A DNA stretch of 64,000 nt, taken from Jannaschia sp. Os4 (lineage in GTDB: Bacteria > Pseudomonadota > Alphaproteobacteria > Rhodobacterales > Rhodobacteraceae). The notes under the pieces are model-generated. The model made no database searches. It was not told the origin of the DNA and saw only the letters and a program-made list of their open reading frames with translations. The translations under genes and the position numbers were made by a program. The DNA lies in assembly GCF_016820245.1 (NCBI RefSeq), contig NZ_JAFCAR010000003.1:515001-579000 (forward strand), given 5' to 3'. The number at the start of each line of letters is the position of its first letter. Positions within the stretch are counted from its first letter, which is position 1. This document shows positions 1-64,000 of this stretch, piece by piece.

Positions 1-108
1 TCGCTGCTGATGATCCCGTTCGTGCTGCGCTGGTCTGACATCAACCGGGCGTGGGGCGTGGCGCTGACCGGGGCCTACGTGGCGTACATGGCGCTGGTCC
101 TCTCGTGA
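1..108 (+). CDS. C-terminal end of a calcium/sodium antiporter-type membrane protein (partial)
   Basis: Only the last 35 codons lie in the window, read in frame from base 1 to the TGA at 106-108. The peptide is hydrophobic and ends with a transmembrane-like segment (GVALTGAYVAYMALVL). The pattern FVLRWSDINRAWG followed by a final helix resembles the C terminus of CaCA-superfamily (YrbG-type) antiporters, which exchange Ca2+ and Na+ across the inner membrane. The next gene starts at a GTG that overlaps this stop as GTGA, so the two are probably translationally coupled. The family call rests on a short fragment and could be wrong; any polytopic permease with a similar last helix would fit. Confidence 0.55.
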   Translation, partial: SLLMIPFVLRWSDINRAWGVALTGAYVAYMALVLS

Positions 109-875
109 GGGCGCTGGTCACCGGGGCCGGCGGGCGGCTCGGGGCGGCGATGGCCGAGGAACTGGCGGCGCTCGGCCACGACGTCGCGATCCACTACGCC
201 GCCTCCGCCGACGGGGCCGAGAGGACGGCGGACGCCGTGCGCGGGCACGGGCGGGCGGCCGCGACGCTCGGGGCCGACCTCCTCGACCTCGACGCCGCCG
301 AGGCGCTCGTCCCCCGCGCGGCGGCGGCGCTGGGCGGCCCGCTCGACGTGCTGGTGAACAACGCGAGCATCTTCGAGCACGACGACATCCGCACCGCGAC
401 GCGGGAGTCGTGGGACCGGCACATGCGCTCGAACCTCCACGCGCCGTTCCTGCTGACCCAAGCCTTCGCGGCGCAGGCGCCCGATGCGGATCGCGATCCC
501 GAGCCGCGCGCCCGCGCGTCCATCGTCAACATGATCGACCAGCGCGTCCTCAAGCTGACGCCGGAGTTCATGACCTACACCTTGGCGAAGTCGGCGCTCT
601 GGACGCTGACGCGTACCGCGGCCCAAGCGCTCGCGCCCGAGGTCCGGGTCAACGCGATCGGGCCGGGGCCGACCTTGCGGGGCCATCGGCAGTCCGAGGC
701 CCACTTCGCGGCGCAGCGCGCGGCGACCGTCCTCGGGCGCGGGGCGGACCCGTGCGGCATCCGCGAGGCGCTCCGCTACCTGCTGTCGGCGCCCGCCGTG
801 ACGGGGCAGCTGATCTGCGTCGACGGGGGGCAGCACCTCGGCTGGCGGACGCCGGACGTGCTCGGGGTGGAGTGA
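105..875 (+). CDS. SDR-family oxidoreductase, pteridine reductase (PTR1/FolM)-like
   Basis: This is a 256-residue classical short-chain dehydrogenase. The nucleotide-binding motif TGAGGRLG is at residues 6-13, NNAS follows the central strand, and YTLAK supplies the catalytic Tyr and Lys. The position normally held by the catalytic Ser reads VNMIDQR, so it carries Asp. Pteridine reductases (PTR1, FolM) use an Asp here, and the N-M-x-D-Q/A pattern matches them, which suggests NADPH-dependent pterin or dihydrofolate reduction; the substrate is inferred. The GTG at 105 is chosen because it overlaps the upstream stop (GTGA) and puts the Rossmann motif at the usual distance from the N terminus. Longer in-frame starts would add a peptide unrelated to SDRs. 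Confidence 0.85.
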   Translation: MRALVTGAGGRLGAAMAEELAALGHDVAIHYAASADGAERTADAVRGHGRAAATLGADLLDLDAAEALVPRAAAALGGPLDVLVNNASIFEHDDIRTATRESWDRHMRSNLHAPFLLTQAFAAQAPDADRDPEPRARASIVNMIDQRVLKLTPEFMTYTLAKSALWTLTRTAAQALAPEVRVNAIGPGPTLRGHRQSEAHFAAQRAATVLGRGADPCGIREALRYLLSAPAVTGQLICVDGGQHLGWRTPDVLGVE

Positions 876-1188
876 CGTCCGCGTCGGACGTGGACGTCGC
901 GTCCGCGCGAGTTGTCCACCGAGGCGATTCGGACGCCCTGCGATCGACGCCGGCGGCCCGCTTCACAACTTCAGGTAGAGTGCGATTCGTCTGCCCCAGT
1001 AAAAACAGGCACTTATTAAATTCCGTCACGTCAATCGTCATGTCGCAAATTCTTAACAAACCCTTGGGCGGCAAGGCGCTGGGCAATCTCCCCCCAGGTT
1101 TATCCACAGCGGCATCCCCCTATATCGGCGGGCATCCCCCTTGCGGTCCGCGCGGGGCGGAGGCAGCCGACCGAGGGAATCGAGGACC
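876..1188. other. Intergenic region upstream of uvrC, locally AT-rich
   Basis: These 313 bases hold no convincing gene. Bases 960-1060 are clearly richer in A+T than the surroundings. A perfect DnaA-box sequence lies at 1100-1108. The direct repeat GGCATCCCCCT occurs at 1111-1121 and 1131-1141, exactly 20 bases apart and flanking a TATATCGG stretch. The uvrC promoter should lie here, but no -35/-10 pair with good spacing was found. Confidence 0.5.
1100..1108 (+). promoter_or_regulatory. DnaA box (perfect 9-mer)
   Basis: The sequence TTATCCACA matches the consensus DnaA-binding 9-mer exactly. It stands 80 bases before the uvrC start at the edge of an AT-rich patch. A weaker relative, TTGTCCACC, is at 912-920. 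One perfect box can occur by chance and is not enough to propose an origin; regulation of uvrC by DnaA is possible but unproven. Confidence 0.4.
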
Positions 1189-3057
1189 ATGAGCGACAGC
1201 CCGAAGCAGACCGGCCCCGAGGTCATCAAGCGCTTCCTCAAGACGCTCGACGGCAGCCCCGGCGTCTACCGGATGCTCGATGCCCAGCAGCGCGTGCTCT
1301 ACGTCGGCAAGGCGCGGTCGCTGAAGAACCGGGTCAGCAGCTACACCCGCCTCAACGGCCACTCCGCGCGCATCCGCCGGATGATCTCCGAGACGGCGTC
1401 GATGATGGTGCTGACCACGGAGACGGAGCTGGAGGCGCTGCTCTTGGAGCAGAACCTCATCAAGCAGCTCAAGCCGCGCTACAACGTGCTGCTGCGCGAC
1501 GACAAGTCGTTCCCCAACATCGAGATCACCACCGCCCACCGCTTCCCGCAGGTCCGCAAGCACCGCGGCCGCAAGGGCAAGGGCACCTATTTCGGTCCCT
1601 TCGCCAGCGCGGGCGCGGTGAACCGCGTCCTCAACCAGCTCCAGCGGGTCTTCTTGCTGCGCAACTGCACCGACGCGCAGTTCGAGGGGCGCACGCGGCC
1701 CTGCCTCAACTACCAGATCAAGCGCTGCTCGGCGCCCTGCGTGGGCTACGTCTCGGAGCGCGACTACGAGGCCGCCGTCCGCGACAGCGCCCGCTTCCTG
1801 CGCGGCGAGACGACCGAGATCCAGAAGCGCCTCGCCGAGGAGATGGAGCAGGCCTCCGCCGAGATGGAGTTCGAGCGCGCCGCAGCCCTGCGCGACCGCA
1901 TCAAGGCGATGACCAACGTCCAATCGACCCAAGGCGTGAACCCGCAGTCCACGCCCGAGGCCGACGTGGTGGGCCTGCACATGGAGGGCGGGCAGGCCTG
2001 CATCCAGGTGTTCTTCATCCGCGCGGGCCAGAACTGGGGCAACACGGACGTCTATCCCAAGGTGGCCGACGACATGTCCGCGGCCGAGGTGATGGAGGCG
2101 TTCCTCGGCCAGTTCTACGACGGGCGCGAGCCGCCGAGGCAGATCCTGCTGTCCCACGGCGTGGAGGAGGGCGACCTGATCGCCGAGGCCCTGTCCGAGA
2201 AGGCCCGCCGCAAGGTCGTGCTGCTGCACCCCAAGCGGGGCGAGAAGTTCGACCTCGTGCAGTCCGCCACCCGCAACGCGCGCGAGTCCTTGGGCCGCAA
2301 GATGTCCGAGAGCGCCACGCAGGCGAAGCTGCTGCGCGGCCTGCAGGAGGCGTTCGACCTGCCCGCCGCGCCGCGCCGCGTGGAGGTCTACGACAACTCC
2401 CACATCCAAGGCGCCCACGCGGTCGGCGCGATGATCGTCGCCACCCCCGACGGGTTCGAGAAGAGCCAGTACCGCAAGTACAACATCAAGGGCGACGAGA
2501 TCACCGCGGGCGACGACTTCGGCATGATGAAGGAGGTGCTGACGCGGCGCTTCCAGCGCCTGCTGAAGGAGGACCCCGACCGCAAGTCCGACACGTGGCC
2601 CGACCTGCTGCTGATCGACGGCGGCGCGGGGCAGATCAGCGCCGTGTGGCAGATCATGGGCGACCTCGGCGTGCAGGACATCCCCGTGGTGGGCGTCGCC
2701 AAGGGCGTGGACCGCGACCACGGCAAGGAGGAGTTCCACCGCCCGCGCGAGCAGGGGGGCGGGCGCCCCTTCGCGCTCAAGCGCAACGACCCGGTCCTCT
2801 ACTTCGTCCAGCGGATGCGCGACGAGGCCCACCGATTCGCCATCGGCACCCACCGCGCCAAGCGGGCCAAGGCGCTGGTCGCCAACCCCCTCGACGAGGT
2901 CGCGGGCATCGGCCCCACCCGCAAGCGCGCGCTGCTCACGCATTTCGGCTCGGCCAAGGCCGTCAGCCGCGCCTCGCTGGCGGACCTCAAGGCGGTGGAC
3001 GGGATCAGCGCGGCGATGGCCGAGACGATCCACCGGCACTTCCACGAGAGGGCCTGA
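1189..3057 (+). CDS. uvrC: UvrABC excinuclease subunit C
   Basis: UvrC makes both incisions beside bulky DNA lesions during nucleotide excision repair, acting on the UvrB-DNA complex in the cytoplasm. The 622-residue protein has the full family architecture. A GIY-YIG nuclease domain (about 22-100, with SPGVYRM and [11 protein letters not shown]) makes the 3' cut. A Cys-rich segment ([17 protein letters not shown]) follows, then a UVR helical hairpin (about 215-245) that binds UvrB. An RNase H-like nuclease domain has catalytic Asp402 in VEVYDNSH and a second acidic motif LLIDGGAGQ, and a tandem HhH DNA-binding region lies at about 568-622. The ATG at 1189 is preceded by a GAGGA ribosome site. 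The msrB gene follows after 77 bases on the same strand. Confidence 0.97.
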
Positions 3058-3134
3058 GGGGGAGGGCGGGCCGGGGTCGGGGGATCGGAACCCCCTGCCG
3101 CCGCGTTGGGCCGCGACCAGCGAAAGGCCAGCCA

Positions 3135-3638
3135 ATGCCCGATGCCCCCTCGTCCCGCCGCGCCCTCCTCCTCGGCGGCGTGGGCCTCGCCGCCGTCGCA
3201 GGCGGCGCGGCATGGTGGTGGGCCGGACGCGACCGGCCCGCCGGCCTGTTCGAGTTCGAGCTGTCGGATGCGGAATGGGAGGCGCGCCTGTCCGAGGCGG
3301 AATACGCCGTCCTGCGCCTGTCCGCGACCGAGGAGCCCTTCTCCTCGCCCCTCAACGACGAGACCCGGGCGGGCAGCTACGCCTGCGCGGGCTGCGGCAA
3401 CGTGGTCTACGACGCGGCGCACAAGTTCGACAGCGGGACGGGCTGGCCCTCGTTCTGGCAGGCCACCGCAGGCGACGTGGTGGGCGTGCGTCCGGACCCG
3501 AAGATCCTCGGGCTCGCGACGGAGGCGTTCTGCGCCCGCTGCGGCGGCCATCTCGGCCACGTCTTCGACGACGGGCCGGAGCCCACGGGCCAGCGCCACT
3601 GCATCAACGGCATCGCCCTCGACTTCGCCGCCGCCTGA
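3135..3638 (+). CDS. msrB: Peptide-methionine (R)-S-oxide reductase, Tat-signal form
   Basis: MsrB reduces the R epimer of methionine sulfoxide in damaged proteins. The 167-residue protein keeps the four zinc cysteines (84, 87, 133, 136 in CAGC and CARC) and the catalytic Cys156 in RHCIN. Its N terminus reads SSRRALLLGG followed by a hydrophobic stretch, a twin-arginine-type signal. It is therefore probably exported by Tat, or anchored, and works in the periplasm, unlike cytoplasmic MsrB proteins of about 140 residues. A ribosome site (GAAAGG) precedes the ATG by 7 bases. It follows uvrC on the same strand and converges with the DsbA-like gene, the two stops lying 3 bases apart. The electron donor is not encoded nearby. 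Confidence 0.93.
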   Translation: MPDAPSSRRALLLGGVGLAAVAGGAAWWWAGRDRPAGLFEFELSDAEWEARLSEAEYAVLRLSATEEPFSSPLNDETRAGSYACAGCGNVVYDAAHKFDSGTGWPSFWQATAGDVVGVRPDPKILGLATEAFCARCGGHLGHVFDDGPEPTGQRHCINGIALDFAAA

Positions 3639-3641
3639 CGG

Positions 3642-4232
3642 TCAGGCCGCCCGCGCCGCCGCCGCGAGCGCGGCCCCGTCGTAGAGCGTCGGCACCGGCG
3701 CCACCGATCCGTCGTCCCGCCGCACGAGGAACGTCGGGAAGGCCTGCACGCCCAGCGCCCGCCCGTCCGCGAACGCCGCCTCGGCCAGCGCGGGGTCGTG
3801 CAGGTCCGGCAGGTCGATCCGCGGCGCGTGCGCGGCGAGGAGCGCCGCGTAGGCGTCGCGGTCGTTGGGGTCCATGCCCTGCTCGTAATGCGCCTCGGTC
3901 ACCGCGTGGGCGAAGGCCAGCGCCGCGTCGGGCCGGGCGCGCCGCACCGCGTCCACCGCCACCGCCGGGGGCGCCGAGGCCGCCACCGCGCCGGGCGCGC
4001 GCATCCATGCGTAGAACGCCTCGGACGGCGCCCGGCCCGTCACCGCGCGCAGGCGCTCGGAGGCTTGGCGGACGTTGCCCTCCATCGCCGCCGCAGGCCC
4101 CACGCGCGCGCCCACCACGAGCCCCGCCATCGCCAGCTCCACCGGCATCTCCGCGGCCACCCGCCGCACGGCGGGGGCCGCGCCGTAGCACCAGCCGCAG
4201 ATCGGGTCGTAGCCGTAGATCAGGGTCCGCAT
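3642..4232 (-). CDS. DsbA-family thiol-disulfide protein (COG3531 type)
   Basis: This 196-residue protein has a thioredoxin-fold DsbA layout with the active-site pair Cys12-Gly-Trp-Cys15 in YDPICGWCYGAAPA. That pattern is typical of the COG3531 group of predicted protein-disulfide isomerases. A helical insert follows, and the C-terminal part contains the cis-Pro region (GVQAFPTFLV). No signal peptide is visible, so it probably acts in the cytoplasm, as FrnE-like members do. Substrates are unknown. It is a single gene on the minus strand between msrB and pgsA; its start lies 100 bases from the divergent pgsA start. Confidence 0.85.
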   Translation of the reverse strand: MRTLIYGYDPICGWCYGAAPAVRRVAAEMPVELAMAGLVVGARVGPAAAMEGNVRQASERLRAVTGRAPSEAFYAWMRAPGAVAASAPPAVAVDAVRRARPDAALAFAHAVTEAHYEQGMDPNDRDAYAALLAAHAPRIDLPDLHDPALAEAAFADGRALGVQAFPTFLVRRDDGSVAPVPTLYDGAALAAAARAA

Positions 4233-4331
4233 CGCGTCCTCCGCCGCATCCGCCCGCGACATGGCGCACGCCGCCGCCGTGGCAACCGCCCCCACTGGCC
4301 CCGCCCCCACCCTCGCGCTACACCGCGCCCC

Positions 4332-5000
4332 ATGACGTGGACGGTTCCCAACATCCTGACGGTCATCCGTCTCTTCGCGGCGCCCGGCGTGGCGATCATG
4401 TTCCTGTTCTTCGCCCGCCCGTGGGCGGACTGGATCGCGCTGGTCCTGTTCGTGCTCGCCGCCGTGACCGACTGGATCGACGGCTACCTCGCGCGCGAGT
4501 GGAACCAGGAGAGCCGGTTCGGCGCCATGCTGGACCCCATCGCCGACAAGGCGATGGTGGTCATCGCGCTCTGCGTCATCACCGGGTTCCAAGGCATGAC
4601 CCCGTGGATCCTGCTGCCCGCCACCGTGATCCTCTTCCGCGAGGTGTTCGTGTCCGGCCTGCGGGAGTTCCTCGGCGCGCAGGCGGGCACGCTCAAGGTC
4701 ACGAAGCTCGCCAAGTGGAAGACCACGGCCCAGATGATCGCCATCGCGGTGCTCTTCGCCACCGGCGTGTTCCAGCACGAGGTGCTGGACCGGACGGTCG
4801 GCATGGACGACGCGACCATCGGCGCGATCCTGATGGGCGAGGCGCCGGACGAGGTGGGCCTCAACTTCCTCGTCGCCGCCGAGGCCGCGACGTGGTGGGG
4901 CGGGGTGATCCTGCTCTGGATCGCGTCCCTGCTGACCGCCGTCACCGGCTGGGACTACTTCTCCAAGGCGATGCCCTACCTGCGCGGACCGAAGACGTGA
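4332..5000 (+). CDS. pgsA: CDP-diacylglycerol--glycerol-3-phosphate 3-phosphatidyltransferase
   Basis: PgsA forms phosphatidylglycerophosphate from CDP-diacylglycerol and glycerol 3-phosphate, the committed step to phosphatidylglycerol and cardiolipin in the inner membrane. The CDP-alcohol phosphatidyltransferase signature D-G-x2-A-R-x8-G-x3-D-x3-D is intact at residues 50-72 (D50, G51, A54, R55, G64, D68, D72). Several membrane helices are evident. At 222 residues it is longer than most PgsA proteins because of a segment (about 156-185) between the last helices. It overlaps moaD by GTGA. A weak promoter-like pair (TGGCCC at 4296, TACACC at 4319, 17 apart) precedes it. Confidence 0.93.
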   Translation: MTWTVPNILTVIRLFAAPGVAIMFLFFARPWADWIALVLFVLAAVTDWIDGYLAREWNQESRFGAMLDPIADKAMVVIALCVITGFQGMTPWILLPATVILFREVFVSGLREFLGAQAGTLKVTKLAKWKTTAQMIAIAVLFATGVFQHEVLDRTVGMDDATIGAILMGEAPDEVGLNFLVAAEAATWWGGVILLWIASLLTAVTGWDYFSKAMPYLRGPKT

Positions 5001-5242
5001 GGGTCCTCTACTTCGCGTGGGTCCGGGAGCGGATCGGCGAGGGCTCGGAGGAGGTGGAGACCGCCGCCGCCACCGTCCGCGACCTCGTGGCCGAGCTGCG
5101 CGCCCGCGAGGCGCGCTACGACCTCGCCCTCTCCGACATGGGGGCGGTGCGCGTCGCGGTGGACCAGGAGCTGGCCGATCTCGACGCGCCGCTGGCCGGG
5201 GTCCGCGAGGTGGCGTTCTTCCCCCCGATGACGGGGGGCTGA
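4997..5242 (+). CDS. moaD: Molybdopterin synthase sulfur carrier subunit
   Basis: MoaD is the small ubiquitin-like subunit of molybdopterin synthase. It carries a thiocarboxylate on its C-terminal Gly and gives sulfur to precursor Z. The 81-residue product begins RVLYFAWVRERIG, has the beta-grasp pattern and ends in FFPPMTGG, the required Gly-Gly tail. The GTG start overlaps the pgsA stop (GTGA), so translation is probably coupled. moaE follows after an 80-base gap that holds a remarkable palindrome. Confidence 0.93.
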   Translation: MRVLYFAWVRERIGEGSEEVETAAATVRDLVAELRAREARYDLALSDMGAVRVAVDQELADLDAPLAGVREVAFFPPMTGG

Positions 5243-5274
5243 TCGGGGGGGCGATCGGGATTATCGGACATTCG

Positions 5275-5296
5275 CGTACATACGCGCGTATGTACG
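5275..5296. repeat. Perfect 22-bp palindrome in the moaD-moaE gap
   Basis: The 11-base half CGTACATACGC is followed directly by its exact reverse complement, giving a perfect palindrome with no spacer. Downstream up to the moaE start come related partial repeats: TGTATGCACGGGGG (from 5298) and TGTACGGGGGATGCAC, the second running into the moaE start codon. A zero-spacer palindrome suits a dimeric DNA-binding protein better than an RNA hairpin, so an operator for an internal moaE promoter is the simplest reading. No regulator gene is adjacent. Confidence 0.75.
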
Positions 5297-5322
5297 GTGT
5301 ATGCACGGGGGGTGTACGGGGG

Positions 5323-5772
5323 ATGCACAGCGATCTTCGCGTCTCGGTGCAGGCGCACGACTTCGACCTCGCCGCCGAGGCCGCCCGGCTGGAGGCGACC
5401 GGCGCGGGCGCCGTCGTGACCTTCACGGGCCTCGTGCGCGACGTCGCGGGCGGCCTGCGCCACATGGAGCTGGAGCACTATCCCGGCATGACGGAGAAGG
5501 CGCTCGCCGCCATCGCCGCCGAGGCCGCGGAACGCTGGCCGCTCGACGCCGTGACCGTGATCCACCGCCATGGCCGCCTCGCGCCGGGCGCGCGCATCAT
5601 GATGGTCGCGACCGCCTCGCGCCACCGGGCTGCCGCGTTCCAAGCCGCTGATTTCCTGATGGACTACCTGAAGTCCCGCGCTCCCTTCTGGAAGCGCGAA
5701 GTGACGGGGCAGGGCGCCGGATGGGTCGCCGCCACCGACGAGGACGAGGCCGCGCTGGACCGCTGGTCCTAG
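5323..5772 (+). CDS. moaE: Molybdopterin synthase catalytic subunit
   Basis: MoaE binds MoaD and inserts two sulfurs into precursor Z to make molybdopterin. The 149-residue protein has the expected motifs: VVTFTGLVRD, LEHYPGM, VIHRHGRL and the C-terminal KSRAPFWKRE segment, which supplies the catalytic lysines. The ATG at 5323 is used because the protein then starts with a normal MoaE N terminus; another ATG at 5301 within the same repeated ATGCAC unit is out of frame. The stop TAG shares the bases CTAG (5769-5772) with the stop of the convergent gene. Confidence 0.95.
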   Translation: MHSDLRVSVQAHDFDLAAEAARLEATGAGAVVTFTGLVRDVAGGLRHMELEHYPGMTEKALAAIAAEAAERWPLDAVTVIHRHGRLAPGARIMMVATASRHRAAAFQAADFLMDYLKSRAPFWKREVTGQGAGWVAATDEDEAALDRWS

Positions 5773-6386
5773 TCGTCCGCGCTCCACATCGTCATGGCCG
5801 CCCGCGCCGGCCACGCCGCGTCGTAGGCCGCCCCGTCGATGTCCCCCTCGGTCATCTCCGACAGGATGTCGCCCGGCGTCGGCAGGTCCGGCGCCGGGAC
5901 GCCGCCCCAGAGCTCGGCGCGCATCACGGCGCGGGCGCATTGGGTGTAGATTTCCTTTATCGTCAGTACGATGACCGATCGGGGCCGCCGCCCCCGGTCC
6001 TCGAACCGGGCGATCAGGTCCGCGTCCACCGACACCACCGCCGTCCCGTTCACCCGCACCACCGTGGGCGAGCCGGGCACCATGAACATCAGCGAGGCGC
6101 GCCCGTCCGCCACGATGTTCCGCAGCGAATCCATGCGGTTGTTGCCCCGCCAGTCGGGCATCAGGAGCGTGCGCTCGTCCAACTCCGTCACCACCGGCCC
6201 GTCGTCCCCGCGCGGCGAGCCGTCGGTGCCGTCGGGTCCTACGGTGGTCAGGACGCAGAAGCGCGACGCCTCGATCCAGCGGCGGTAGAGCGGGGTCAGG
6301 CGGTCGGCGACCTTGGCCAGCGAGGCGCGGCCGGGGCGGCCGTAGAGGGCCTCCAGCTCGGCCACGTCCTCGATGCGGCCGGTCAT
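5769..6386 (-). CDS. Pyridoxamine 5'-phosphate oxidase-fold flavoprotein (MSMEG_1061-like)
   Basis: The 205-residue protein fits the split-barrel FMN-binding fold of the pyridoxamine-phosphate-oxidase superfamily. Visible elements are the helical lead, the strand CVLTTVGPDGTDGSPRGD, the central LLMPDWRGNNRMDSLRNI, and LMFMVPG followed by a VNGTAVVS strand. This pattern matches the subfamily often labelled MSMEG_1061, whose substrates are unknown; it is not the PdxH that makes pyridoxal phosphate. Its ATG overlaps the stop of the upstream OmpA/MotB-like gene (ATGA), so it is the third gene of that operon. It converges with moaE and shares the four-base CTAG as stop codon. Confidence 0.8.
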   Translation of the reverse strand: MTGRIEDVAELEALYGRPGRASLAKVADRLTPLYRRWIEASRFCVLTTVGPDGTDGSPRGDDGPVVTELDERTLLMPDWRGNNRMDSLRNIVADGRASLMFMVPGSPTVVRVNGTAVVSVDADLIARFEDRGRRPRSVIVLTIKEIYTQCARAVMRAELWGGVPAPDLPTPGDILSEMTEGDIDGAAYDAAWPARAAMTMWSADD

Positions 6387-8755
6387 CGCTCGGTCAGCTT
6401 CAACTCGATCCGCCGGTTGGCCGCCCGGCCCTCCACCGTCTCGTTGGTCGCGATGGGACGATACTCCCCGAAGCCCGTCGGCGCGACCCGCTCGGGCGGG
6501 AAGCCGCGCGCGTCGATCAGGTACTCGGCGACGGAGAGGGCGCGGCCTTGCGACAGCTCGAAGTTGTTCTCGTACTTGGAGCCGGGTCGGGGGATCAGGG
6601 GAAGGGCGTCCGTGTGCCCGTCGATCCGCAGCACCCAGTCGATGCCGTCGGGGAACTCGGCGGCCGCGTCGAGCAGCAGGTCGCCCACGCGCGCGATCTG
6701 GGCCTGCCCCTCGGGCGACAGCTCCACCGCGTTCACGTCGAACAGCACCTCCGAGGAGAACACGAAGCGGTCGCCTACGATCTCGACGCCCTCGCGCCCG
6801 CCCAGCACGTCGCGCAGCACCCCGAGGAAGTCGGAGCGGAACCGCTCCAGCCGCTGCGCCTCCTCGGCCAGGCGCCGCGCCTCGGCGCGCTCCTGCGCGG
6901 CGACCTGCGCCAGCGCGGCGTTGAGCTGCGAGCCGAGGTTGGTGAGCTGCACCTGCGCCTGCTCGTCCCGCGCCTGCGCGTCGTCGAGGATGGCCTGCAG
7001 GCTCCCGAGCTGGGCGCGCAGCTGGCGGATCTCCTGCGAGAAGGCGGCGGCCTCGCGCTGCGCCTCGACCTTCTCGGCGTCCACCTCGGACAGGCGGGCC
7101 TCCGCCGTCGCGAGCAGGGCCGCGCGGCGGTCGGCCTCGGACTGGGCGGCGTCGGCCTCCTGCCGCAGCGCGATGCGCGCGGCCGCGGCTTGGCGCAGGC
7201 GGGCGTCCAGCTCCTCGGCCCCGATGCGCGCACCCTGCACCTCGACCAAGGCGGCGGCGAGGCGGGCCTCCAACTCCTCGCGCGTGGCCTCGGTCGCGGC
7301 GGCGGCCCCGGTGGCCGCGGCGAGGGCGGCGCGCACCTCGTCGATCTCGCGCTGCAGGGCATCGCGGTCCATCTCGGCGGTCTCGGCCTCGGCGCGGGTC
7401 CGCTCCAGCCGGGCGCGGGCGTCGGCCAACTGGCTCTCCAGCTCGGCGCGCGTCGCGCTCTCCTGATCGGCGGCGCCGCGCGCGGCGGCCAGCGCCGAGC
7501 GGGCGGCGCGCAACTGCGCCTCCAAGGCGTCGACGGTCAGCTCCGCCGCCTCGGTGCCGCCCTGCGCGGCCGCGAGTTCGGCCTCCAGCGCGGCGATGCG
7601 GCGGGCGGCGGCCTGCCCGTCCGTCTGCGCCTCCGCGGCCTCGGCGCGGACGGCCGCGAGGGTGGCGAGCGTGGCGTCGAGTTCGGCGCGCAGGTCGGGC
7701 AGGGCGGTCGACGCCGCCTCCGCGCGGGCGAGGTCGGCCAGCGCGCGTCCCAGTTCCGCGCGCAGCTCCGCCTCGGACGCGGCCTCCCGCTCCAGCGAGG
7801 CGGAGGCCGTGGCGAGCGCGTCGCGCAGCCCGTCGAGTTCCGCGCGGAGCTCGGCCTCGCTGCGGGCGGCGGTCTCGACCTCGCCGCGGGCCACCGCCAA
7901 GGCGGCCAAGGTCTCCGTCAGGCGCGCGTCGAGGTCGTCGCCCCGCGCGGCCTCGGCGTCGCGCGCGGTCAGGGCGTCGGCCAAGGCGGCGTCGAGGTCG
8001 GCCTCCGCGTCGCGGGCGGCGGCGAGCAGGGTCAGCGTCTCCTCGGCCTCGCGGCGCTCCGCCTCCAGCGAGAGGGAGAGGGCGGTGAGTTCGGCGTCGG
8101 CCTCGGCGAGGCGGGCGCGCAGGGCCTCGGCCGCGGCGGCCTCGGTCAGGCGGGCGGCCTCCTCCTCCGAAAGGGCGGCCGCGTCGGCGCGGGCCTCCGC
8201 GCGCAGTCCCTCGACCAGCGCCTGCAGCGCCTCGCGCCGCGCGGCGGCGAGGCGGGCGGCCTCCACCCCCTCGTCGATCTCGTCGCGCGCGGCGGCGAGG
8301 GCAAGCTGCAGCGCCTCGCGCTCGTCCACTTCCCGGAGGAGCTCTCCCTCGGTCGTCTCAAGCCGGGCGGCGAGGTCGTCGCGCTGCGCGAGCAGGGTGG
8401 CGACCTGATCCTCGAAGGAGGCGACCCGCGCCTCCAGCCCCTCGGCCTGCGCCGTCAGCGTGGCGACGAGCCGGGCCTGGGCGTCGCGCTCGGAGCCCAG
8501 CCGCGCGGCCTCGCCCTCGGCGGCCTCGGCGCGGACCCGCTCGAGCCCGAGCGCGTCCGCGAGCTGGGCGACCTGATCGCTCAGCTCGCCCAGTTCCGCG
8601 TCCTGCTCGCCGATGCGCTGCGACAGGATGAACTGCACGATCATGAAGATCGACAGCACGAACATCAGCACCAGGAGCAGCGCCGTCATGGCGTCCACGA
8701 AGCCGGGCCACGCGTTGGCCGACAGGCGCGACCCGGAGCGGCGCGACAGCGCCAC
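6383..8755 (-). CDS. MotB/OmpA-like stator protein with very long coiled coil
   Basis: The 790-residue protein has three parts. Residues 16-45 (WPGFVDAMTALLLVLMFVL and on) form one membrane helix like that of MotB, with an Asp (D21) where MotB carries its proton-binding Asp. Residues about 45-645 are an almost uninterrupted Ala/Glu/Arg-rich coiled coil. Residues about 657-790 are an OmpA-type peptidoglycan-binding domain (FDVNAVELSPEG, IDGHTD, NFELSQGRALSV, ANRRIELKL). It probably forms a proton-driven 5:2 motor with the MotA/TolQ-like protein encoded just upstream, linking inner membrane to cell wall across a long span. The start is a GTG one base after the upstream stop. The coiled coil is far longer than in MotB or TolR. 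The motor's load is unknown. Confidence 0.85.
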   Translation of the reverse strand: MALSRRSGSRLSANAWPGFVDAMTALLLVLMFVLSIFMIVQFILSQRIGEQDAELGELSDQVAQLADALGLERVRAEAAEGEAARLGSERDAQARLVATLTAQAEGLEARVASFEDQVATLLAQRDDLAARLETTEGELLREVDEREALQLALAAARDEIDEGVEAARLAAARREALQALVEGLRAEARADAAALSEEEAARLTEAAAAEALRARLAEADAELTALSLSLEAERREAEETLTLLAAARDAEADLDAALADALTARDAEAARGDDLDARLTETLAALAVARGEVETAARSEAELRAELDGLRDALATASASLEREAASEAELRAELGRALADLARAEAASTALPDLRAELDATLATLAAVRAEAAEAQTDGQAAARRIAALEAELAAAQGGTEAAELTVDALEAQLRAARSALAAARGAADQESATRAELESQLADARARLERTRAEAETAEMDRDALQREIDEVRAALAAATGAAAATEATREELEARLAAALVEVQGARIGAEELDARLRQAAAARIALRQEADAAQSEADRRAALLATAEARLSEVDAEKVEAQREAAAFSQEIRQLRAQLGSLQAILDDAQARDEQAQVQLTNLGSQLNAALAQVAAQERAEARRLAEEAQRLERFRSDFLGVLRDVLGGREGVEIVGDRFVFSSEVLFDVNAVELSPEGQAQIARVGDLLLDAAAEFPDGIDWVLRIDGHTDALPLIPRPGSKYENNFELSQGRALSVAEYLIDARGFPPERVAPTGFGEYRPIATNETVEGRAANRRIELKLTER

Positions 8756-8756
8756 G

Positions 8757-9968
8757 TCAGCCGTCCTGCGGCTGGGCGGAGCCGCCTTGCGACTGGGCTT
8801 GGGTCGCCGAGGCGAGGCGGTTCAGCTGGCGGATGGCGCGGGTCAGGGCGGTCAGGTCGCCGCGCAGGTCGTCCACGGCGGCGGTGCGGGCGGTCGACAT
8901 CTCCTCGAAGACCTTGAGCAGCTGCACGTCGATGGAGCGCAGGCGCATCCGGCTCTCGGCGTCGAGCCCGCCGTCGGCGCCCGCCGAGCCGCGCAGGACC
9001 TCGACGATCTGGCCCTGCCCCTCGGCCACCCGGTCGAGCGCGGCGGAGACGCTGGCCCTGTCGTCGCGCTGCGACATCGCGGTGATCGCGTCGGCTAGCG
9101 TGGCGAGCCGGGCATCCGCCGCGAGGCGCCCGGCCTCGGCCTTCTGGAACATGTCCTCCAGCGATTCCATCTGGGTGTTCATGTGGTCCAGCACGGCGGC
9201 CAGCGAGTACTGGTCGATCGTCTCCTCGCCCGAGTCGCCCACGAGGCCCACGCGGGTGATGGAGGACAGCCAGTCCTCCAGCTCGTTGTAGAAGCGGTTC
9301 TGGCCGTGGCCCGCGAACAGCTCCAGCAGGCCGACGACCAGCGACCCGGCGAGGCCGAGGAGCGAGGAGGCGAAGGCGACGCCCATTCCCTCGAGCTGGT
9401 CGTCCAGCCCGTCGATCAGCCGCGAGAACACGTCGATCCCGCCCCCGGCGCCGGGGTCCAGCGAGCGGATCGTGTCGACGACGGCGGGGACGGTGGTGGC
9501 GAGGCCCCAGAACGTGCCGAGCAGCCCGAGGAAGATGAGCGTGTTGACGATGTAGCGGGTGATGTCGCGCGCCTCCTCCATCCGCTGCGCGACCGAGTCG
9601 AGGATCGAGCGCGAGGAGGTGGCGGAGATCTGGCTGCGCTTGGAGCGGGCGCGCAGCAGCGCGGCCAGCGGGATCAGGAGCGAGGGCGGGCGCGTCACAT
9701 CGTGGCCCGCCCGCGTCTCGGCGAAGCCCTCGATCCAAGCCACGGAGGAGAACAGCTGCAGCACCTGCGCGAAGCAGGCGATCACGCCGATCACGAACAC
9801 CCCTAGGATGACCCCGTTGAGCCACGGGTTCGCGGCGAAGACCGGCGCGACGGTCGGGTAGATCAGCCACACGCCCACGCCGACGGCGACGAGGACCGCC
9901 AGCATCCATGCGATCTGGCGGACCGGCTGCGAGAACTGCGTCCCCGCGTCGATCTGGGTCGTCGTCAT
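8757..9968 (-). CDS. MotA/TolQ/ExbB-family proton channel protein
   Basis: The 403-residue protein has two N-terminal membrane helices (about 18-42 and 51-75), a cytoplasmic stretch, then the two conserved channel helices. The first reads NTLIFLGLLGTFWGLATTV and the second GMGVAFASSLLGLAGSLVVGLLELF, the MotA/TolQ/ExbB pattern. A long C-terminal cytoplasmic helical tail (about 270-390) follows, much as in ZorA-type proteins. Together with the next gene it should form an ion-driven stator. There are no flagellar, Ton, Tol-Pal or Zorya partner genes nearby, so the function is open. Its start is separated by 79 bases from the ChaC-like gene on the same strand. Confidence 0.85.
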   Translation of the reverse strand: MTTTQIDAGTQFSQPVRQIAWMLAVLVAVGVGVWLIYPTVAPVFAANPWLNGVILGVFVIGVIACFAQVLQLFSSVAWIEGFAETRAGHDVTRPPSLLIPLAALLRARSKRSQISATSSRSILDSVAQRMEEARDITRYIVNTLIFLGLLGTFWGLATTVPAVVDTIRSLDPGAGGGIDVFSRLIDGLDDQLEGMGVAFASSLLGLAGSLVVGLLELFAGHGQNRFYNELEDWLSSITRVGLVGDSGEETIDQYSLAAVLDHMNTQMESLEDMFQKAEAGRLAADARLATLADAITAMSQRDDRASVSAALDRVAEGQGQIVEVLRGSAGADGGLDAESRMRLRSIDVQLLKVFEEMSTARTAAVDDLRGDLTALTRAIRQLNRLASATQAQSQGGSAQPQDG

Positions 9969-10047
9969 GTCGGAGCCTGCCCGCCCTCGTGGTTGCGCGG
10001 GAGGTTACGCGCGGGGGACGGGCCGCCACAAGGAGACGGCGCGGGTG

Positions 10048-10581
10048 TCAGGCGGGCCTGTCGCGGATGCGCCGCACCATCGCGTCGAGCCGGGCGAGGT
10101 CGGGGTCGCGGACGCCGATCCCCTCGAGCGCCTCGACCGAGGCGGAGAGGTACTCGTGGTTCGGCCCCCGCCCGCCCGTCGCGTGGGCGATGATCTCCGC
10201 CTGCCGCTCGAGGCTCAGCCCCGCCGCGTATTGCGGGTGCGACGTGTCCATCACGTAGGTGATCGCCTCGATGGCGCGCCCGTCCGCCGCGCGCAGGCGG
10301 ACCTGCTCCTCCCTGTAGGCGGAGGAGATCAGCTCCCGCTCGCGCAGGGCGGCCAAGGCGGGCTCCGGGTCGGCGGCGCGGATGGCCACCCCCTCGCAGG
10401 CCGCGCCGGGCGCGGGCTCCAGCGCGAGGACGAGGCCCGGCTCCGCCTCCGAGCCGCGGTGGTGGATCGACCACATGCAGTAGCTGCGATGGTAGCCGTC
10501 GAGCGTCGCGCGCACGGTCTCGGCGACCTCGATTCCGGGGTTCCAGATCAGCGAGCCGTAGCCGAACACCCACAGGTCCAT
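10048..10581 (-). CDS. ChaC-like gamma-glutamylcyclotransferase
   Basis: ChaC enzymes cleave the gamma-glutamyl bond of glutathione, giving 5-oxoproline and Cys-Gly. The 177-residue protein opens with the signature WVFGYGSLIWNPG (residues 4-16) and has YVMDTSHPQYAAGLS and GPNHEYL motifs of the ChaC group. The ATG at 10581 puts the signature at the usual N-terminal position. It is encoded on the minus strand, divergent from the DUF2125 gene by 70 bases and upstream of the stator pair. Glutathione turnover is the known role of the family; a link to the stator genes is not evident. Confidence 0.88.
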   Translation of the reverse strand: MDLWVFGYGSLIWNPGIEVAETVRATLDGYHRSYCMWSIHHRGSEAEPGLVLALEPAPGAACEGVAIRAADPEPALAALRERELISSAYREEQVRLRAADGRAIEAITYVMDTSHPQYAAGLSLERQAEIIAHATGGRGPNHEYLSASVEALEGIGVRDPDLARLDAMVRRIRDRPA

Positions 10582-10651
10582 GATGTCGCTCCCGGTTGAA
10601 CCGGGGGGCGTGTAGGGGGATTGGGGCCCGAACGGCAAGGAGCGGCCCGAC

Positions 10652-11623
10652 ATGCGCGCATTGACGATCCTCGTGGCGGTGCTGGCCGCGCTGTGGTCCG
10701 GCTGGTGGCTGGTGGGGCGGGCGGGCGTGCAGGCGGCGCTCGACCGCGCGCCCGCCGCGGCGGCGACGCAGGGCTGGGAGGTGTCTTGGACCGACGCCTC
10801 GACCGGCGGCTTCCCCAACCGCTTCGACACCCGGCTGGAGGCGCCGCGCGCGGTGGACCCCACGGGCGAGGTCGAGTGGACGGCCCCGTTCCTCGACATC
10901 CTCATGCTGTCCTACCGGCCCAACCATGCCATCGTCGCCTTCCCGCCCGAGCAGACGGTGACGGTGATGGGCCTGCCCGTCGTCGTCCGCTCCGGGCGGA
11001 TGCGCGCCTCCGTGGTGGCGGGGCCGGCGCTGCCGCCGGTGCTGGACCGCGCGACGCTGGAGGGCGAGGCGCTGGCGGTCGAGACGCTGGGCGCGGTCTC
11101 CACCGTGGCGGCGGCGCGGGCGGCGACCCGGTGGGCCGAGGACGGCAGCGGCTACGACGTGGCGCTCGCCCTGTCCGACGTGACGATCCCCGACCCCGCC
11201 GCCGGGATGCTGGCCGAGGGCGGGATGCCCGCCGCGATCGGCATCGTCCGGCTCGACGCGACGGCCCGCATGGCGGCCCCCGTCGCGCTCGGGCCGGGGG
11301 CGCCGCCGCAGGTGGCCGGGCTGGACCTCCGCGACGTGGCGGTCGTCTGGGGCGAGGTGCGGCTGTCGGGCGAGGGGACGCTCGACGTCGACCGGGCGGG
11401 GCGGGCGCAGGGCCTCGTGACCGTTCGGGCCGAGGGGTGGGAGCGCCTTCTGGACCTCGCGGAATCGCAGAACATGCTGCCCCGGTCGCGGCGCGCCTTG
11501 GTCGAGGCGGCGCTGCGCGGCGTGGCCGGGGACGACGGCGTGGTGGAGGTGCCCCTCGCCGTTCGGGACGGGGTGGTGCGGTTCGGGCCCTTCGAGCTCG
11601 GACGCCTGCCGGTCCTGCTCTAG
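10652..11623 (+). CDS. DUF2125 domain-containing protein
   Basis: The 323-residue protein begins with one hydrophobic segment (residues 3-24, ILVAVLAALWSGWWLVG), a signal anchor. A beta-rich domain follows with the FPNRFDTRLEAP pattern typical of DUF2125 (PF09898), a family common in Alphaproteobacteria with no known function. Repeated strand patterns suggest a periplasmic lipid-binding-like or AsmA-like fold, but that is inference. The gene is preceded by GCAAGGAGCGG, a good ribosome site. It converges with the M23 peptidase gene, sharing CTAG at 11620-11623 as both stops. Confidence 0.8.
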   Translation: MRALTILVAVLAALWSGWWLVGRAGVQAALDRAPAAAATQGWEVSWTDASTGGFPNRFDTRLEAPRAVDPTGEVEWTAPFLDILMLSYRPNHAIVAFPPEQTVTVMGLPVVVRSGRMRASVVAGPALPPVLDRATLEGEALAVETLGAVSTVAAARAATRWAEDGSGYDVALALSDVTIPDPAAGMLAEGGMPAAIGIVRLDATARMAAPVALGPGAPPQVAGLDLRDVAVVWGEVRLSGEGTLDVDRAGRAQGLVTVRAEGWERLLDLAESQNMLPRSRRALVEAALRGVAGDDGVVEVPLAVRDGVVRFGPFELGRLPVLL

Positions 11624-12552
11624 CCGAGCGTCACGCGCGCCTCGACCCGGTCGATCACCGTGCCGTCGCGGAGCAGCTCGACGGTGCCGACGTAGTCGCC
11701 GCCCCGCCAGCGCGCGGCGCGCAAACGGCGCCCGACGGCACGGAACAGCTCCGCTTGGGTTCGTTCCAGCGCGACGGTGGTGGCCAGCACCTCCCGGCCT
11801 GTCGGGCCGATGACGGTGAGCCGCATCTCGTCGCCCGCCCGCCCGCCGAACGCATGGCCCCAAAGCACCAGCGCGGGCGCGTCGAGGGGAAGCGCGGAAG
11901 CGTCCGCAGTGCCCGCCTTGACCGCGTCGTACTCCGGCACCGCATCGGCGAAGCCCGCGCCCAGGAGCCCGCCGGGCGCGTAGGGCACCGGCTCGGCCCA
12001 CGCCGCGCCCGTGCCGGGGACGAACGGGTCCACCGTCTCGCCGTCGCGGGTCACCTGCAGGTGGACGTGGGGGAACTGGGTCGCGCCGGACAGGCCGACC
12101 TCGCCCAGCACGTCGCCCGCCGCGACCCGGTCGCCGGGCGCGACGGTCACCGATCCCTCCGCCATGTGGCACAGCTGCGTGACCCAGCCGCCGCCGTGGT
12201 CGAGCGCGACGCCGTTGCCGCATTCGCGGCCCTCCACCTCGGCGCGGTCCGCGATGGCACGGTCGGCCATCCCGTCGCGCGCGCCCCGGACCACCCCGTC
12301 GGCGGGGGCGCGGACGGGGATGCCCGCCGCCATCGCCTCGAGATCCGCGACGCGGAAGTCCGTGCCCGCGTGCCCGTCGTAGGAGAGCGGCCCGCCCGTG
12401 AAGTCCGCGGCACCGGGACCGGGATCGGCATCGACGTATTGCTGGATGTCGCAGTCTTCCCCGAGCGTGCAGTCGAGCGGCGGGACGAGGAGGAGGTCCT
12501 GCGCCGCGGCGGGGAGCGCGAGCGTCAGGAGGGCGGCATGGACGAGATGCAT
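11620..12552 (-). CDS. Secreted M23 (LytM-type) metallopeptidase
   Basis: M23 enzymes cut peptide bridges in peptidoglycan, or act as LytM regulators. The 310-residue precursor has a short signal peptide (MHLVHAALLTLALPAAAQ). The zinc-site residues look complete: H61 and D65 in HAGTDFR, H129 in LCHM and H164 in HVH, so it should be catalytic. A C-terminal beta domain (about 220-310) may bind wall or substrate. Two cysteines near the mature N terminus (28, 34) could form a disulfide. The ATG at 12552 was chosen because it starts a canonical signal peptide; an upstream start would add ten polar residues. It is convergent with the DUF2125 gene. Confidence 0.88.
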   Translation of the reverse strand: MHLVHAALLTLALPAAAQDLLLVPPLDCTLGEDCDIQQYVDADPGPGAADFTGGPLSYDGHAGTDFRVADLEAMAAGIPVRAPADGVVRGARDGMADRAIADRAEVEGRECGNGVALDHGGGWVTQLCHMAEGSVTVAPGDRVAAGDVLGEVGLSGATQFPHVHLQVTRDGETVDPFVPGTGAAWAEPVPYAPGGLLGAGFADAVPEYDAVKAGTADASALPLDAPALVLWGHAFGGRAGDEMRLTVIGPTGREVLATTVALERTQAELFRAVGRRLRAARWRGGDYVGTVELLRDGTVIDRVEARVTLG

Positions 12553-12662
12553 CCCCGGAGCATGCCATGTCGGTCCTGCCACTGCACCGTCCCCGTCCTG
12601 CTCTAGGTTCCCCGTCGGTCCGGGGCGGGGCCGCCTTCCGGTCGCGCCGCGGGCCGAAACGA

Positions 12663-12691
12663 GGAAGGCCCGGCGCGGGGCCGGGCCTTCC
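12663..12691 (-). terminator. Rho-independent terminator of clpA
   Basis: A perfect 12-bp stem (GGAAGGCCCGGC at 12663-12674 against 12680-12691) with a 5-base loop lies 16 bases beyond the clpA stop. On the minus strand it is followed by TCGTTTC, a weak U tract. Confidence 0.65.
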
Positions 12692-12706
12692 AGATGATCC
12701 GTCGGA

Positions 12707-15040
12707 TCAGTCCGCCGTGAGCATCGGCGGGCGCTTGTCCGAGATGGCCTTCTTCGGCTCCTCGATGCGCAGGTCCAGCTTGCCGTCCTTGACGCCGACC
12801 TTGACGAGCCCGCCCTTGGCCAGCTTGCCGAAGAGCAGCTCCTCGGCCAGCGGCTTCTTGACGTGCTCTTGGATGACCCGCGCCAAGGGGCGCGCGCCCA
12901 TACGGTCGTCGTAGCCCTTGTCGGCGATCCATTCGGCCGCCGGCTTGGTCAGCTCGATCGTCACGCCGCGGTCCAGCAGCTGGGCCTCGAGCTGCAGCAC
13001 GAACTTCTCGACCACCTGCAGGATCGTGTCCTTGGGCAGGGGCGCGAAGGCGATCACCGCGTCGAGGCGGTTGCGGAACTCCGGCGTGAAGGTCCGCTCG
13101 ATGGCCTCCGTGTCCTCGCCCTCGCGGCGGTCGCGGCCGAAGCCGAGCGGCGCGCGCGCGGCGTCCGAGGCGCCCGCGTTGGACGTCATGATCAGGATCA
13201 CGTTGCGGAAGTCGACGGTCCGGCCGTTGTGGTCGGTCAGCTTCCCGTGGTCCATCACCTGCAGCAGGATGTTGTAGACGTCCGGGTGCGCCTTCTCGAT
13301 CTCGTCGAGCAGCAGGACGCAATGCGGATGCTGGTCCACGCCGTCGGTCAAGAGGCCCCCTTGGTCGAAGCCCACGTAGCCCGGCGGCGCGCCGATCAGG
13401 CGGCTGACGGCGTGCTTCTCCATGTACTCGGACATGTCGAAGCGCAGCATCTCGATGCCCAGCGTGTCGGCCAACTGCTTGGCGACCTCGGTCTTGCCGA
13501 CGCCGGTGGGGCCCGCGAACAGGTAGTTGCCGATGGGCTTCTCCGGCTCGCGCAGGCCCGCGCGGGACAGCTTGATCGCCGAGGCCAGCGCCTCGATGGC
13601 GTTGTCCTGCCCGAAGACCACGCGCTTGAGCGCGCCCTCGAGGTCGCGCAGCACCTCCTGGTCGTCCTTGGAGACGTTCTTGGGCGGGATGCGGGCGATC
13701 TTGGCGACGACCGCCTCGATCTCCTTCACGCCGATGGTCTTGCGCCGCTTGGACTCGGTCACCAGCGCCTGCGCCGCGCCCGCCTCGTCGATCACATCGA
13801 TCGCCTTGTCGGGCAGCTTGCGGTCGTTGACGTAGCGCGCGGACAGCTCGACCGCCGACTTGATGGCGTCGGCCGTGTACTTGATCGAGTGGTGGTCCTC
13901 GAAGCGGTCCTTGAGGCCCTTGAGGATCTTGATCGTGTCCTCGACCGTCGGCTCGTTGACGTCGATCTTCTGGAAGCGCCGCGACAACGCGCGGTCCTTC
14001 TCGAAGTGCTGGCGGAACTCCTTGTAGGTCGTGGAGCCCATCGTGCGCAGCTTGCCCCCTTGAAGGGCGGGCTTGAGCAGGTTGGAGGCGTCCATCGCGC
14101 CGCCGGACGTCGCGCCCGCGCCGATCACCGTGTGGATCTCGTCGATGAAGAGCACCGCGTCGGGATGCTCCTCCATCTCGGTGACGACGGCCTTGAGCCG
14201 CTCCTCGAAGTCGCCGCGGTAGCGGGTGCCGGCCAGCAGCGCGCCCATGTCGAGCGAATAGATCGTGGCGCCGGACAGCACCTCGGGCACCTCGCCCTGC
14301 ACGATCTTGAAGGCGAGGCCTTCCGCGATGGCGGTCTTGCCCACGCCGGGGTCGCCCACCAGCAGCGGGTTGTTCTTGCGGCGGCGGCACAGCACTTGGA
14401 TGCAGCGCTCCACCTCGTGCTCGCGCCCGATCAGCGGATCGACGTCGCCCTTGGCCGACTTCTTGTTGAGGTCGACCGTGTACTTGGCCAGCGCGCTCTC
14501 GCGGTTCTCGGACGGGTTGGGCCCGCCCTCGGACCCCTCGACGGGCATCTCGCCCTCGTCCTCGGTGCCCTCGACGGGCCGCGCCTCGCCGAAGGACGGG
14601 TCCTTGGCGACGCCGTGGGCGATGAAGTTGACCGCGTCGTAGCGGGTCATGTCCTGCTCCTGCAGGAAGTAGGCGGCGTTCGACTCGCGCTCGGCGAAGA
14701 TGGCGACCAGCACGTTGGCGCCCGTCACCTCCGAGCGGCCCGAGGACTGCACGTGGATGGCGGCGCGCTGGATCACGCGCTGGAAGGCGGCGGTGGGCAC
14801 GGCCTCGGAGCCTTCGACGTCCGTGACGAGGGTGCTGAGATCGTCCTCGATGAACTCCTCCAAGGTCTGGCGGAGTTCGTCGAGGTCGACGCCGCAGGCG
14901 CGCATCACGCGCGCGGCATCGGGCTCGTCGATCAGCACGAGGAGCAGGTGCTCCAGCGTCGCCAGCTCGTGGTGACGCTCGTTGGCCTGCGCGAGGGCGG
15001 CGTGGATGGCCTGCTCGAGGGTGTTCGAGAACGAGGGCAT
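12707..15040 (-). CDS. clpA: ATP-dependent Clp protease ATPase subunit ClpA
   Basis: ClpA unfolds proteins and feeds them to ClpP. The 777-residue protein has the Clp N domain (1-145), a first AAA+ module with Walker A GDPGVGKT (229-236), and a second with GPTGVGKT (about 510-517) and the C-terminal D2-small domain. There is no long middle coiled coil, so it is ClpA and not ClpB. An acidic linker (about 155-180) joins the N domain to D1. No clpS adaptor gene is in the window. The start region lies in a short AT-rich stretch with the inverted pair CTTA-GAT-TAAG (15087-15097). gloB lies upstream on the same strand, 140 bases away, so clpA probably has its own promoter. Confidence 0.97.
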   Translation of the reverse strand: MPSFSNTLEQAIHAALAQANERHHELATLEHLLLVLIDEPDAARVMRACGVDLDELRQTLEEFIEDDLSTLVTDVEGSEAVPTAAFQRVIQRAAIHVQSSGRSEVTGANVLVAIFAERESNAAYFLQEQDMTRYDAVNFIAHGVAKDPSFGEARPVEGTEDEGEMPVEGSEGGPNPSENRESALAKYTVDLNKKSAKGDVDPLIGREHEVERCIQVLCRRRKNNPLLVGDPGVGKTAIAEGLAFKIVQGEVPEVLSGATIYSLDMGALLAGTRYRGDFEERLKAVVTEMEEHPDAVLFIDEIHTVIGAGATSGGAMDASNLLKPALQGGKLRTMGSTTYKEFRQHFEKDRALSRRFQKIDVNEPTVEDTIKILKGLKDRFEDHHSIKYTADAIKSAVELSARYVNDRKLPDKAIDVIDEAGAAQALVTESKRRKTIGVKEIEAVVAKIARIPPKNVSKDDQEVLRDLEGALKRVVFGQDNAIEALASAIKLSRAGLREPEKPIGNYLFAGPTGVGKTEVAKQLADTLGIEMLRFDMSEYMEKHAVSRLIGAPPGYVGFDQGGLLTDGVDQHPHCVLLLDEIEKAHPDVYNILLQVMDHGKLTDHNGRTVDFRNVILIMTSNAGASDAARAPLGFGRDRREGEDTEAIERTFTPEFRNRLDAVIAFAPLPKDTILQVVEKFVLQLEAQLLDRGVTIELTKPAAEWIADKGYDDRMGARPLARVIQEHVKKPLAEELLFGKLAKGGLVKVGVKDGKLDLRIEEPKKAISDKRPPMLTAD

Positions 15041-15180
15041 GGTGTTCTCTCCTGTCTGTGCGCGGCCCCCGGGATAGGGGGCCGGCCTTAGATTAAGTTT
15101 TGGGTGTCGGCGGGCGGCCTTCAACCCTTTTCATCGGCTGACTCGCGGTCGCGTGACCGACCGTGCCCATTCCGCAGGCA

Positions 15181-15948
15181 TCAGAAACGGTCCCGCGCCC
15201 GGCGGGTGGCGGCGAACGTCTCGACGTCCGGTCTGTCGGCGGTGTCCGTCGCGGCCTTGAGCGCGGGATCGTGGCTGCGAAGGAACGGGTTGGTGCGGCG
15301 TTCCAGCCCGAGGGTCGAGGGGACGGTGGGGCGTCCCGCGGCGCGCGCCGCCTCGGCCTCGGCTAGACGGGAGGTAAGCGCCGCGCGGCCCGGTTCAAGC
15401 GAGAGGGCGAAGCGCAGGTTGGTCGTCGTGTACTCGTGGCCCGAGGCGATCAGGGTCTCGTCGGGCAGGGCGTCGAACTGCGACAGGCTCTCGTGCATCC
15501 GTTCGGGCGTGCCCTCGAACAGGCGCCCGCAGCCGCCCGCCATCAGGCTGTCGCCGGTGAAGGCCACCCCGTCGAAGACGAAGGCCACGTGGCCCATCGT
15601 GTGGCCCGACACGTCCCAGACCTCCGCCCGCGCGCCGCCGATCTCGATGCCGGTGCCCGGCACGACGCGCTCGTCCAAGGGGGGCAGGCGGTGGGCGTCG
15701 GCCTCCGCCCCCCAGACGGCGACGCCGCCGTCCCGCATCGCCAGCAGGTCGGGCAGCGCGTCGACGTGGTCCCAGTGGTGGTGCGTCAGCAGCACGTCCG
15801 TCAGGCGCCATCCCCGCTCGTCCAAGGCGGCCGCGATCGGCGCGGCCTTCGGGACGTCGACGAGCACGGTCCGGTCGCCCGCGCGGAACAGGAAGGCGTA
15901 ATTGTCCTCGAGGCAGGGGATCGTGACGAGGGTGTCCGCGACGGTCAT
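15181..15948 (-). CDS. gloB: Hydroxyacylglutathione hydrolase (glyoxalase II)
   Basis: GloB hydrolyses S-lactoylglutathione to lactate and glutathione, the second step of methylglyoxal detoxification. The 255-residue protein has the metallo-beta-lactamase motif THHHWDH (55-61), the later metal ligands in GHTMGH and FTGDSL, and the C-terminal glyoxalase II segment with GHEYTTTNLRFAL. A strong ribosome site (GGAGG) lies just before the ATG. It is on the minus strand upstream of clpA. Confidence 0.95.
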   Translation of the reverse strand: MTVADTLVTIPCLEDNYAFLFRAGDRTVLVDVPKAAPIAAALDERGWRLTDVLLTHHHWDHVDALPDLLAMRDGGVAVWGAEADAHRLPPLDERVVPGTGIEIGGARAEVWDVSGHTMGHVAFVFDGVAFTGDSLMAGGCGRLFEGTPERMHESLSQFDALPDETLIASGHEYTTTNLRFALSLEPGRAALTSRLAEAEAARAAGRPTVPSTLGLERRTNPFLRSHDPALKAATDTADRPDVETFAATRRARDRF

Positions 15949-16173
15949 TGGGTCCTCCGGTCGGGGTCGTCGCAGCGGAGCGCGCCGGCTCCGGGAGGGC
16001 AACCCCCGGCGACTCCCCTCGTTCCCGTCAAAGTGGAGTGAATTTGCCGTTGATCGCGCATGCCGCGGCATGCCATTCGGCGGGCGGTTTCGTGATCCGG
16101 CCCCCGCGCCGCGCCCGCACCCCGCGGAACCCATTCCGCATCGGCAGTCGCCGACAGCACCGAGACCAGACCA

Positions 16174-16650
16174 TTGACCAATGCACAGCCCATCCGCCGG
16201 GCCACCCCCACCGACCTGTCGGCCCTGATGGCCGTCGTCCGCGAGTCCGGCCTCTTCGGCCCGGACGAACTCGACTACATGGAGGCCGACCTCGCCGCAT
16301 GGGCCGGGGGCGGCAGCGACCGCCGCTGGCTGATCCATGACGGCCCCGACCCGCAGGGGGCCGCGATGCTCGCGCCCGAGCCCATGTCGGGCGACGCATG
16401 GAACATGCTCTTCCTCGCGACCCGGCCCGGGGCGCGCAGGCGGGGCGTCGCCCGCGCGCTGCTCGCCGCGGCGGCGGAGACGGCGAGGGGGCAGGGCGGT
16501 CGCCTGCTCCTGATTGATACGTCGTCCGACGAGGATCAGGCGCCGGCCCGCGTCTTCTATGCCGCAAGCGGGTGCGACCATGTCGCGACGATCCCCGGCT
16601 ACTATGCCGACGGGGTGGACAAGGTGACCTACCTGCGCCGCCTCGCCTGA
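16174..16650 (+). CDS. GNAT-family N-acetyltransferase
   Basis: The 158-residue protein has the GNAT acetyl-CoA motif A pattern, [23 protein letters not shown], read as a beta strand then (R/Q)xxGx(G/A). A C-terminal block with [28 protein letters not shown] follows. The substrate cannot be told. The start is probably the TTG at 16174 ([14 protein letters not shown]); a nearby ATG at 16181 is out of frame. It is preceded by a 225-base gap after the divergent gloB in which no gene or clear promoter was found. The SAM methyltransferase follows, with a strong hairpin between the two. Confidence 0.85.
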
Positions 16651-16671
16651 CGGGGGCGCCCATGCTACCTC

Positions 16672-16699
16672 CCCTCCGCCGGGCCTGTCCGGCGGAGGG
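16672..16699 (+). promoter_or_regulatory. Hairpin that sequesters the ribosome site of the methyltransferase gene
   Basis: CCCTCCGCCGG at 16672-16682 pairs perfectly with 16689-16699 around a 6-base loop. The 3' arm contains GGAGGG, the only strong ribosome site, 7 bases before the TTG start at 16707. In RNA the 11-bp GC-rich stem would hide that site. It could also act as a partial terminator after the GNAT gene, but no U tract follows. Confidence 0.6.
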
Positions 16700-16706
16700 A
16701 CCCCGC

Positions 16707-17462
16707 TTGCATCTCGACGTCGTCGACCTGCGCCGCTTCTACTACCGGACCCGGCTGGGCCGCGCGGCGCAGAAGGCGATCCGCGACAGGCTGACCGCGC
16801 TCTGGCCGCCCGACGGCGCGCGGGGGCAGACGGTGGCGGGGTTCGGGTTCGCGGCGCCGCTGCTGCGTCCCTACCTCGCCGACGCCCGCCGCGTGACCGC
16901 GCTGATGCCCGCGCAGCAGGGGGTCATGCCGTGGCCCCCCGGTCGGCCGAACGTGTCCGTCCTGGTGGAGGAGACGCTGTGGCCGGTCGAGACCGGCAGC
17001 GTCGACCGGCTCGTGCTGCTGCACGGGCTCGAGACCTCCGAGTCGCCCGGCGCGCTGCTGGACGAGTGCGAGCGCGTGCTCGGCCCGGGCGGGCGGGCGA
17101 TGCTGATCGTGCCGAACCGCTCCGGCCTCTGGGCGCGGCGCGACGCGACGCCGTTCGGCTTCGGGCGGCCCTACTCCCTCAGCCAGCTCGAGGCGCTCGC
17201 GCAGGCGGCCGGGTTCAAGCCGGCCCGCCACTCCGCCGCCCTCTACGGCCCGCCGTCCGAGCGCGACTTCTGGCTGCGCGCCCACGGCATGCTAGAGCGG
17301 ATGGGGCCGCGGATCAGCCGGTCGAACGGTGGGGGCGTGATCCTCCTGGAGCTCGCCAAGCAGGTGCCGGCGCGTCCGCGACCCGGACTCGCCGAACGCG
17401 TCCGCCGACCGCTGCGCGTGCTGGACCCTGTGCCGGAACCGGGAGTCGCGGGGCGGACCTGA
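16707..17462 (+). CDS. Class I SAM-dependent methyltransferase
   Basis: The 251-residue protein looks like the DUF-type SAM methyltransferase found beside gloB in Rhodobacterales. After [18 protein letters not shown] comes a degenerate glycine motif ([11 protein letters not shown]). A methyltransferase-11-like core follows ([40 protein letters not shown]). The nucleotide motif is less canonical than in typical class I enzymes. The TTG at 16707 is preferred because it has a perfectly placed GGAGGG site and gives the family's N terminus; an in-frame ATG at 16662 has none. Its last 149 bases are overlapped on the opposite strand by the next gene. Confidence 0.75.
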
Positions 17463-17805
17463 AGGCGGGCCCGACGGGGGCGCCGCGTCCGGCGGCCCGG
17501 GCGGGGCCGAACCGTGCGCGCCGGCGGCAGCGCAGCAGGCCGACGCAGCTGACGCCGATGAAGAAGATCTGGATCACCGCCGAGGCCGGGTTGAACGCTT
17601 GGACCAAGCCGGCGAGCACGAGGGACGCGGCCAGCATGTTGCACATGAAGTAGCGCGGGCGCCGCACGTCGAGCCAGCCGAGGGTCAGGGACACGTAGGT
17701 CGCTATGTAGACGCCGGCCCCGATCAGCCCGATCGCCTCGAGCGGGCCCGTCCCCGCCATCCACGTCGCGAAGTCCTGTGCCATCGTCACGCCCTCGTCT
17801 GCCAT
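17314..17805 (-). CDS. Small CBU_0592-type membrane protein with antisense-overlapping tail
   Basis: The first half of this 163-residue protein has three hydrophobic helices ([48 protein letters not shown]), as in small uncharacterised CBU_0592-type proteins of 80-100 residues. From about residue 90 it becomes a Pro/Arg/Ala-rich tail with no visible fold. That tail overlaps the 3' end of the convergent methyltransferase by 149 bases, so the original stop may have been lost. Two in-frame starts (17805 and 17784) carry identical ribosome sites because of a 21-base tandem duplication. The first is taken here. The function is unknown. Confidence 0.6.
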
Positions 17806-17818
17806 CGTCACGCCCTCG
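17779..17818 (-). repeat. 21-bp tandem duplication of ribosome site plus start codon
   Basis: The 19-base stretch TGCCATCGTCACGCCCTCG occurs at 17779-17797 and again at 17800-17818, period 21. Read on the minus strand each copy is CGAGGGCGTGACGATGGCA, a ribosome site followed by ATG. The period is a multiple of 3, so both starts are in frame and differ by 7 residues (MADEGVT). Confidence 0.9.
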
Positions 17819-18122
17819 CCCGGTCCCGTCGACCGATGGGCCGGTCCTAGGCGGCGGTGCGGCCACGCGGTGCTGCGGATAGCCGCAGCCCTGAGGATAT
17901 CCGCATGTCCCCCGCGCGGGCGCCCTGCGCGGCCGGGTCGCGGTCCGCGTGGACCCGGGATGCGACGGATCGCGCCCGCCACCCCGTTGCGGGGCGAAAC
18001 CCGTGCTGCTAGAGGGGCCGCGATTTCGCGGGGGCGGCTTGTCCGGCATGGGACATGCGGCCCCCGAGACGCGCCGGGGCACTGCCGTCCCGGCCCGCGA
18101 CGAACACGGCGAAAGGGGCGAC
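17806..18122. other. Intergenic region between divergent membrane-protein gene and atpH
   Basis: No gene is visible in these 317 bases. They hold the atp promoter (17987-18015), a perfect 7-bp hairpin GCTGCGG-ATAG-CCGCAGC (17872-17889) and the palindromes CCTAGG and GGATATCC. The atpH leader after the promoter is about 100 bases. Confidence 0.5.
17987..18015 (+). promoter_or_regulatory. atpH: Probable promoter of the atpHAGDC operon
   Basis: TTGCGG at 17987-17992 and TAGAGG at 18010-18015 are 17 bases apart. The -10 begins within GCTAG, as do the proposed promoters of nuoB and of the DEAD-box gene. The start of atpH lies about 100 bases downstream. No experiment supports it. Confidence 0.5.
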
Positions 18123-18683
18123 GTGGCCGAACCTGCTTCGATCTCGATGGGGATTGCCGAGCGCTACGCGCAGGCGGTCTTCGACTTGGCCCGCGATGCG
18201 GGCGACCTCGCGGCGCTGGAGGCGGACGTCTCCACGCTGGACGCGGCGATCCGCGAGTCGTCCGACCTGCGCGACGCGATGGCGTCCCCGGTCCTGACCC
18301 GCGCCGAGCAGGAGGGGGCCATCGCGGCCGTCGCCGCGAAGCTCGGCCTCGGGGCGACGCTGACCAACACGCTGCGCCTGATGGCTTCCAAGCGGCGGCT
18401 CTTCGTGGCCCCCGCGCTGGTCGAGGCGCTCAAGGAGCGGCTGGCCGACGACAGGGGCCAGCTCACCGCTGAGGTCCGGTCCGCGAAGAAGCTGACCGAC
18501 ACCCAGCAGAAGAAGCTGTCCGAGGCGCTGAAGGCGTCGACCGGCAAGGACGTCGCCGTCGAGGTGACGGTGGACGAGGCGCTGATCGGCGGCCTCGTGG
18601 TCAAGGTCGGCTCCCAGATGATCGATACGTCCATCCGCGCGAAGCTCGCCGCGCTGCAGAACACGATGAAAGAGGTCCGCTGA
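18123..18683 (+). CDS. atpH: F1F0 ATP synthase subunit delta
   Basis: The delta subunit joins the F1 head to the peripheral stalk. The 186-residue protein has the family pattern: [19 protein letters not shown] at the N terminus, [18 protein letters not shown] in the middle and the conserved C-terminal [25 protein letters not shown]. The GTG at 18123 follows a GGGGCGAC ribosome site and is preferred; longer frames would add an unrelated Arg-rich peptide. It is the first gene of atpHAGDC. The F0 genes are not in the window, as is usual in Alphaproteobacteria, where they form a separate operon. Confidence 0.96.
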
Positions 18684-18684
18684 G

Positions 18685-22559
<3,875 letters not shown>

Positions 22560-22560
<1 letters not shown>

Positions 22561-23000
22561 TGGCGTATCGCTTCGAACTGGTCTCGCCGGAGCGGCGGCT
22601 CGCCTCGGAAGAGGTGGACGCCGTCCGCATCCCCGGCGCCGACGGCGACATGACCGCTGCCGAGGGGCACACCGCCGTGGTCACGTCCCTGCGGCCGGGC
22701 GTCCTGATCGTCGAGAGCGGCGGGTCCGAGACCCGCTACGCCGTCACCGGCGGCTTCGCCGAGGTCGGCGCCGACAGCACGACCGTCCTGGCCGAGCGCG
22801 CGCTCCCCGCCGAGGAGGTGGATCAGGGCACGTTCGACGACTGGGTCGGCGAGGCGCGCGCCTCGCGCGATGCGGCCAAGGAGCGGCATGACCGCGGCGA
22901 GGACACCGAGGGGCTGCTCGACAGCGCCGAGAAGCTCGTCGAGGACATGGTGGCGATGGGCGGCCATATCGGCCTCGACCCGAACCAGCCGAACCTCTAG
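22560..23000 (+). CDS. atpC: F1F0 ATP synthase subunit epsilon
   Basis: Epsilon binds gamma and can inhibit ATP hydrolysis. The 146-residue protein has the N-terminal beta sandwich (FELVSPERRLASEEVDAVRIPGADGDMTAAEGHTAVVTSLRPG) and a C-terminal helical part that is Glu/Asp-rich and diverged from the enterobacterial form, as in other alphaproteobacteria. It is the last gene of the operon; the terminator follows 30 bases later. Confidence 0.96.
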
Positions 23001-23030
23001 CGCACGCCGCCTGAGGATAGCATGCAACGG

Positions 23031-23066
23031 ACGCCCCGGTCGCTTCGGCCGGGGCGTTTTCCTTTT
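23031..23066 (+). terminator. Rho-independent terminator of the atp operon
   Basis: A perfect 9-bp stem, ACGCCCCGG (23031-23039) against 23049-23057, with a 9-base loop runs straight into TTTTCCTTTT. It lies 30 bases after the atpC stop. This is the strongest terminator in the window. Confidence 0.9.
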
Positions 23067-23092
23067 CGGGCCTCGGGGTATCGTCCCCCCCG

Positions 23093-23440
23093 ATGAAGCG
23101 CATCGCCTGCCACACGCTCGGCATCGACCAAGGCTCGGTGCAGATGTTCTCCGACTTCGAGGACGACGGCGAGATGTGGGTCGGCACCGGCCCGCGCGAG
23201 GCGCGGCGTGCCGTGACCTTCGGCGCGCCGTTCCGCGAGGCGCCCGTCGTGCAGGCGGTGGTGGCGATGATCGACATCGACGCCGGCTCGAACCACCGCG
23301 CCGACCTGTCGGTGGGCGAGGTCACCTGCGAGGGCTGCGAGCTGGTGTTCCGCACGTGGGGCGACACCAAGGTGGCGCGCGTGCGGGCGGAGTGGACGGC
23401 GATGGGGGCGGTGGCGTCCGAGGACGACTGGGACGTGTAG
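23093..23440 (+). CDS. H-type lectin domain protein
   Basis: The 115-residue protein has the H-type lectin pattern: GEMWVGTGPREARRAVTFGAPFREAPVVQAVVAMIDIDAGSNHRADLSVGEVTCEGCELVFRTWGDTKVARVRAEWTAMG, split here only for description into an entry strand, the central FGAPFREAP turn and the R-A-x-W-T-A end. Confidence 0.75.
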   Translation: MKRIACHTLGIDQGSVQMFSDFEDDGEMWVGTGPREARRAVTFGAPFREAPVVQAVVAMIDIDAGSNHRADLSVGEVTCEGCELVFRTWGDTKVARVRAEWTAMGAVASEDDWDV

Positions 23441-23558
23441 GCGCGGGTCGCCCGTCGCGGTGCCCCGCGCCCGCCCCGCAGAGGGCGACCGTATCCGCAC
23501 AATCCTCCGCTTGCCCTCCGCCCCGCACCTCCCCCATCACGGAGGCGGAGGTGCTCCC

Positions 23559-24902
23559 ATGCGCGACGACAACTTCCTCTCCGAGATGAACGCCCGCCAC
23601 CTGTGGCACCCCTTCGGCCACCCGGGCGAGGCGCGCGCGAACCCGCCCAAGATCATCCGCAGGGCCGAGGGCGTGCGCATCACCGACGAGGCGGGCCACA
23701 CGACCATCGACGGGGTCGGGGGGCTGTGGTGCGTGAACCTCGGCTACTCCTGCCAGCCCATCAAGGACGCGGTGGCCGCGCAACTGGCGGAACTGCCCTA
23801 CTACTCGGCCTTCAAGGGCACGACCAACGGCCCCGCGATCGAGCTGTCGGTCGAGCTGGCGCGCTGGTTCGGGCCCGAGGGGCTGACCCGCGCCTTCCTG
23901 ACCTCCGGTGGCTCGGACGCCGTGGACACGGCCCTCAAGCTCGCGCGCCAGTATCACAAGCTGAACGGCGAGCCGGGGCGCACCAAGTTCGTCGCGCTGA
24001 CCAAGGCGTATCACGGCACCCACTGGGGCGGGGCGGCGGTGAACGGCAACCCGCTCTTCCGCGCGCCCTACGAGCCGCACCTGTCCGGCACGTTCCACGT
24101 CCCCAGCCCCTACGCCTACCGCAACCCTTGGGACGAGACCGACCCCGAGCGGCTCTCGGCGCTGTGCCTGCGGATGCTGGAGGAGCAGATCGTCTTCCAA
24201 GACCCGGCCACGGTCGCCGCCTTCATCCTCGAGCCGGTGCAGGGGGCGGGGGGCGTGATCGTCCCGCCCGAGAGCTTCCTGAGGGGCGCGCGCGAGATCT
24301 GCGACCGCCACGGCGTCCTGCTCATCGCCGACGAGGTCATCTCCGGCTTCGGGCGCACGGGCCATGTCTGCGCGTCGCGGCGGTCGGGGGTGAGGCCCGA
24401 CCTGATGACCTTGGCCAAGGCGCTGACCTCCGGCTACTTCCCGATGGGCGCGGTGATGGTGTCCGAACGCCTCGCCGACGCCTTCGAGCACGAGGAGACG
24501 GGGGGCATGATCCCCACGGGCTATACCTATTCCGGCCACCCGGTCGGCTGCGCCGCCGCCTTGGCCTGCCTCGCCGAGACGGAGCGGCTGAAGGTCTGGG
24601 AGAACGCCGCCTCGACCGGGGCGCGCGTCCTCGCGGGGCTGGAGGGTCTGCGGCGCCACGCGTGCGTCGGCGACGTGCGCGGGATCGGCCTGATGTGCGC
24701 GCTGGAGATCGTGTCGGACCGCGACGCCAAGACCGCCGATCCCGCGCGCGCGGGCCGCATCTTCGAGGCCGCCTACCGCGCGGGCGCGATGGTGCGGTGG
24801 TCGGGCGCGAACCTCGTCGTCTCGCCGCCGCTGACGCTGACCCCCGCCGAGGGGGACGCCATCGTCGCCGCGCTCGACCAAGGCTTGTCCGAGGCCGGAT
24901 GA
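23559..24902 (+). CDS. Class III PLP-dependent aminotransferase
   Basis: This 447-residue enzyme is of the omega-amino-acid:pyruvate aminotransferase type. Visible motifs are TSGGSDAVDTALKLARQYH, the PLP-contacting IADEVISGFGRTG and the Schiff-base Lys287 in TLAKALTSGYFPMGA; SGHPVGCAAALA closes the site. Such enzymes move the terminal amino group of beta-alanine, taurine, putrescine or similar amines to pyruvate; the substrate here is not known. A GGAGGCGGAG ribosome site precedes the ATG. The stop overlaps the next start (ATGA), coupling it to the GAPDH-like gene, an unusual partner. Confidence 0.9.
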   Translation: MRDDNFLSEMNARHLWHPFGHPGEARANPPKIIRRAEGVRITDEAGHTTIDGVGGLWCVNLGYSCQPIKDAVAAQLAELPYYSAFKGTTNGPAIELSVELARWFGPEGLTRAFLTSGGSDAVDTALKLARQYHKLNGEPGRTKFVALTKAYHGTHWGGAAVNGNPLFRAPYEPHLSGTFHVPSPYAYRNPWDETDPERLSALCLRMLEEQIVFQDPATVAAFILEPVQGAGGVIVPPESFLRGAREICDRHGVLLIADEVISGFGRTGHVCASRRSGVRPDLMTLAKALTSGYFPMGAVMVSERLADAFEHEETGGMIPTGYTYSGHPVGCAAALACLAETERLKVWENAASTGARVLAGLEGLRRHACVGDVRGIGLMCALEIVSDRDAKTADPARAGRIFEAAYRAGAMVRWSGANLVVSPPLTLTPAEGDAIVAALDQGLSEAG

Positions 24903-25879
24903 CCCGCGTCCTGATCAACGGGTTCGGCCGCATCGGCCGGTCGATCCTGCGCGCGCACCTGCGGGGCAGGGGGAACCTCGTGGTGGCGGGGATCAACGAC
25001 ATCGCCCCACCCGAGACCTGCGCCTACCTCATGCGCTGGGACAGCGTGTTCGGCCCGTGGCCCGAGGAGGTTGCCGCCGAGCCGGGGGCCTTGCGCGTCG
25101 GCCGCCACCGCATCCCGTTCCATTCGACGGACGACCTCTCGACGCTGGACCTGTCGGACATCGACCTCGTCCTCGAATGCACGGGCCATGCCGACACCCG
25201 CGACGAGGTCGAGCGGGGCCTGCGCGCGGGCGCCAGGCGCATCCTCATGTCCGGCCCCTCGACCGTCGCCGACGCGACGATCGTGATCGGCGCCAACGAC
25301 CACCTGCTGGCCGACCAGCGCGTCGTGTCCAACGCGTCCTGCACCACAAACGCGGTCGCCCCGCTGCTCAAGGCGCTCGACGACGCCTTCGGGGTCGAGA
25401 CCGGGTCGATGACCACGATCCACTGCTACACCGGCTCCCAGCCCACGGTGGACACGGCCCACGGCCCCCACCTCGCCCGCTCCCGTGCGGCGGCCCTGTC
25501 GATGGTGCCCACGACCACATCCGCCGGGCGGCTGGTGGACGAGGTGCTGCCCCACCTCGCCGGCCGCGTCCCCTGCCAGTCGGTGCGTGTGCCCACGGCG
25601 AGCGTCTCGGCGGTGGACCTCTCCGTCATGCTGCGCGCGCCCGCGACGGCGGCGGAGGTGGACGACGCCATCCTCGCCTCGCCCGTAATCGGCGCGGAGA
25701 CCGACGAGGTCGTCAGCGCCGACATGCGGATGCGCCCCGAGAGCTACGTCCACCTGCCCGCCGAGACCCGCGTGGCCGGCTCCGGCACACGGGGCGGCAT
25801 GGTCCGGGTGTTCGGCTGGTACGACAACGAATGGGGCTTCGCCTGCCGGATGCTGGATCTGGCCGAGCGGATGGCCTAG
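24899..25879 (+). CDS. Glyceraldehyde-3-phosphate dehydrogenase-like protein, atypical
   Basis: The 326-residue protein has the GAPDH layout: NAD motif NGFGRIGRS (7-15), catalytic Cys148 in SNASCTTN and His175, and a C-terminal GWYDNEWGFACRMLDL. It departs from glycolytic GAPDH around the phosphate site: HCYTGSQPTVD stands where HAYTNDQRVLD is usual, and MSGPSTVAD replaces the common ISAPA pattern. At 326 residues it is also slightly short. It may be an erythrose-4-phosphate or other aldehyde-phosphate dehydrogenase, or act with the coupled aminotransferase; neither can be shown from sequence. Its stop shares CTAG (25876-25879) with the convergent gene. Confidence 0.85.
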   Translation: MTRVLINGFGRIGRSILRAHLRGRGNLVVAGINDIAPPETCAYLMRWDSVFGPWPEEVAAEPGALRVGRHRIPFHSTDDLSTLDLSDIDLVLECTGHADTRDEVERGLRAGARRILMSGPSTVADATIVIGANDHLLADQRVVSNASCTTNAVAPLLKALDDAFGVETGSMTTIHCYTGSQPTVDTAHGPHLARSRAAALSMVPTTTSAGRLVDEVLPHLAGRVPCQSVRVPTASVSAVDLSVMLRAPATAAEVDDAILASPVIGAETDEVVSADMRMRPESYVHLPAETRVAGSGTRGGMVRVFGWYDNEWGFACRMLDLAERMA

Positions 25880-26667
25880 CCCCACGCGCCCTCCGCGCAG
25901 AGCCGCCCGTCCGCGCCCCGCATCCAGAGCCGCGCGCCGTCGCGGCACACCGTCAGCGCCTCGCCCGCCACCGCCGGGGCGGTCAGCCGGTAGGACATGC
26001 GCCGCACCGGCCCGGCCCGCGCGGCGAGGTCCGCCATCGCCTCGGCCAGCAGCGGGCCATGCACGACGACCCCCGCATGGCCCTCCACCTCCGTCGCGTA
26101 GAGCCGGTCGTAGTGGATGCGATGCCCGTTGAACGTCAGCGCCGAGGCGCGGAACAGCGCCACCTCGTCGAAGACGCGCGCCTCCTCCACCGGCGCCCGC
26201 TCCGCCATTCGCACCGCAGGGAGCGGATCGTCCGGCGACGGGGCCGCCCGGTAGACGAGATCCTGCCGCTCCCGCAGCACCACCGCGCCGTCCTGCGCCA
26301 CCTCGTGCTCGAGCGTCACGAGCGCCAAGGGCCCCGTCCGCCCCGCCTTCCGCTCCGCCGAAAGCTGGCGGCTGGCCTTCGTCGCGGGCTTCCCCGTCCG
26401 CAGCGGCCCCCGCACCTCCAGCGCACCGCCCGCCCACATCCGGCGCGGCAGGCCCATGTCGGGGATCAGCGCGTCGCCCACCGCCGGGTGCCCATCGCGC
26501 CCGAGCCGTTCGGGCGGGCGCGCGTCCCAGTGGTAGAGCCAGTGCCAGAACGGGGGCAGGGGGCCGTCGCCCGGATCGGCCCGGCCCAGCGTCGCGGCGA
26601 AGGCGGACGCGCGGGCCGGGTCCATCACGTCGACGCGGTTGACGGCGGGAGGGGCGGGGGACGACAT
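25876..26667 (-). CDS. HTD2/FAS1-type hot-dog hydratase, mesaconyl-C4-CoA hydratase-like
   Basis: The 263-residue protein has two hot-dog halves. The second holds the hydratase signature ALTFNGHRIHYDRLYA, followed by GHAGVVVHGPLLAE, as in mesaconyl-C4-CoA or 3-methylfumaryl-CoA hydratases and mitochondrial HTD2. It should hydrate or dehydrate an acyl-CoA in the cytoplasm; the exact substrate is inferred. The ATG at 26667 gives the usual N terminus (DVMDPARASAFAATLG; GPLPPFWHWLYH). It is divergent from the VOC gene with only 30 bases between the starts, so the two share a control region. Confidence 0.8.
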   Translation of the reverse strand: MSSPAPPAVNRVDVMDPARASAFAATLGRADPGDGPLPPFWHWLYHWDARPPERLGRDGHPAVGDALIPDMGLPRRMWAGGALEVRGPLRTGKPATKASRQLSAERKAGRTGPLALVTLEHEVAQDGAVVLRERQDLVYRAAPSPDDPLPAVRMAERAPVEEARVFDEVALFRASALTFNGHRIHYDRLYATEVEGHAGVVVHGPLLAEAMADLAARAGPVRRMSYRLTAPAVAGEALTVCRDGARLWMRGADGRLCAEGAWG

Positions 26668-26697
26668 GAGCCGGTCATCGCAGGAAGGGACGCGCCC

Positions 26698-27093
26698 GTG
26701 AAGGTCGAGAGCTTGGACCACCTGGTCTTGACGGTCGCCGACGTCGAGGCGACGGCGGACTGGTACGGGCGTTGCCTCGGCATGGCGCCCGAGCCGTTCA
26801 CCGTGGCGGATGGGACGACCCGCATGGCGCTCGCCTTCGGGCGCCAGAAGATCAACCTCCACCCCGCGCCCCGCGGCTACGACCCCAAGGCCGACCGCCC
26901 CACGCCGGGCAGCGCGGACCTGTGCTTCCTCGTCGCGGGATCGCTCACCGACTGGGCGATCCGCTTCGCGCGCGAGGAGGTCGCGGTCGTGGATGGCCCC
27001 GTCCGGCGGACCGGCGCGACCGGCCCCATCGAGTCGCTCTACGTCCGCGATCCCGACGGCAACCTGATCGAGGTCTCGGTCCCCCTGCGATGA
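26698..27093 (+). CDS. VOC-family (glyoxalase/dioxygenase fold) protein
   Basis: The 131-residue protein is a two-module VOC domain: ESLDHLVLTVADVEATADWYGRCLGM at the N terminus and SLYVRDPDGNLIEVS at the C terminus, with the likely metal ligands His (DHLVL) and Glu (LIEVS). Members act as lyases, isomerases, dioxygenases or resistance proteins; nothing here picks one. The GTG at 26698 follows AGGAAGGGA. The stop overlaps the TauE/SafE start (ATGA). Confidence 0.85.
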   Translation: MKVESLDHLVLTVADVEATADWYGRCLGMAPEPFTVADGTTRMALAFGRQKINLHPAPRGYDPKADRPTPGSADLCFLVAGSLTDWAIRFAREEVAVVDGPVRRTGATGPIESLYVRDPDGNLIEVSVPLR

Positions 27094-27815
27094 TCCCCGA
27101 CCCGCTCGCATGGCTCGCCTGCGCGGCGGCGGTGGCCGTGGGCTGCGCGTTGCAGCGGCTGTCGGGGGCGGGGTTCGGGATGATGGCGTCCCCCGTCATG
27201 GTGTTGGTCGCGCCCGAGTGGATGCCCGCGACGGTGCTGCTGCTGGGGGTGGCCGTGGGGATCGGCAGCGCGGCGCAGGGCTGGGACGCGGTGGCGCGCG
27301 GGGACCTGCCGCCCGGCATGGCGGGGCGGACGTTGGGCGCCGGGGTCGCGGCGGTCGTGGCGACGGCGGTGGTCGGGACGGAGGCGCTCCCGCTCGTGGT
27401 CGGGATCGTCGTGCTGCTGGGCGTCGCCCTCTCCGTGGCGGGGCTGCGCGTCCCGATCACCGGCGCCACGCTCTTCGGCGCCGGCACCACGGCGGGCGTC
27501 ATGGGCACGCTCACCGGGATCGGGGCCCCGCCGATGGCGCTGCTCTACGCCGATGTCGAGGCCCGGCGCGCGGCGGCCACGCAGAACGCGTTCTTCGGCT
27601 TCGGCATGATCGTCTCGCTGGCGGCCTTGGCGGCAGCGGGGCTGATCGGCCTGCGCCACCTCGCCTTCGCCGCGTCCCTCGCGCCCTTGGTCCCGCTCAC
27701 GCTCTGGGCGAGCCGGCCCTTCGCCGCGCGGGTGGAGAAGGGCGCGATCCGCCCATGGGCGCTGGGCTTGGCGACCCTCGCCGCCACGGTCCTGATCGTG
27801 CGGACGCTGGCCTGA
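27090..27815 (+). CDS. TauE/SafE-family membrane permease
   Basis: The 241-residue protein is almost wholly hydrophobic, with seven or eight predicted helices and two repeated halves. The first has LQRLSGAGFGMMASPVMVL and the second GTTAGVMGTLTGIGAPPMALLY, the duplicated G-rich motif of TauE/SafE (sulfite exporter TauE) proteins. It probably moves an organic or inorganic anion across the inner membrane. It is translationally coupled to the VOC gene and lies 58 bases before the ThDP enzyme gene, so these three may form one operon. Confidence 0.85.
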   Translation: MIPDPLAWLACAAAVAVGCALQRLSGAGFGMMASPVMVLVAPEWMPATVLLLGVAVGIGSAAQGWDAVARGDLPPGMAGRTLGAGVAAVVATAVVGTEALPLVVGIVVLLGVALSVAGLRVPITGATLFGAGTTAGVMGTLTGIGAPPMALLYADVEARRAAATQNAFFGFGMIVSLAALAAAGLIGLRHLAFAASLAPLVPLTLWASRPFAARVEKGAIRPWALGLATLAATVLIVRTLA

Positions 27816-27873
27816 CGCTGGACAACCGCGCCCCATCCCCGTCAGGTCCCCCCACCACGACCCGGAGACCCCC

Positions 27874-29493
27874 ATGCGCCACGGCGGACGTATCCTCGCG
27901 GACCAGCTCCGCATCCAAGGCATCGAGCGGGTCTTCTCCGTCCCCGGTGAATCCTTCCTCGCCCTGCTGGACGGGCTGCACGACGCGGGCATCCCCAACA
28001 CCGTCTGCCGCCACGAGGGGGGCGCCGCGATGATGGCCGAGGCGTGGGGCAAGCTGACCCGTCGGCCCGCCGTGGTCGCCGTCACGCGCGGCCCGGGGGC
28101 GACGAACGCCAGCGCCGGCCTCCACGTCGCGATGCAGGACAGCACCCCGCTCATCGCGCTCGTCGGCCAGATCGCGCGCGGCCACCGCGACCGCGAGGCG
28201 TTCCAGGAGGTCGACTACCGCGCGATGTTCGGCCCCCTCGTGAAGTGGGTGGCCGAGGTGGACGACACCGCGCGGCTGCCGGAATACCTCGCCCGTGCCG
28301 TCTCGCTGTCGATGTCGGGCCGCCCCGGCCCCGTCGTCCTCGCGCTGCCGGAGGACATGCTCTCGGCCGAGGCGGACGTGCGCGACCGCCCGGAGGTGGA
28401 GGTGCCCGCCGCCGCCGTCCCCGAACTCGACGAGGTGATCGGGCGCCTCGCCGCCGCCGCGCGTCCGCTCGTCGTCCTCGGCGGCCCGCGCTGGGCGCAG
28501 GGCCGGGCGGACCTGTTCCGCGAATGGGCCGAGCGGCACGGCCTCCCGGTCGCGGTCTCGTTCCGGCGGCAGGACCGCTTCGACAACCGCTCGCCCTCCT
28601 ACGTGGGCGACCTCAACGTCGGCCCGAACCCCGCGCTCATGGCGCGCCTGCGGGACGCCGACCTGATCCTCGCGCTCGGCACGCGTCTGGGCGACATCTC
28701 GACAGGGGGGTACGCCGCGCTCGACCCCGTCCGCGACGCGCCCCACCTGATCCACGTCCATCCCGATCCCGACGAGTTGAACCGGGTCTGGACCGCCGCC
28801 GACCCCATCGTCGCGCGGGCCGAGGATGTCGGCACCGCGCTCGCGCTGCGGGACGACGCGCTGCCGGGGTGGCACGCGTCCACGGCGGAGGCGCGGGCCG
28901 CCTACGAGGCATGGCGCGTCCCCCGCGCGACGCCCGGCGCGGTGCGGATGGAGGACGTCGTCCTCCACCTCGACGCGGTCCTCCCCGACGATGCCATCCT
29001 CACCAACGGCGCGGGCAACTACGCCGCCTTCCTCCACCGCTACTACCGCTGGCGGCGCGAGGGCACCCAGCTGGCCCCGACGAGCGGGTCCATGGGCTAC
29101 GGCTTCCCCGCCGCCATCGCGGCCTCGCTCCGCCATCCCGACCGCCCGGTGGTCTGCCTCGCGGGGGACGGCTGCCTGCAGATGACGCTCAACGAGATGT
29201 CCACGGCGGTGCAGCACGGGGCCAAGCCCATCGTCATCGCCTGCGACAACGGCCGCTACGGCACGATCCGCATGCATCAGGAGAAGCACTATCCCGGCCG
29301 CGTGTCGGGCACCGACCTCGCCAACCCGGACTTCGCCGCGCTGGCGCGCAGCTACGGGGGCGCGGGCTGGACGGTCGAGGACCAGTCCGCGTTCGCCCCC
29401 GCGCTGGACGCGGCGCTGGGCTGCGGGCGGCTCGCGCTGATCCACCTCAAGCTCGACGCCCGGATGCTATCGACCGGCGCGGACCTCGCCTGA
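27874..29493 (+). CDS. Thiamine diphosphate-dependent enzyme, acetolactate synthase-like
   Basis: This 539-residue protein has the three-domain plan of the acetolactate synthase / benzoylformate decarboxylase superfamily. Glu48 in CRHEGGAAMMAE activates the thiazolium ring. The central domain has a Rossmann-like nucleotide site region (PLVVLGGPRWAQG). The C-terminal ThDP motif reads AGDGCLQM and ends in CDNGRYG. It lacks an adjacent small regulatory subunit gene, so a catabolic role is more likely than branched-chain synthesis. Its substrate is unknown. CGGAGACC lies before the ATG. Confidence 0.88.
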   Translation: MRHGGRILADQLRIQGIERVFSVPGESFLALLDGLHDAGIPNTVCRHEGGAAMMAEAWGKLTRRPAVVAVTRGPGATNASAGLHVAMQDSTPLIALVGQIARGHRDREAFQEVDYRAMFGPLVKWVAEVDDTARLPEYLARAVSLSMSGRPGPVVLALPEDMLSAEADVRDRPEVEVPAAAVPELDEVIGRLAAAARPLVVLGGPRWAQGRADLFREWAERHGLPVAVSFRRQDRFDNRSPSYVGDLNVGPNPALMARLRDADLILALGTRLGDISTGGYAALDPVRDAPHLIHVHPDPDELNRVWTAADPIVARAEDVGTALALRDDALPGWHASTAEARAAYEAWRVPRATPGAVRMEDVVLHLDAVLPDDAILTNGAGNYAAFLHRYYRWRREGTQLAPTSGSMGYGFPAAIAASLRHPDRPVVCLAGDGCLQMTLNEMSTAVQHGAKPIVIACDNGRYGTIRMHQEKHYPGRVSGTDLANPDFAALARSYGGAGWTVEDQSAFAPALDAALGCGRLALIHLKLDARMLSTGADLA

Positions 29494-29496
29494 GCC

Positions 29497-29541
29497 GAAA
29501 CATCCGCGGCCCCCGGCGCCTCTCGGCGCGCCGAATGTTTC
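29497..29541 (+). repeat. Bipartite inverted repeat after the ThDP enzyme gene
   Basis: GAAACAT (29497-29503) is matched by ATGTTTC (29535-29541), and inside them CGGCGC pairs with GCGCCG. The structure starts 4 bases beyond the stop codon. It could end transcription or stabilise the 3' end; no U tract follows. Confidence 0.45.
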
Positions 29542-29668
29542 AGCCGATCACGGAATCCCCGCGTCCCGCTCCGCCCGCGTGACCGACGCGTGAGGCGGGG
29601 CCGCGGCGGAGGACGGACCGGTCCCGGACATGCGAGAACGTCTCCAACACCAGACACGGAGACATCCC

Positions 29669-30163
29669 ATGACCCTCGCCACCGAGACCCCGCTCCTCCC
29701 CGCCGACCTGCCACGCGCCGCGGTCGTCACGCTGACCGCCGGTGCCTTCGCGACCCTCGCCTTCGACGCCTTCGGGCAGGGTCTCGCGCCGATGCTCGGC
29801 TACGCCAAGCTGGCGCCCGTGGGCCTCGCCCAGTCGACGCTCAAGACGGTCCTCGGCGACGTGCCGAAGGGGATGGCGGACCTGCTGCACATCCTGACGG
29901 GCCTCGTGGCCTACTCCTTCGGCTGGCTGCTCGTCGCCCGCCCGGTCTGGCGGAAGGTCGCGCCCGGCCTGCACTGGTCCGTGCCCGCCGCCGCCTACGG
30001 CGTCGCGCTGTGGATCTTCGCCCTCTACGTGATGGCGCATCTCGTGACCGGCGCGCCCGCCTTCCTCGGCTTCACGGGGATCACGTGGGTCGCGCTGTGG
30101 GGGCACGTGCTCTACACCCTCGTCGCCGTCCCCCTGATCGAGCGCGGCCTGCGCGACGCCTGA
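29669..30163 (+). CDS. Uncharacterised four-helix membrane protein
   Basis: I do not recognise the family. The 164-residue protein has a polar N terminus and four hydrophobic segments: about 25-42, 77-97 (HILTGLVAYSFGWLLVA), 112-132 (AAAYGVALWIFALYVMAHLV) and 137-158. A conserved-looking GMADLLHILTG begins the second. CGGAGAC stands six bases before the ATG. It lies in the place before nuoB where nuoA would be expected, but it has none of the NuoA hallmarks (no YECGF motif, no acidic helix 2-3 loop), and a strong hairpin separates it from nuoB. Confidence 0.7.
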   Translation: MTLATETPLLPADLPRAAVVTLTAGAFATLAFDAFGQGLAPMLGYAKLAPVGLAQSTLKTVLGDVPKGMADLLHILTGLVAYSFGWLLVARPVWRKVAPGLHWSVPAAAYGVALWIFALYVMAHLVTGAPAFLGFTGITWVALWGHVLYTLVAVPLIERGLRDA

Positions 30164-30200
30164 TCCCCCGAACCGGCGGCCCCTCCCCCCGCCGCGTCCC

Positions 30201-30238
30201 GAAGCCCCCGGCGCGCCCCTCCCCGCGCCGGGGGCTTC
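30201..30238 (+). terminator. Strong hairpin between the membrane-protein gene and the nuo operon
   Basis: A perfect 15-bp stem (GAAGCCCCCGGCGCG at 30201-30215 against 30224-30238) encloses an 8-base loop. There is no U tract, so ending transcription would need Rho or the stem alone. It lies 38 bases after a stop codon and before the nuoB promoter, which fits a transcript boundary. Confidence 0.6.
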
Positions 30239-30304
30239 TCCCCGTCCCGCACCCGCACCCCTCCCCGCGTCGCCGCGCCGCCCCCATATCGGGGGTGGGC
30301 CGCG

Positions 30305-30333
30305 TTGACCCCCCACGGGGCGTGGGCTAGGCC
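30305..30333 (+). promoter_or_regulatory. nuoB: Probable promoter of the nuo operon
   Basis: TTGACC (30305-30310) and TAGGCC (30328-30333) are 17 bases apart, ahead of a leader of about 55 bases to nuoB. Just upstream is the near-palindrome CCCCCATATCGGGGG (30281-30295), a possible regulator site. The -10 again starts inside GCTAG. Confidence 0.5.
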
Positions 30334-30395
30334 CCGACACGACGTGGACGGGCCCGGACCGGGGGCCGTCCCGATCCCGAAAGCAGGGGGCACCG

Positions 30396-30929
30396 ATGGG
30401 CGTCCAGACCGGACTGAACACGGCCGAGGCCGACAAGGAGCATGCCACGCAGCTCCTCAACCGGGAGCTGCAGGACAAGGGCTTCCTGCTGACCTCGACG
30501 GAGGACGTCATCAACTGGGCGCGCACCGGCTCGCTGCACTGGATGACGTTCGGGCTGGCCTGCTGCGCGGTCGAGATGATGCACACCGCCATGCCGCGCT
30601 ACGACATGGAGCGGTTCGGCACGGCGCCCCGCGCCTCCCCGCGCCAGTCGGACCTGATGATCGTGGCGGGCACGCTGACCAACAAGATGGCGCCCGCGCT
30701 GCGCAAGGTCTACGACCAGATGCCCGAGCCGCGCTACGTCCTGTCGATGGGGTCCTGCGCGAACGGCGGCGGCTACTACCACTACAGCTACTCCGTGGTG
30801 CGCGGCTGCGACCGGATCGTGCCGGTGGACCTCTACGTGCCGGGCTGCCCGCCGACGGCGGAGGCGCTGCTCTACGGGCTGCTGCAGCTGCAGCGGAAGA
30901 TCCGCCGCACTGGGACGCTGGTGCGCTGA
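30396..30929 (+). CDS. nuoB: NADH-quinone oxidoreductase subunit B
   Basis: NuoB carries iron-sulfur cluster N2, the last electron carrier before quinone in complex I. The 177-residue protein keeps all four cluster cysteines: C56 and C57 in [11 protein letters not shown]121 in GSCANGG and C151 in [11 protein letters not shown]. It is the first nuo gene in the window; nuoA, normally just upstream, is not there. The stop overlaps nuoC (TGATG). Confidence 0.98.
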
Positions 30930-31567
30930 TGGCCCTCGTGACGACGCCCCACATCGCCCCCTCCGACGCCTTGGAGGAGATGGCCGCGCATATCGAGCTG
31001 CGCCAGCCCGACCTCGTGGCCGGACGTTCCATCGACCGGGGCGAGCTGACGCTCGACGTGACGGTGTCGGACATCCCCGCCTTGGTGGAGTTCCTGCAGG
31101 CCGACGAGCAGCTGCTCTTCACCACGCTGATCGACATCACGGCGGTGGACCATCCCGGCGACGACCGCCGCTTCGCGGTGGTCTACCATTTCCTCTCGAT
31201 GCGGCGGAACGCGCGCATCCGGGTCCGCGCGCGGGTCCGCGAGGAGGAGATCGTGCCCTCGATCATCGACCTCCATCCCGGCGCCAACTGGTTCGAGCGG
31301 GAGGTGTTCGACATGTTCGGCATCCTCTTCTCGGGCCATCCGGACCTGCGCCGCATCCTGACGGACTACGGCTTCCGGGGGCATCCGCTGCGCAAGGACT
31401 TCCCGACGACGGGCTACACCGAGGTGCGCTACGACGAGGTGCTCAAGCGGGTGGTCTACGAGCCGGTGAAGCTGACGCAGGAATACCGGCAGTTCGACTT
31501 CATGTCCCCGTGGGAGGGGGCGGAGTACGTGATGCCGGGCGACGAGAAGGCCGGGGGGCAGGGGTGA
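30929..31567 (+). CDS. nuoC: NADH-quinone oxidoreductase subunit C
   Basis: NuoC is a peripheral-arm subunit that packs on NuoD. The 212-residue protein has the 30-kDa subunit signature [41 protein letters not shown] in pieces: [32 protein letters not shown]. It is separate from NuoD, unlike the fused NuoCD of enterobacteria. The ATG overlaps the nuoB stop. Confidence 0.97.
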
Positions 31568-31646
31568 GGCGCGCCCCTCGCAGGTCCCCCGCGGGCGGTG
31601 CGCGCTGGCCCGACGGAGCCGCCGGCGCGGGTCGGGGCGGTGCGGC

Positions 31647-32528
31647 ATGAACCCGCTGCTCGTCGGCTTCGGGGCCCCGAAGGCGGGCACCACATGGCTG
31701 TCGCGCTACCTTGTCGGGCGCGACGACACCTTCGCGCCGCCCTCGAAGGAGATGCACTTCTTCAACCGGGTCCGCCCGAAGGATCGGCCGCGCCTGAGCA
31801 AGCGCATCGCCGAGCACCTCTCCTCGCGCTCCGCCGCCGACGCGCGGCGCGCGAGGCTCGAACGCTACAAGCGGATCGTCGACGAGGGCCGCATGACGGA
31901 CGAGGCCTACCTCTCCCTCGTCTGCGACGGCGCGCCGGAAGGGGCGCTCTGCTACGACATCACGCCGTCCTACGGGACGTTGGGCGACGACGAGGTCTCC
32001 CGGATCGCGCGGCTGACGCCGGACGTCCGGGCGATCTACATCATGCGCGACCCGGTGGACCGGCTGTGGTCGCACGCCCGGATGCAGGCGCGGAACCAGT
32101 CCGGGCTCGATCCGAAGGCCGTCAAGGCGGGCCGCACGACCGCGGATCAGGTCGAGGCGATGCGGGCGCGGGCGCACGCGATCGCCGAGGCCGCGCTGTC
32201 CGGCGAGACGAAGCGGCTCGTGCAGTACTCGCGCTATTCGGTCGTCGCGGAACGGCTGCTGCGGACGTTCGGGCCGGAACGGACGCATCTCGTCTTCTTC
32301 GAGGAGATGTTCTCGGAGGAGGGCGTCCGGGCGATCTGCGCGTTCCTCGGCCTTCCCTACGAGCCGGCGAACCCGTCGAAGCGCTTCGCCAACAGCTTCG
32401 ACGCGAAGATCGATCCGGACCTCGGCCGTCGGCTCGCGCGGCTGTTCGAGGACGAGTATGCGGCCGTCGAAGGCATCATGGGGCACCTTCCGGCGCGCTG
32501 GTCTGCGCGTGCCGGTGCCCTTCGATGA
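31647..32528 (+). CDS. Sulfotransferase domain protein inserted between nuoC and nuoD
   Basis: The 293-residue protein has both PAPS-binding elements of sulfotransferases: the 5'-phosphosulfate loop GAPKAGTTWLSRYL (K12, T15, T16) and the 3'-phosphate motif IYIMRDPVDRLWSHAR with R134 and S142. It should transfer sulfate from PAPS to a hydroxyl or amine; the acceptor is unknown. No signal peptide or membrane helix is seen. It lies on the same strand within the nuo operon, with gaps of 79 and 81 bases, and is not a complex I subunit. A second sulfotransferase-like gene lies on the other side of nuoD, so the insertion is unlikely to be a one-off accident. Confidence 0.88.
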   Translation: MNPLLVGFGAPKAGTTWLSRYLVGRDDTFAPPSKEMHFFNRVRPKDRPRLSKRIAEHLSSRSAADARRARLERYKRIVDEGRMTDEAYLSLVCDGAPEGALCYDITPSYGTLGDDEVSRIARLTPDVRAIYIMRDPVDRLWSHARMQARNQSGLDPKAVKAGRTTADQVEAMRARAHAIAEAALSGETKRLVQYSRYSVVAERLLRTFGPERTHLVFFEEMFSEEGVRAICAFLGLPYEPANPSKRFANSFDAKIDPDLGRRLARLFEDEYAAVEGIMGHLPARWSARAGALR

Positions 32529-32609
32529 GACGCGCAACGAGGACGAGTGGCGCCCCCGGCGACGCGCATCGCATGTCGGCGGGCCACGTGAACACGGAGA
32601 GTGCTTGAG

Positions 32610-33839
32610 ATGGACGGCGACCTGAATCCGCGCGGCTTCGAGGACGCCCTCACGGGCGAGCAGAAGATCCGCAACTTCAACCTCAACTTCGGCCCCCAGC
32701 ACCCGGCGGCGCACGGCGTGCTGCGCCTCGTGCTGGAGCTCGACGGCGAGATCGTGGAGCGGTGCGACCCGCATATCGGATTGCTGCACCGCGGCACCGA
32801 GAAGCTGATGGAGAGCCGCACCTATCTCCAGAACCTGCCCTACCTCGACCGGCTCGACTACGTCGCGCCGATGAACCAGGAGCACGCGTGGTGCCTCGCC
32901 ATCGAGAAGCTGACGGGGATCGAGATCCCGCGCAGGGCTAGCCTTATCCGGGTGCTCTACTGCGAGATCGGGCGCATCCTGTCGCACCTGCTGAACGTGA
33001 CGACGCAGGCCATGGACGTGGGCGCGCTGACGCCGCCGCTCTGGGGCTTCGAGGAGCGCGAGAAGCTGATGGTGTTCTACGAGCGCGCCTCCGGCGGGCG
33101 GCTCCACGCGGCCTACTTCCGGCCCGGCGGCGTGCACCAGGACCTGCCCGACGACCTGATCGACGACATCGAGCAGTGGTGCGAGCAGTTCCCCGCCGCG
33201 CTCGACGATATCGACGGGCTGATCACCGAGAACCGCATCTTCAAGCAGCGCAACGTCGACATCTGCGTCGTGTCCGAGCAGGAGGTGCTGGACTGGGGCA
33301 TGTCGGGCGTGATGGCACGGGGCTCCGGCCTCGCGTGGGACCTGCGCCGCGCGCAACCGTACGAATTGTACGACGAGTTCGAGTTCCTGATCCCGACGGG
33401 CACGAACGGCGACTGCTACGACCGCTACCTCTGCCGGATGGAGGAGATGCGGCAGTCCTTGCGGATCATGCAGCAGTGCATCGCCAAGCTGCGCGACCCG
33501 GCGGGCAAGGGCGACGTGCTGGCGCGCGGCAAGCTGACCCCGCCCAAGCGCGGCGACATGAAGACGTCGATGGAGAGCCTGATCCACCACTTCAAGCTCT
33601 ACACCGAGGGCTTCAAGGTGCCGGCGGGCGAGGTCTATGCCGCCGTCGAGGCGCCGAAGGGCGAGTTCGGGGTCTACATGGTCTCGGACGGGTCGAACAA
33701 GCCGTACCGCGCCAAGCTCCGCGCGCCGGGCTACGCGCACCTGCAGGCGATGGACCACCTGTCCAAGGGGCACCAGCTGGCGGACGTGGCGGCGATCATC
33801 GGCACGCTGGACGTGGTGTTCGGAGAGATCGACCGCTGA
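32610..33839 (+). CDS. nuoD: NADH-quinone oxidoreductase subunit D
   Basis: NuoD forms the quinone-binding cavity with NuoB. The 409-residue protein has the 49-kDa signature [23 protein letters not shown] (begun at residue 24) and the [13 protein letters not shown] motif. The ATG at 32610 is used; a GTG three codons earlier is possible but too near the GGAGAG site. The protein itself is of normal length and shows no loss despite the foreign genes on both sides. Confidence 0.98.
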
Positions 33840-33879
33840 GGCGGCCGCTCCGGGCCGCCCCGGCGCCGTCCCGCGCCGC

Positions 33880-35037
33880 ATGATCCCCACGCCGCCCCCG
33901 CTCCCCGTACGCCTGCGCGCCGCGTGGCGGGCCTTGGCGGGGCGGCGCCCGCATCTCGTGATCCATGCGGGGATGCACAAGACCGGCTCCACCGCGATCC
34001 AAGCCGCATTCGCGCGCGGCCCCGTGGGCGACGTCACCCACGTCCCGTGGCGGGAGCGGAACCATTCCCGCCCGTTCCGGCTCGCCTTCGATCCGGGCGA
34101 CCGGCGGACGGCCTTCCTGCGCGGCGGGGCCGATCCCGACACGTCCGCCGCGGCGGCACGGGCCGATCTGGACGCGGGGCTGGCGCAGGTCCGGACCGCG
34201 CGCGCGCTGATCTCCGCCGAGGACATGGGAGCCGCGCCCGAGGCGGCGCTGCGCGCCTTCGCCGAGGCGGTGCGCCCGCGCGTCGCCTCGTGGGAGGTGA
34301 TCGCCTACCTACGCCCCCCCGCCGAGGCGGTCGCCAGCAAGACGCAGCAGCAGATCCGGATGGGGCGGCGGGTCGTGGACGCCTTCATGGTGCAGGACTA
34401 CCGCGCCGGGCTGGAGGCGTTGGAGCGGGTATTCGGCGCGGAGGCGGTGACGCTGCTGCCCTACCGCCGCGCGGACCTGTCGGGCGGCGACGTGGTCGCG
34501 GACTTCGCCCATCGGCTGGGCGTCCCGCCGCCGGACGCGCCCAACGAGGCGGTCAACGCCGCGCTGCCCGTGGAGGCGATCGCGGTGCTGCACGTCCATG
34601 CGCTCCACGCGGGGCCGCCGGTGGCCGGCCCGGACGCGGCGGGGGGCCATGCGCGGCTGGGCGAGGCGCTGGCCGCGCTGGGGGACGCGCCGCTTCGCGT
34701 GACGCGCGCGACGACGGAACGGGTGCTCCGCGCGACGCCCGCGCGACGGGCGGACCTCGACTGGGTCGCGGCCCGGATGGGGGCGGGCTTCGTCGCCGTG
34801 CCCGAGGCGGACCCGCCGGGCGCCATCGCGGCGCTGGGCGAACTGGACGGCATCGCCCGCGGCGCGGAAGGGCGGCTGCACGACCTCTGCGTAGGCTGGG
34901 CGACCGACGCGGATCGGCGCAGGGCGCTCGACGCGGTGGCCCGCGCGGGGGACGCGCGGGCGCGGATCGCGGGGCGCGTCGGGCTGCTCGGCGGGTGGAT
35001 CGCGGCCGATCCGGGGCGTCCCGGACCCGCGACCTGA
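33880..35037 (+). CDS. Sulfotransferase-like P-loop protein between nuoD and nuoE
   Basis: The 385-residue protein starts with a short basic segment and then a PAPS-loop-like motif, LVIHAGMHKTGSTAIQAAF (H33, K34, T35, G36, S37, T38), found in Roseobacter sulfotransferase-like and glycan-associated proteins. A possible 3'-phosphate region is VIAYLRPPAEAVASKTQQQ (about 143-161), where Ser is present but the order differs from classic enzymes. The second half is Ala-rich and unassigned. It starts 40 bases after nuoD with no strong ribosome site. The substrate is unknown, and it may act with the sulfotransferase upstream of nuoD. Confidence 0.7.
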   Translation: MIPTPPPLPVRLRAAWRALAGRRPHLVIHAGMHKTGSTAIQAAFARGPVGDVTHVPWRERNHSRPFRLAFDPGDRRTAFLRGGADPDTSAAAARADLDAGLAQVRTARALISAEDMGAAPEAALRAFAEAVRPRVASWEVIAYLRPPAEAVASKTQQQIRMGRRVVDAFMVQDYRAGLEALERVFGAEAVTLLPYRRADLSGGDVVADFAHRLGVPPPDAPNEAVNAALPVEAIAVLHVHALHAGPPVAGPDAAGGHARLGEALAALGDAPLRVTRATTERVLRATPARRADLDWVAARMGAGFVAVPEADPPGAIAALGELDGIARGAEGRLHDLCVGWATDADRRRALDAVARAGDARARIAGRVGLLGGWIAADPGRPGPAT

Positions 35038-35118
35038 CGTCCGGGGCGGGGGCCCGCCCCCTTGTCCGCCCGGCGGGCCTGCGGCAAGGACGCCCCTGCC
35101 AGATCTTCGGGAGAGACC

Positions 35119-36690
35119 ATGCTCCGCCGCCTCCATGCCGACCAGCCCGACGCCTTCGCCTTCACCCCCGCCAACCAAGCGTGGGCCGAGGCGCAGATCA
35201 CGAAGTATCCCGAGGGGCGGCAGGCCTCCGCGATCATCCCGCTGCTGTGGCGGGCGCAGGAGCAGGAGGGCTGGCTGACCCGGCCCGCGATCGAGCACGT
35301 CTGCAAGATGCTCGACATGGCCTACATCCGCGGCCTCGAGGTCGCGACCTTCTACTTCATGTTCCAGCTCCAGCCCGTCGGCGCCAAGGCTCACGTCCAG
35401 ATCTGCGGGACGACGTCGTGCATGATCATGGGGGCCGAGGACCTCGTGGGGGTGTGCCGCCGCGTGATCGCGGGCAAGCCGCACCAGATCTCGGAGGACG
35501 GGGCGCTGTCGTGGGAGGAGGTCGAGTGCCTCGGGGCCTGCTCCAACGCGCCCATGGCCCAGATCGGCAAGGACTACTACGAGGATCTCACGCCGGAGCG
35601 GCTGGAGGTCATGCTGGAGGAGTTCCGGGCCGGCGACGTGCCCGCGCCGGGTCCGCAGAACGGGCGCTGGGCCTCGGAGCCGGAAGGCGGGTTCACCTCG
35701 CTGACCGAGGGCGACACTGCGGAGGACGCGAACGCCTCGAAGGCGCTGGCGGCCTCCATCGGCGACACGGTGAAGCGCATCGACGGCACCGAGGTGCCGC
35801 TGCGCGCGCCGTGGCGCGACGCGGCGCAGGCGGACGAGCGGCCCGAGGCGGCGGCGCGCGACCCGCTGATGCACCCCGACGGGCCGGATGGGCGGCAGGG
35901 CGGGCGCATGCCCGGCGCGCCGGAGCCGGACCGGGCGCGCGGCGACTCGTCGGACGGCTACGCCAACGTGCGGGGGTCGGACGCGAAGGCGAAGGGCCGC
36001 CCCGACATCGACGCCGTGGCCGACGAGCCGGCGGGCAAACCGGGCGCGGGACTCGGCGGGGACGCCACCGCGGCCGCGCGCGGCGCCGCGCCGGGGCCGC
36101 AGGTGAGCGGCACCACCGACGACGACGGGGAGCCGAAGGGCACCAAGACCGCCGCCGAGGCGACGTCCACGCCCGCCGGATCCACCGGGTCGGCCACGCC
36201 GTCGGGCAATGCCGGCGACGCGTCCGGCACGCCGCGGGCGGACGCGCAGCAGGCGCCGGTCGGAGCCGGGTCGCGGGCGTTCGACCCCTCGATCAGCCCG
36301 CCCGCCGGGTCGGCGGCTGGCGGTGACGCGCAGACCGCGCAGGCCTTGGGCGCCGGCGCGCGGGGTGGCAGCGCCCCGGCCCCGTCCGGCGGCGGTGATT
36401 CGATCGGCACCAAGCCCGAGACGCTCGACGCCCCGCGCGGCGAGGCCGACGACCTCAAGGCGATCCGCGGGATTGGGCCGAAGCTGGAGGTGCTCTGCAA
36501 CCGTCTGGGCTTCTGGCATTTCGACCAGATCGCCAACTGGTCCGCGGAGGAGGTCGCGTGGGTCGACTCGAACCTCGAGGGGTTCAAGGGCCGCGTCACG
36601 CGTGACGAATGGGTGAAACAGGCTAAAATCCTGTCCGAAGGCGGCGAGACGGCGTTCTCCAGCCGCGTGACCAAGGGGGAGGTCTACTGA
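35119..36690 (+). CDS. nuoE: NADH-quinone oxidoreductase subunit E with long C-terminal extension
   Basis: Residues 1-190 are a normal 24-kDa subunit with the thioredoxin-like fold and the 2Fe-2S (N1a) ligands C96, C101, C137, C141. NuoE is usually about 160-240 residues; this one has 523. A Gly/Pro/Ala-rich acidic linker (about 190-430) leads to a folded-looking domain at 436-523 ([30 protein letters not shown] and on, parts [20 protein letters not shown]), whose start is a helix-hairpin-helix-like GIGPK motif. The same domain ends the next protein. Such tails occur in Rhodobacterales NuoE, as I recall. GGGAGAGACC precedes the ATG. The extension's role is unknown. Confidence 0.95.
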
Positions 36691-36720
36691 GCCGACCCTC
36701 CCCGTATCGGGAGACACGGC

Positions 36721-38097
36721 ATGGACAGACCCTCTGGAACGCTCGAGAGCCTCGCGATCTGCTGGGGCGTGGCCGCCCTCGCGGGGGCGGGGGCCTTCGC
36801 GCTGCTCTTGATCCTCGGTGACTGGAGCCTGCTGCAGGCGATCTTCGGCGGGGCGGTCGTCGCCGCCGCGCTTGGCGTGCTCCTCACGCTCACGGTCGGA
36901 CGGCCCGTCGCCGCTCCGGTGGGCGCGCACGGGGTGCTGACGCCGAACGCAGACGCCGTCGCGCGCGGGCGGCCCGGCGAGGCGGCCGTCCCCGCCCCGG
37001 CCCGCGCGCCGGTCGCGCCATCCCCGCACCGGACGGCGCCGGGTCACTCCGGGGCCTCGACGGCGCGGTCGACCGGGCTGGGCGACGCCGCCACGGACCG
37101 CGCGATCTCGCCGGGGCCCGGCGGCAGCTTCGCCGCCGAGGCCGCGCCCGCGACCCGCGTCCCGAGCCCCGCGCCGATCAACGCCGCCGACCCGGGCGTG
37201 GCCCGGCCCGTGGGCGCGACGGCCAACCCGATCCCGCAGGCCCAGCCCGCCCCCCTGAACGGGGCGATCATCTCGCCGGAGGCCCCGCAACCCGCGACGC
37301 CGTTCGACGCGGCCCGTCCGCGCGTGAGCCGCAACGAGGCGGCGATGGCGGCGGGGATCACGACGATGCCCGCGCCCACCGCGACCACCGCGGCGCAGAG
37401 CTACAACGAGGTCGATCCCGCCCAGCCCGCCCGCGGCGTGGGCGACGGCGCGACCCACGTGGATGGCGGGTATCCGGACAATCCGGTCACCGCGCGCGAG
37501 GGCGGGGACCAGTTCACCGGCTCGCACGTGGGCGGGACGGCGGCGGAGACCGCCGCGGGGACGGCGGCCTACGCCGCATCGACCCCCGCCGGGACCGCCG
37601 CCGACATGGGCGCGATGGGCGAGGCCGCCCCGGGCGGGGGCGTCGAGGGCCACCTCGCCGCGCGCGACGAGGTCAAGGAGGACGCGGGCGCGTCGGGATC
37701 GGACATCTGGACGCCGGACGGGGAGCCCGTGCAGCCCGCCGACGAGGCGGCGGAGGTGTTCGACGAGGGGGCCGACGACGCGGCGGCCCGCGCCGCCGAC
37801 GCCTCGCCCGGCGTGAAGCCCGCGACGCTCGACGCCCCGCGCGGCGGCTCCGCGGACGACCTCAAGCGGATCAAGGGCGTGGGTCCCAAGATGGAGCAGC
37901 TCTGCAACCGTCTGGGCTTCTGGCACTACGACCAGATCGCCTCCTGGACGCCGGAGGAGGTCGCGTGGGTCGACAGCAACCTCGAGGGGTTCAAGGGCCG
38001 GGTCAGCCGGGACAACTGGGTCGCGCAGGCCGGGCAGCTGGCACGGGGCGAGGACACGGCCTTCTCGAACAAGGTGGACAAGGGCGGCGTGTACTGA
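36721..38097 (+). CDS. Two-helix membrane protein with the NuoE-type C-terminal domain
   Basis: The 458-residue protein has two N-terminal membrane helices (about 11-32 and 37-58), a long low-complexity Ala/Gly/Pro linker (about 60-365) and a C-terminal domain (370-458). That domain is nearly the same as the end of Nuo[61 protein letters not shown]. It therefore looks like a membrane-anchored partner carrying a duplicate of the NuoE tail. GGGAGACACGGC is its ribosome site, 31 bases after the nuoE stop. The function is unknown; both proteins could bind the same partner. Confidence 0.8.
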   Translation: MDRPSGTLESLAICWGVAALAGAGAFALLLILGDWSLLQAIFGGAVVAAALGVLLTLTVGRPVAAPVGAHGVLTPNADAVARGRPGEAAVPAPARAPVAPSPHRTAPGHSGASTARSTGLGDAATDRAISPGPGGSFAAEAAPATRVPSPAPINAADPGVARPVGATANPIPQAQPAPLNGAIISPEAPQPATPFDAARPRVSRNEAAMAAGITTMPAPTATTAAQSYNEVDPAQPARGVGDGATHVDGGYPDNPVTAREGGDQFTGSHVGGTAAETAAGTAAYAASTPAGTAADMGAMGEAAPGGGVEGHLAARDEVKEDAGASGSDIWTPDGEPVQPADEAAEVFDEGADDAAARAADASPGVKPATLDAPRGGSADDLKRIKGVGPKMEQLCNRLGFWHYDQIASWTPEEVAWVDSNLEGFKGRVSRDNWVAQAGQLARGEDTAFSNKVDKGGVY

Positions 38098-38140
38098 GCG
38101 CCGCCAGTTCCGGACCGGGAGGGGGGCGTCGATCTAGCGC

Positions 38141-38176
38141 CCCCTTTCGCGTCCGCGTCTCCTTGACGCGAAGGGG
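38141..38176 (+). promoter_or_regulatory. Inverted repeat overlapping the -35 element before the DUF5337 gene
   Basis: CCCCTTTCGCGTC (38141-38153) pairs with GACGCGAAGGGG (38165-38176), with one unpaired T. The right arm contains part of the TTGACG proposed as -35. It could be an attenuator, terminator or operator. Confidence 0.5.
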
Positions 38177-38191
38177 CCGGGGGGATTGATA
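38163..38191 (+). promoter_or_regulatory. Possible internal promoter before DUF5337-nuoF
   Basis: TTGACG (38163-38168) and TTGATA (38186-38191) have a 17-base spacer. A start about 7 bases on would put the 5' end within a few bases of the ATG at 38200, giving a leaderless or nearly leaderless mRNA. Both the promoter and the leaderless start are inference. Confidence 0.45.
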
Positions 38192-38199
38192 GGGCGCGA

Positions 38200-38424
38200 A
38201 TGACCGCGCCCGACGACCTGACCCGCGCTCGCCGCGCCCGAACCCTCGCCCTGACCATCGTGGGCACGTTCGCGGCTTGGATGATCGTGCAGGCCTTGGG
38301 CGCGACCTACGGGTGGCCCGCGCGGTGGGTGGCCCTGTTCGACCTCGCCGCGCTGGCCGTCCTCGGATGGGCGGTGGTGGCGGGGATCCTGATGTGGCGC
38401 GCGCGCCGGACCGGAGACGAGTGA
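38200..38424 (+). CDS. DUF5337 small membrane protein
   Basis: The 74-residue protein has two membrane helices (residues 15-34, [18 protein letters not shown], and 44-66, [24 protein letters not shown]) and basic ends. Its place directly before nuoF and its pattern fit DUF5337, a family known from Rhodobacterales nuo operons. The stop overlaps the nuoF start (TGATG). The role is unknown; an assembly factor or supernumerary subunit of complex I is a guess. Confidence 0.8.
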
Positions 38425-39719
38425 TGCTCAAGGACGAGGACCGGATCTTCACCAACATCTACGGGCGGCTGGACCGGTCGCTCGCGGGCGCGAAGGCGCG
38501 GGGCCACTGGGACGGGACGGCCGGCCTGATCCAGAAGGGCCGCGACTGGATCGTGCAGGAGATGAAGGACAGCGGCCTGCGCGGGCGTGGCGGCGCGGGC
38601 TTCCCGACGGGGCTCAAGTGGTCCTTCATGCCCAAGGAGAGCGACGGGCGCCCCGCCTACCTCGTGGTCAACGCCGACGAGTCCGAGCCGGGCACCTGCA
38701 AGGACCGCGAGATCATGCGCCACGATCCGCACACGCTGATCGAGGGGTGCCTGATCGCGAGCTTCGCGATGAATGCGAACGCCTGCTACATCTACATCCG
38801 CGGCGAATACATCCGCGAGCGCGAGGCCCTGCAGGCCGCCATCGACGAGTGCTACGACGCGGGCCTCCTGGGCGCGAACGCGGCCGGGTCGGGCTGGGAC
38901 TTCGACCTCTACGTCCACCACGGCGCGGGGGCCTACATCTGCGGCGAGGAGACGGCGCTGCTGGAGAGCCTCGAGGGCAAGAAGGGCATGCCGCGCATGA
39001 AGCCGCCCTTCCCGGCGGGCGCGGGCCTCTACGGCTGCCCCACCACGGTCAACAACGTCGAGAGCATCGCGGTCGTGCCGACCATCCTGCGGCGCGGCGC
39101 CTCGTGGTTCAGTCAGTTCGGGCGGGACAACAACAAGGGCACCAAGCTCTTCGCAATCTCGGGCCACGTGAACCGGCCCTGCGTCGTCGAGGAGGCGATG
39201 TCGATCCCGTTCCAGGAGCTGATCGACAAGCATTGCGGCGGCATCCGGGGCGGGTGGGACAACCTCAAGGCGGTGATCCCCGGTGGATCATCGGTGCCGC
39301 TGCTGCCCTCGGCCACGGCCAAGGAGGCCATCATGGACTTCGACTGGCTGCGCGAGCAGAAGTCGGGCCTCGGGACGGCCGCCGTGATCGTGATGGACCA
39401 GTCGACGGATATCGTGAAGGCGATCTGGCGTCTCTCGGCCTTCTACAAGCACGAGTCGTGCGGCCAGTGCACGCCCTGCCGCGAGGGGACGGGCTGGATG
39501 ATGCGGGTCATGGACCGGCTGGTGCGCGGCGAGGCGGAGGTCGAGGAGATCGACATGCTGCTCGACGTCACCAAGCAGGTGGAGGGGCACACGATCTGCG
39601 CCTTGGGCGACGCCGCCGCGTGGCCGATCCAAGGCCTGATCCGGCACTTCCGCGACGAGATCGAGGACCGCATCCGCCACAAGCGCGTGGCCCCGGCGGC
39701 GGCGGTGGCGGCGGAGTGA
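38424..39719 (+). CDS. nuoF: NADH-quinone oxidoreductase subunit F
   Basis: NuoF binds NADH and FMN and holds cluster N3. The 431-residue protein has [13 protein letters not shown] for FMN/NADH, the [15 protein letters not shown] region, and the cluster motif [14 protein letters not shown] with a later Cys in TICALGD. The size is normal. It is overlapped at its end by the GTG start of the MAPEG gene (GTGA). Confidence 0.98.
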
Positions 39720-40216
39720 TCCGCGCGGCCCTCGTGCTGTCGCTCGTGGCCGCCCCGGCGGCGGCGCAGGGGATCGAGGGCGCGTTCGTCGCCGAGCGGC
39801 TCGCCGATCTGGACCTCTTCGCCCCCTATGCCCACGCGGTCGCGTCGCTCGCGCTGTGGGCACTGCTGATGGCGGCGCTGCTGGTCGGCTCGACGATGGG
39901 CAAGGCGCGCGCCCGGACCGAGAGCGGGATGATCGTGCGCGACTATTCCGATCCGGCCTACCGCCGGGACCGGGCGTTCCGCAACGCGATCGAGGCGAAC
40001 GGGATGTTCGTCGCGGCCACGGTGGCCTGCATCCTCGCGGGGGCGTCGCCGCTGCTGACGAACCTTCTCGCCTCCGCGTTCGTGGTCGCGCGGGTCGCCA
40101 CCGCCGCGGTGCACGTGTTCACGGAGAACCAGATGGCGCGCTCCGCGACGTGGACGGTCGGGGCGCTGGCCACGCTGGGCCTCGCGCTGCTCGGCCTGTG
40201 GGCGGCGCTGGCCTAG
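39716..40216 (+). CDS. MAPEG-family membrane protein
   Basis: The 166-residue protein starts with a signal-like segment ([18 protein letters not shown]). It has about four membrane helices and the MAPEG-like stretch [26 protein letters not shown], ending in [30 protein letters not shown] proteins include glutathione transferases and peroxidases of the membrane; bacterial members are mostly uncharacterised. It is coupled to nuoF (GTGA) and begins the accessory block between nuoF and nuoG. Confidence 0.75.
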
Positions 40217-40264
40217 CGCCGCGCCGGGGTTCGGCCTATGCCGGACGTCGACAGGAGGACCGCC

Positions 40265-40705
40265 ATGATCCGCAGAAGCCTCGCCGCGCTCGGCCTCGCC
40301 GGGCTCGCCGCCTGCACCCCGGCGGAGCCCGTCGAGCCGCCGCGCAAGCTGACCTCGACCAACGCGGACACGCGGTCGCTCCGGGCCGCGGCGTTCCAGT
40401 TCGCCCGCGACTCCGCCGTCGCGCAGGTAATCGCGGACGTCTGCGCCGACGAGGGGCTGCGGCTGAGGGGCGGGTCGCCGCGGGCGCAGCTCTTCGCCTT
40501 CGTCCGCAAGATGCAGGCCTTGGGCTATTCGGACGAGCAGACGCGGGACGCGATCCTCCGGCTGGACCAGGACGACGGGGGCCGAGCCGCCATCCGCTAC
40601 CTGCAGGCGCGGGGCGTGTCGCCCGGCGACAAGGACCGGCTGTGCCTCGTCGGGCGCAGCGAGCTCGCGCAGGGCACCTCCCTTGGTCGGCTGCTCGCGC
40701 GATGA
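40265..40705 (+). CDS. Small lipoprotein, DUF5333-like (first of three)
   Basis: The 146-residue protein has a lipoprotein signal (MIRRSLAALGLAGLAACTP, lipid Cys17). The mature part is helical with two cysteines, C60 and C127, 67 residues apart. The second begins the motif CLVGRSELAQGTSLGRLL. This layout matches the next gene and the DUF5333 gene at 41579. It should sit in the periplasm anchored to a membrane, with the two cysteines probably bonded. AGGAGGACC is its ribosome site. The stop overlaps the next start (ATGA). Function unknown. Confidence 0.75.
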   Translation: MIRRSLAALGLAGLAACTPAEPVEPPRKLTSTNADTRSLRAAAFQFARDSAVAQVIADVCADEGLRLRGGSPRAQLFAFVRKMQALGYSDEQTRDAILRLDQDDGGRAAIRYLQARGVSPGDKDRLCLVGRSELAQGTSLGRLLAR

Positions 40706-41091
40706 GGGCGGTCGCTCTGCTGCTCTGCGCCACGCCCGCGATGGCGCAGGAACCGGCGCCCTCGCCCGACTACTTCGTCGAGGGCGTCGTCGCCTCCGCG
40801 GCGGCGCAGGCGGTGGCCTTGGCCTGCCCGACCCTGAGCGTCGATCTCGGCGCCGCGGCGCGGTTGTCCGAGGACGTGCTCGCCCGGTTGACGGCGGACG
40901 GGTTCGACCCGCAGAACCTGCTCGCCCGCATGGAGGATCCGCAGCCCGCCATCGCGGCCTTGCAGGACGCCTTCCTCGCGCGGCATGGTCTGGCCGAGGG
41001 GGCGCCCTCGGAGGTGGCCTGCGCCGCCGGGCGCACGGAACTGGAGGAGGGCAGCGCGATCGGTGCGCTGCTGCTGGAGGTGGACGGATGA
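40702..41091 (+). CDS. Small secreted protein, DUF5333-like (second of three)
   Basis: The 129-residue precursor has a signal peptide ending near AMAQ (residues 13-16). Cysteines C42 and C107 are 65 residues apart. The C-terminal motif CAAGRTELEEGSAIGALL matches those of its neighbours. The start overlaps the upstream stop (ATGA), and the stop overlaps the following lipoprotein start in the same way, so the three genes 40265-41462 are translated as a unit. Function unknown. Confidence 0.75.
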   Translation: MRAVALLLCATPAMAQEPAPSPDYFVEGVVASAAAQAVALACPTLSVDLGAAARLSEDVLARLTADGFDPQNLLARMEDPQPAIAALQDAFLARHGLAEGAPSEVACAAGRTELEEGSAIGALLLEVDG

Positions 41092-41462
41092 CGGCGACGA
41101 GGGTGATCGCGTGTGTGCTGGCGCTGGCCGCCGTGGCGGGCTGCGCGCGGCTGGCCTCCATCCCGGTTCCGTTCCGCACGCCCGACGGCGGCACCAACCG
41201 CGTCGAGTTCGACGGCCAGCGCTTCCGCACGCGGATCTCCGCCACCACGCCGGACCGCCGCGGCTTCGCCGTGTCGGTGGGGCAGCCCTCGCGCAGCGTG
41301 GCGGGCGCCTTGGAGGCGGGGCGGCACCGCGCGATCGGATACTGCCTGAACCGCTTCGGCGGCAGCGACATCCTGTGGGACGCCGGCCCGGACCGCGAGG
41401 CCGACGCCCTCGTCCTGAGCGAGGGGGCGCTGATCCTGACCGGGACCTGCACCACCCGCTGA
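41088..41462 (+). CDS. Small lipoprotein in the nuo operon, family not recognised
   Basis: The 124-residue protein has a clear lipobox (VAGC, Cys19). The mature domain is beta-rich (NRVEFDGQRFRTRISATT, GFAVSVGQPSRSV) with a central AIGYCLNRFGGSDILWDAG and a final Cys near the end (TGTCTTR), so one disulfide is possible. It lies between two DUF5333-like genes but lacks their C-terminal motif. I do not recognise the family. Confidence 0.65.
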   Translation: MTATRVIACVLALAAVAGCARLASIPVPFRTPDGGTNRVEFDGQRFRTRISATTPDRRGFAVSVGQPSRSVAGALEAGRHRAIGYCLNRFGGSDILWDAGPDREADALVLSEGALILTGTCTTR

Positions 41463-41578
41463 GGCCCGCGTCATCGGATGACCTCCGCCCGACAGCGGGT
41501 GCGCCGGGGGCGTCCCTTGCCACGCCGGGGGCGGGGTCCGACATTCGGGGGGACGTCACCGCACACCCGGAGGATCCG

Positions 41579-41977
41579 ATGACCCGACCGATCGCCGCCG
41601 CCTTCCTCGCCGCCGCCCTCGCCGCGCCGCTGCCGGCCGCCGCCGATCTCGGCGACGAGCCCAACGTGGTCGAGCCGTTGATCGCCATCGGGATCGCCTA
41701 CGAGATCTCGAAGCGGTGCGACTCGATCTCGGCGCGTCGGGTACGGGGCGTGACGCAGCTGATGTCGATCCGGGGCCGGGCGAGCGACCTCGGCTACTCG
41801 AAGTCCGAGATCGACGCGTGGATCGACGACGACGCCGAGAAGGACCGCCTCGAGGCGGTCGCGCGGGAGCGGCTGGCCGCGATGGGCGCGCCGGAGGGGA
41901 ACGAGGCGGCGCATTGCGAGGTGGGCCGGGCGGAGATCGCGAAGGACAGCTACATCGGGTCGTTCCTGAGCGACTGA
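41579..41977 (+). CDS. DUF5333 secreted protein (third of three)
   Basis: The 132-residue precursor has a signal peptide (ending AAAD, about residue 23). C47 in SKRCDSISAR and C113 are 66 residues apart. The motif CEVGRAEIAKDSYIGSFL closes the protein. The pattern ISARRVRG, GYSKSEIDAWIDDDAEK is, to my knowledge, that of DUF5333, a Rhodobacterales family of unknown function. GGAGGATCCG is the ribosome site. A 116-base gap separates it from the lipoprotein gene upstream. Confidence 0.82.
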   Translation: MTRPIAAAFLAAALAAPLPAAADLGDEPNVVEPLIAIGIAYEISKRCDSISARRVRGVTQLMSIRGRASDLGYSKSEIDAWIDDDAEKDRLEAVARERLAAMGAPEGNEAAHCEVGRAEIAKDSYIGSFLSD

Positions 41978-42077
41978 CGGCCGGTCGCCCGCCGCGACGG
42001 AATGACGGCGTTCCCCCGCTGGCATCGGGCGCGCGGCTCGTCTAGGACCGGACCCGACCGGACGGACGGGGACGACC

Positions 42078-44060
42078 ATGAGCGACGACCTTCGAACCAT
42101 CGTGATCGACGGGCGGGAGATCGAGGTTCCCGCCGCGATGACGTTGATCCAAGCCTGCGAGGAGGCCGGGATCGAGATCCCGCGCTTCTGCTACCACGAG
42201 CGGCTGTCCATCGCGGGCAACTGCCGGATGTGCCTCGTGGAGGTGGTCGGCGGCCCGCCCAAGCCGGCGGCGAGCTGCGCCATGCAGGTGCGCGACCTGC
42301 GCCCCGGAAAGGACGGCGCGGCCCCGCAGGTCAAGACCAACTCGCCCATGGTCAAGAAGGCCCGCGAGGGGGTGATGGAGTTCCTGCTCATCAACCATCC
42401 GCTGGACTGCCCGATCTGCGACCAAGGCGGCGAGTGCGACCTGCAGGACCAGGCGATGGCCTACGGCGTGGACTTCTCGCGCTACCGCGAGCCCAAGCGC
42501 GCGGCCGTCGACCTCGACCTCGGGCCGCTGGTCGAGACGCACATGACGCGCTGCATCTCCTGCACTCGCTGCGTGCGCTTCACGACCGAGGTCGCGGGCA
42601 TCACCCAGATGGGTCAGGTCGGGCGCGGCGAGGACAGCGAGATCACCAGCTATCTGGGCGAGACGCTGAAGTCGAACCTGCAGGGCAACATCATCGACCT
42701 GTGCCCGGTGGGCGCGCTGGTCTCCAAGCCCTACGCCTTCACGGCCCGCCCGTGGGAGCTGACGAAGCACGAGACGATCGGGCTGATGGATGCCTTGGGC
42801 GCCGCCGTGCGGGTGGACACCAAGGGCCGCGAGGTGATGCGGGTGCTGCCGCGCAACCACGACGGCATCAACGAGGAATGGCTGGACGACAAGACGCGCT
42901 TCGTCTGGGACGGGCTGCGCCGCCAGCGGCTGGACCGGCCCTACATCCGCGAGGGCGGCAAGCTGCGCCCGGCGACGTGGCCGGAGGCGCTGGAGGCCGC
43001 TGCGAAGGCGCTGACCGGCGAAGGGCGCAAGGCCGGGATCGTGGGCGACCTCGCGCCCGCCGAGGCCGCGTTCTCGCTGGTTCAGTTGATGGACTCGCTC
43101 GGCGGCACGACCGAGGCGCGGACCGACGGGGCGAAGGTCGGCCATGCGGGCCGCGCGTCCTACGCGGGCACGGCGGCCATCGAGGACATCGACGGCGCGC
43201 GCCGCATCCTGATCGTGGGCGCGGACCCGCGCGTCGAGGCGCCCGTGCTGAACGCGCGTATCCGGCAGGCGTGGATCCGGGGCGCGGACGTGTCGCTGAT
43301 CGGCGAGAACGTGGACCTGACCTACGACTACGACCACCTCGGCACGGACCGGGCGGCGCTGTCGGGGGCCGAGGGCGGCCATGACCTCGTGATCGTGGGC
43401 ATGGGCGCGCTTACGGGCGACGACGGGGCCGCCGTGCTGGAGGCGGCGAAGGGCTTGGGCGAGGGCGTCCTGATCCTCCATACCGCAGCGGGCCGCGTCG
43501 GCGCGCTGGACGCGGGCGCGATGGGCGACGGGATCGAGGCCGCCCTGTCGGCGGACGTGATCTACAACCTCGGCGCCGACGAGGTGGACGTGCCGGAAGG
43601 GGCGTTCGTGATCTACCAAGGCTCCCACGGGGACCGGGGCGCGCACCAGGCGGACGTGATCTTGCCCGCCGCCGCGTGGACCGAGGAGCAGGGCCTCTAC
43701 GTCAACACGGAAGGGCGCCCGCAACTGGCGCTGCGCGCCTCCTTCGCGCCGGGCGAGGCCAAGGAGAACTGGGCCATCCTGCGTGCGCTCTCGGCGGAGG
43801 CCGGGCAGCAACTGCCGTGGGACACGCTGGCCGACTGCCGCCGCGCGCTGGTCAAGGCGGCGCCGGTGCTGGGGCAGGTGGACGAGCTGGCCGAGAACGA
43901 CTGGACCGACGGCGAGGGGGGATCGCTGGGGCAGGGGGCGTTCGGCACCGCGATCGCCGACTTCTACCTGTCGAACCCAATCGCCCGCGCCTCGCGCCTG
44001 ATGGCCGAGCTGTCGGAACTGGCGCGGGGCCGCGAGCCGCAGCCCATCGCCGCCGAGTGA
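42078..44060 (+). CDS. nuoG: NADH-quinone oxidoreductase subunit G
   Basis: NuoG is the large iron-sulfur subunit of the NADH arm. The 660-residue protein has the 2Fe-2S N1b ligands C38, C49, C52, C67; the His-Cys3 N5 site H107, C111, C114, C120; and the N4 cysteines C159, C162, C165 with a fourth in [10 protein letters not shown]. The rest is the inactive molybdopterin-type domain. The fourth-cluster (N7) motif of E. coli is not seen, as expected for this lineage. A weak promoter-like pair (TGGCAT 42020, TAGGAC 42043, 17 apart) lies just upstream. Confidence 0.97.
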
Positions 44061-44440
44061 GGATCGTGGTCTTGGCCTTGGCGCTGGCCGGGTGCCAAGC
44101 CGTCCCCGACGGGGGCGACATCAGCGTGTTCCGGCCCGAGTATCTCGGCGTCACGACGCGGCTGCTGGAGGACGACCTCGTGCAGTTCCGCACCGAGATG
44201 CGGGGCGCGCGGGACAACCAGGACGTCATCGCCTATGGCGACTGTGCCGCAGCGCAGTACGCCCTGATCCGGGGCTTCGGCTTCGCGCGCCACGTGCGGA
44301 CGAACGTCGAGCGGCAGGGTGGAATCTGGCGGGGCGATGGTGTCTACACCGTCTCGCAATCGATCCCCGGCGGTTTGCGGACCATCGAGGCGGAGGTCGC
44401 GCTCTCGGAATGCGCGGCGCAAGGCATACCGGCGGTCTAG
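44057..44440 (+). CDS. Small lipoprotein between nuoG and nuoH
   Basis: The 127-residue protein starts at a GTG overlapping the nuoG stop (GTGA). It has a short lipoprotein signal with lipobox LAGC (Cys13). The mature part has [20 protein letters not shown], then a cysteine in [21 protein letters not shown] and another near the end (LSECAAQ). I do not know the family. Its fixed place between nuoG and nuoH suggests a complex I-related role at the periplasmic face, which is inference. Confidence 0.7.
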
Positions 44441-44471
44441 ACCACCGCCCGACGACGGGAAGAGAACGACC

Positions 44472-45548
44472 TTGGACACCTTCATCGTTTTCCTAGGCAC
44501 GCCCACGGGGATCGGCCTGACGATCCTCGCGCAGGTGCTGGCCGTCGTCGCCTTCGTGATGCTGTCGATGCTGTTCCTCGTCTATGGCGACCGCAAGATC
44601 TGGGCCGCCGTTCAGATGCGGAAGGGGCCGAACGTCGTCGGCGCCTTCGGCCTGCTGCAGACGGTGGCCGACGCGCTGAAATACGTGGTCAAGGAGGTCG
44701 TCGTCCCGGCGGGGGCCGACCGCGCGGTCTTCATGCTGGCCCCGCTGGTGTCCTTCGTCCTCGCCCTCGTCGCGTGGGCGGTGATCCCGTTCAACGAGGG
44801 CTGGGTCGTCTCGGACATCAACGTGGCGATCCTCTACGTCTTCGCGGTCTCCTCGCTGGAGGTCTACGGCGTGATCATGGGCGGCTGGGCGTCCAACTCG
44901 AAGTATCCGTTCCTCGGCTCGCTCCGCTCGGCGGCGCAGATGATCTCCTACGAGGTGTCGATCGGCCTGATCATCATCGGGGTGATCCTGTCGACGGGGT
45001 CGATGAACTTCGGCGCCATCGTCGCGGCGCAGGAAACCGGCGCGGGCTTCTTCGGCTGGTACTGGCTGCCGCACCTGCCGATGGTGTTCCTGTTCTTCAT
45101 CTCGGCGCTGGCCGAGACGAACCGCCCGCCCTTCGACCTGCCCGAGGCCGAGTCGGAGCTGGTCGCGGGCTACCAGGTGGAATACTCCTCCACGCCCTTC
45201 CTGCTGTTCATGGCGGGCGAGTACACGGCGATCTTCCTGATGTGCGCGCTCACCTCGCTGCTGTTCTTCGGCGGCTGGCTGTCGCCCTTCGGCTTCGGCG
45301 AGCTGGGGGAGATCCCGCTGCTGGGCGACGGGGCGCACTGGATGATCCTGAAGATGGCGTTCTTCTTCTTCCTCTTCGCGATGGTGAAGGCGATCGTGCC
45401 CCGCTACCGCTACGACCAGCTGATGCGGCTGGGCTGGAAGGTGTTCCTGCCGATGTCGCTCGCTTGGGTCGTGATCGTGGCCTTCCTCGCCAAGTTCCAA
45501 GTCGCCGGTGCCTTCTGGGCCCGGTGGGAAATCCCCGGAGTGATCTGA
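44472..45548 (+). CDS. nuoH: NADH-quinone oxidoreductase subunit H
   Basis: NuoH is the membrane subunit that forms the quinone entry and links the arms. The 358-residue protein has eight helices and the signatures [17 protein letters not shown] (about 38-54) and [27 protein letters not shown] in pieces [12 protein letters not shown] and ESELVAGY. The TTG at 44472 gives the usual N terminus ([13 protein letters not shown]) with an AAGAG ribosome site; no ATG is suitably placed. Confidence 0.97.
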
Positions 45549-45549
45549 C

Positions 45550-46056
45550 ATGACCACCACCGACACGAGCATCGACTGGAAGCGGGCCGGCAAGTACTTC
45601 CTGCTGGCCGACATCTGGGAGGGGTTCCGGCTGGGTCTGAAGTACTTCTTCGCCCCCAAGGCTACCGTGAACTACCCGCACGAGAAGGGGCCGCTCTCGC
45701 CCCGCTTCCGCGGCGAGCACGCGCTGCGCCGCTATCCCAACGGCGAGGAGCGGTGCATCGCCTGCAAGCTCTGCGAGGCGATCTGCCCCGCGCAGGCCAT
45801 CACCATCGACGCCGAGCCGCGCGAGGACGGCTCGCGCCGGACCACGCGCTACGACATCGACATGACGAAGTGCATCTACTGCGGCTTCTGCCAAGAGGCC
45901 TGTCCGGTGGACGCGATCGTCGAGGGGCCGAACTTCGAGTTCGCCACCGAGACCCGCGAGGAGCTGTTCTACGACAAGGAGAAGCTGCTCGCGAACGGGG
46001 AACGGTGGGAGGCGCTGATCGCCAAGAACATCGAGCTGGACGCGCCCTACCGATGA
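45550..46056 (+). CDS. nuoI: NADH-quinone oxidoreductase subunit I
   Basis: NuoI carries two 4Fe-4S clusters (N6a, N6b) in the connecting arm. The 168-residue protein has both motifs: C69, C72, C75, C79 in [12 protein letters not shown] and C108, C111, C114, C118 in [12 protein letters not shown]. It starts two bases after the nuoH stop; its own stop overlaps the next start (ATGA). Confidence 0.98.
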
Positions 46057-46448
46057 CCGACGCCCCGAACCCCTTCGCCGCGTGGCTCTCCTCCGCGCAG
46101 GACATGGCCCGCGCCATGAACCCCGCGCTGGAGTCGTTCACGCCGCAGGGGTTCGAGAAGCTGTGGCCGACGATGCCCAAGGAGGTCATGGAGACCTTCA
46201 TGGGCAAGGGGCCGACCGGCGAGGGGCTGGACGCCAAGTCCAAGCTGCTGCTGACCCTCGCGGGCCTGACCGTGACGGGCGCGCAGGCCGAGGCGCAGAT
46301 CCGCATGACGGTGCGCCACGCCGTAGAGGCCGGGGCGACCAAGCAGGAGATCATGGAGACCATCGGGATGATGGGCCTCTTCGGCGGGATGCCCGCCATG
46401 AACAAGGCCATGACGCTGGCCACCGACGCACTGGAGACCGACGAATGA
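46053..46448 (+). CDS. Carboxymuconolactone decarboxylase/AhpD-fold protein
   Basis: The 131-residue protein is all-helical with the CMD pattern [46 protein letters not shown] in pieces [41 protein letters not shown]. It has no CxxC, so it is unlikely to be an AhpD-type peroxidase partner. An N-terminal Met/Phe-rich helix precedes the domain. It is coupled to nuoI and nuoJ by ATGA overlaps on both sides, so it is a true member of this operon. Function unknown. Confidence 0.82.
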
Positions 46449-47059
46449 CCGTCGCCGCCCTCGCCTTCTACCTCTTCGCGCTGTCCACGGTGACCGGCGG
46501 CCTGATGACCGTCGTCAGCCGCAACCCGGTGCACTCGGTGCTGTGGCTGATCCTTGCCTTCCTCTCGACCGCGGGGCTCTTCGTCCTCGTGGGGGCCGAG
46601 TTCGTCGCGATGCTGCTCGTGATCGTCTACGTGGGCGCGGTCGCGGTGCTCTTCCTCTTCGTGGTGATGATGCTGGACGTCGACTTCGCCGAACTGAAGG
46701 CCGAGATGGCGCGCTACATGCCGCTCGCCCTCCTGATCGGCGTCGTCCTCCTGATGCAGCTGGCGCTGGCCTTCGGCGTCTGGGAGGCGGCGGAGGGCGT
46801 GGTCGTGGCGAGCGGACTGGACGCACTTCCCCCGGTGGCCGAGGCGAACACGGCCGCGCTGGGCCTGATCCTCTACGACGACTACTTCCTGATGTTCCAG
46901 CTCTCGGGGCTGATCCTCTTGGTCGCCATGATCGGGGCCATCGCCCTGACGCTGCGCCACCGGGCGGACGTCAAGCGGCAGAACATCGTGCAGCAGGTGC
47001 TGCGCGACCCGGCCAAGGCGATGAACGTCTCGGACGTGCAGCCGGGGCAGGGGCTCTAG
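46445..47059 (+). CDS. nuoJ: NADH-quinone oxidoreductase subunit J
   Basis: NuoJ is a five-helix membrane subunit of complex I. The 204-residue protein has the family's first three helices, with [15 protein letters not shown] and [20 protein letters not shown] (the pi-bulge helix), then two more and a basic end. It is coupled to the preceding gene by ATGA. A microprotein gene follows before nuoK. Confidence 0.97.
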
Positions 47060-47091
47060 GCCGAGCAGAGGTTCAACCGGAGGAGACCGCC

Positions 47092-47169
47092 ATGTCCCGC
47101 ACGACGCTCATCATCATCATCGTGGTCCTCGTGATCCTCATCTTCGGTGGATTCAGCTTCATCGGCTGA
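47092..47169 (+). CDS. 25-residue single-helix membrane microprotein
   Basis: This tiny gene encodes a basic start (MSRTT), one hydrophobic helix of Ile/Val/Leu ([15 protein letters not shown]) and the end FSFIG. An ideal ribosome site, GGAGGAGACC, lies 4 bases before the ATG, and it fills the gap between nuoJ and nuoK on the same strand; the combination makes it a likely real gene. It is too small for a family call. A complex I-associated helix, like small supernumerary subunits, is a guess. Confidence 0.6.
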
Positions 47170-47183
47170 CCGCGCGCCTTGAA

Positions 47184-47228
47184 GCCCGCCGCCCCACGGG
47201 GCAGAGGGGCACACGAACGACGGCGGGC
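47184..47228 (+). repeat. Nested hairpin between the microprotein gene and nuoK
   Basis: GCCCGCCG (47184-47191) pairs with CGGCGGGC (47221-47228); inside is the small hairpin GCCCC-AC-GGGGC (47191-47202, sharing one base). It lies inside the operon and could protect or process the mRNA. No U tract follows. Confidence 0.45.
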
Positions 47229-47264
47229 CGCCCGACCCGCCCCCGACGACCGGAAAGGGCCGAC

Positions 47265-47570
47265 ATGATCGGACTGGAGCACTACCTCACCGTCGCGGCG
47301 GCGCTGTTCGTCATCGGCGTGTTCGGCATCTTCCTGAACCGCAAGAACGTCATCATCATCCTGATGTCGATCGAGCTGATCCTGCTGGCGGTGAACATCA
47401 ACTTCGTCGCCTTCTCGGGCTTCCTCGGGGACCTCTCGGGGCAGGTGTTCACGCTCTTCGTCCTGACCGTCGCGGCGGCCGAGGCGGCGATCGGGCTGGC
47501 GATCCTCGTCTGCTTCTTCCGCAACCGCGGCACCATCGACGTCGAAGACGTCAACGTCATGAAGGGCTGA
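47265..47570 (+). CDS. nuoK: NADH-quinone oxidoreductase subunit K
   Basis: NuoK is the small three-helix antiporter-like subunit. The 101-residue protein has the conserved Glu residues within membrane helices ([14 protein letters not shown] and [14 protein letters not shown]) and the [12 protein letters not shown] motif. GGAAAGGGCC is the ribosome site. nuoL follows after 6 bases. Confidence 0.98.
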
Positions 47571-47576
47571 CGGCAG

Positions 47577-49667
47577 ATGCTCGGAACGATCCTCACCGCG
47601 CCCCTGCTCGGCGCCCTCGTCTGCGGCTTCATGTGGAAGCTGATTGGCGAGCGGCCCGCGATGATCTTCGCGACCGTGGGCGTGTTCCTGTCGGCGATCC
47701 TGTCGTGGATCGTGTTCCTGACCCACGACCCCTACGTGGTGGAGCGCGTCGTACTGCTGTCGTGGATCGAGAGCGGGTCGCTGGCCACCGAGTGGGCCAT
47801 CCGGCTGGACCGCCTGACCTCGGTGATGCTGATCGTGGTGACGACCGTCTCGGCGCTCGTCCACCTCTACAGCTTCGGCTACATGGACCACGACCCGCAG
47901 TGGCGCGAGGGCGAGACCTACAAGCCCCGCTTCTTCGCCTACCTGTCCTTCTTCACCTTCGCGATGCTGTCGCTGGTCACGGCGGACAACCTGCTCCAGC
48001 TCTTCTTCGGCTGGGAGGGCGTGGGCGTCGCCTCCTACCTCCTGATCGGGTTCTACTGGCGCAAGCCCTCGGCGGGCGCGGCCGCGATGAAGGCGTTCAT
48101 CGTCAACCGCGTCGGCGACTTCGCCTTCCTGCTCGGCATCTTCGCCATCTTCCTGCTGACCGACTCGATCCAGTTCTCGGTCATCTTCCCGCTGGCCCCG
48201 CAGATCGCCGAGACGTCGATCCACTTCCTCTGGCGCGACTGGAACGCGGCCGAGCTGGTCGCGGTGCTGCTGTTCGTCGGCGCGATGGGCAAGTCGGCGC
48301 AGCTGGGCCTGCACACGTGGCTGCCCGACGCGATGGAGGGGCCGACCCCCGTCTCGGCGCTGATCCACGCGGCGACGATGGTCACGGCGGGCGTGTTCCT
48401 CGTCTGCCGCATGTCGCCCGTCATGGAGTTCGCGGACGCGGCCATGGGCTTCGTCGTGATCGTGGGCGCGGCGACGGCCTTCGTCGCGGCGACGATCGGG
48501 CTGGTGCAGACCGACATCAAGCGCGTCATCGCCTACTCCACCATGTCGCAGCTGGGCTACATGTTCGTGGCGGCGGGGCTGGGCGCCTACTCGGTCGCGA
48601 TGTTCCACCTGCTGACCCACGCCTTCTTCAAGGCGATGCTGTTCCTCGGCGCGGGCTCGGTCATCCACGCGATGCACCACGAGCAGGACATGCGGAACTA
48701 CGGCGGGCTGCGGAAGAAGATCCCTTACACCTTCTGGGCCATGATGATCGGCACGCTGGCCATCACCGGCGTCGGCATCCCGCTCCTCTACATCGGCTTC
48801 CCGGTGGGCTTCGCGGGCTTCGTCTCGAAGGACGCCATCATCGAGAGCGCGTGGGCCGGCGCGCCCTTGGCCTTCTGGGTGCTGGTGGTCTCGGCGGCGC
48901 TGACGTCGTTCTACTCGTGGCGCCTGATGTTCCTGACCTTCTACGGCGATCCGCGCGGCGACAAGCACACCCACGACCACGCCCACGAGTCCCCGCTCGT
49001 GATGACGATCCCGCTGGGCGTCCTCGCCGTCGGCTCGGTGCTGGCGGGGATGGTGTGGTACGGCGGCTTCTTCAAGTCGCAGGAAAGCGTGGACAGGTTC
49101 TTCGGCACCGTGCCCGTCGAGGGCTACGCCGCCACGCTGGACCCGACCCCGTGGTCCGGCGCGGCCTTCGCCGCCGGCGAGGCGGAGCCGTCCGAGCGCC
49201 CGCTGCAGGAGCCGGGGCAGGGCGGCATCTACGTCGCCCCCGACAACCACATCATCCACGAGGCGCATCTCGTGCCCGTGTGGGTGAGGCTCTCGCCCTT
49301 CCTCGCGATGCTCGCGGGGCTGGGGATGGCGTGGCTCTTCTACATGAAGCGCGGCTCGACCCTGCCGGGCGACTGGGCGCGCACGGTCCAGCCGCTCTAC
49401 CGATTCCTGCTCAACAAGTGGTACTTCGACGAGATCTACGACGCCGTCTTCGTCCGGCCCGCCAAGACCTTGGGCCGCTGGCTCTGGAAGGGCGGGGACG
49501 GGGCGGCCATCGACGGCACGCTCAACGGCACGGCGATGGGCTTCATCCCGCTTCTGACGCGCGCCGTGAACCGCGCGCAGTCCGGATACGTGTTCACCTA
49601 CGCCTTCGCGATGGTGCTGGGCCTCGTGGTCCTGATCACGTGGATGACGATCGCCCAAGGATCCTGA
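47577..49667 (+). CDS. nuoL: NADH-quinone oxidoreductase subunit L
   Basis: NuoL is the distal antiporter-like proton-pumping subunit with the long lateral helix. The 696-residue protein has [17 protein letters not shown], the [30 protein letters not shown] region in the pieces [16 protein letters not shown] and HAATMVTAG, and the C-terminal lateral extension. The size is normal. Confidence 0.98.
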
Positions 49668-49671
49668 CGAC

Positions 49672-51219
49672 ATGGCCTCCTCGCTCCTCAGCCTGACGAT
49701 CTTCACCCCCGCCGTGGCGGCGCTGATCATGGCCGTCCTCTTGCGCGCCGACGACGAGGCCGGGCGCCGCAACGCCAAGTGGCTGGCGCTGGCCGCCACC
49801 TCGCTCACCTTCGTCATCTCGCTCTTCGTGCTCGCGGGGTTCGAGCCGGCGAACACGGAGTTCCAGTTCGTCGAGGAGCGTGCGTGGCTGCTCGGCCTGA
49901 CCTACAAGCTGGGCGTGGACGGCATCTCGATCCTGTTCGTGATGCTGACGACCTTCCTGATGCCGCTCGTGATCCTGTCCTGCTGGGATGTCGAGGACCG
50001 CATCAAGGAGTACATGATCGCGTTCCTCCTGCTGGAGACGCTGATGCTCGGCGTGTTCTGCGCGCTGGACCTGATCCTGTTCTACCTCTTCTTCGAGGCG
50101 GGCCTGATCCCGATGTTCCTGATCATCGGCATCTGGGGCGGGGCCAACCGCATCTACGCGGCGTTCAAGTTCTTCCTCTACACGCTGTTCGGCTCGGTCC
50201 TGATGCTGATCGCGATGATCGCGATGTATCTCGACGCGGGCACCACCGACATCGCGCTCCTGCTGGACCACGCCTTCGACTTCGGCACGGTCGAGGTGCT
50301 GGGCGTCCAGATCGTCGGCGGCCTCCAGACGCTGCTCTGGCTGGCCTTCTTTGCCTCCTTCGCGGTCAAGATGCCGATGTGGCCGGTCCATACGTGGCTG
50401 CCCGACGCGCACGTGCAGGCGCCGACCGCCGGATCGGTCGTGCTGGCGGCCATCCTGCTCAAGATGGGGGGCTACGGCTTCCTGCGCTTCTCGCTGCCGA
50501 TGTTCCCCGTGGGCAGTGAAGTGATGGGGCCGCTGGTCCTGTGGATGTCGGCCATCGCCGTGGTCTGGGCCTCGCTCGTGGCGCTCGTGCAGGAGGACAT
50601 GAAGAAGCTCATCGCCTACTCGTCGGTCGCGCACATGGCCTACGTCACGGCGGGCATCTTCGCCGCCAATCAGCAGGGGATCGACGGCGCCATCTTCCAG
50701 ATGATCAGCCACGGGTTCATCTCGGGCGCGCTGTTCCTCTGCGTCGGCGTGATCTACGACCGGATGCACACGCGCGACATCGACGCCTATGGCGGCCTCG
50801 TGAACCGGATGCCGGCCTACGCGCTGATCTTCCTGCTCTTCACGATGGCGAACGTCGGCCTGCCGGGCACGTCCGGCTTCGTGGGCGAGTTCCTGTCGCT
50901 GATGGGCATCTTCCAAGCCAACACGTGGGTGGCACTGGTGATGTGCACGGGCGTCATCCTGTCGGCGGCCTACGCGCTGTGGCTGTTCCGCCGGGTGGTG
51001 TTCGGGGACCTCATCAAGGAGTCGCTCCGCTCCATCACCGACATGACCGCGCGCGAGCGGATGACCTTCGCGCCGCTGGTGTTCTTCACCATCCTCCTGG
51101 GGGTCTACCCGTCCCTCGTCACCGACATCATCGGCCCCTCCGTCGCTGCCCTCGTGGGCGAGTACGAGGTGGCCACCGCCGCGTTCGAGACCGCGAACGC
51201 CGTCGCCAGCGCCGAGTGA
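49672..51219 (+). CDS. nuoM: NADH-quinone oxidoreductase subunit M
   Basis: NuoM is an antiporter-like pump subunit of the membrane arm. The 515-residue protein has [18 protein letters not shown], the pump Lys and Glu in their usual helices ([20 protein letters not shown]), and [15 protein letters not shown]. It starts 4 bases after nuoL. Confidence 0.98.
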
Positions 51220-51223
51220 TCCC

Positions 51224-52657
51224 ATGACCGCGAACCTCGAAGCCATCCTCCCCGAGATCGTCCTCGCCGTCTACGCGATGGGCGGGCTGCTCTGGGCGGT
51301 CTACACGGGCAAGGACGCCACCGCGAAGGGGATGATCTGGATCACCTCCGCCGTGCTGTTCCTCGTCGGCCTCTGGATCGCGCTGGCCGGCGACCCTGTC
51401 GTCGCCTTCGACGGCTTCCTCGTCCGAGACGGCTTCGCGCGCTTCGCGCAGTGCACGATCCTCTTCTCCGCCGCGACCGTGCTGGTGATGGGGCAGGACT
51501 ACATGGCCCGGAACGGGCTGATGAAGTTCGAGTATCCGCTGATCGTCGTCCTCGCCGTCATCGGCATGATGGTGATGGTCGGCGCGGGCAACCTCCTGAC
51601 CCTCTACATGGGCCTCGAGCTGCAGTCGCTGTCGCTCTACGTGCTGGCTGCGATGCAGCGTGACTCCGTCCGCTCGACCGAGGCGGGGCTCAAGTACTTC
51701 GTCCTCGGCGCGATCTCGAGCGGACTGCTGCTCTACGGCATCTCGCTGACCTACGGCTACACCGGGACGCTCGACTTCGCGGGCGTGATCGTGGCCGCCG
51801 CCGATGGCGAGATGGCGCTGGGCCTGCTCTTCGGCCTCGTGTTCATGCTGTCGGGGCTGGCCTTCAAGGTCTCGGCGGCGCCGTTCCACATGTGGACGCC
51901 CGACGTCTACGAGGGCTCGCCCACCCCCGTCACCGCCTTCATGGCAACCGCGCCCAAGGTCGCGGCGATGGGCATGTTCGCCCGCGTCACCCACGACGCC
52001 TTCGGCGGCGCGGTGAACGACTGGCAGCAGATCGTGGCCCTCCTTTCGGTCCTGTCGATGTTCGTCGGCGCCATCGCCGCCATCGGCCAGCGCGACCTCA
52101 AGCGGCTGATGGCCTACTCCTCGATCAACCACATGGGCTTCGCGCTGATGGGTCTGGCCGCCGGCACCGCCTTCGGGGTGCAGGCGATGCTGCTCTACAT
52201 GGCGATCTACGTGGTGATGAACATCGGCACCTTCGCCTTCATCCTCGCGATGACCCGCGACGGGCGCGAGGACACCGACATCGCCGCCCTGAACCAGCTG
52301 GGCACCCGCCGCCCCGGACAGGCGCTCGCCATGCTGGTCCTGCTGTTCAGCCTCGCGGGCATCCCGCCGATGGTGGGCTTCTTCGCCAAGCTCTACGTGC
52401 TGCAGGCGGCGATCGACGCAGGCCTGCTCTGGCTCGCCATCCTCGGCGTGATTGCCACCGTGATCGGCGCGTTCTACTACCTGCGCCTCGTCTACTTCAT
52501 CTACTTCGGCGAGTCCGAGGGCGAGGTCGAGACGCCGATGGGCGCCGTGCAATGGGCCGCCCTCGCGGTCGCCGCGATCGTCATGGTCGCGGGCGTCGTG
52601 AACCTCTTCGGCCTCGAGGGCGTGGCGGCGGCGGCGGCGGCGACGCTTGTCCTCTGA
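51224..52657 (+). CDS. nuoN: NADH-quinone oxidoreductase subunit N
   Basis: NuoN is the third antiporter-like subunit and the last nuo gene. The 477-residue protein has [37 protein letters not shown] and [14 protein letters not shown]. The birA frame begins 11 bases before its stop. Confidence 0.98.
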
Positions 52658-53342
52658 GATCCTGATCCTCGACGAGGTCGACTCGACCTCGGAGGAAGCC
52701 AAGCGCCACGCGCCCCCGGTGTGGGTGATGGCCCGCCGCCAGACCGCCGCGCGGGGCCGCCGGGGCCGTGCATGGTCCATGCCGCCCGGCAACTTCGCCG
52801 CGTCCCACGCCTTCCGCCCGCCGGGTGGTCCCGCCGATTGGGCGCTGCGCTCCTTCTCCGCCGCGCTGGCCCTCCACGACGCGCTCGCCGACCTCGCCGT
52901 CGCGGGCCTGTCGCTGAAGTGGCCCAACGACGTCCTACGCGACGGCGGCAAGCTCGCGGGCATCCTGCTCGAGTCCCCCGGCGACGGCGTGCTGGTGATC
53001 GGCTGGGGCGTGAACCTCGCCGCCGCGCCCGACGCCGTGGAGGCGGGCGGAACGCTCCCCGCCGCATTGGACGGGACCATCGCCCCGGAGACGCTGCTCG
53101 ACGCGCTGGTCCCCGCCTTCGCCGCGCGCGAGGCCGAACTGGCCGAAGGCGGCTTCGCCCCGATCCGCGCGGCGTGGCTGGCCCGCGCGGCCCGCATCGG
53201 CCAGCCGGTCGTCGCACGCACGATGCGCGACACCCTCCACGGAACCTTCGACGACATCGACGCGTCGGGCCATCTGATCCTGAAGACGCCCGCGGGTCCG
53301 GTCCCCATTGCCGCCGCCGACCTGTACTTCGAGGGGGCCTGA
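52647..53342 (+). CDS. birA: Biotin--[acetyl-CoA-carboxylase] ligase, class I
   Basis: BirA makes biotinyl-AMP and biotinylates the carboxylase BCCP. The 231-residue protein has [10 protein letters not shown], the biotinyl-AMP motif [15 protein letters not shown] and GKLAGILLE. There is no N-terminal winged helix, so it is an enzyme only and not a repressor. The start is the TTG at 52647, overlapping nuoN by 11 bases. Confidence 0.94.
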
Positions 53343-53343
53343 C

Positions 53344-54153
53344 ATGTTGCTCGCCATCGACTGCGGCAACACGAACACCGTCTTCGCCATCCTCGACCTC
53401 GGACGGAACGGGGGCGACCGCACCGTCGCCTCCTACCGGATGAAGACCGACCACGCCCGGACAGCCGACCAGTACTATGGCTGGCTGCGTAACATGATGA
53501 ACCTCGAAGGCGTGGAGGCGACGATCACCGCCTGCATCGTGTCCTCCACGGTGCCGCGTGTCGTCTTCAACCTGCGCGTCCTGTGCGACCGCTACTTCGA
53601 CCTCCGGCCCCGCGTGGTGGGCAAGCCCGACTGCGCCCTCCCGGCCGAGCCGCGCGTCGACGCCGGCACGACTGTCGGCCCCGACCGCCTCGTGAACACG
53701 GCCGCGGCCTACGACCGGCACGGGGGCGACGCCATCGTCGTGGACTTCGGCACCGCCACCACCTTCGACGTGGTGGACCACGACGGCGCCTATGTCGGCG
53801 GGGTCATCGCGCCCGGCGTGAACCTCTCGCTGGAGGCGCTGCACATGGCCGCCGCCGCCCTGCCGCATGTCGACATCACCAAGCCGCAGGCCGTGGTGGG
53901 CACTAACACGGTGGCCTGCATGCAGTCCGGCATCTTCTGGGGCTACGTCGGCCTCATCAAGGAAATCACCGCCCGCATCCGGGGTGAACGCGCCGATCTC
54001 CTGAAGGGCGCGCCGATGAAGGTGGTGGCGACGGGGGGCCTCGCGCCGCTCTTCGCCGCCGCCGAGGACCTCTTCGATGCGATCGAGGACGACCTGACGA
54101 TCCACGGCCTGACCGTGATCCACCGATACAACGAAGGACTATCGAATGGCTGA
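53344..54153 (+). CDS. coaX: Type III pantothenate kinase
   Basis: CoaX phosphorylates pantothenate, the first step of coenzyme A synthesis. The 269-residue protein has the ASKHA motifs AIDCGNTNT (phosphate 1), VGPDRLVNTAAAY and VDFGTATTFDVV. It follows birA with one base between, and overlaps rnj by 8 bases. Confidence 0.96.
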   Translation: MLLAIDCGNTNTVFAILDLGRNGGDRTVASYRMKTDHARTADQYYGWLRNMMNLEGVEATITACIVSSTVPRVVFNLRVLCDRYFDLRPRVVGKPDCALPAEPRVDAGTTVGPDRLVNTAAAYDRHGGDAIVVDFGTATTFDVVDHDGAYVGGVIAPGVNLSLEALHMAAAALPHVDITKPQAVVGTNTVACMQSGIFWGYVGLIKEITARIRGERADLLKGAPMKVVATGGLAPLFAAAEDLFDAIEDDLTIHGLTVIHRYNEGLSNG

Positions 54154-55816
54154 CCGCCTCATCTACCTCCCGCTGGGGGGCGCCGGCGAAATCGGCATGA
54201 ACGCCTACGTCTACGGCTACGGCAAGCCGGGGAAGGAGCGCCTGATCCTCGTGGATCTGGGCATCGGCTTCTCCGACATGGACACCACGCCCGGCGTCGA
54301 CGTGATCCTGCCCAACCTCGACTACCTGACCGACAACCTCGACCGGCTGGAGGCAATCTTCGTCACCCACGCCCACGAGGACCACGTCGGCGGCGTGGGT
54401 CGCCTGTGGCACCTGCTCAAGAAGCCGGTCCACTGCCGCAAGTTCACCGCCAACATCGCGGCGCGCAAGATGGACGACGCGGGCGCCGACACCGACGCGC
54501 TCCACGTGGCCGAGCCCTTTCCCGCGATGGTCGAGGCGGGGCCGTTCAAGGTGGGCTTCCTGCCCGTCTCCCACTCCATCCCCGAGAACTCGGCGCTGGT
54601 GATCGACACGCCCGCCGGCCGCGTCATCCACACGGGCGACTTCAAGGTCGACCTCACCCCCGGCGTGGGCGAGCCCTTCGACGCCGACCTCATCCGCGAG
54701 GCCGCGAAGGACGGGGTCCGCGCCCTCGTCTGCGACTCGACCAACGTGTTCTCCAAGCAGGAGGGCCGGTCCGAGGCCCTCGTCGGCCCCGAGATCCGCG
54801 AGCTGGTGAAGTCCTGCGAGGGCATGGTCGTCGCCACCACCTTCGCCTCCAACGTCGCGCGCCTGCAGTCGCTGGCCGAGGCGGGGCGCGACGCGGGCCG
54901 CTCCATCTGCCTGATGGGCCGCGCCATGCGCCGCATGACCGAGGCCGCCGTCGAGACCGGGGTGCTGACCGACTTCCCCGCCACCATCTCGCCCGAGGAG
55001 GCGGCCGACGTGCCGCGCGGCAACCTCATGCTGATCGTCACCGGCAGCCAAGGCGAGCGGCGCGCCGCCTCGGCCCAACTCTCCCAAGGCAAGTACTTCG
55101 GCATGGAGATGGCCGAGGGCGACACCTTCCTCTTCTCCTCCAAGACCATCCCCGGCAACGAGGTGGAGGTCGGGCGCATCATCAACAACTTCTCGGAGAT
55201 GGGCGTCGACGTCGTGACCGAGGAGGACGGACTCTACCACGTCTCGGGCCACGCCAACCGGCCCGACCTCGTGACGATGCACAACCTCGTCGACGCGCAG
55301 ATGGTCATCCCCATGCACGGGGAGCACCGGCATCTGCGCGCCCACGCCAAGCTGGCCGAGGAGCTGGGCCGCGCGGGCGTCGTCGCCCCCAACGGCAGCA
55401 TGGTGGACCTGTCGGGCAACCGCCCGCAGGTCGTCGAGCAGGTCGAGACGGGCCGCGTCTACATGGACGGCAACGTCCTCGTGGGGCAGTTCGACGGCGT
55501 CGTCCGCGACCGCATCCGCATGGCGCTCAACGGCCTCGTGGTCGTCTCGGTCATGGTCGACGAGGGCGACGAGGTGATGGAGGACGCGTGGGTCGAACTG
55601 CGCGGCCTGCCTGAGGTCGGGTCCGGCAACGAGGCGGTGTCCGAGGCCGTCGAGGCCGCGCTGGCCCAGAACCTCGCGCGCGTGGACCGCAAGACGGCCG
55701 ACGACGACGAGAAGCTGGAGGCGATGGTCACCAAGCGCGTGCGCCAGGTGGTGCAGGACCTGACGGGCAAGCGCCCCGAGGTGGCCGTCCTGATCACGCG
55801 GCTGATGGCGGACTGA
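54146..55816 (+). CDS. rnj: Ribonuclease J
   Basis: RNase J is a metallo-beta-lactamase/beta-CASP nuclease that processes and degrades RNA, with endo- and 5'-3' exonuclease activity. The 556-residue protein has THAHEDH (74-80), the later metal ligands in PVSHSIPEN and HTGDFK, and beta-CASP motifs (STNVFS, ATTFASNVARLQ, TGSQGE and HVSGHA). It closes the nuo-birA-coaX-rnj line; a terminator follows. Confidence 0.96.
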   Translation: MADRLIYLPLGGAGEIGMNAYVYGYGKPGKERLILVDLGIGFSDMDTTPGVDVILPNLDYLTDNLDRLEAIFVTHAHEDHVGGVGRLWHLLKKPVHCRKFTANIAARKMDDAGADTDALHVAEPFPAMVEAGPFKVGFLPVSHSIPENSALVIDTPAGRVIHTGDFKVDLTPGVGEPFDADLIREAAKDGVRALVCDSTNVFSKQEGRSEALVGPEIRELVKSCEGMVVATTFASNVARLQSLAEAGRDAGRSICLMGRAMRRMTEAAVETGVLTDFPATISPEEAADVPRGNLMLIVTGSQGERRAASAQLSQGKYFGMEMAEGDTFLFSSKTIPGNEVEVGRIINNFSEMGVDVVTEEDGLYHVSGHANRPDLVTMHNLVDAQMVIPMHGEHRHLRAHAKLAEELGRAGVVAPNGSMVDLSGNRPQVVEQVETGRVYMDGNVLVGQFDGVVRDRIRMALNGLVVVSVMVDEGDEVMEDAWVELRGLPEVGSGNEAVSEAVEAALAQNLARVDRKTADDDEKLEAMVTKRVRQVVQDLTGKRPEVAVLITRLMAD

Positions 55817-55831
55817 CGCCCGCGAACGAAG

Positions 55832-55855
55832 AAGCCCCCGCCGAGGCGGGGGCTT
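55832..55855. terminator. Terminator between rnj and the convergent DEAD-box gene
   Basis: A perfect 10-bp stem, AAGCCCCCGC (55832-55841) against 55846-55855, with the loop CGAG. T-rich flanks are present on both strands (CTTTCTCGTT, and CTTCTTCGTT on the minus strand), so it can serve both rnj and the helicase gene. Confidence 0.85.
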
Positions 55856-55909
55856 TCTCGTTCCGGCGGCGCCGTCCCGGGCCGATCGCGGGGCGGCGGT
55901 CCGAGCGGG

Positions 55910-57424
55910 TCAGCTCGCCTCCCGCCGCTCGTCGAAGCTCATCCCGATGAAGTCCGGCACGTGGTCGCCCAAGCCCATGACCCGGTCGCCGCCTCCCCCA
56001 CCGGAGCGCCCGCGGCCCCCGCGCGAGCGGCGCGATCGCTCCTCGCGGGGCTCCTCGCGCTGCGGCTCCTCGGCCTTCGCCTCCACGGGCGCGTCCTGCG
56101 CCTCGGCGGGGGCGTCCACGTCGGCCTTCGGCGCGTCGTCGTCCTTCTTGCGGCGGGAGCGCGTCCGGCTGCGGGAACGCTTGCCCTCCTCGGGCGCCGC
56201 GTCGTCCGACGGCTCCGGCGCCGCCTCGGGCTTGCCCTTCGCCCCGTCCCACGGGTTCTCGCCTCGCGGGATCGGCTGGCCGATCAGCGCCTCGATCGCG
56301 TCCACGTACTTGTCGTCCGCCGGCACCGCGATCGTGTAGGCCACGCCCGTCTTGCCCGCCCGGCCCGTCCGTCCGATCCGGTGCACGTAGTCCTCGGCGT
56401 GGCTCGGCACGTCGAAGTTGAACACGTGGCTCACGTTCGGGATGTCGAGGCCCCGCGCCGCCACGTCGGAGGCCACGAGGAACCGGACCGACCCGTCGCG
56501 GAAGCCGTCGAGGGTCCGCATCCGCACCGACTGGTCGAGGTCGCCGTGGATCGGCGAGGCGTTGTAGCCGTGGCCCTTCAGCGACTTGGCCACCACGTCG
56601 ACGTCGACCTTGCGGTTGCAGAAGATGATCCCGTTCCGGCAGTCCTCGCCGTCGCGGTCGATCAGGCTGCGCAGGATCGCGCGCTTGTCCTTGAACGCCA
56701 CGTCCCGGCGGCGGGCGGAGTGCTGCACCAGCACCTGCGTGATCGTCTCGGAGGTGGTGTTCTGCCGTGCGACCTCGATCTTCACGGGGTTCGACAGGAA
56801 CTTGTTGGTGATCCGCTCGATCTCCGGGGCCATCGTGGCCGAGAAGAACAGCGTCTGGCGCGTGAAGGGCGTCAGCTCGAAGATGCGCTCGATGTCGGGG
56901 ATGAACCCCATGTCGAGCATCCGGTCCGCCTCGTCGACGACCATGACCTGCACGCCGGTCAGCAGCAGCTTGCCGCGCTCGAAGTGGTCCAGCAGGCGGC
57001 CCGGCGTGGCGATCAGCACGTCCACGCCCCGGTCGATCAGCTGGTCCTGCTCCTTGAACGAGACGCCGCCGATCAGCAGCGCCTTCGTCAGCTTTGAGCC
57101 TTCGGCGTACTGGTCGAAGTTCTCGGCCACCTGCGCGGCCAGCTCCCGCGTCGGCGCGAGCACGAGGCTGCGCGGCATCCGCGCGCGGGCGCGGCCCTTC
57201 GACAGCATGGTGATCATCGGCAGCGTGAAGGCCGCCGTCTTGCCCGTCCCGGTCTGGGCGATGCCCAGCACGTCGCGTCCCTCCAGCGCGGGGCCGATGG
57301 CGCCCGCTTGGATCGGCGTGGGGGTGGTGTAGCCCGTAGCCTCGACGGCCTTGAGCACCTTGGGGGAGAGGTTGAGGTCCTTGAACGCCACCTGCGGGGC
57401 GTCGGTCGTGGTCTCGTCGGTCAT
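55910..57424 (-). CDS. DEAD-box ATP-dependent RNA helicase
   Basis: The 504-residue protein has the Q motif (Q39), Walker A AQTGTGKT (56-63), PTRELA, the DEAD box VDEADRMLD, SAT, and the second-domain motifs RGLDIPNV and HRIGRTGRAG. A basic, acidic and Gly-rich tail (about 395-504; RSRSRTRSRRKK, SRRSRGGRGRSGG) should bind RNA. It fits the RhlE/DeaD type and probably serves ribosome assembly or RNA decay; RNase J is its convergent neighbour. A good promoter lies 100 bases upstream. Confidence 0.95.
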   Translation of the reverse strand: MTDETTTDAPQVAFKDLNLSPKVLKAVEATGYTTPTPIQAGAIGPALEGRDVLGIAQTGTGKTAAFTLPMITMLSKGRARARMPRSLVLAPTRELAAQVAENFDQYAEGSKLTKALLIGGVSFKEQDQLIDRGVDVLIATPGRLLDHFERGKLLLTGVQVMVVDEADRMLDMGFIPDIERIFELTPFTRQTLFFSATMAPEIERITNKFLSNPVKIEVARQNTTSETITQVLVQHSARRRDVAFKDKRAILRSLIDRDGEDCRNGIIFCNRKVDVDVVAKSLKGHGYNASPIHGDLDQSVRMRTLDGFRDGSVRFLVASDVAARGLDIPNVSHVFNFDVPSHAEDYVHRIGRTGRAGKTGVAYTIAVPADDKYVDAIEALIGQPIPRGENPWDGAKGKPEAAPEPSDDAAPEEGKRSRSRTRSRRKKDDDAPKADVDAPAEAQDAPVEAKAEEPQREEPREERSRRSRGGRGRSGGGGGDRVMGLGDHVPDFIGMSFDERREAS

Positions 57425-57527
57425 TGGCGTCCTGATGTGAGGTCCGGATCGGTCCGGCCCTGTGGAGGAGCGCCCGGTTCCTTCGCGCCCCATATCGGTC
57501 GTGGCCCGCGCCTTCGCGGGCGCGGCA

Positions 57528-57556
57528 CCGCTAGCAGAGGGCCGCGAACCCGTCAA
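57528..57556 (-). promoter_or_regulatory. Probable promoter of the DEAD-box helicase gene
   Basis: On the minus strand TTGACG (57556-57551) and TAGCGG (57533-57528) are 17 bases apart. The -10 again starts within GCTAG. The leader to the ATG is about 100 bases and contains CCGATATGGGG, the reverse complement of a motif like that before the nuo promoter. Confidence 0.6.
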
Positions 57557-57628
57557 ACGAGGGGCCGGCCCTCATGGCAGATCGGCATCGCGCATCATTC
57601 TTGCAAGGGGGATCGCCGCGCCGCCGCA

Positions 57629-58243
57629 TCAGCCGAGGCCCGGCAGGAACGCCCAAGGCGGCCACGGCATCAGCCAGACGATCACGCCGACCGCAGGGAC
57701 CAGCATCGCGGCGGCGGTGGCGACCAGCACGCCGTTGTTCGCCGTCAGTCCCAGCCCGTACACGGCGACCGGCACGGCCAAGGCGGCGGGCAGGCCGGGG
57801 ATCGCGCCGAGCGCCACCATCGTCGCCCCGATGACCATCAGCACGACCCCGCTCGCGTGGAGCACGGCGCCCGATTGGGTCAGGCCCTCCCAACGGTGGC
57901 CTGCGAGGTCGCCCAGCTTGCGCGCCCACGGCTTCGCTTTCTCGACGCTCGCCTCCAGCTTGTCGGCGGGCACGCAGCGCTTGGCGATGAAGTCGGGCAG
58001 GCGGATGCCGTCGCGTCCGTTCAGCACCTGCCAGCCCACGACCGCGAGGATCGCGCCGATCACGGCGGGGACGCCCGGGATCATGCCGACGGGGAGGATC
58101 ATGGCGACGGCCGTCACGAGGAGGATCGGGCCGAAGCTCCGCTCGCCCAAGCCCTGCACGACGTCGCGCACCGAGACCTGCTCGTTTTCCTCGACCACGG
58201 CGTCGATCTGCTCGACGACCCCTTCGACCTCGTTGCTCGCCAT
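57629..58243 (-). CDS. ExoD-family membrane protein
   Basis: The 204-residue protein matches the exopolysaccharide synthesis ExoD family: a soluble N-terminal part (VSVRDVVQGLGERSFGPILLV), several membrane helices, and KPWARKLG before two last helices. ExoD of rhizobia affects exopolysaccharide and stress tolerance, but its action is not known. The ATG at 58243 has GGAGGT 7 bases upstream; a GTG three codons earlier overlaps that site and is unlikely. Confidence 0.88.
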   Translation of the reverse strand: MASNEVEGVVEQIDAVVEENEQVSVRDVVQGLGERSFGPILLVTAVAMILPVGMIPGVPAVIGAILAVVGWQVLNGRDGIRLPDFIAKRCVPADKLEASVEKAKPWARKLGDLAGHRWEGLTQSGAVLHASGVVLMVIGATMVALGAIPGLPAALAVPVAVYGLGLTANNGVLVATAAAMLVPAVGVIVWLMPWPPWAFLPGLG

Positions 58244-58303
58244 CGCTCGCACCTCCGGTACCGGGAGTGAACGTGCGCCGATTCGCGCGGGTTCCGATCC
58301 CCC

Positions 58304-58909
58304 CTAGGCGCCCGGCAGCGCCACGACCGGACGATAGCCCGCCGCGATCACCGCGCGGGTGACGGGGTTGGTCAGCACGGCGACCCGCCCGCGGGGCAGG
58401 AGGCGGGGCGGGGCGTAGCCGCCCGGGCGCCACGGGCGGAGCGCGCCCCCGTGGACCAGCGCGGGGCCGTCCACGTCCACGAAGGTGCCGTCCGGGAGGT
58501 CCGCCGCCCCCGCCGCGTCGCGCCGCAGCCGTCGCGCGCCCGGCACGGCCCGCGCGGCGTGCAGCATCGCGTCCATCTCCGGGGCCTTCGCCGCCCCGTG
58601 GGCCCGCGCCCACGCCGCGCGCCAGCGCAGCCAGTCCGACCGGCGGCAATAGGCGCAGGGCCGGTGCCCGGCGGCCAGCGCCACGGCCTCGTCGTGGAAG
58701 AAGAGCTCGGTCCACCGCCGCCCGGTCATCACCGCGCGCCGCCGTCCCTGCCAGTCGAGGGTGCACGCGATCCAAGCGCGGTGCCGCCAGAGCGCCGGAC
58801 CCATCGTTCGGTCGGCGACGTGCAGGATGCCGCGGTTGCCCGTCAGCGTCCCGCGCGCGGCGTCGGCATGGATCGTCCCGTCCGGGCGGACCCGGTTGCG
58901 GAGCGTCAG
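58304..58909 (-). CDS. Uncharacterised conserved protein with a CxxC site, apparent CTG start
   Basis: The 201-residue frame begins LTLRNRVRPDGTIHADAARGTLTGNRG. I recall a conserved proteobacterial family starting MTLRNRVTP and continuing the same way; here the aligned start codon is CTG at 58909. It overlaps the upstream stop as CTGA. No ATG, GTG or TTG occurs near, and the first ATG downstream would cut off the conserved start. The protein has TELFFHDEAVALAAGHRPCAYCRRSDW with a Cys pair and a basic core. It lies between the gene at 59352 and ExoD. Function unknown. Confidence 0.65.
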   Translation of the reverse strand: MTLRNRVRPDGTIHADAARGTLTGNRGILHVADRTMGPALWRHRAWIACTLDWQGRRRAVMTGRRWTELFFHDEAVALAAGHRPCAYCRRSDWLRWRAAWARAHGAAKAPEMDAMLHAARAVPGARRLRRDAAGAADLPDGTFVDVDGPALVHGGALRPWRPGGYAPPRLLPRGRVAVLTNPVTRAVIAAGYRPVVALPGA

Positions 58910-59352
58910 CCCTTCACCACCGCGCCAGTCATGTAGAGGGCTTGGAAGGTCTGCGGATCCTTCAGCGCGTGCAGCGACCCGCGCAGCACGACGCGCTTGG
59001 TCGCGTCCTCGCCGATCTCGTCGACGGCGATGGGCTCGGCCATCGACACCTCGATCGCGGTGCCGTGCTCGGACGAGCCGCAGAACGGGCACATCCCCGC
59101 CTCGGGGACGAGCATCCAGTCCGCCGTCTCCGCGCCGAAGCCGAGGGGGACGAGGTAGCCCGCGATCTCGAACTCGTCGACGCCGCCCGCGATCTCCGCG
59201 GGGAAGCGCTTGATGACGGCATAGTCGTCGCCGGAGATCACCTCCTCGCGCTCGATCCCCTCGATCAGGCTCCACGCCGGGTGGACCTCCTCGGCCCAGG
59301 CGGGGGTCGTGGTGGCGGCACCGATGGTGACGAGGGCGGTGAGGGCGCGCAT
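58906..59352 (-). CDS. Secreted DUF3299-like protein
   Basis: The 148-residue precursor has a signal peptide (MRALTALVTIGAATTTPAWA). The mature part has FEIAGYLVPLGFGAETADWMLVPEAGMCPFCGSSEHGTAIEV in pieces IAGYLVPLGF, WMLVPEAGMCPFCG and TGAVVKG. The pattern of a G(F/Y)-V-P-L strand followed by F/W-x-L-V-P and a Cys site resembles DUF3299 periplasmic proteins. The pair CPFC might bind metal or be redox active. Role unknown; the next gene starts inside its stop. Confidence 0.6.
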   Translation of the reverse strand: MRALTALVTIGAATTTPAWAEEVHPAWSLIEGIEREEVISGDDYAVIKRFPAEIAGGVDEFEIAGYLVPLGFGAETADWMLVPEAGMCPFCGSSEHGTAIEVSMAEPIAVDEIGEDATKRVVLRGSLHALKDPQTFQALYMTGAVVKG

Positions 59353-59426
59353 GGGGATCTCCGTCCGATTGGATCGCGGTCGGCCGGACAATGCCGCGCC
59401 GGGCGGAAAGGGCAAGCGCGGCGGTC

Positions 59427-59455
59427 CGGATCGGCGAAGGAACGCCGTCGATCCG
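59427..59455 (-). terminator. Possible terminator after the prfC operon
   Basis: CGGATCG (59427-59433) pairs with CGATCCG (59449-59455), with GCG/CGC added inside after a bulge. It lies just past the stop at 59460 on the minus strand, and CCCTTTCC follows about 16 bases later. Confidence 0.4.
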
Positions 59456-59459
59456 CGCG

Positions 59460-60071
59460 TCATGGCTCCCCGTCCGCATAGGCCCGGAGCCGCGCCAAGG
59501 TGAGCCTCTGGTTGTCCAGCTTGAACGCGGTGATCGTCGGGTCGGTCGCGCCCGACAGGCTTCGGTCCGTCTGGAGGGCGAGCCACCCGACGAAGGCGTC
59601 CGCCGTGTCGAACCGCCGAAGCGGAGGATAGGTCGGCCAGCCGTCCTCCACCTCGGCGACCCAGAACTCCGTCGTCCCGGTCCACCCGTAGAACAGCCCT
59701 TGGCCGCAGTGGTATCGGTGGAGGTAGGCCAGCGCGCTGCCATCGGGGGTCTCGCGCCCCCGTGCGTCCGCGACGAGGCGGTCCGCGACCCGGCGCGCTA
59801 AGGCCTCCCCGACGCGGGGGGCGTCCGAGTTCCGGGCCGCATGGCGGGCCAGCGGAATGCCCAGCGCGGCCCCCGCGAGCACGGCGCCTCCCGCGACGTG
59901 GGAGCGCACGAGCGTGGCGGCATCGGCGGGAAGGCGGCGCAGGAGGCTCCACCGCTCGCCGGAGGGCAGGGGCAGGGCGTAGTTCGCGCGCATCGCGGCC
60001 CGGTCCGCCGCCATCCGGGCGAGCGCCGCCTCCCGCAACCGCAGCAGGTCCGCGAGGGGGTCGTCCTTCAA
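59460..60071 (-). CDS. Hypothetical protein coupled to prfC
   Basis: I do not recognise this 203-residue protein. It has a charged N-terminal helix (LADLLRLREAALARMAADRAAMR), one weakly hydrophobic stretch (HVAGGAVLAGAALGIPLA) and a C-terminal part with YHCGQGLFYGWTGTTEFWVAEV, then FDTADAFVGWLALQTDRSLSG. The start is taken as TTG at 60071, overlapping the prfC stop (TTGA). The reading frame stays open and codon use matches the neighbours. Confidence 0.6.
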   Translation of the reverse strand: MKDDPLADLLRLREAALARMAADRAAMRANYALPLPSGERWSLLRRLPADAATLVRSHVAGGAVLAGAALGIPLARHAARNSDAPRVGEALARRVADRLVADARGRETPDGSALAYLHRYHCGQGLFYGWTGTTEFWVAEVEDGWPTYPPLRRFDTADAFVGWLALQTDRSLSGATDPTITAFKLDNQRLTLARLRAYADGEP

Positions 60072-61690
60072 CCGGCCATCATCTCCTTGGTCGCCGACAG
60101 CCGCACCTCCGGAAAGTCGCGCTCGACCCGGTCGATGTCCCATTGCAGGCGCGTGAGGAACACCGGGTCCCCGTCGTTGTCGGTGGCGATGTGCTGCTTG
60201 TTCTTCTCGATCAGCGCGTCGACCGCGTCCTTGGGGCCGTGGACCCAGCGGGCCGAGGTGAACTGCGACGGCTCGAACCGGACGGGCAGGCCGTACTCCC
60301 CCTCGATGCGCGAGGCGAGCACCTCGAACTGCAGCGCGCCGACGACGCCGACGATGTGGCCCGAGCCGAAGGTCGGCTTGAACACCTTGGCCGCGCCCTC
60401 CTCGGCGAACTGGTCGAGCGCCTTGTCGAGATGCTTGGCCTTCATCGGGTCGCCCGCGCGGCAGGTCTGCAGAAGCTCCGGCGCGAAGGAGGGGATGCCG
60501 GTGAAGCGCAGGGCCTCCCCCTCGGTCAGGGCGTCGCCGATCCGCAGCTGCCCGTGGTTCGGGATGCCGATGATGTCGCCCGCCCACGCCTCCTCGGCCA
60601 GCTCCCGGTCGGAGGCGAGGAACAGCACCGGCGACGAGATCGCCATCGGCTTCTTGGACCGCACGTGGGTCAGCTTCATGCCCCGCTCGAAATGCCCCGA
60701 CGCGAGGCGGACGAAGGCCACGCGGTCGCGGTGCTTGGGGTCCATGTTGGCCTGCACCTTGAACACGAAGCCCGAGACCTTGCCCTCCTCGGGCGCGACC
60801 TGCCGCGGCTCGGCGCGCTGCGGCTGCGGCGGGGGGCCGAACTCCGCGATGCCGCGCATCAGCTCGCGCACGCCGAAGCTGTTGATGGCCGAGCCGAACC
60901 AGATCGGCGTCAGCGTCCCGTCGAGGAAGGCCTGCCGGTCGAAGGCGGGCATCAACTCCCGCGCCATCTCGACCTCCTCGAGGAAGGTGTCGAGCAGGTC
61001 GGCGGGCACGTGCTCGGCCAGCTTGGGGTCGTCCAGCCCGCTGATCTCGACGGTCTCGGCGACGGTGTTCCGGTCCGCCCGGTCCATCAGCTCCAGCCGG
61101 TCGTGCAGCAGGTCGTAGGTGCCAACGAACTCCCGCCCGCGCCCGATCGGCCACGAGGCCGGGGTGACGTCGATGGCGAGGTTCTCCTGGATCTCGTCGA
61201 CGATCTCGAAGGTGTCCCGGCTCTCGCGGTCCATCTTGTTGCAGAAGGTCAGGATCGGCAGGTCGCGCAGGCGGCACACCTCGAACAGCTTCTGCGTCTG
61301 GCTCTCCACCCCCTTGGCCCCGTCGATCACCATGACGGCGGCGTCCACGGCGGTGATGGTGCGGTAGGTGTCCTCGGAGAAGTCGGAGTGGCCCGGCGTG
61401 TCCACGAGGTTGAAGCGGTATTGCTCGTCCCCGCGCGCGAAGTCGAAGGACATGGCCGAGGCCGAGACCGAGATGCCGCGGTCCTTCTCCATCTGCATGA
61501 AGTCCGAGCGCGTGCGCCGCGCCTCGCCCTTGGCGCGCACCTGTCCCGCCATCTGGATCGCGCCCCCGTAGAGGAGGAACTTCTCCGTCAGCGTCGTCTT
61601 GCCCGCGTCCGGGTGGCTGATGATCGCGAAGGTCCGGCGCCGCCCGATCTCGGGCGGCAGGGCGGGGCGGTTGGTCTGTCCGTCGGGCAT
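60068..61690 (-). CDS. prfC: Peptide chain release factor 3
   Basis: RF3 is a GTPase that releases RF1 and RF2 from ribosomes after termination. The 540-residue protein has G1 SHPDAGKTT (25-33), the switch region EKDRGISVSASAMSF, G3 DTPGHSDFSEDTYRT and G4 NKMDRE, then domain II and the RF3-type C terminus. The size is normal. It is divergent from the SnoaL-like gene by 75 bases. Confidence 0.97.
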   Translation of the reverse strand: MPDGQTNRPALPPEIGRRRTFAIISHPDAGKTTLTEKFLLYGGAIQMAGQVRAKGEARRTRSDFMQMEKDRGISVSASAMSFDFARGDEQYRFNLVDTPGHSDFSEDTYRTITAVDAAVMVIDGAKGVESQTQKLFEVCRLRDLPILTFCNKMDRESRDTFEIVDEIQENLAIDVTPASWPIGRGREFVGTYDLLHDRLELMDRADRNTVAETVEISGLDDPKLAEHVPADLLDTFLEEVEMARELMPAFDRQAFLDGTLTPIWFGSAINSFGVRELMRGIAEFGPPPQPQRAEPRQVAPEEGKVSGFVFKVQANMDPKHRDRVAFVRLASGHFERGMKLTHVRSKKPMAISSPVLFLASDRELAEEAWAGDIIGIPNHGQLRIGDALTEGEALRFTGIPSFAPELLQTCRAGDPMKAKHLDKALDQFAEEGAAKVFKPTFGSGHIVGVVGALQFEVLASRIEGEYGLPVRFEPSQFTSARWVHGPKDAVDALIEKNKQHIATDNDGDPVFLTRLQWDIDRVERDFPEVRLSATKEMMAG

Positions 61691-61765
61691 GGGCGGGCAG
61701 ATAGGGGATCGGCCGGGGATGCGGAAGGCATGTGCTAGAATGGCGCGCCGACTCAGGAGGGTGCC

Positions 61766-62134
61766 ATGGAGATGCGCGAGATCGCGGACGAGCTGGTGAA
61801 GGGCTGCCGGGAGGGGCGCGAGGGCGAGAACCTCGGGCGCCTCTATGCGGAGGACGCCGTCAGCGTGGAGGCCGCCGACAATGGCGGCGGGCGGGTGACG
61901 GAGGGGCTGGACGGCATCCGGGGCAAACACGCGTGGTGGGACGCGAACTTCGAGGTGCACTCGGCCCAGGTGTCCGACCCGATGCCGCACGGGGACGACC
62001 GCTTCGCCGTCATCTTCGAGATGGACGCCACGGAGAAGGCCTCCGGCCAGCGCTGGCAGATGAAGGAGGTGGGCGTCTACCACGTCGCGGACGGCCGCAT
62101 CGTGCGCGAGGAGTTCTTCTACGCCCAAGGCTGA
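61766..62134 (+). CDS. SnoaL/NTF2-fold protein
   Basis: The 122-residue protein has the cone-shaped SnoaL-like pattern: helices MREIADELVKGCREGREGENLGRLYAEDAV, then strands ending RIVREEFFYAQG. Members are isomerases, cyclases or scaffolds; no catalytic set can be named here. AGGAGGG precedes the ATG, and a -10-like TAGAAT lies at 61736-61741 without a good -35. cdsA follows after one base. Confidence 0.8.
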   Translation: MEMREIADELVKGCREGREGENLGRLYAEDAVSVEAADNGGGRVTEGLDGIRGKHAWWDANFEVHSAQVSDPMPHGDDRFAVIFEMDATEKASGQRWQMKEVGVYHVADGRIVREEFFYAQG

Positions 62135-62135
62135 G

Positions 62136-62786
62136 ATGGACGCCTACATCGCGGGTCTCGGGCTGCTCGCGGCGGCGAGCGTGGGGCTCGTCCTCCTCGG
62201 GGGCCGGGCGTCCGAGGGCACCCGGCGGGAGCTCCGGGCGCGGATCGCCTCGTGGTGGGGCATCGCCGCCGCGCTGGGCGTGGCGGGGGCGCTCCTGTTC
62301 CTGCCGCTGCTCGCCTTGTCCGCCGCCGCATGGTGCGCGGGCGAGGCGGCGCGGGTGCTGCGCGCGCGGCCCGGCCTCGCGGCGGTCGGGAGCCTCGGCT
62401 TCGGTGCGGGGGTCGCCTCGCTCGCGTGGCTGCCGCCCGAGCGCATCGCCTTCGTCCTTGCCGCCGTCTGGGTCTCCGACGTGGCGCAGCACGCCGTGGG
62501 CAAGCTCGCGGGGCGCACCCCCTTCGCGCCGCGCCTGTCGCCGAACAAGACGTGGGAGGGGACGGGCGCCGGGCTCGCCGCGGGGACGCTGGCGGGGTGG
62601 GCGCTGGGTGCGCCGTGGCTCGGCCTTGCCTGCGCCGTCGCGGGCATCGCGGGCGGGCTGGCCGCCTCGGCGCTCAAGCGGAGCGCGGGCGCGAAGGACT
62701 GGGGCCGCGCATTGCCGGGGCATGGGGGGCTGCTGGACCGGCTGGACGGGGTCGCGGCGGCCGCGCCTCTGGTCCTGCTGATCTAG
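62136..62786 (+). CDS. cdsA: Phosphatidate cytidylyltransferase
   Basis: CdsA makes CDP-diacylglycerol from phosphatidate and CTP in the inner membrane, the precursor used by PgsA. The 216-residue protein has many membrane helices, SPNKTWEGTGAG, and the C-terminal signature KDWGRALPGHGGLLDRLDG. At 216 residues it is shorter than the usual 260-285, lacking some N-terminal helices, as in a compact subgroup; the catalytic part is complete. It is probably a second, divergent copy. Confidence 0.88.
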   Translation: MDAYIAGLGLLAAASVGLVLLGGRASEGTRRELRARIASWWGIAAALGVAGALLFLPLLALSAAAWCAGEAARVLRARPGLAAVGSLGFGAGVASLAWLPPERIAFVLAAVWVSDVAQHAVGKLAGRTPFAPRLSPNKTWEGTGAGLAAGTLAGWALGAPWLGLACAVAGIAGGLAASALKRSAGAKDWGRALPGHGGLLDRLDGVAAAAPLVLLI

Positions 62787-62822
62787 ACGCCAGCGCGATA
62801 CGGCCGCGCCAGCGGCCCGCGC

Positions 62823-62856
62823 ATCGCCGGGCCGTCCCCCGGCCCGGCGATCTTTC
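62823..62856 (+). terminator. cdsA: Terminator of cdsA
   Basis: ATCGCCGGGCC (62823-62833) pairs perfectly with 62841-62851 around a 7-base loop, followed by CTTTC. It lies 36 bases after the cdsA stop. Confidence 0.75.
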
Positions 62857-62967
62857 TCAGTTGGTGCAACGCCAAGGCGTAGTGCGGGGGTGAGGGAAAA
62901 AGCGCCCCACGGCGGGGTCGGATCGCCGCGCCGCGGCCCTGCGATGCGCTCCCGTCACGGGCAAGGA

Positions 62968-64000
62968 TCACCCATGCAGCGCCGCCACCGTCTTGACCGT
63001 CGAGAAGCCGTAGAGCGCCTCGAACCCCTTCTCCCGCCCGTGGCCGGACTTGCCCATCCCGCCGAAGGGCAGCTCCACGCCCCCGCCCGCGCCGTAGTTG
63101 TTCACGAAGACCTGCCCGCAGCGCAGGTCCCGCGCCATCCGCATCTGCCGCGCCCCGTCGCGGGTCCAGACGCCCGCCACGAGGCCATAGTCGGTGCCGT
63201 TGGCCACCGCGACGGCCTCCGCCTCGTCCTCGAACGGGATGATCGCCTGGACCGGGCCGAAGATCTCGTCGCGCGCGAGCACGTGGCCCGGCGCGACCCC
63301 GGCGAGCAGCGTCGGCGCGACGTAATGGCCGGGCGCGTCCGTCACGACCTCGCCCCGCGCCGCGATCTCTAGGTCGGCGCCCCTCGCGAGGAATCCCTCG
63401 ACGATCCCCTTCTGCCGGGCGGAGATCAGCGGCCCGACGTCGAGGTCGTCCACCGCGCGCCCCACCCGCAGCGCGCGGTAGGCGTGGGCCATGCGGTCCG
63501 TCACCTCGTCCAGCACGCCGCGCTGCACCACGATCCGCGAGGCGGCCGAGCAGGTCTGCCCCGCGTTCTGGATGCCCGCCCGCACGAGGAAGGGCAGGGC
63601 GGCGTCGAGGTCGGCGTCGTCGAACACGACCTGCGGGGACTTGCCGCCCAGCTCCAGCGTCACGGGCACGACGTTGCGCGCGGCGGCGGCCTGCACCGCC
63701 TCGCCCGTCGCCACCGACCCGGTGAAGGAGACGTGGTGGACGCCCGGATGCCCCGCCAAGGCCGCGCCCGCCTCGGCCCCCAGCCCCGGCACGACGTTCA
63801 GCACGCCCGGCGGCAGGCCCGCCTCCTCCGCCAGCCGGGCGAAGGCCAGCGCGGTCAGGCACGCCTCCTCGGCGGGCTTGAGGACGCAGGCGTTGCCCAT
63901 CGCGAGCGCCGCGCCGACCGAGCGCCCTATGATCTGCATCGGGTAGTTCCACGGCACGATGTGCCCCGTGACCCCGTGCGGCTGGCGCAGGGTGTAGACG
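62968..64000 (-). CDS. NAD(P)-dependent aldehyde dehydrogenase (partial, 5' end outside window)
   Basis: The gene runs off the window end; 343 complete codons and the stop are present. It has IVPWNYPMQI, KPAEEACLTAL, the catalytic Glu in LELGGKSPQ, the catalytic Cys in NAGQTCSAASR, and EIFGPV with the C-terminal PFGGMGKSGHGREKG. These are hallmarks of class 1/2 ALDH enzymes. The aldehyde is unknown. The missing part is about 120-140 residues of the N-terminal NAD domain. Confidence 0.95.
   Translation of the reverse strand, partial: VYTLRQPHGVTGHIVPWNYPMQIIGRSVGAALAMGNACVLKPAEEACLTALAFARLAEEAGLPPGVLNVVPGLGAEAGAALAGHPGVHHVSFTGSVATGEAVQAAAARNVVPVTLELGGKSPQVVFDDADLDAALPFLVRAGIQNAGQTCSAASRIVVQRGVLDEVTDRMAHAYRALRVGRAVDDLDVGPLISARQKGIVEGFLARGADLEIAARGEVVTDAPGHYVAPTLLAGVAPGHVLARDEIFGPVQAIIPFEDEAEAVAVANGTDYGLVAGVWTRDGARQMRMARDLRCGQVFVNNYGAGGGVELPFGGMGKSGHGREKGFEALYGFSTVKTVAALHG

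Follow-up and report, generated by a model that had tools for sequence, protein, structure and literature searches.

In Jannaschia sp. Os4 the complex I subunit NuoE and the product of the next gene, a predicted orthologue of the reaction-centre subunit protein-O, end in homologous domains, and across the Rhodobacterales these tails do not sort according to the gene that carries them. Tails appear to have moved both ways, protein-O-type tails into nuoE genes and NuoE-type tails into protein-O genes. The explanation that we consider the best, and on the whole probable, is that the tail is an interchangeable cytoplasmic adaptor borne by both NuoE and protein-O, that in the course of evolution each copy has at times replaced the other, and that the two likely have a common partner. 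The core of the tail-sharing observation is already published for Dinoroseobacter shibae (PMC12079452); new with respect to published work are the two-way movement of tails, the occurrence of each tail independently of the other, a loop motif seen only in reaction-centre genomes, and the presence of the same helix-hairpin-helix (HhH)-like tail on ribosomal protein L21.

The two tails in the Jannaschia window

The genes from nuoE to nuoF lie on the forward strand of the window, by which we mean the whole 64,000-nucleotide stretch of DNA that was analysed. The nuoE gene (35119-36690) encodes a complex I subunit E of 523 residues, with a thioredoxin-like ferredoxin domain at residues 24-169 (Pfam PF01257), a long linker rich in Ala, Gly and Pro, and the HhH-like tail at residues 436-523 (36424-36687), which was recognised by BLASTP and modelled by AlphaFold2 with a pLDDT of 94.9. 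The preliminary description had proposed a true fusion of NuoE and tail, and this holds: we looked for a frameshift joining the two and found a single open frame (35119-36690), and the whole-length product scores 556 bits against a curated cut-off of 514 bits for the NCBIfam model of NuoE with a C-terminal extension (PRK12373). The next gene (36721-38097) encodes 458 residues, comprising a two-helix membrane hairpin (approximately residues 12-62; 36754-36906) whose helices are joined by a loop with the motif WSLLQAIF (residues 35-42; 36823-36846), a long linker, and a second HhH-like tail (residues 370-458; 37828-38094), identified by BLASTP and profile search. It is followed by a DUF5337 gene encoding 74 residues, assigned by family match (38200-38424), and by nuoF, encoding complex I subunit F (38424-39719; over the NCBIfam cut-offs for PRK13596 and TIGR01959). 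Three matches to DUF5333 (PF17267) follow in a row 3' of nuoF, in frames 40238-40702, 40985-41974 and 39856-41088; this is another repeated family within the complex I operon of the window.

The two tails are identical at 65 of 88 residues (74%) and at 200 of 264 bases (76%), and BLASTP of the two products gives 151 bits (E 8e-45), so that the similarity of the proteins is real and far beyond chance. The tails thus sit where they had been placed and are homologous, but to call them nearly the same, as had been done, overstates a 74% identity. BLASTP of the pair finds no further significant common stretch and leaves the linkers unaligned, in agreement with the earlier view that these differ. 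Three identical blocks of at least 18 bases are present, one of 27 (36492-36518 and 37899-37925) and two of 23 (from 36545 and 37952, and from 36571 and 37978), as had been described. We compared these with a chance control in which both proteins were held fixed and codons were drawn from the usage of six nuo genes in this window of 72% G+C. The longest identical run then averages 20.1 bases and reaches 27 or more in 14% of draws (P 0.14), while codons are identical at 47 of the 61 conserved degenerate residues against 40.9 +/- 3.3 expected (P 0.038). The identical DNA blocks are therefore largely due to protein conservation and codon bias.

The protein-O orthologue and its distribution

Protein-O of D. 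shibae was described in 2025, from cryo-EM and mass spectrometry, as a two-helix subunit between the reaction centre and LH1 (PDB 8yy9; PMC12079452). Its hairpin (residues 8-59) lies between RC-L and LH1 alpha subunits 11 and 12; its C-terminal domain is invisible in the structure and resembles the C-terminus of NuoE, its function being called obscure by the authors; and its gene is located between nuoE and nuoF (PMC12079452), which is the position of gene 36721-38097 in the window. In the PDB, a profile of the three tails of the Jannaschia genome has two close matches: at E 5e-42 the "Reaction center protein O chain" (8yy9 chain O), to whose C-terminal domain that of the window protein is homologous (domain i-Evalue 4.9e-38), and at E 3e-35 chain a of 9wqv. 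For the hairpin, a profile built from the window sequence and 17 others matches residues 1-63 of 8yy9 chain O (E 9e-14), 9lts chain A (E 2e-13) and 9wqv chain a (E 9e-4). The window sequence by itself scores 12.8 bits against the 8yy9 hairpin, so the hairpin homology rests on the family profile. At the level of genes the host encodes a reaction centre (two Photo_RC genes), and the neighbouring frames in locus L126, read by eye, look like L, M and cytochrome subunits.

Gene 36721-38097 is thus, to judge by homology and gene order, a protein-O orthologue, and its product would by the same homology be placed in the membrane of Jannaschia sp. The likeness to D. shibae protein-O (8yy9, 8yz2, 9jpb, 9km0) comprises the nuoE-nuoF position, the N-terminal hairpin, the loop WSxLQxxF (WSFLQGAF in D. 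shibae, at the same position), the long linker, the C-terminal domain and a reaction-centre host. The window protein is longer (458 versus 239 residues, owing to a longer linker) and has no cysteine at the position of Cys59, so that the Cys10-Cys59 disulfide reported for D. shibae (PMC12079452) is impossible in it. Chain a of 9wqv (229 residues), which is labelled "NADH:ubiquinone oxidoreductase 41 kd complex i subunit", matches in its tail (E 1.6e-37) and more weakly in its hairpin, and unlike the window protein has neither the loop motif nor the final 15 positions of the tail. Chain A of 9lts, "Protein LRC", has 76 residues, of which 2-54 are identical to the D. shibae protein-O hairpin where aligned, leaving no room for a tail. 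Among open-licence PMC titles and abstract openings, protein-O is treated by PMC12079452 alone, and we found there no publication on tail exchange or on a tail common to NuoE and L21; the abstract and sections 2.3 and 3 of PMC12079452 mention neither tail exchange nor protein-O in non-phototrophs.

We sampled 149 genomes of the order, 64 with reaction-centre genes and 85 without, and found the tail domain in 144 (E 1e-6). A tail-bearing protein-O adjoins nuoE in 60 of the 64 reaction-centre genomes, a count that includes one genome placed by coordinates only (G026) and two stretches without nuoF (G044 and G083); it is missing in G046, G062, G094 and G134. G094 (4.6 Mb, 7 contigs) has no tail domain at all at E 1e-6, although NuoE and reaction-centre genes are present. 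Among the 85 genomes without a reaction centre, 59 of whose nuo loci were read, at least 38 have a tail-bearing protein-O next to nuoE (36 read loci plus G017 and G049). Presence of protein-O is associated with the reaction centre (Fisher P 7e-11, phylogeny ignored). The 117 loci read with both nuoE and nuoF comprise 90 with both tails, 24 with the NuoE tail only and 3 with the protein-O tail only, and since each tail is found alone, neither depends on the other. In three of the 24 (L133, L134 and L208) a hairpin protein without tail is present; in L133 and L134 (genomes G103 and G128) this is a membrane-hairpin protein of 135-141 residues after nuoE, perhaps protein-O minus its tail. The remaining gaps, read by eye, mostly have a DUF5337-like protein as the only membrane protein between nuoE and nuoF (five; then four of six); this is the family of the window's 38200-38424, and such a look-alike stands alone between the two genes in several relatives that lack protein-O. 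Some phototrophs carry a third, more diverged tail-bearing gene (approximately 62-84 bits) directly after protein-O (L012, L026, L039, L041, L042, L138, L158 and others), and in L040, L044, L151, L175, L196 and L199 a different tail-bearing protein, with one apparent membrane helix and a start of MF.[ED]WGFLL or similar, lies away from nuoE.

Among 59 hairpins from reaction-centre genomes, 24, that of the window included, carry the motif W-[STGD]-x-x-Q-[GA]-x-[FY] in the loop between the two helices, and none of 36 other hairpins does; the motif was picked after inspection of the rows (60 reaction-centre and 44 others), with phylogeny left in. Counted by genus it occurs in 11 of 26 with a reaction centre versus 0 of 22 without. 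It is absent from 35 of the 59, and in the mixed genera g3, g4 and g26 it is missing from the reaction-centre members as from the others read; thus it is not required everywhere. Phylogenetically independent pairs relating the reaction centre to the motif or to protein-O presence number one on supported branches. In D. shibae the periplasmic end of the hairpin contacts RC-L residues 266-270 (PMC12079452), and the motif loop should sit at this contact end, as judged from the cytoplasmic positions of Cys10 and Cys59.

It is possible, though we think it the poorer account, that protein-O is primarily an accessory or assembly protein of complex I, and that some lineages recruited its hairpin to their reaction centres. 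In favour of this idea, the gene is placed between nuoE and nuoF, a position retained by 38 or more of the 85 genomes that lack a reaction centre (59 of the 85 nuo loci read); against it, protein-O occupies that locus in 60 of 64 reaction-centre genomes, and the loop motif was seen in such genomes only (24 of 59 versus 0 of 36). The PDB also speaks against it, in that the tail and hairpin profiles match reaction-centre entries (9wqv and 9lts each contain a reaction-centre M chain) and no complex I entry.

The tail domain on other proteins and its probable movement between genes

A third copy of the tail in the Jannaschia genome forms the C-terminal end of ribosomal protein L21; it shares 49% of residues with the NuoE tail and stops 14 columns short of it. 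NCBIfam models of L21 (PRK12278), S2 (PRK12311) and phasin PhaH (NF045508) contain the same domain as the window tails (E 5e-12 to 7e-17), and by eye it is found on varied proteins in other alphaproteobacteria. In a genome of another family (G205), a single open frame (177-1697 of locus L233) has two tandem tail domains. Neither the NuoE nor the protein-O tail matches a Pfam family above cut-off, and assignment to an existing Pfam family was dropped. Pfam HHH_5 matches 71 of 88 tails, with a best E of 1.3e-4 and no match at E <=1 for the window NuoE tail. Foldseek with the tail gives E >=0.2 throughout, so the likeness to helix-hairpin-helix domains such as the RadA N-terminus and NusA AR2 has no significant Foldseek E and weak Pfam HhH matches beside it; a trypanosome mitoribosome chain called BS is also among these Foldseek matches.

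HhH domains often bind DNA, and with carriers that include L21, the S2 and PhaH models and other alphaproteobacterial proteins one might suppose the tail to be a binder of nucleic acid or ribosomes, or else a neutral add-on without specific partner. We regard this as rather unlikely. Mean net charge is -0.7 for NuoE tails (n=111, range -8 to 7) and -0.2 for protein-O tails (n=106, range -7 to 9), and the Jannaschia L21 tail has -5, values that argue against nucleic acid binding even though single tails reach 7 and 9; and an alignment of 88 tails has 13 invariant columns, so the tail is not neutral.

The preliminary description had suggested comparing the likeness of the two tails within and between genomes. 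Over 101 non-redundant loci, the mean identity between a NuoE tail and a protein-O tail is 0.668 within a genome versus 0.636 between genomes, the maximum of 10000 permutations being 0.651; in an overlapping set of 90 genomes the values are 0.656 and 0.632, with a permutation maximum of 0.652. The within-genome excess is small but clear. The protein-O tail of the same genome is the best match among all protein-O tails for just 11 of the 101 and 6 of the 90 NuoE tails, and exchange would therefore have been episodic. Such an excess might also arise if the two tails bound each other and so linked complex I with protein-O and, where the host is phototrophic, with RC-LH1, an arrangement that the shared domain, operon and cytoplasmic side would permit. 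We consider it improbable, given the 24 loci with the NuoE tail only and the 3 with the protein-O tail only, which rule out an obligate pairing, and given no apparent charge complementarity, both means being near zero with wide ranges; binding of tail to tail is possible but not obligatory.

A tree of 60 tails falls into two sides (support 99/93). The NuoE-type side holds NuoE tails from seven genomes of the Yoonia group and from four others, and for seven further genomes, five Aliiroseovarius-like and two Lentibacter/Roseobacter, it holds the tails of both genes; the protein-O-type side holds the other 23 protein-O tails and the NuoE tails of six Jannaschia and six other genomes. The ten tails from both genes of the five Aliiroseovarius-like genomes make up one clade (95/86). 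A single clade of NuoE tails is rejected by 172 log units (p-AU 3e-149, a nominal value from two trees, 89 columns and 60 hand-chosen rows), and a one-residue loop indel occurs in all four combinations among 142 distinct tail pairs (55, 44, 17 and 15, with 11 unparsed). In locus L209 (G001) the two tails are 84% identical to each other and average only 55% identity to the protein-O tails of other genomes, another likely exchange. A single ancient duplication with no exchange, the likeness being plain conservation, would fit the mere 0.03 of mean within-genome excess, the grouping of the window NuoE tail with those of its own genus and DNA blocks little beyond what codon bias yields, but it is most improbable, being already contradicted by the rejected NuoE clade and by the shared clade or side of both tails in the Aliiroseovarius-like and Lentibacter/Roseobacter genomes unless alignment or model error shaped the tree. 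Gene conversion appears to be the simplest cause of the exchange, on a pattern that transfer between species might also produce.

In the tree of 60 tails the NuoE tails of the six Jannaschia genomes group together as a clade (99/95), and in another tree ten Jannaschia NuoE tails lie on one branch (89). Unlike the NuoE tails of Yoonia and relatives, that of the window is of protein-O type; the swap would thus predate the divergence of these NuoE tails and would have taken place before the genus diversified. The window NuoE tail is 83% identical to that of Jannaschia aquimarina and 74% to its own protein-O neighbour, which speaks against a recent conversion of the whole tail in this strain. Of the earlier proposal of recent duplication or gene conversion, conversion accordingly finds support across the order and in both directions, whereas its recency in this strain does not. 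In the window pair, codons in the middle of the tail mostly agree better than they do between orthologues, and the last codons agree less well; a run test gives P 0.004 uncorrected, which places the pair eighth of 120 behind seven NuoE-NuoE pairs from different genomes. With the codon excess (P 0.038), this is a weak hint of a later, short conversion tract in the centre of the tail (36480-36590).

A proposed common cytoplasmic adaptor

We picture the adaptor that we favour as follows. The protein-O hairpin would lie in the membrane with both its N- and C-terminal ends cytoplasmic; in phototrophs its place would be between LH1 and the L subunit of the reaction centre. The long flexible linker would keep the HhH-like tail in the cytoplasm. 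NuoE carries this domain too, and its similar linker would likewise leave it on the cytoplasmic side. Several times within the Rhodobacterales one copy would have overwritten the other, and in the Jannaschia lineage a protein-O-type tail would have replaced the NuoE-type before the genus diversified. That both genes persist despite the exchange suggests that the tails are functionally equivalent and do the same job, and both would most likely bind one common cytoplasmic partner. The idea in the preliminary description that the two tails may dock on one partner near the membrane would fit their exchangeability and their cytoplasmic location. Such an adaptor could hang on several machines, NuoE, protein-O and ribosomal protein L21 among them. 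More speculatively, and at rather long odds, one adaptor on the NADH-oxidising arm and on a reaction-centre subunit might bring respiration, photosynthesis and perhaps tailed ribosomes to one membrane scaffold, with gene conversion keeping both adaptors equivalent.

Relatives of a reaction-centre subunit are encoded within the complex I operon in 38 or more of the 85 sampled genomes that have no reaction centre themselves. The functional equivalence suggested by repeated exchange between NuoE and protein-O means that the partner of one tail can be sought by way of the other, in non-phototrophs as well, and a scaffold common to complex I and RC-LH1 in aerobic phototrophs becomes testable.
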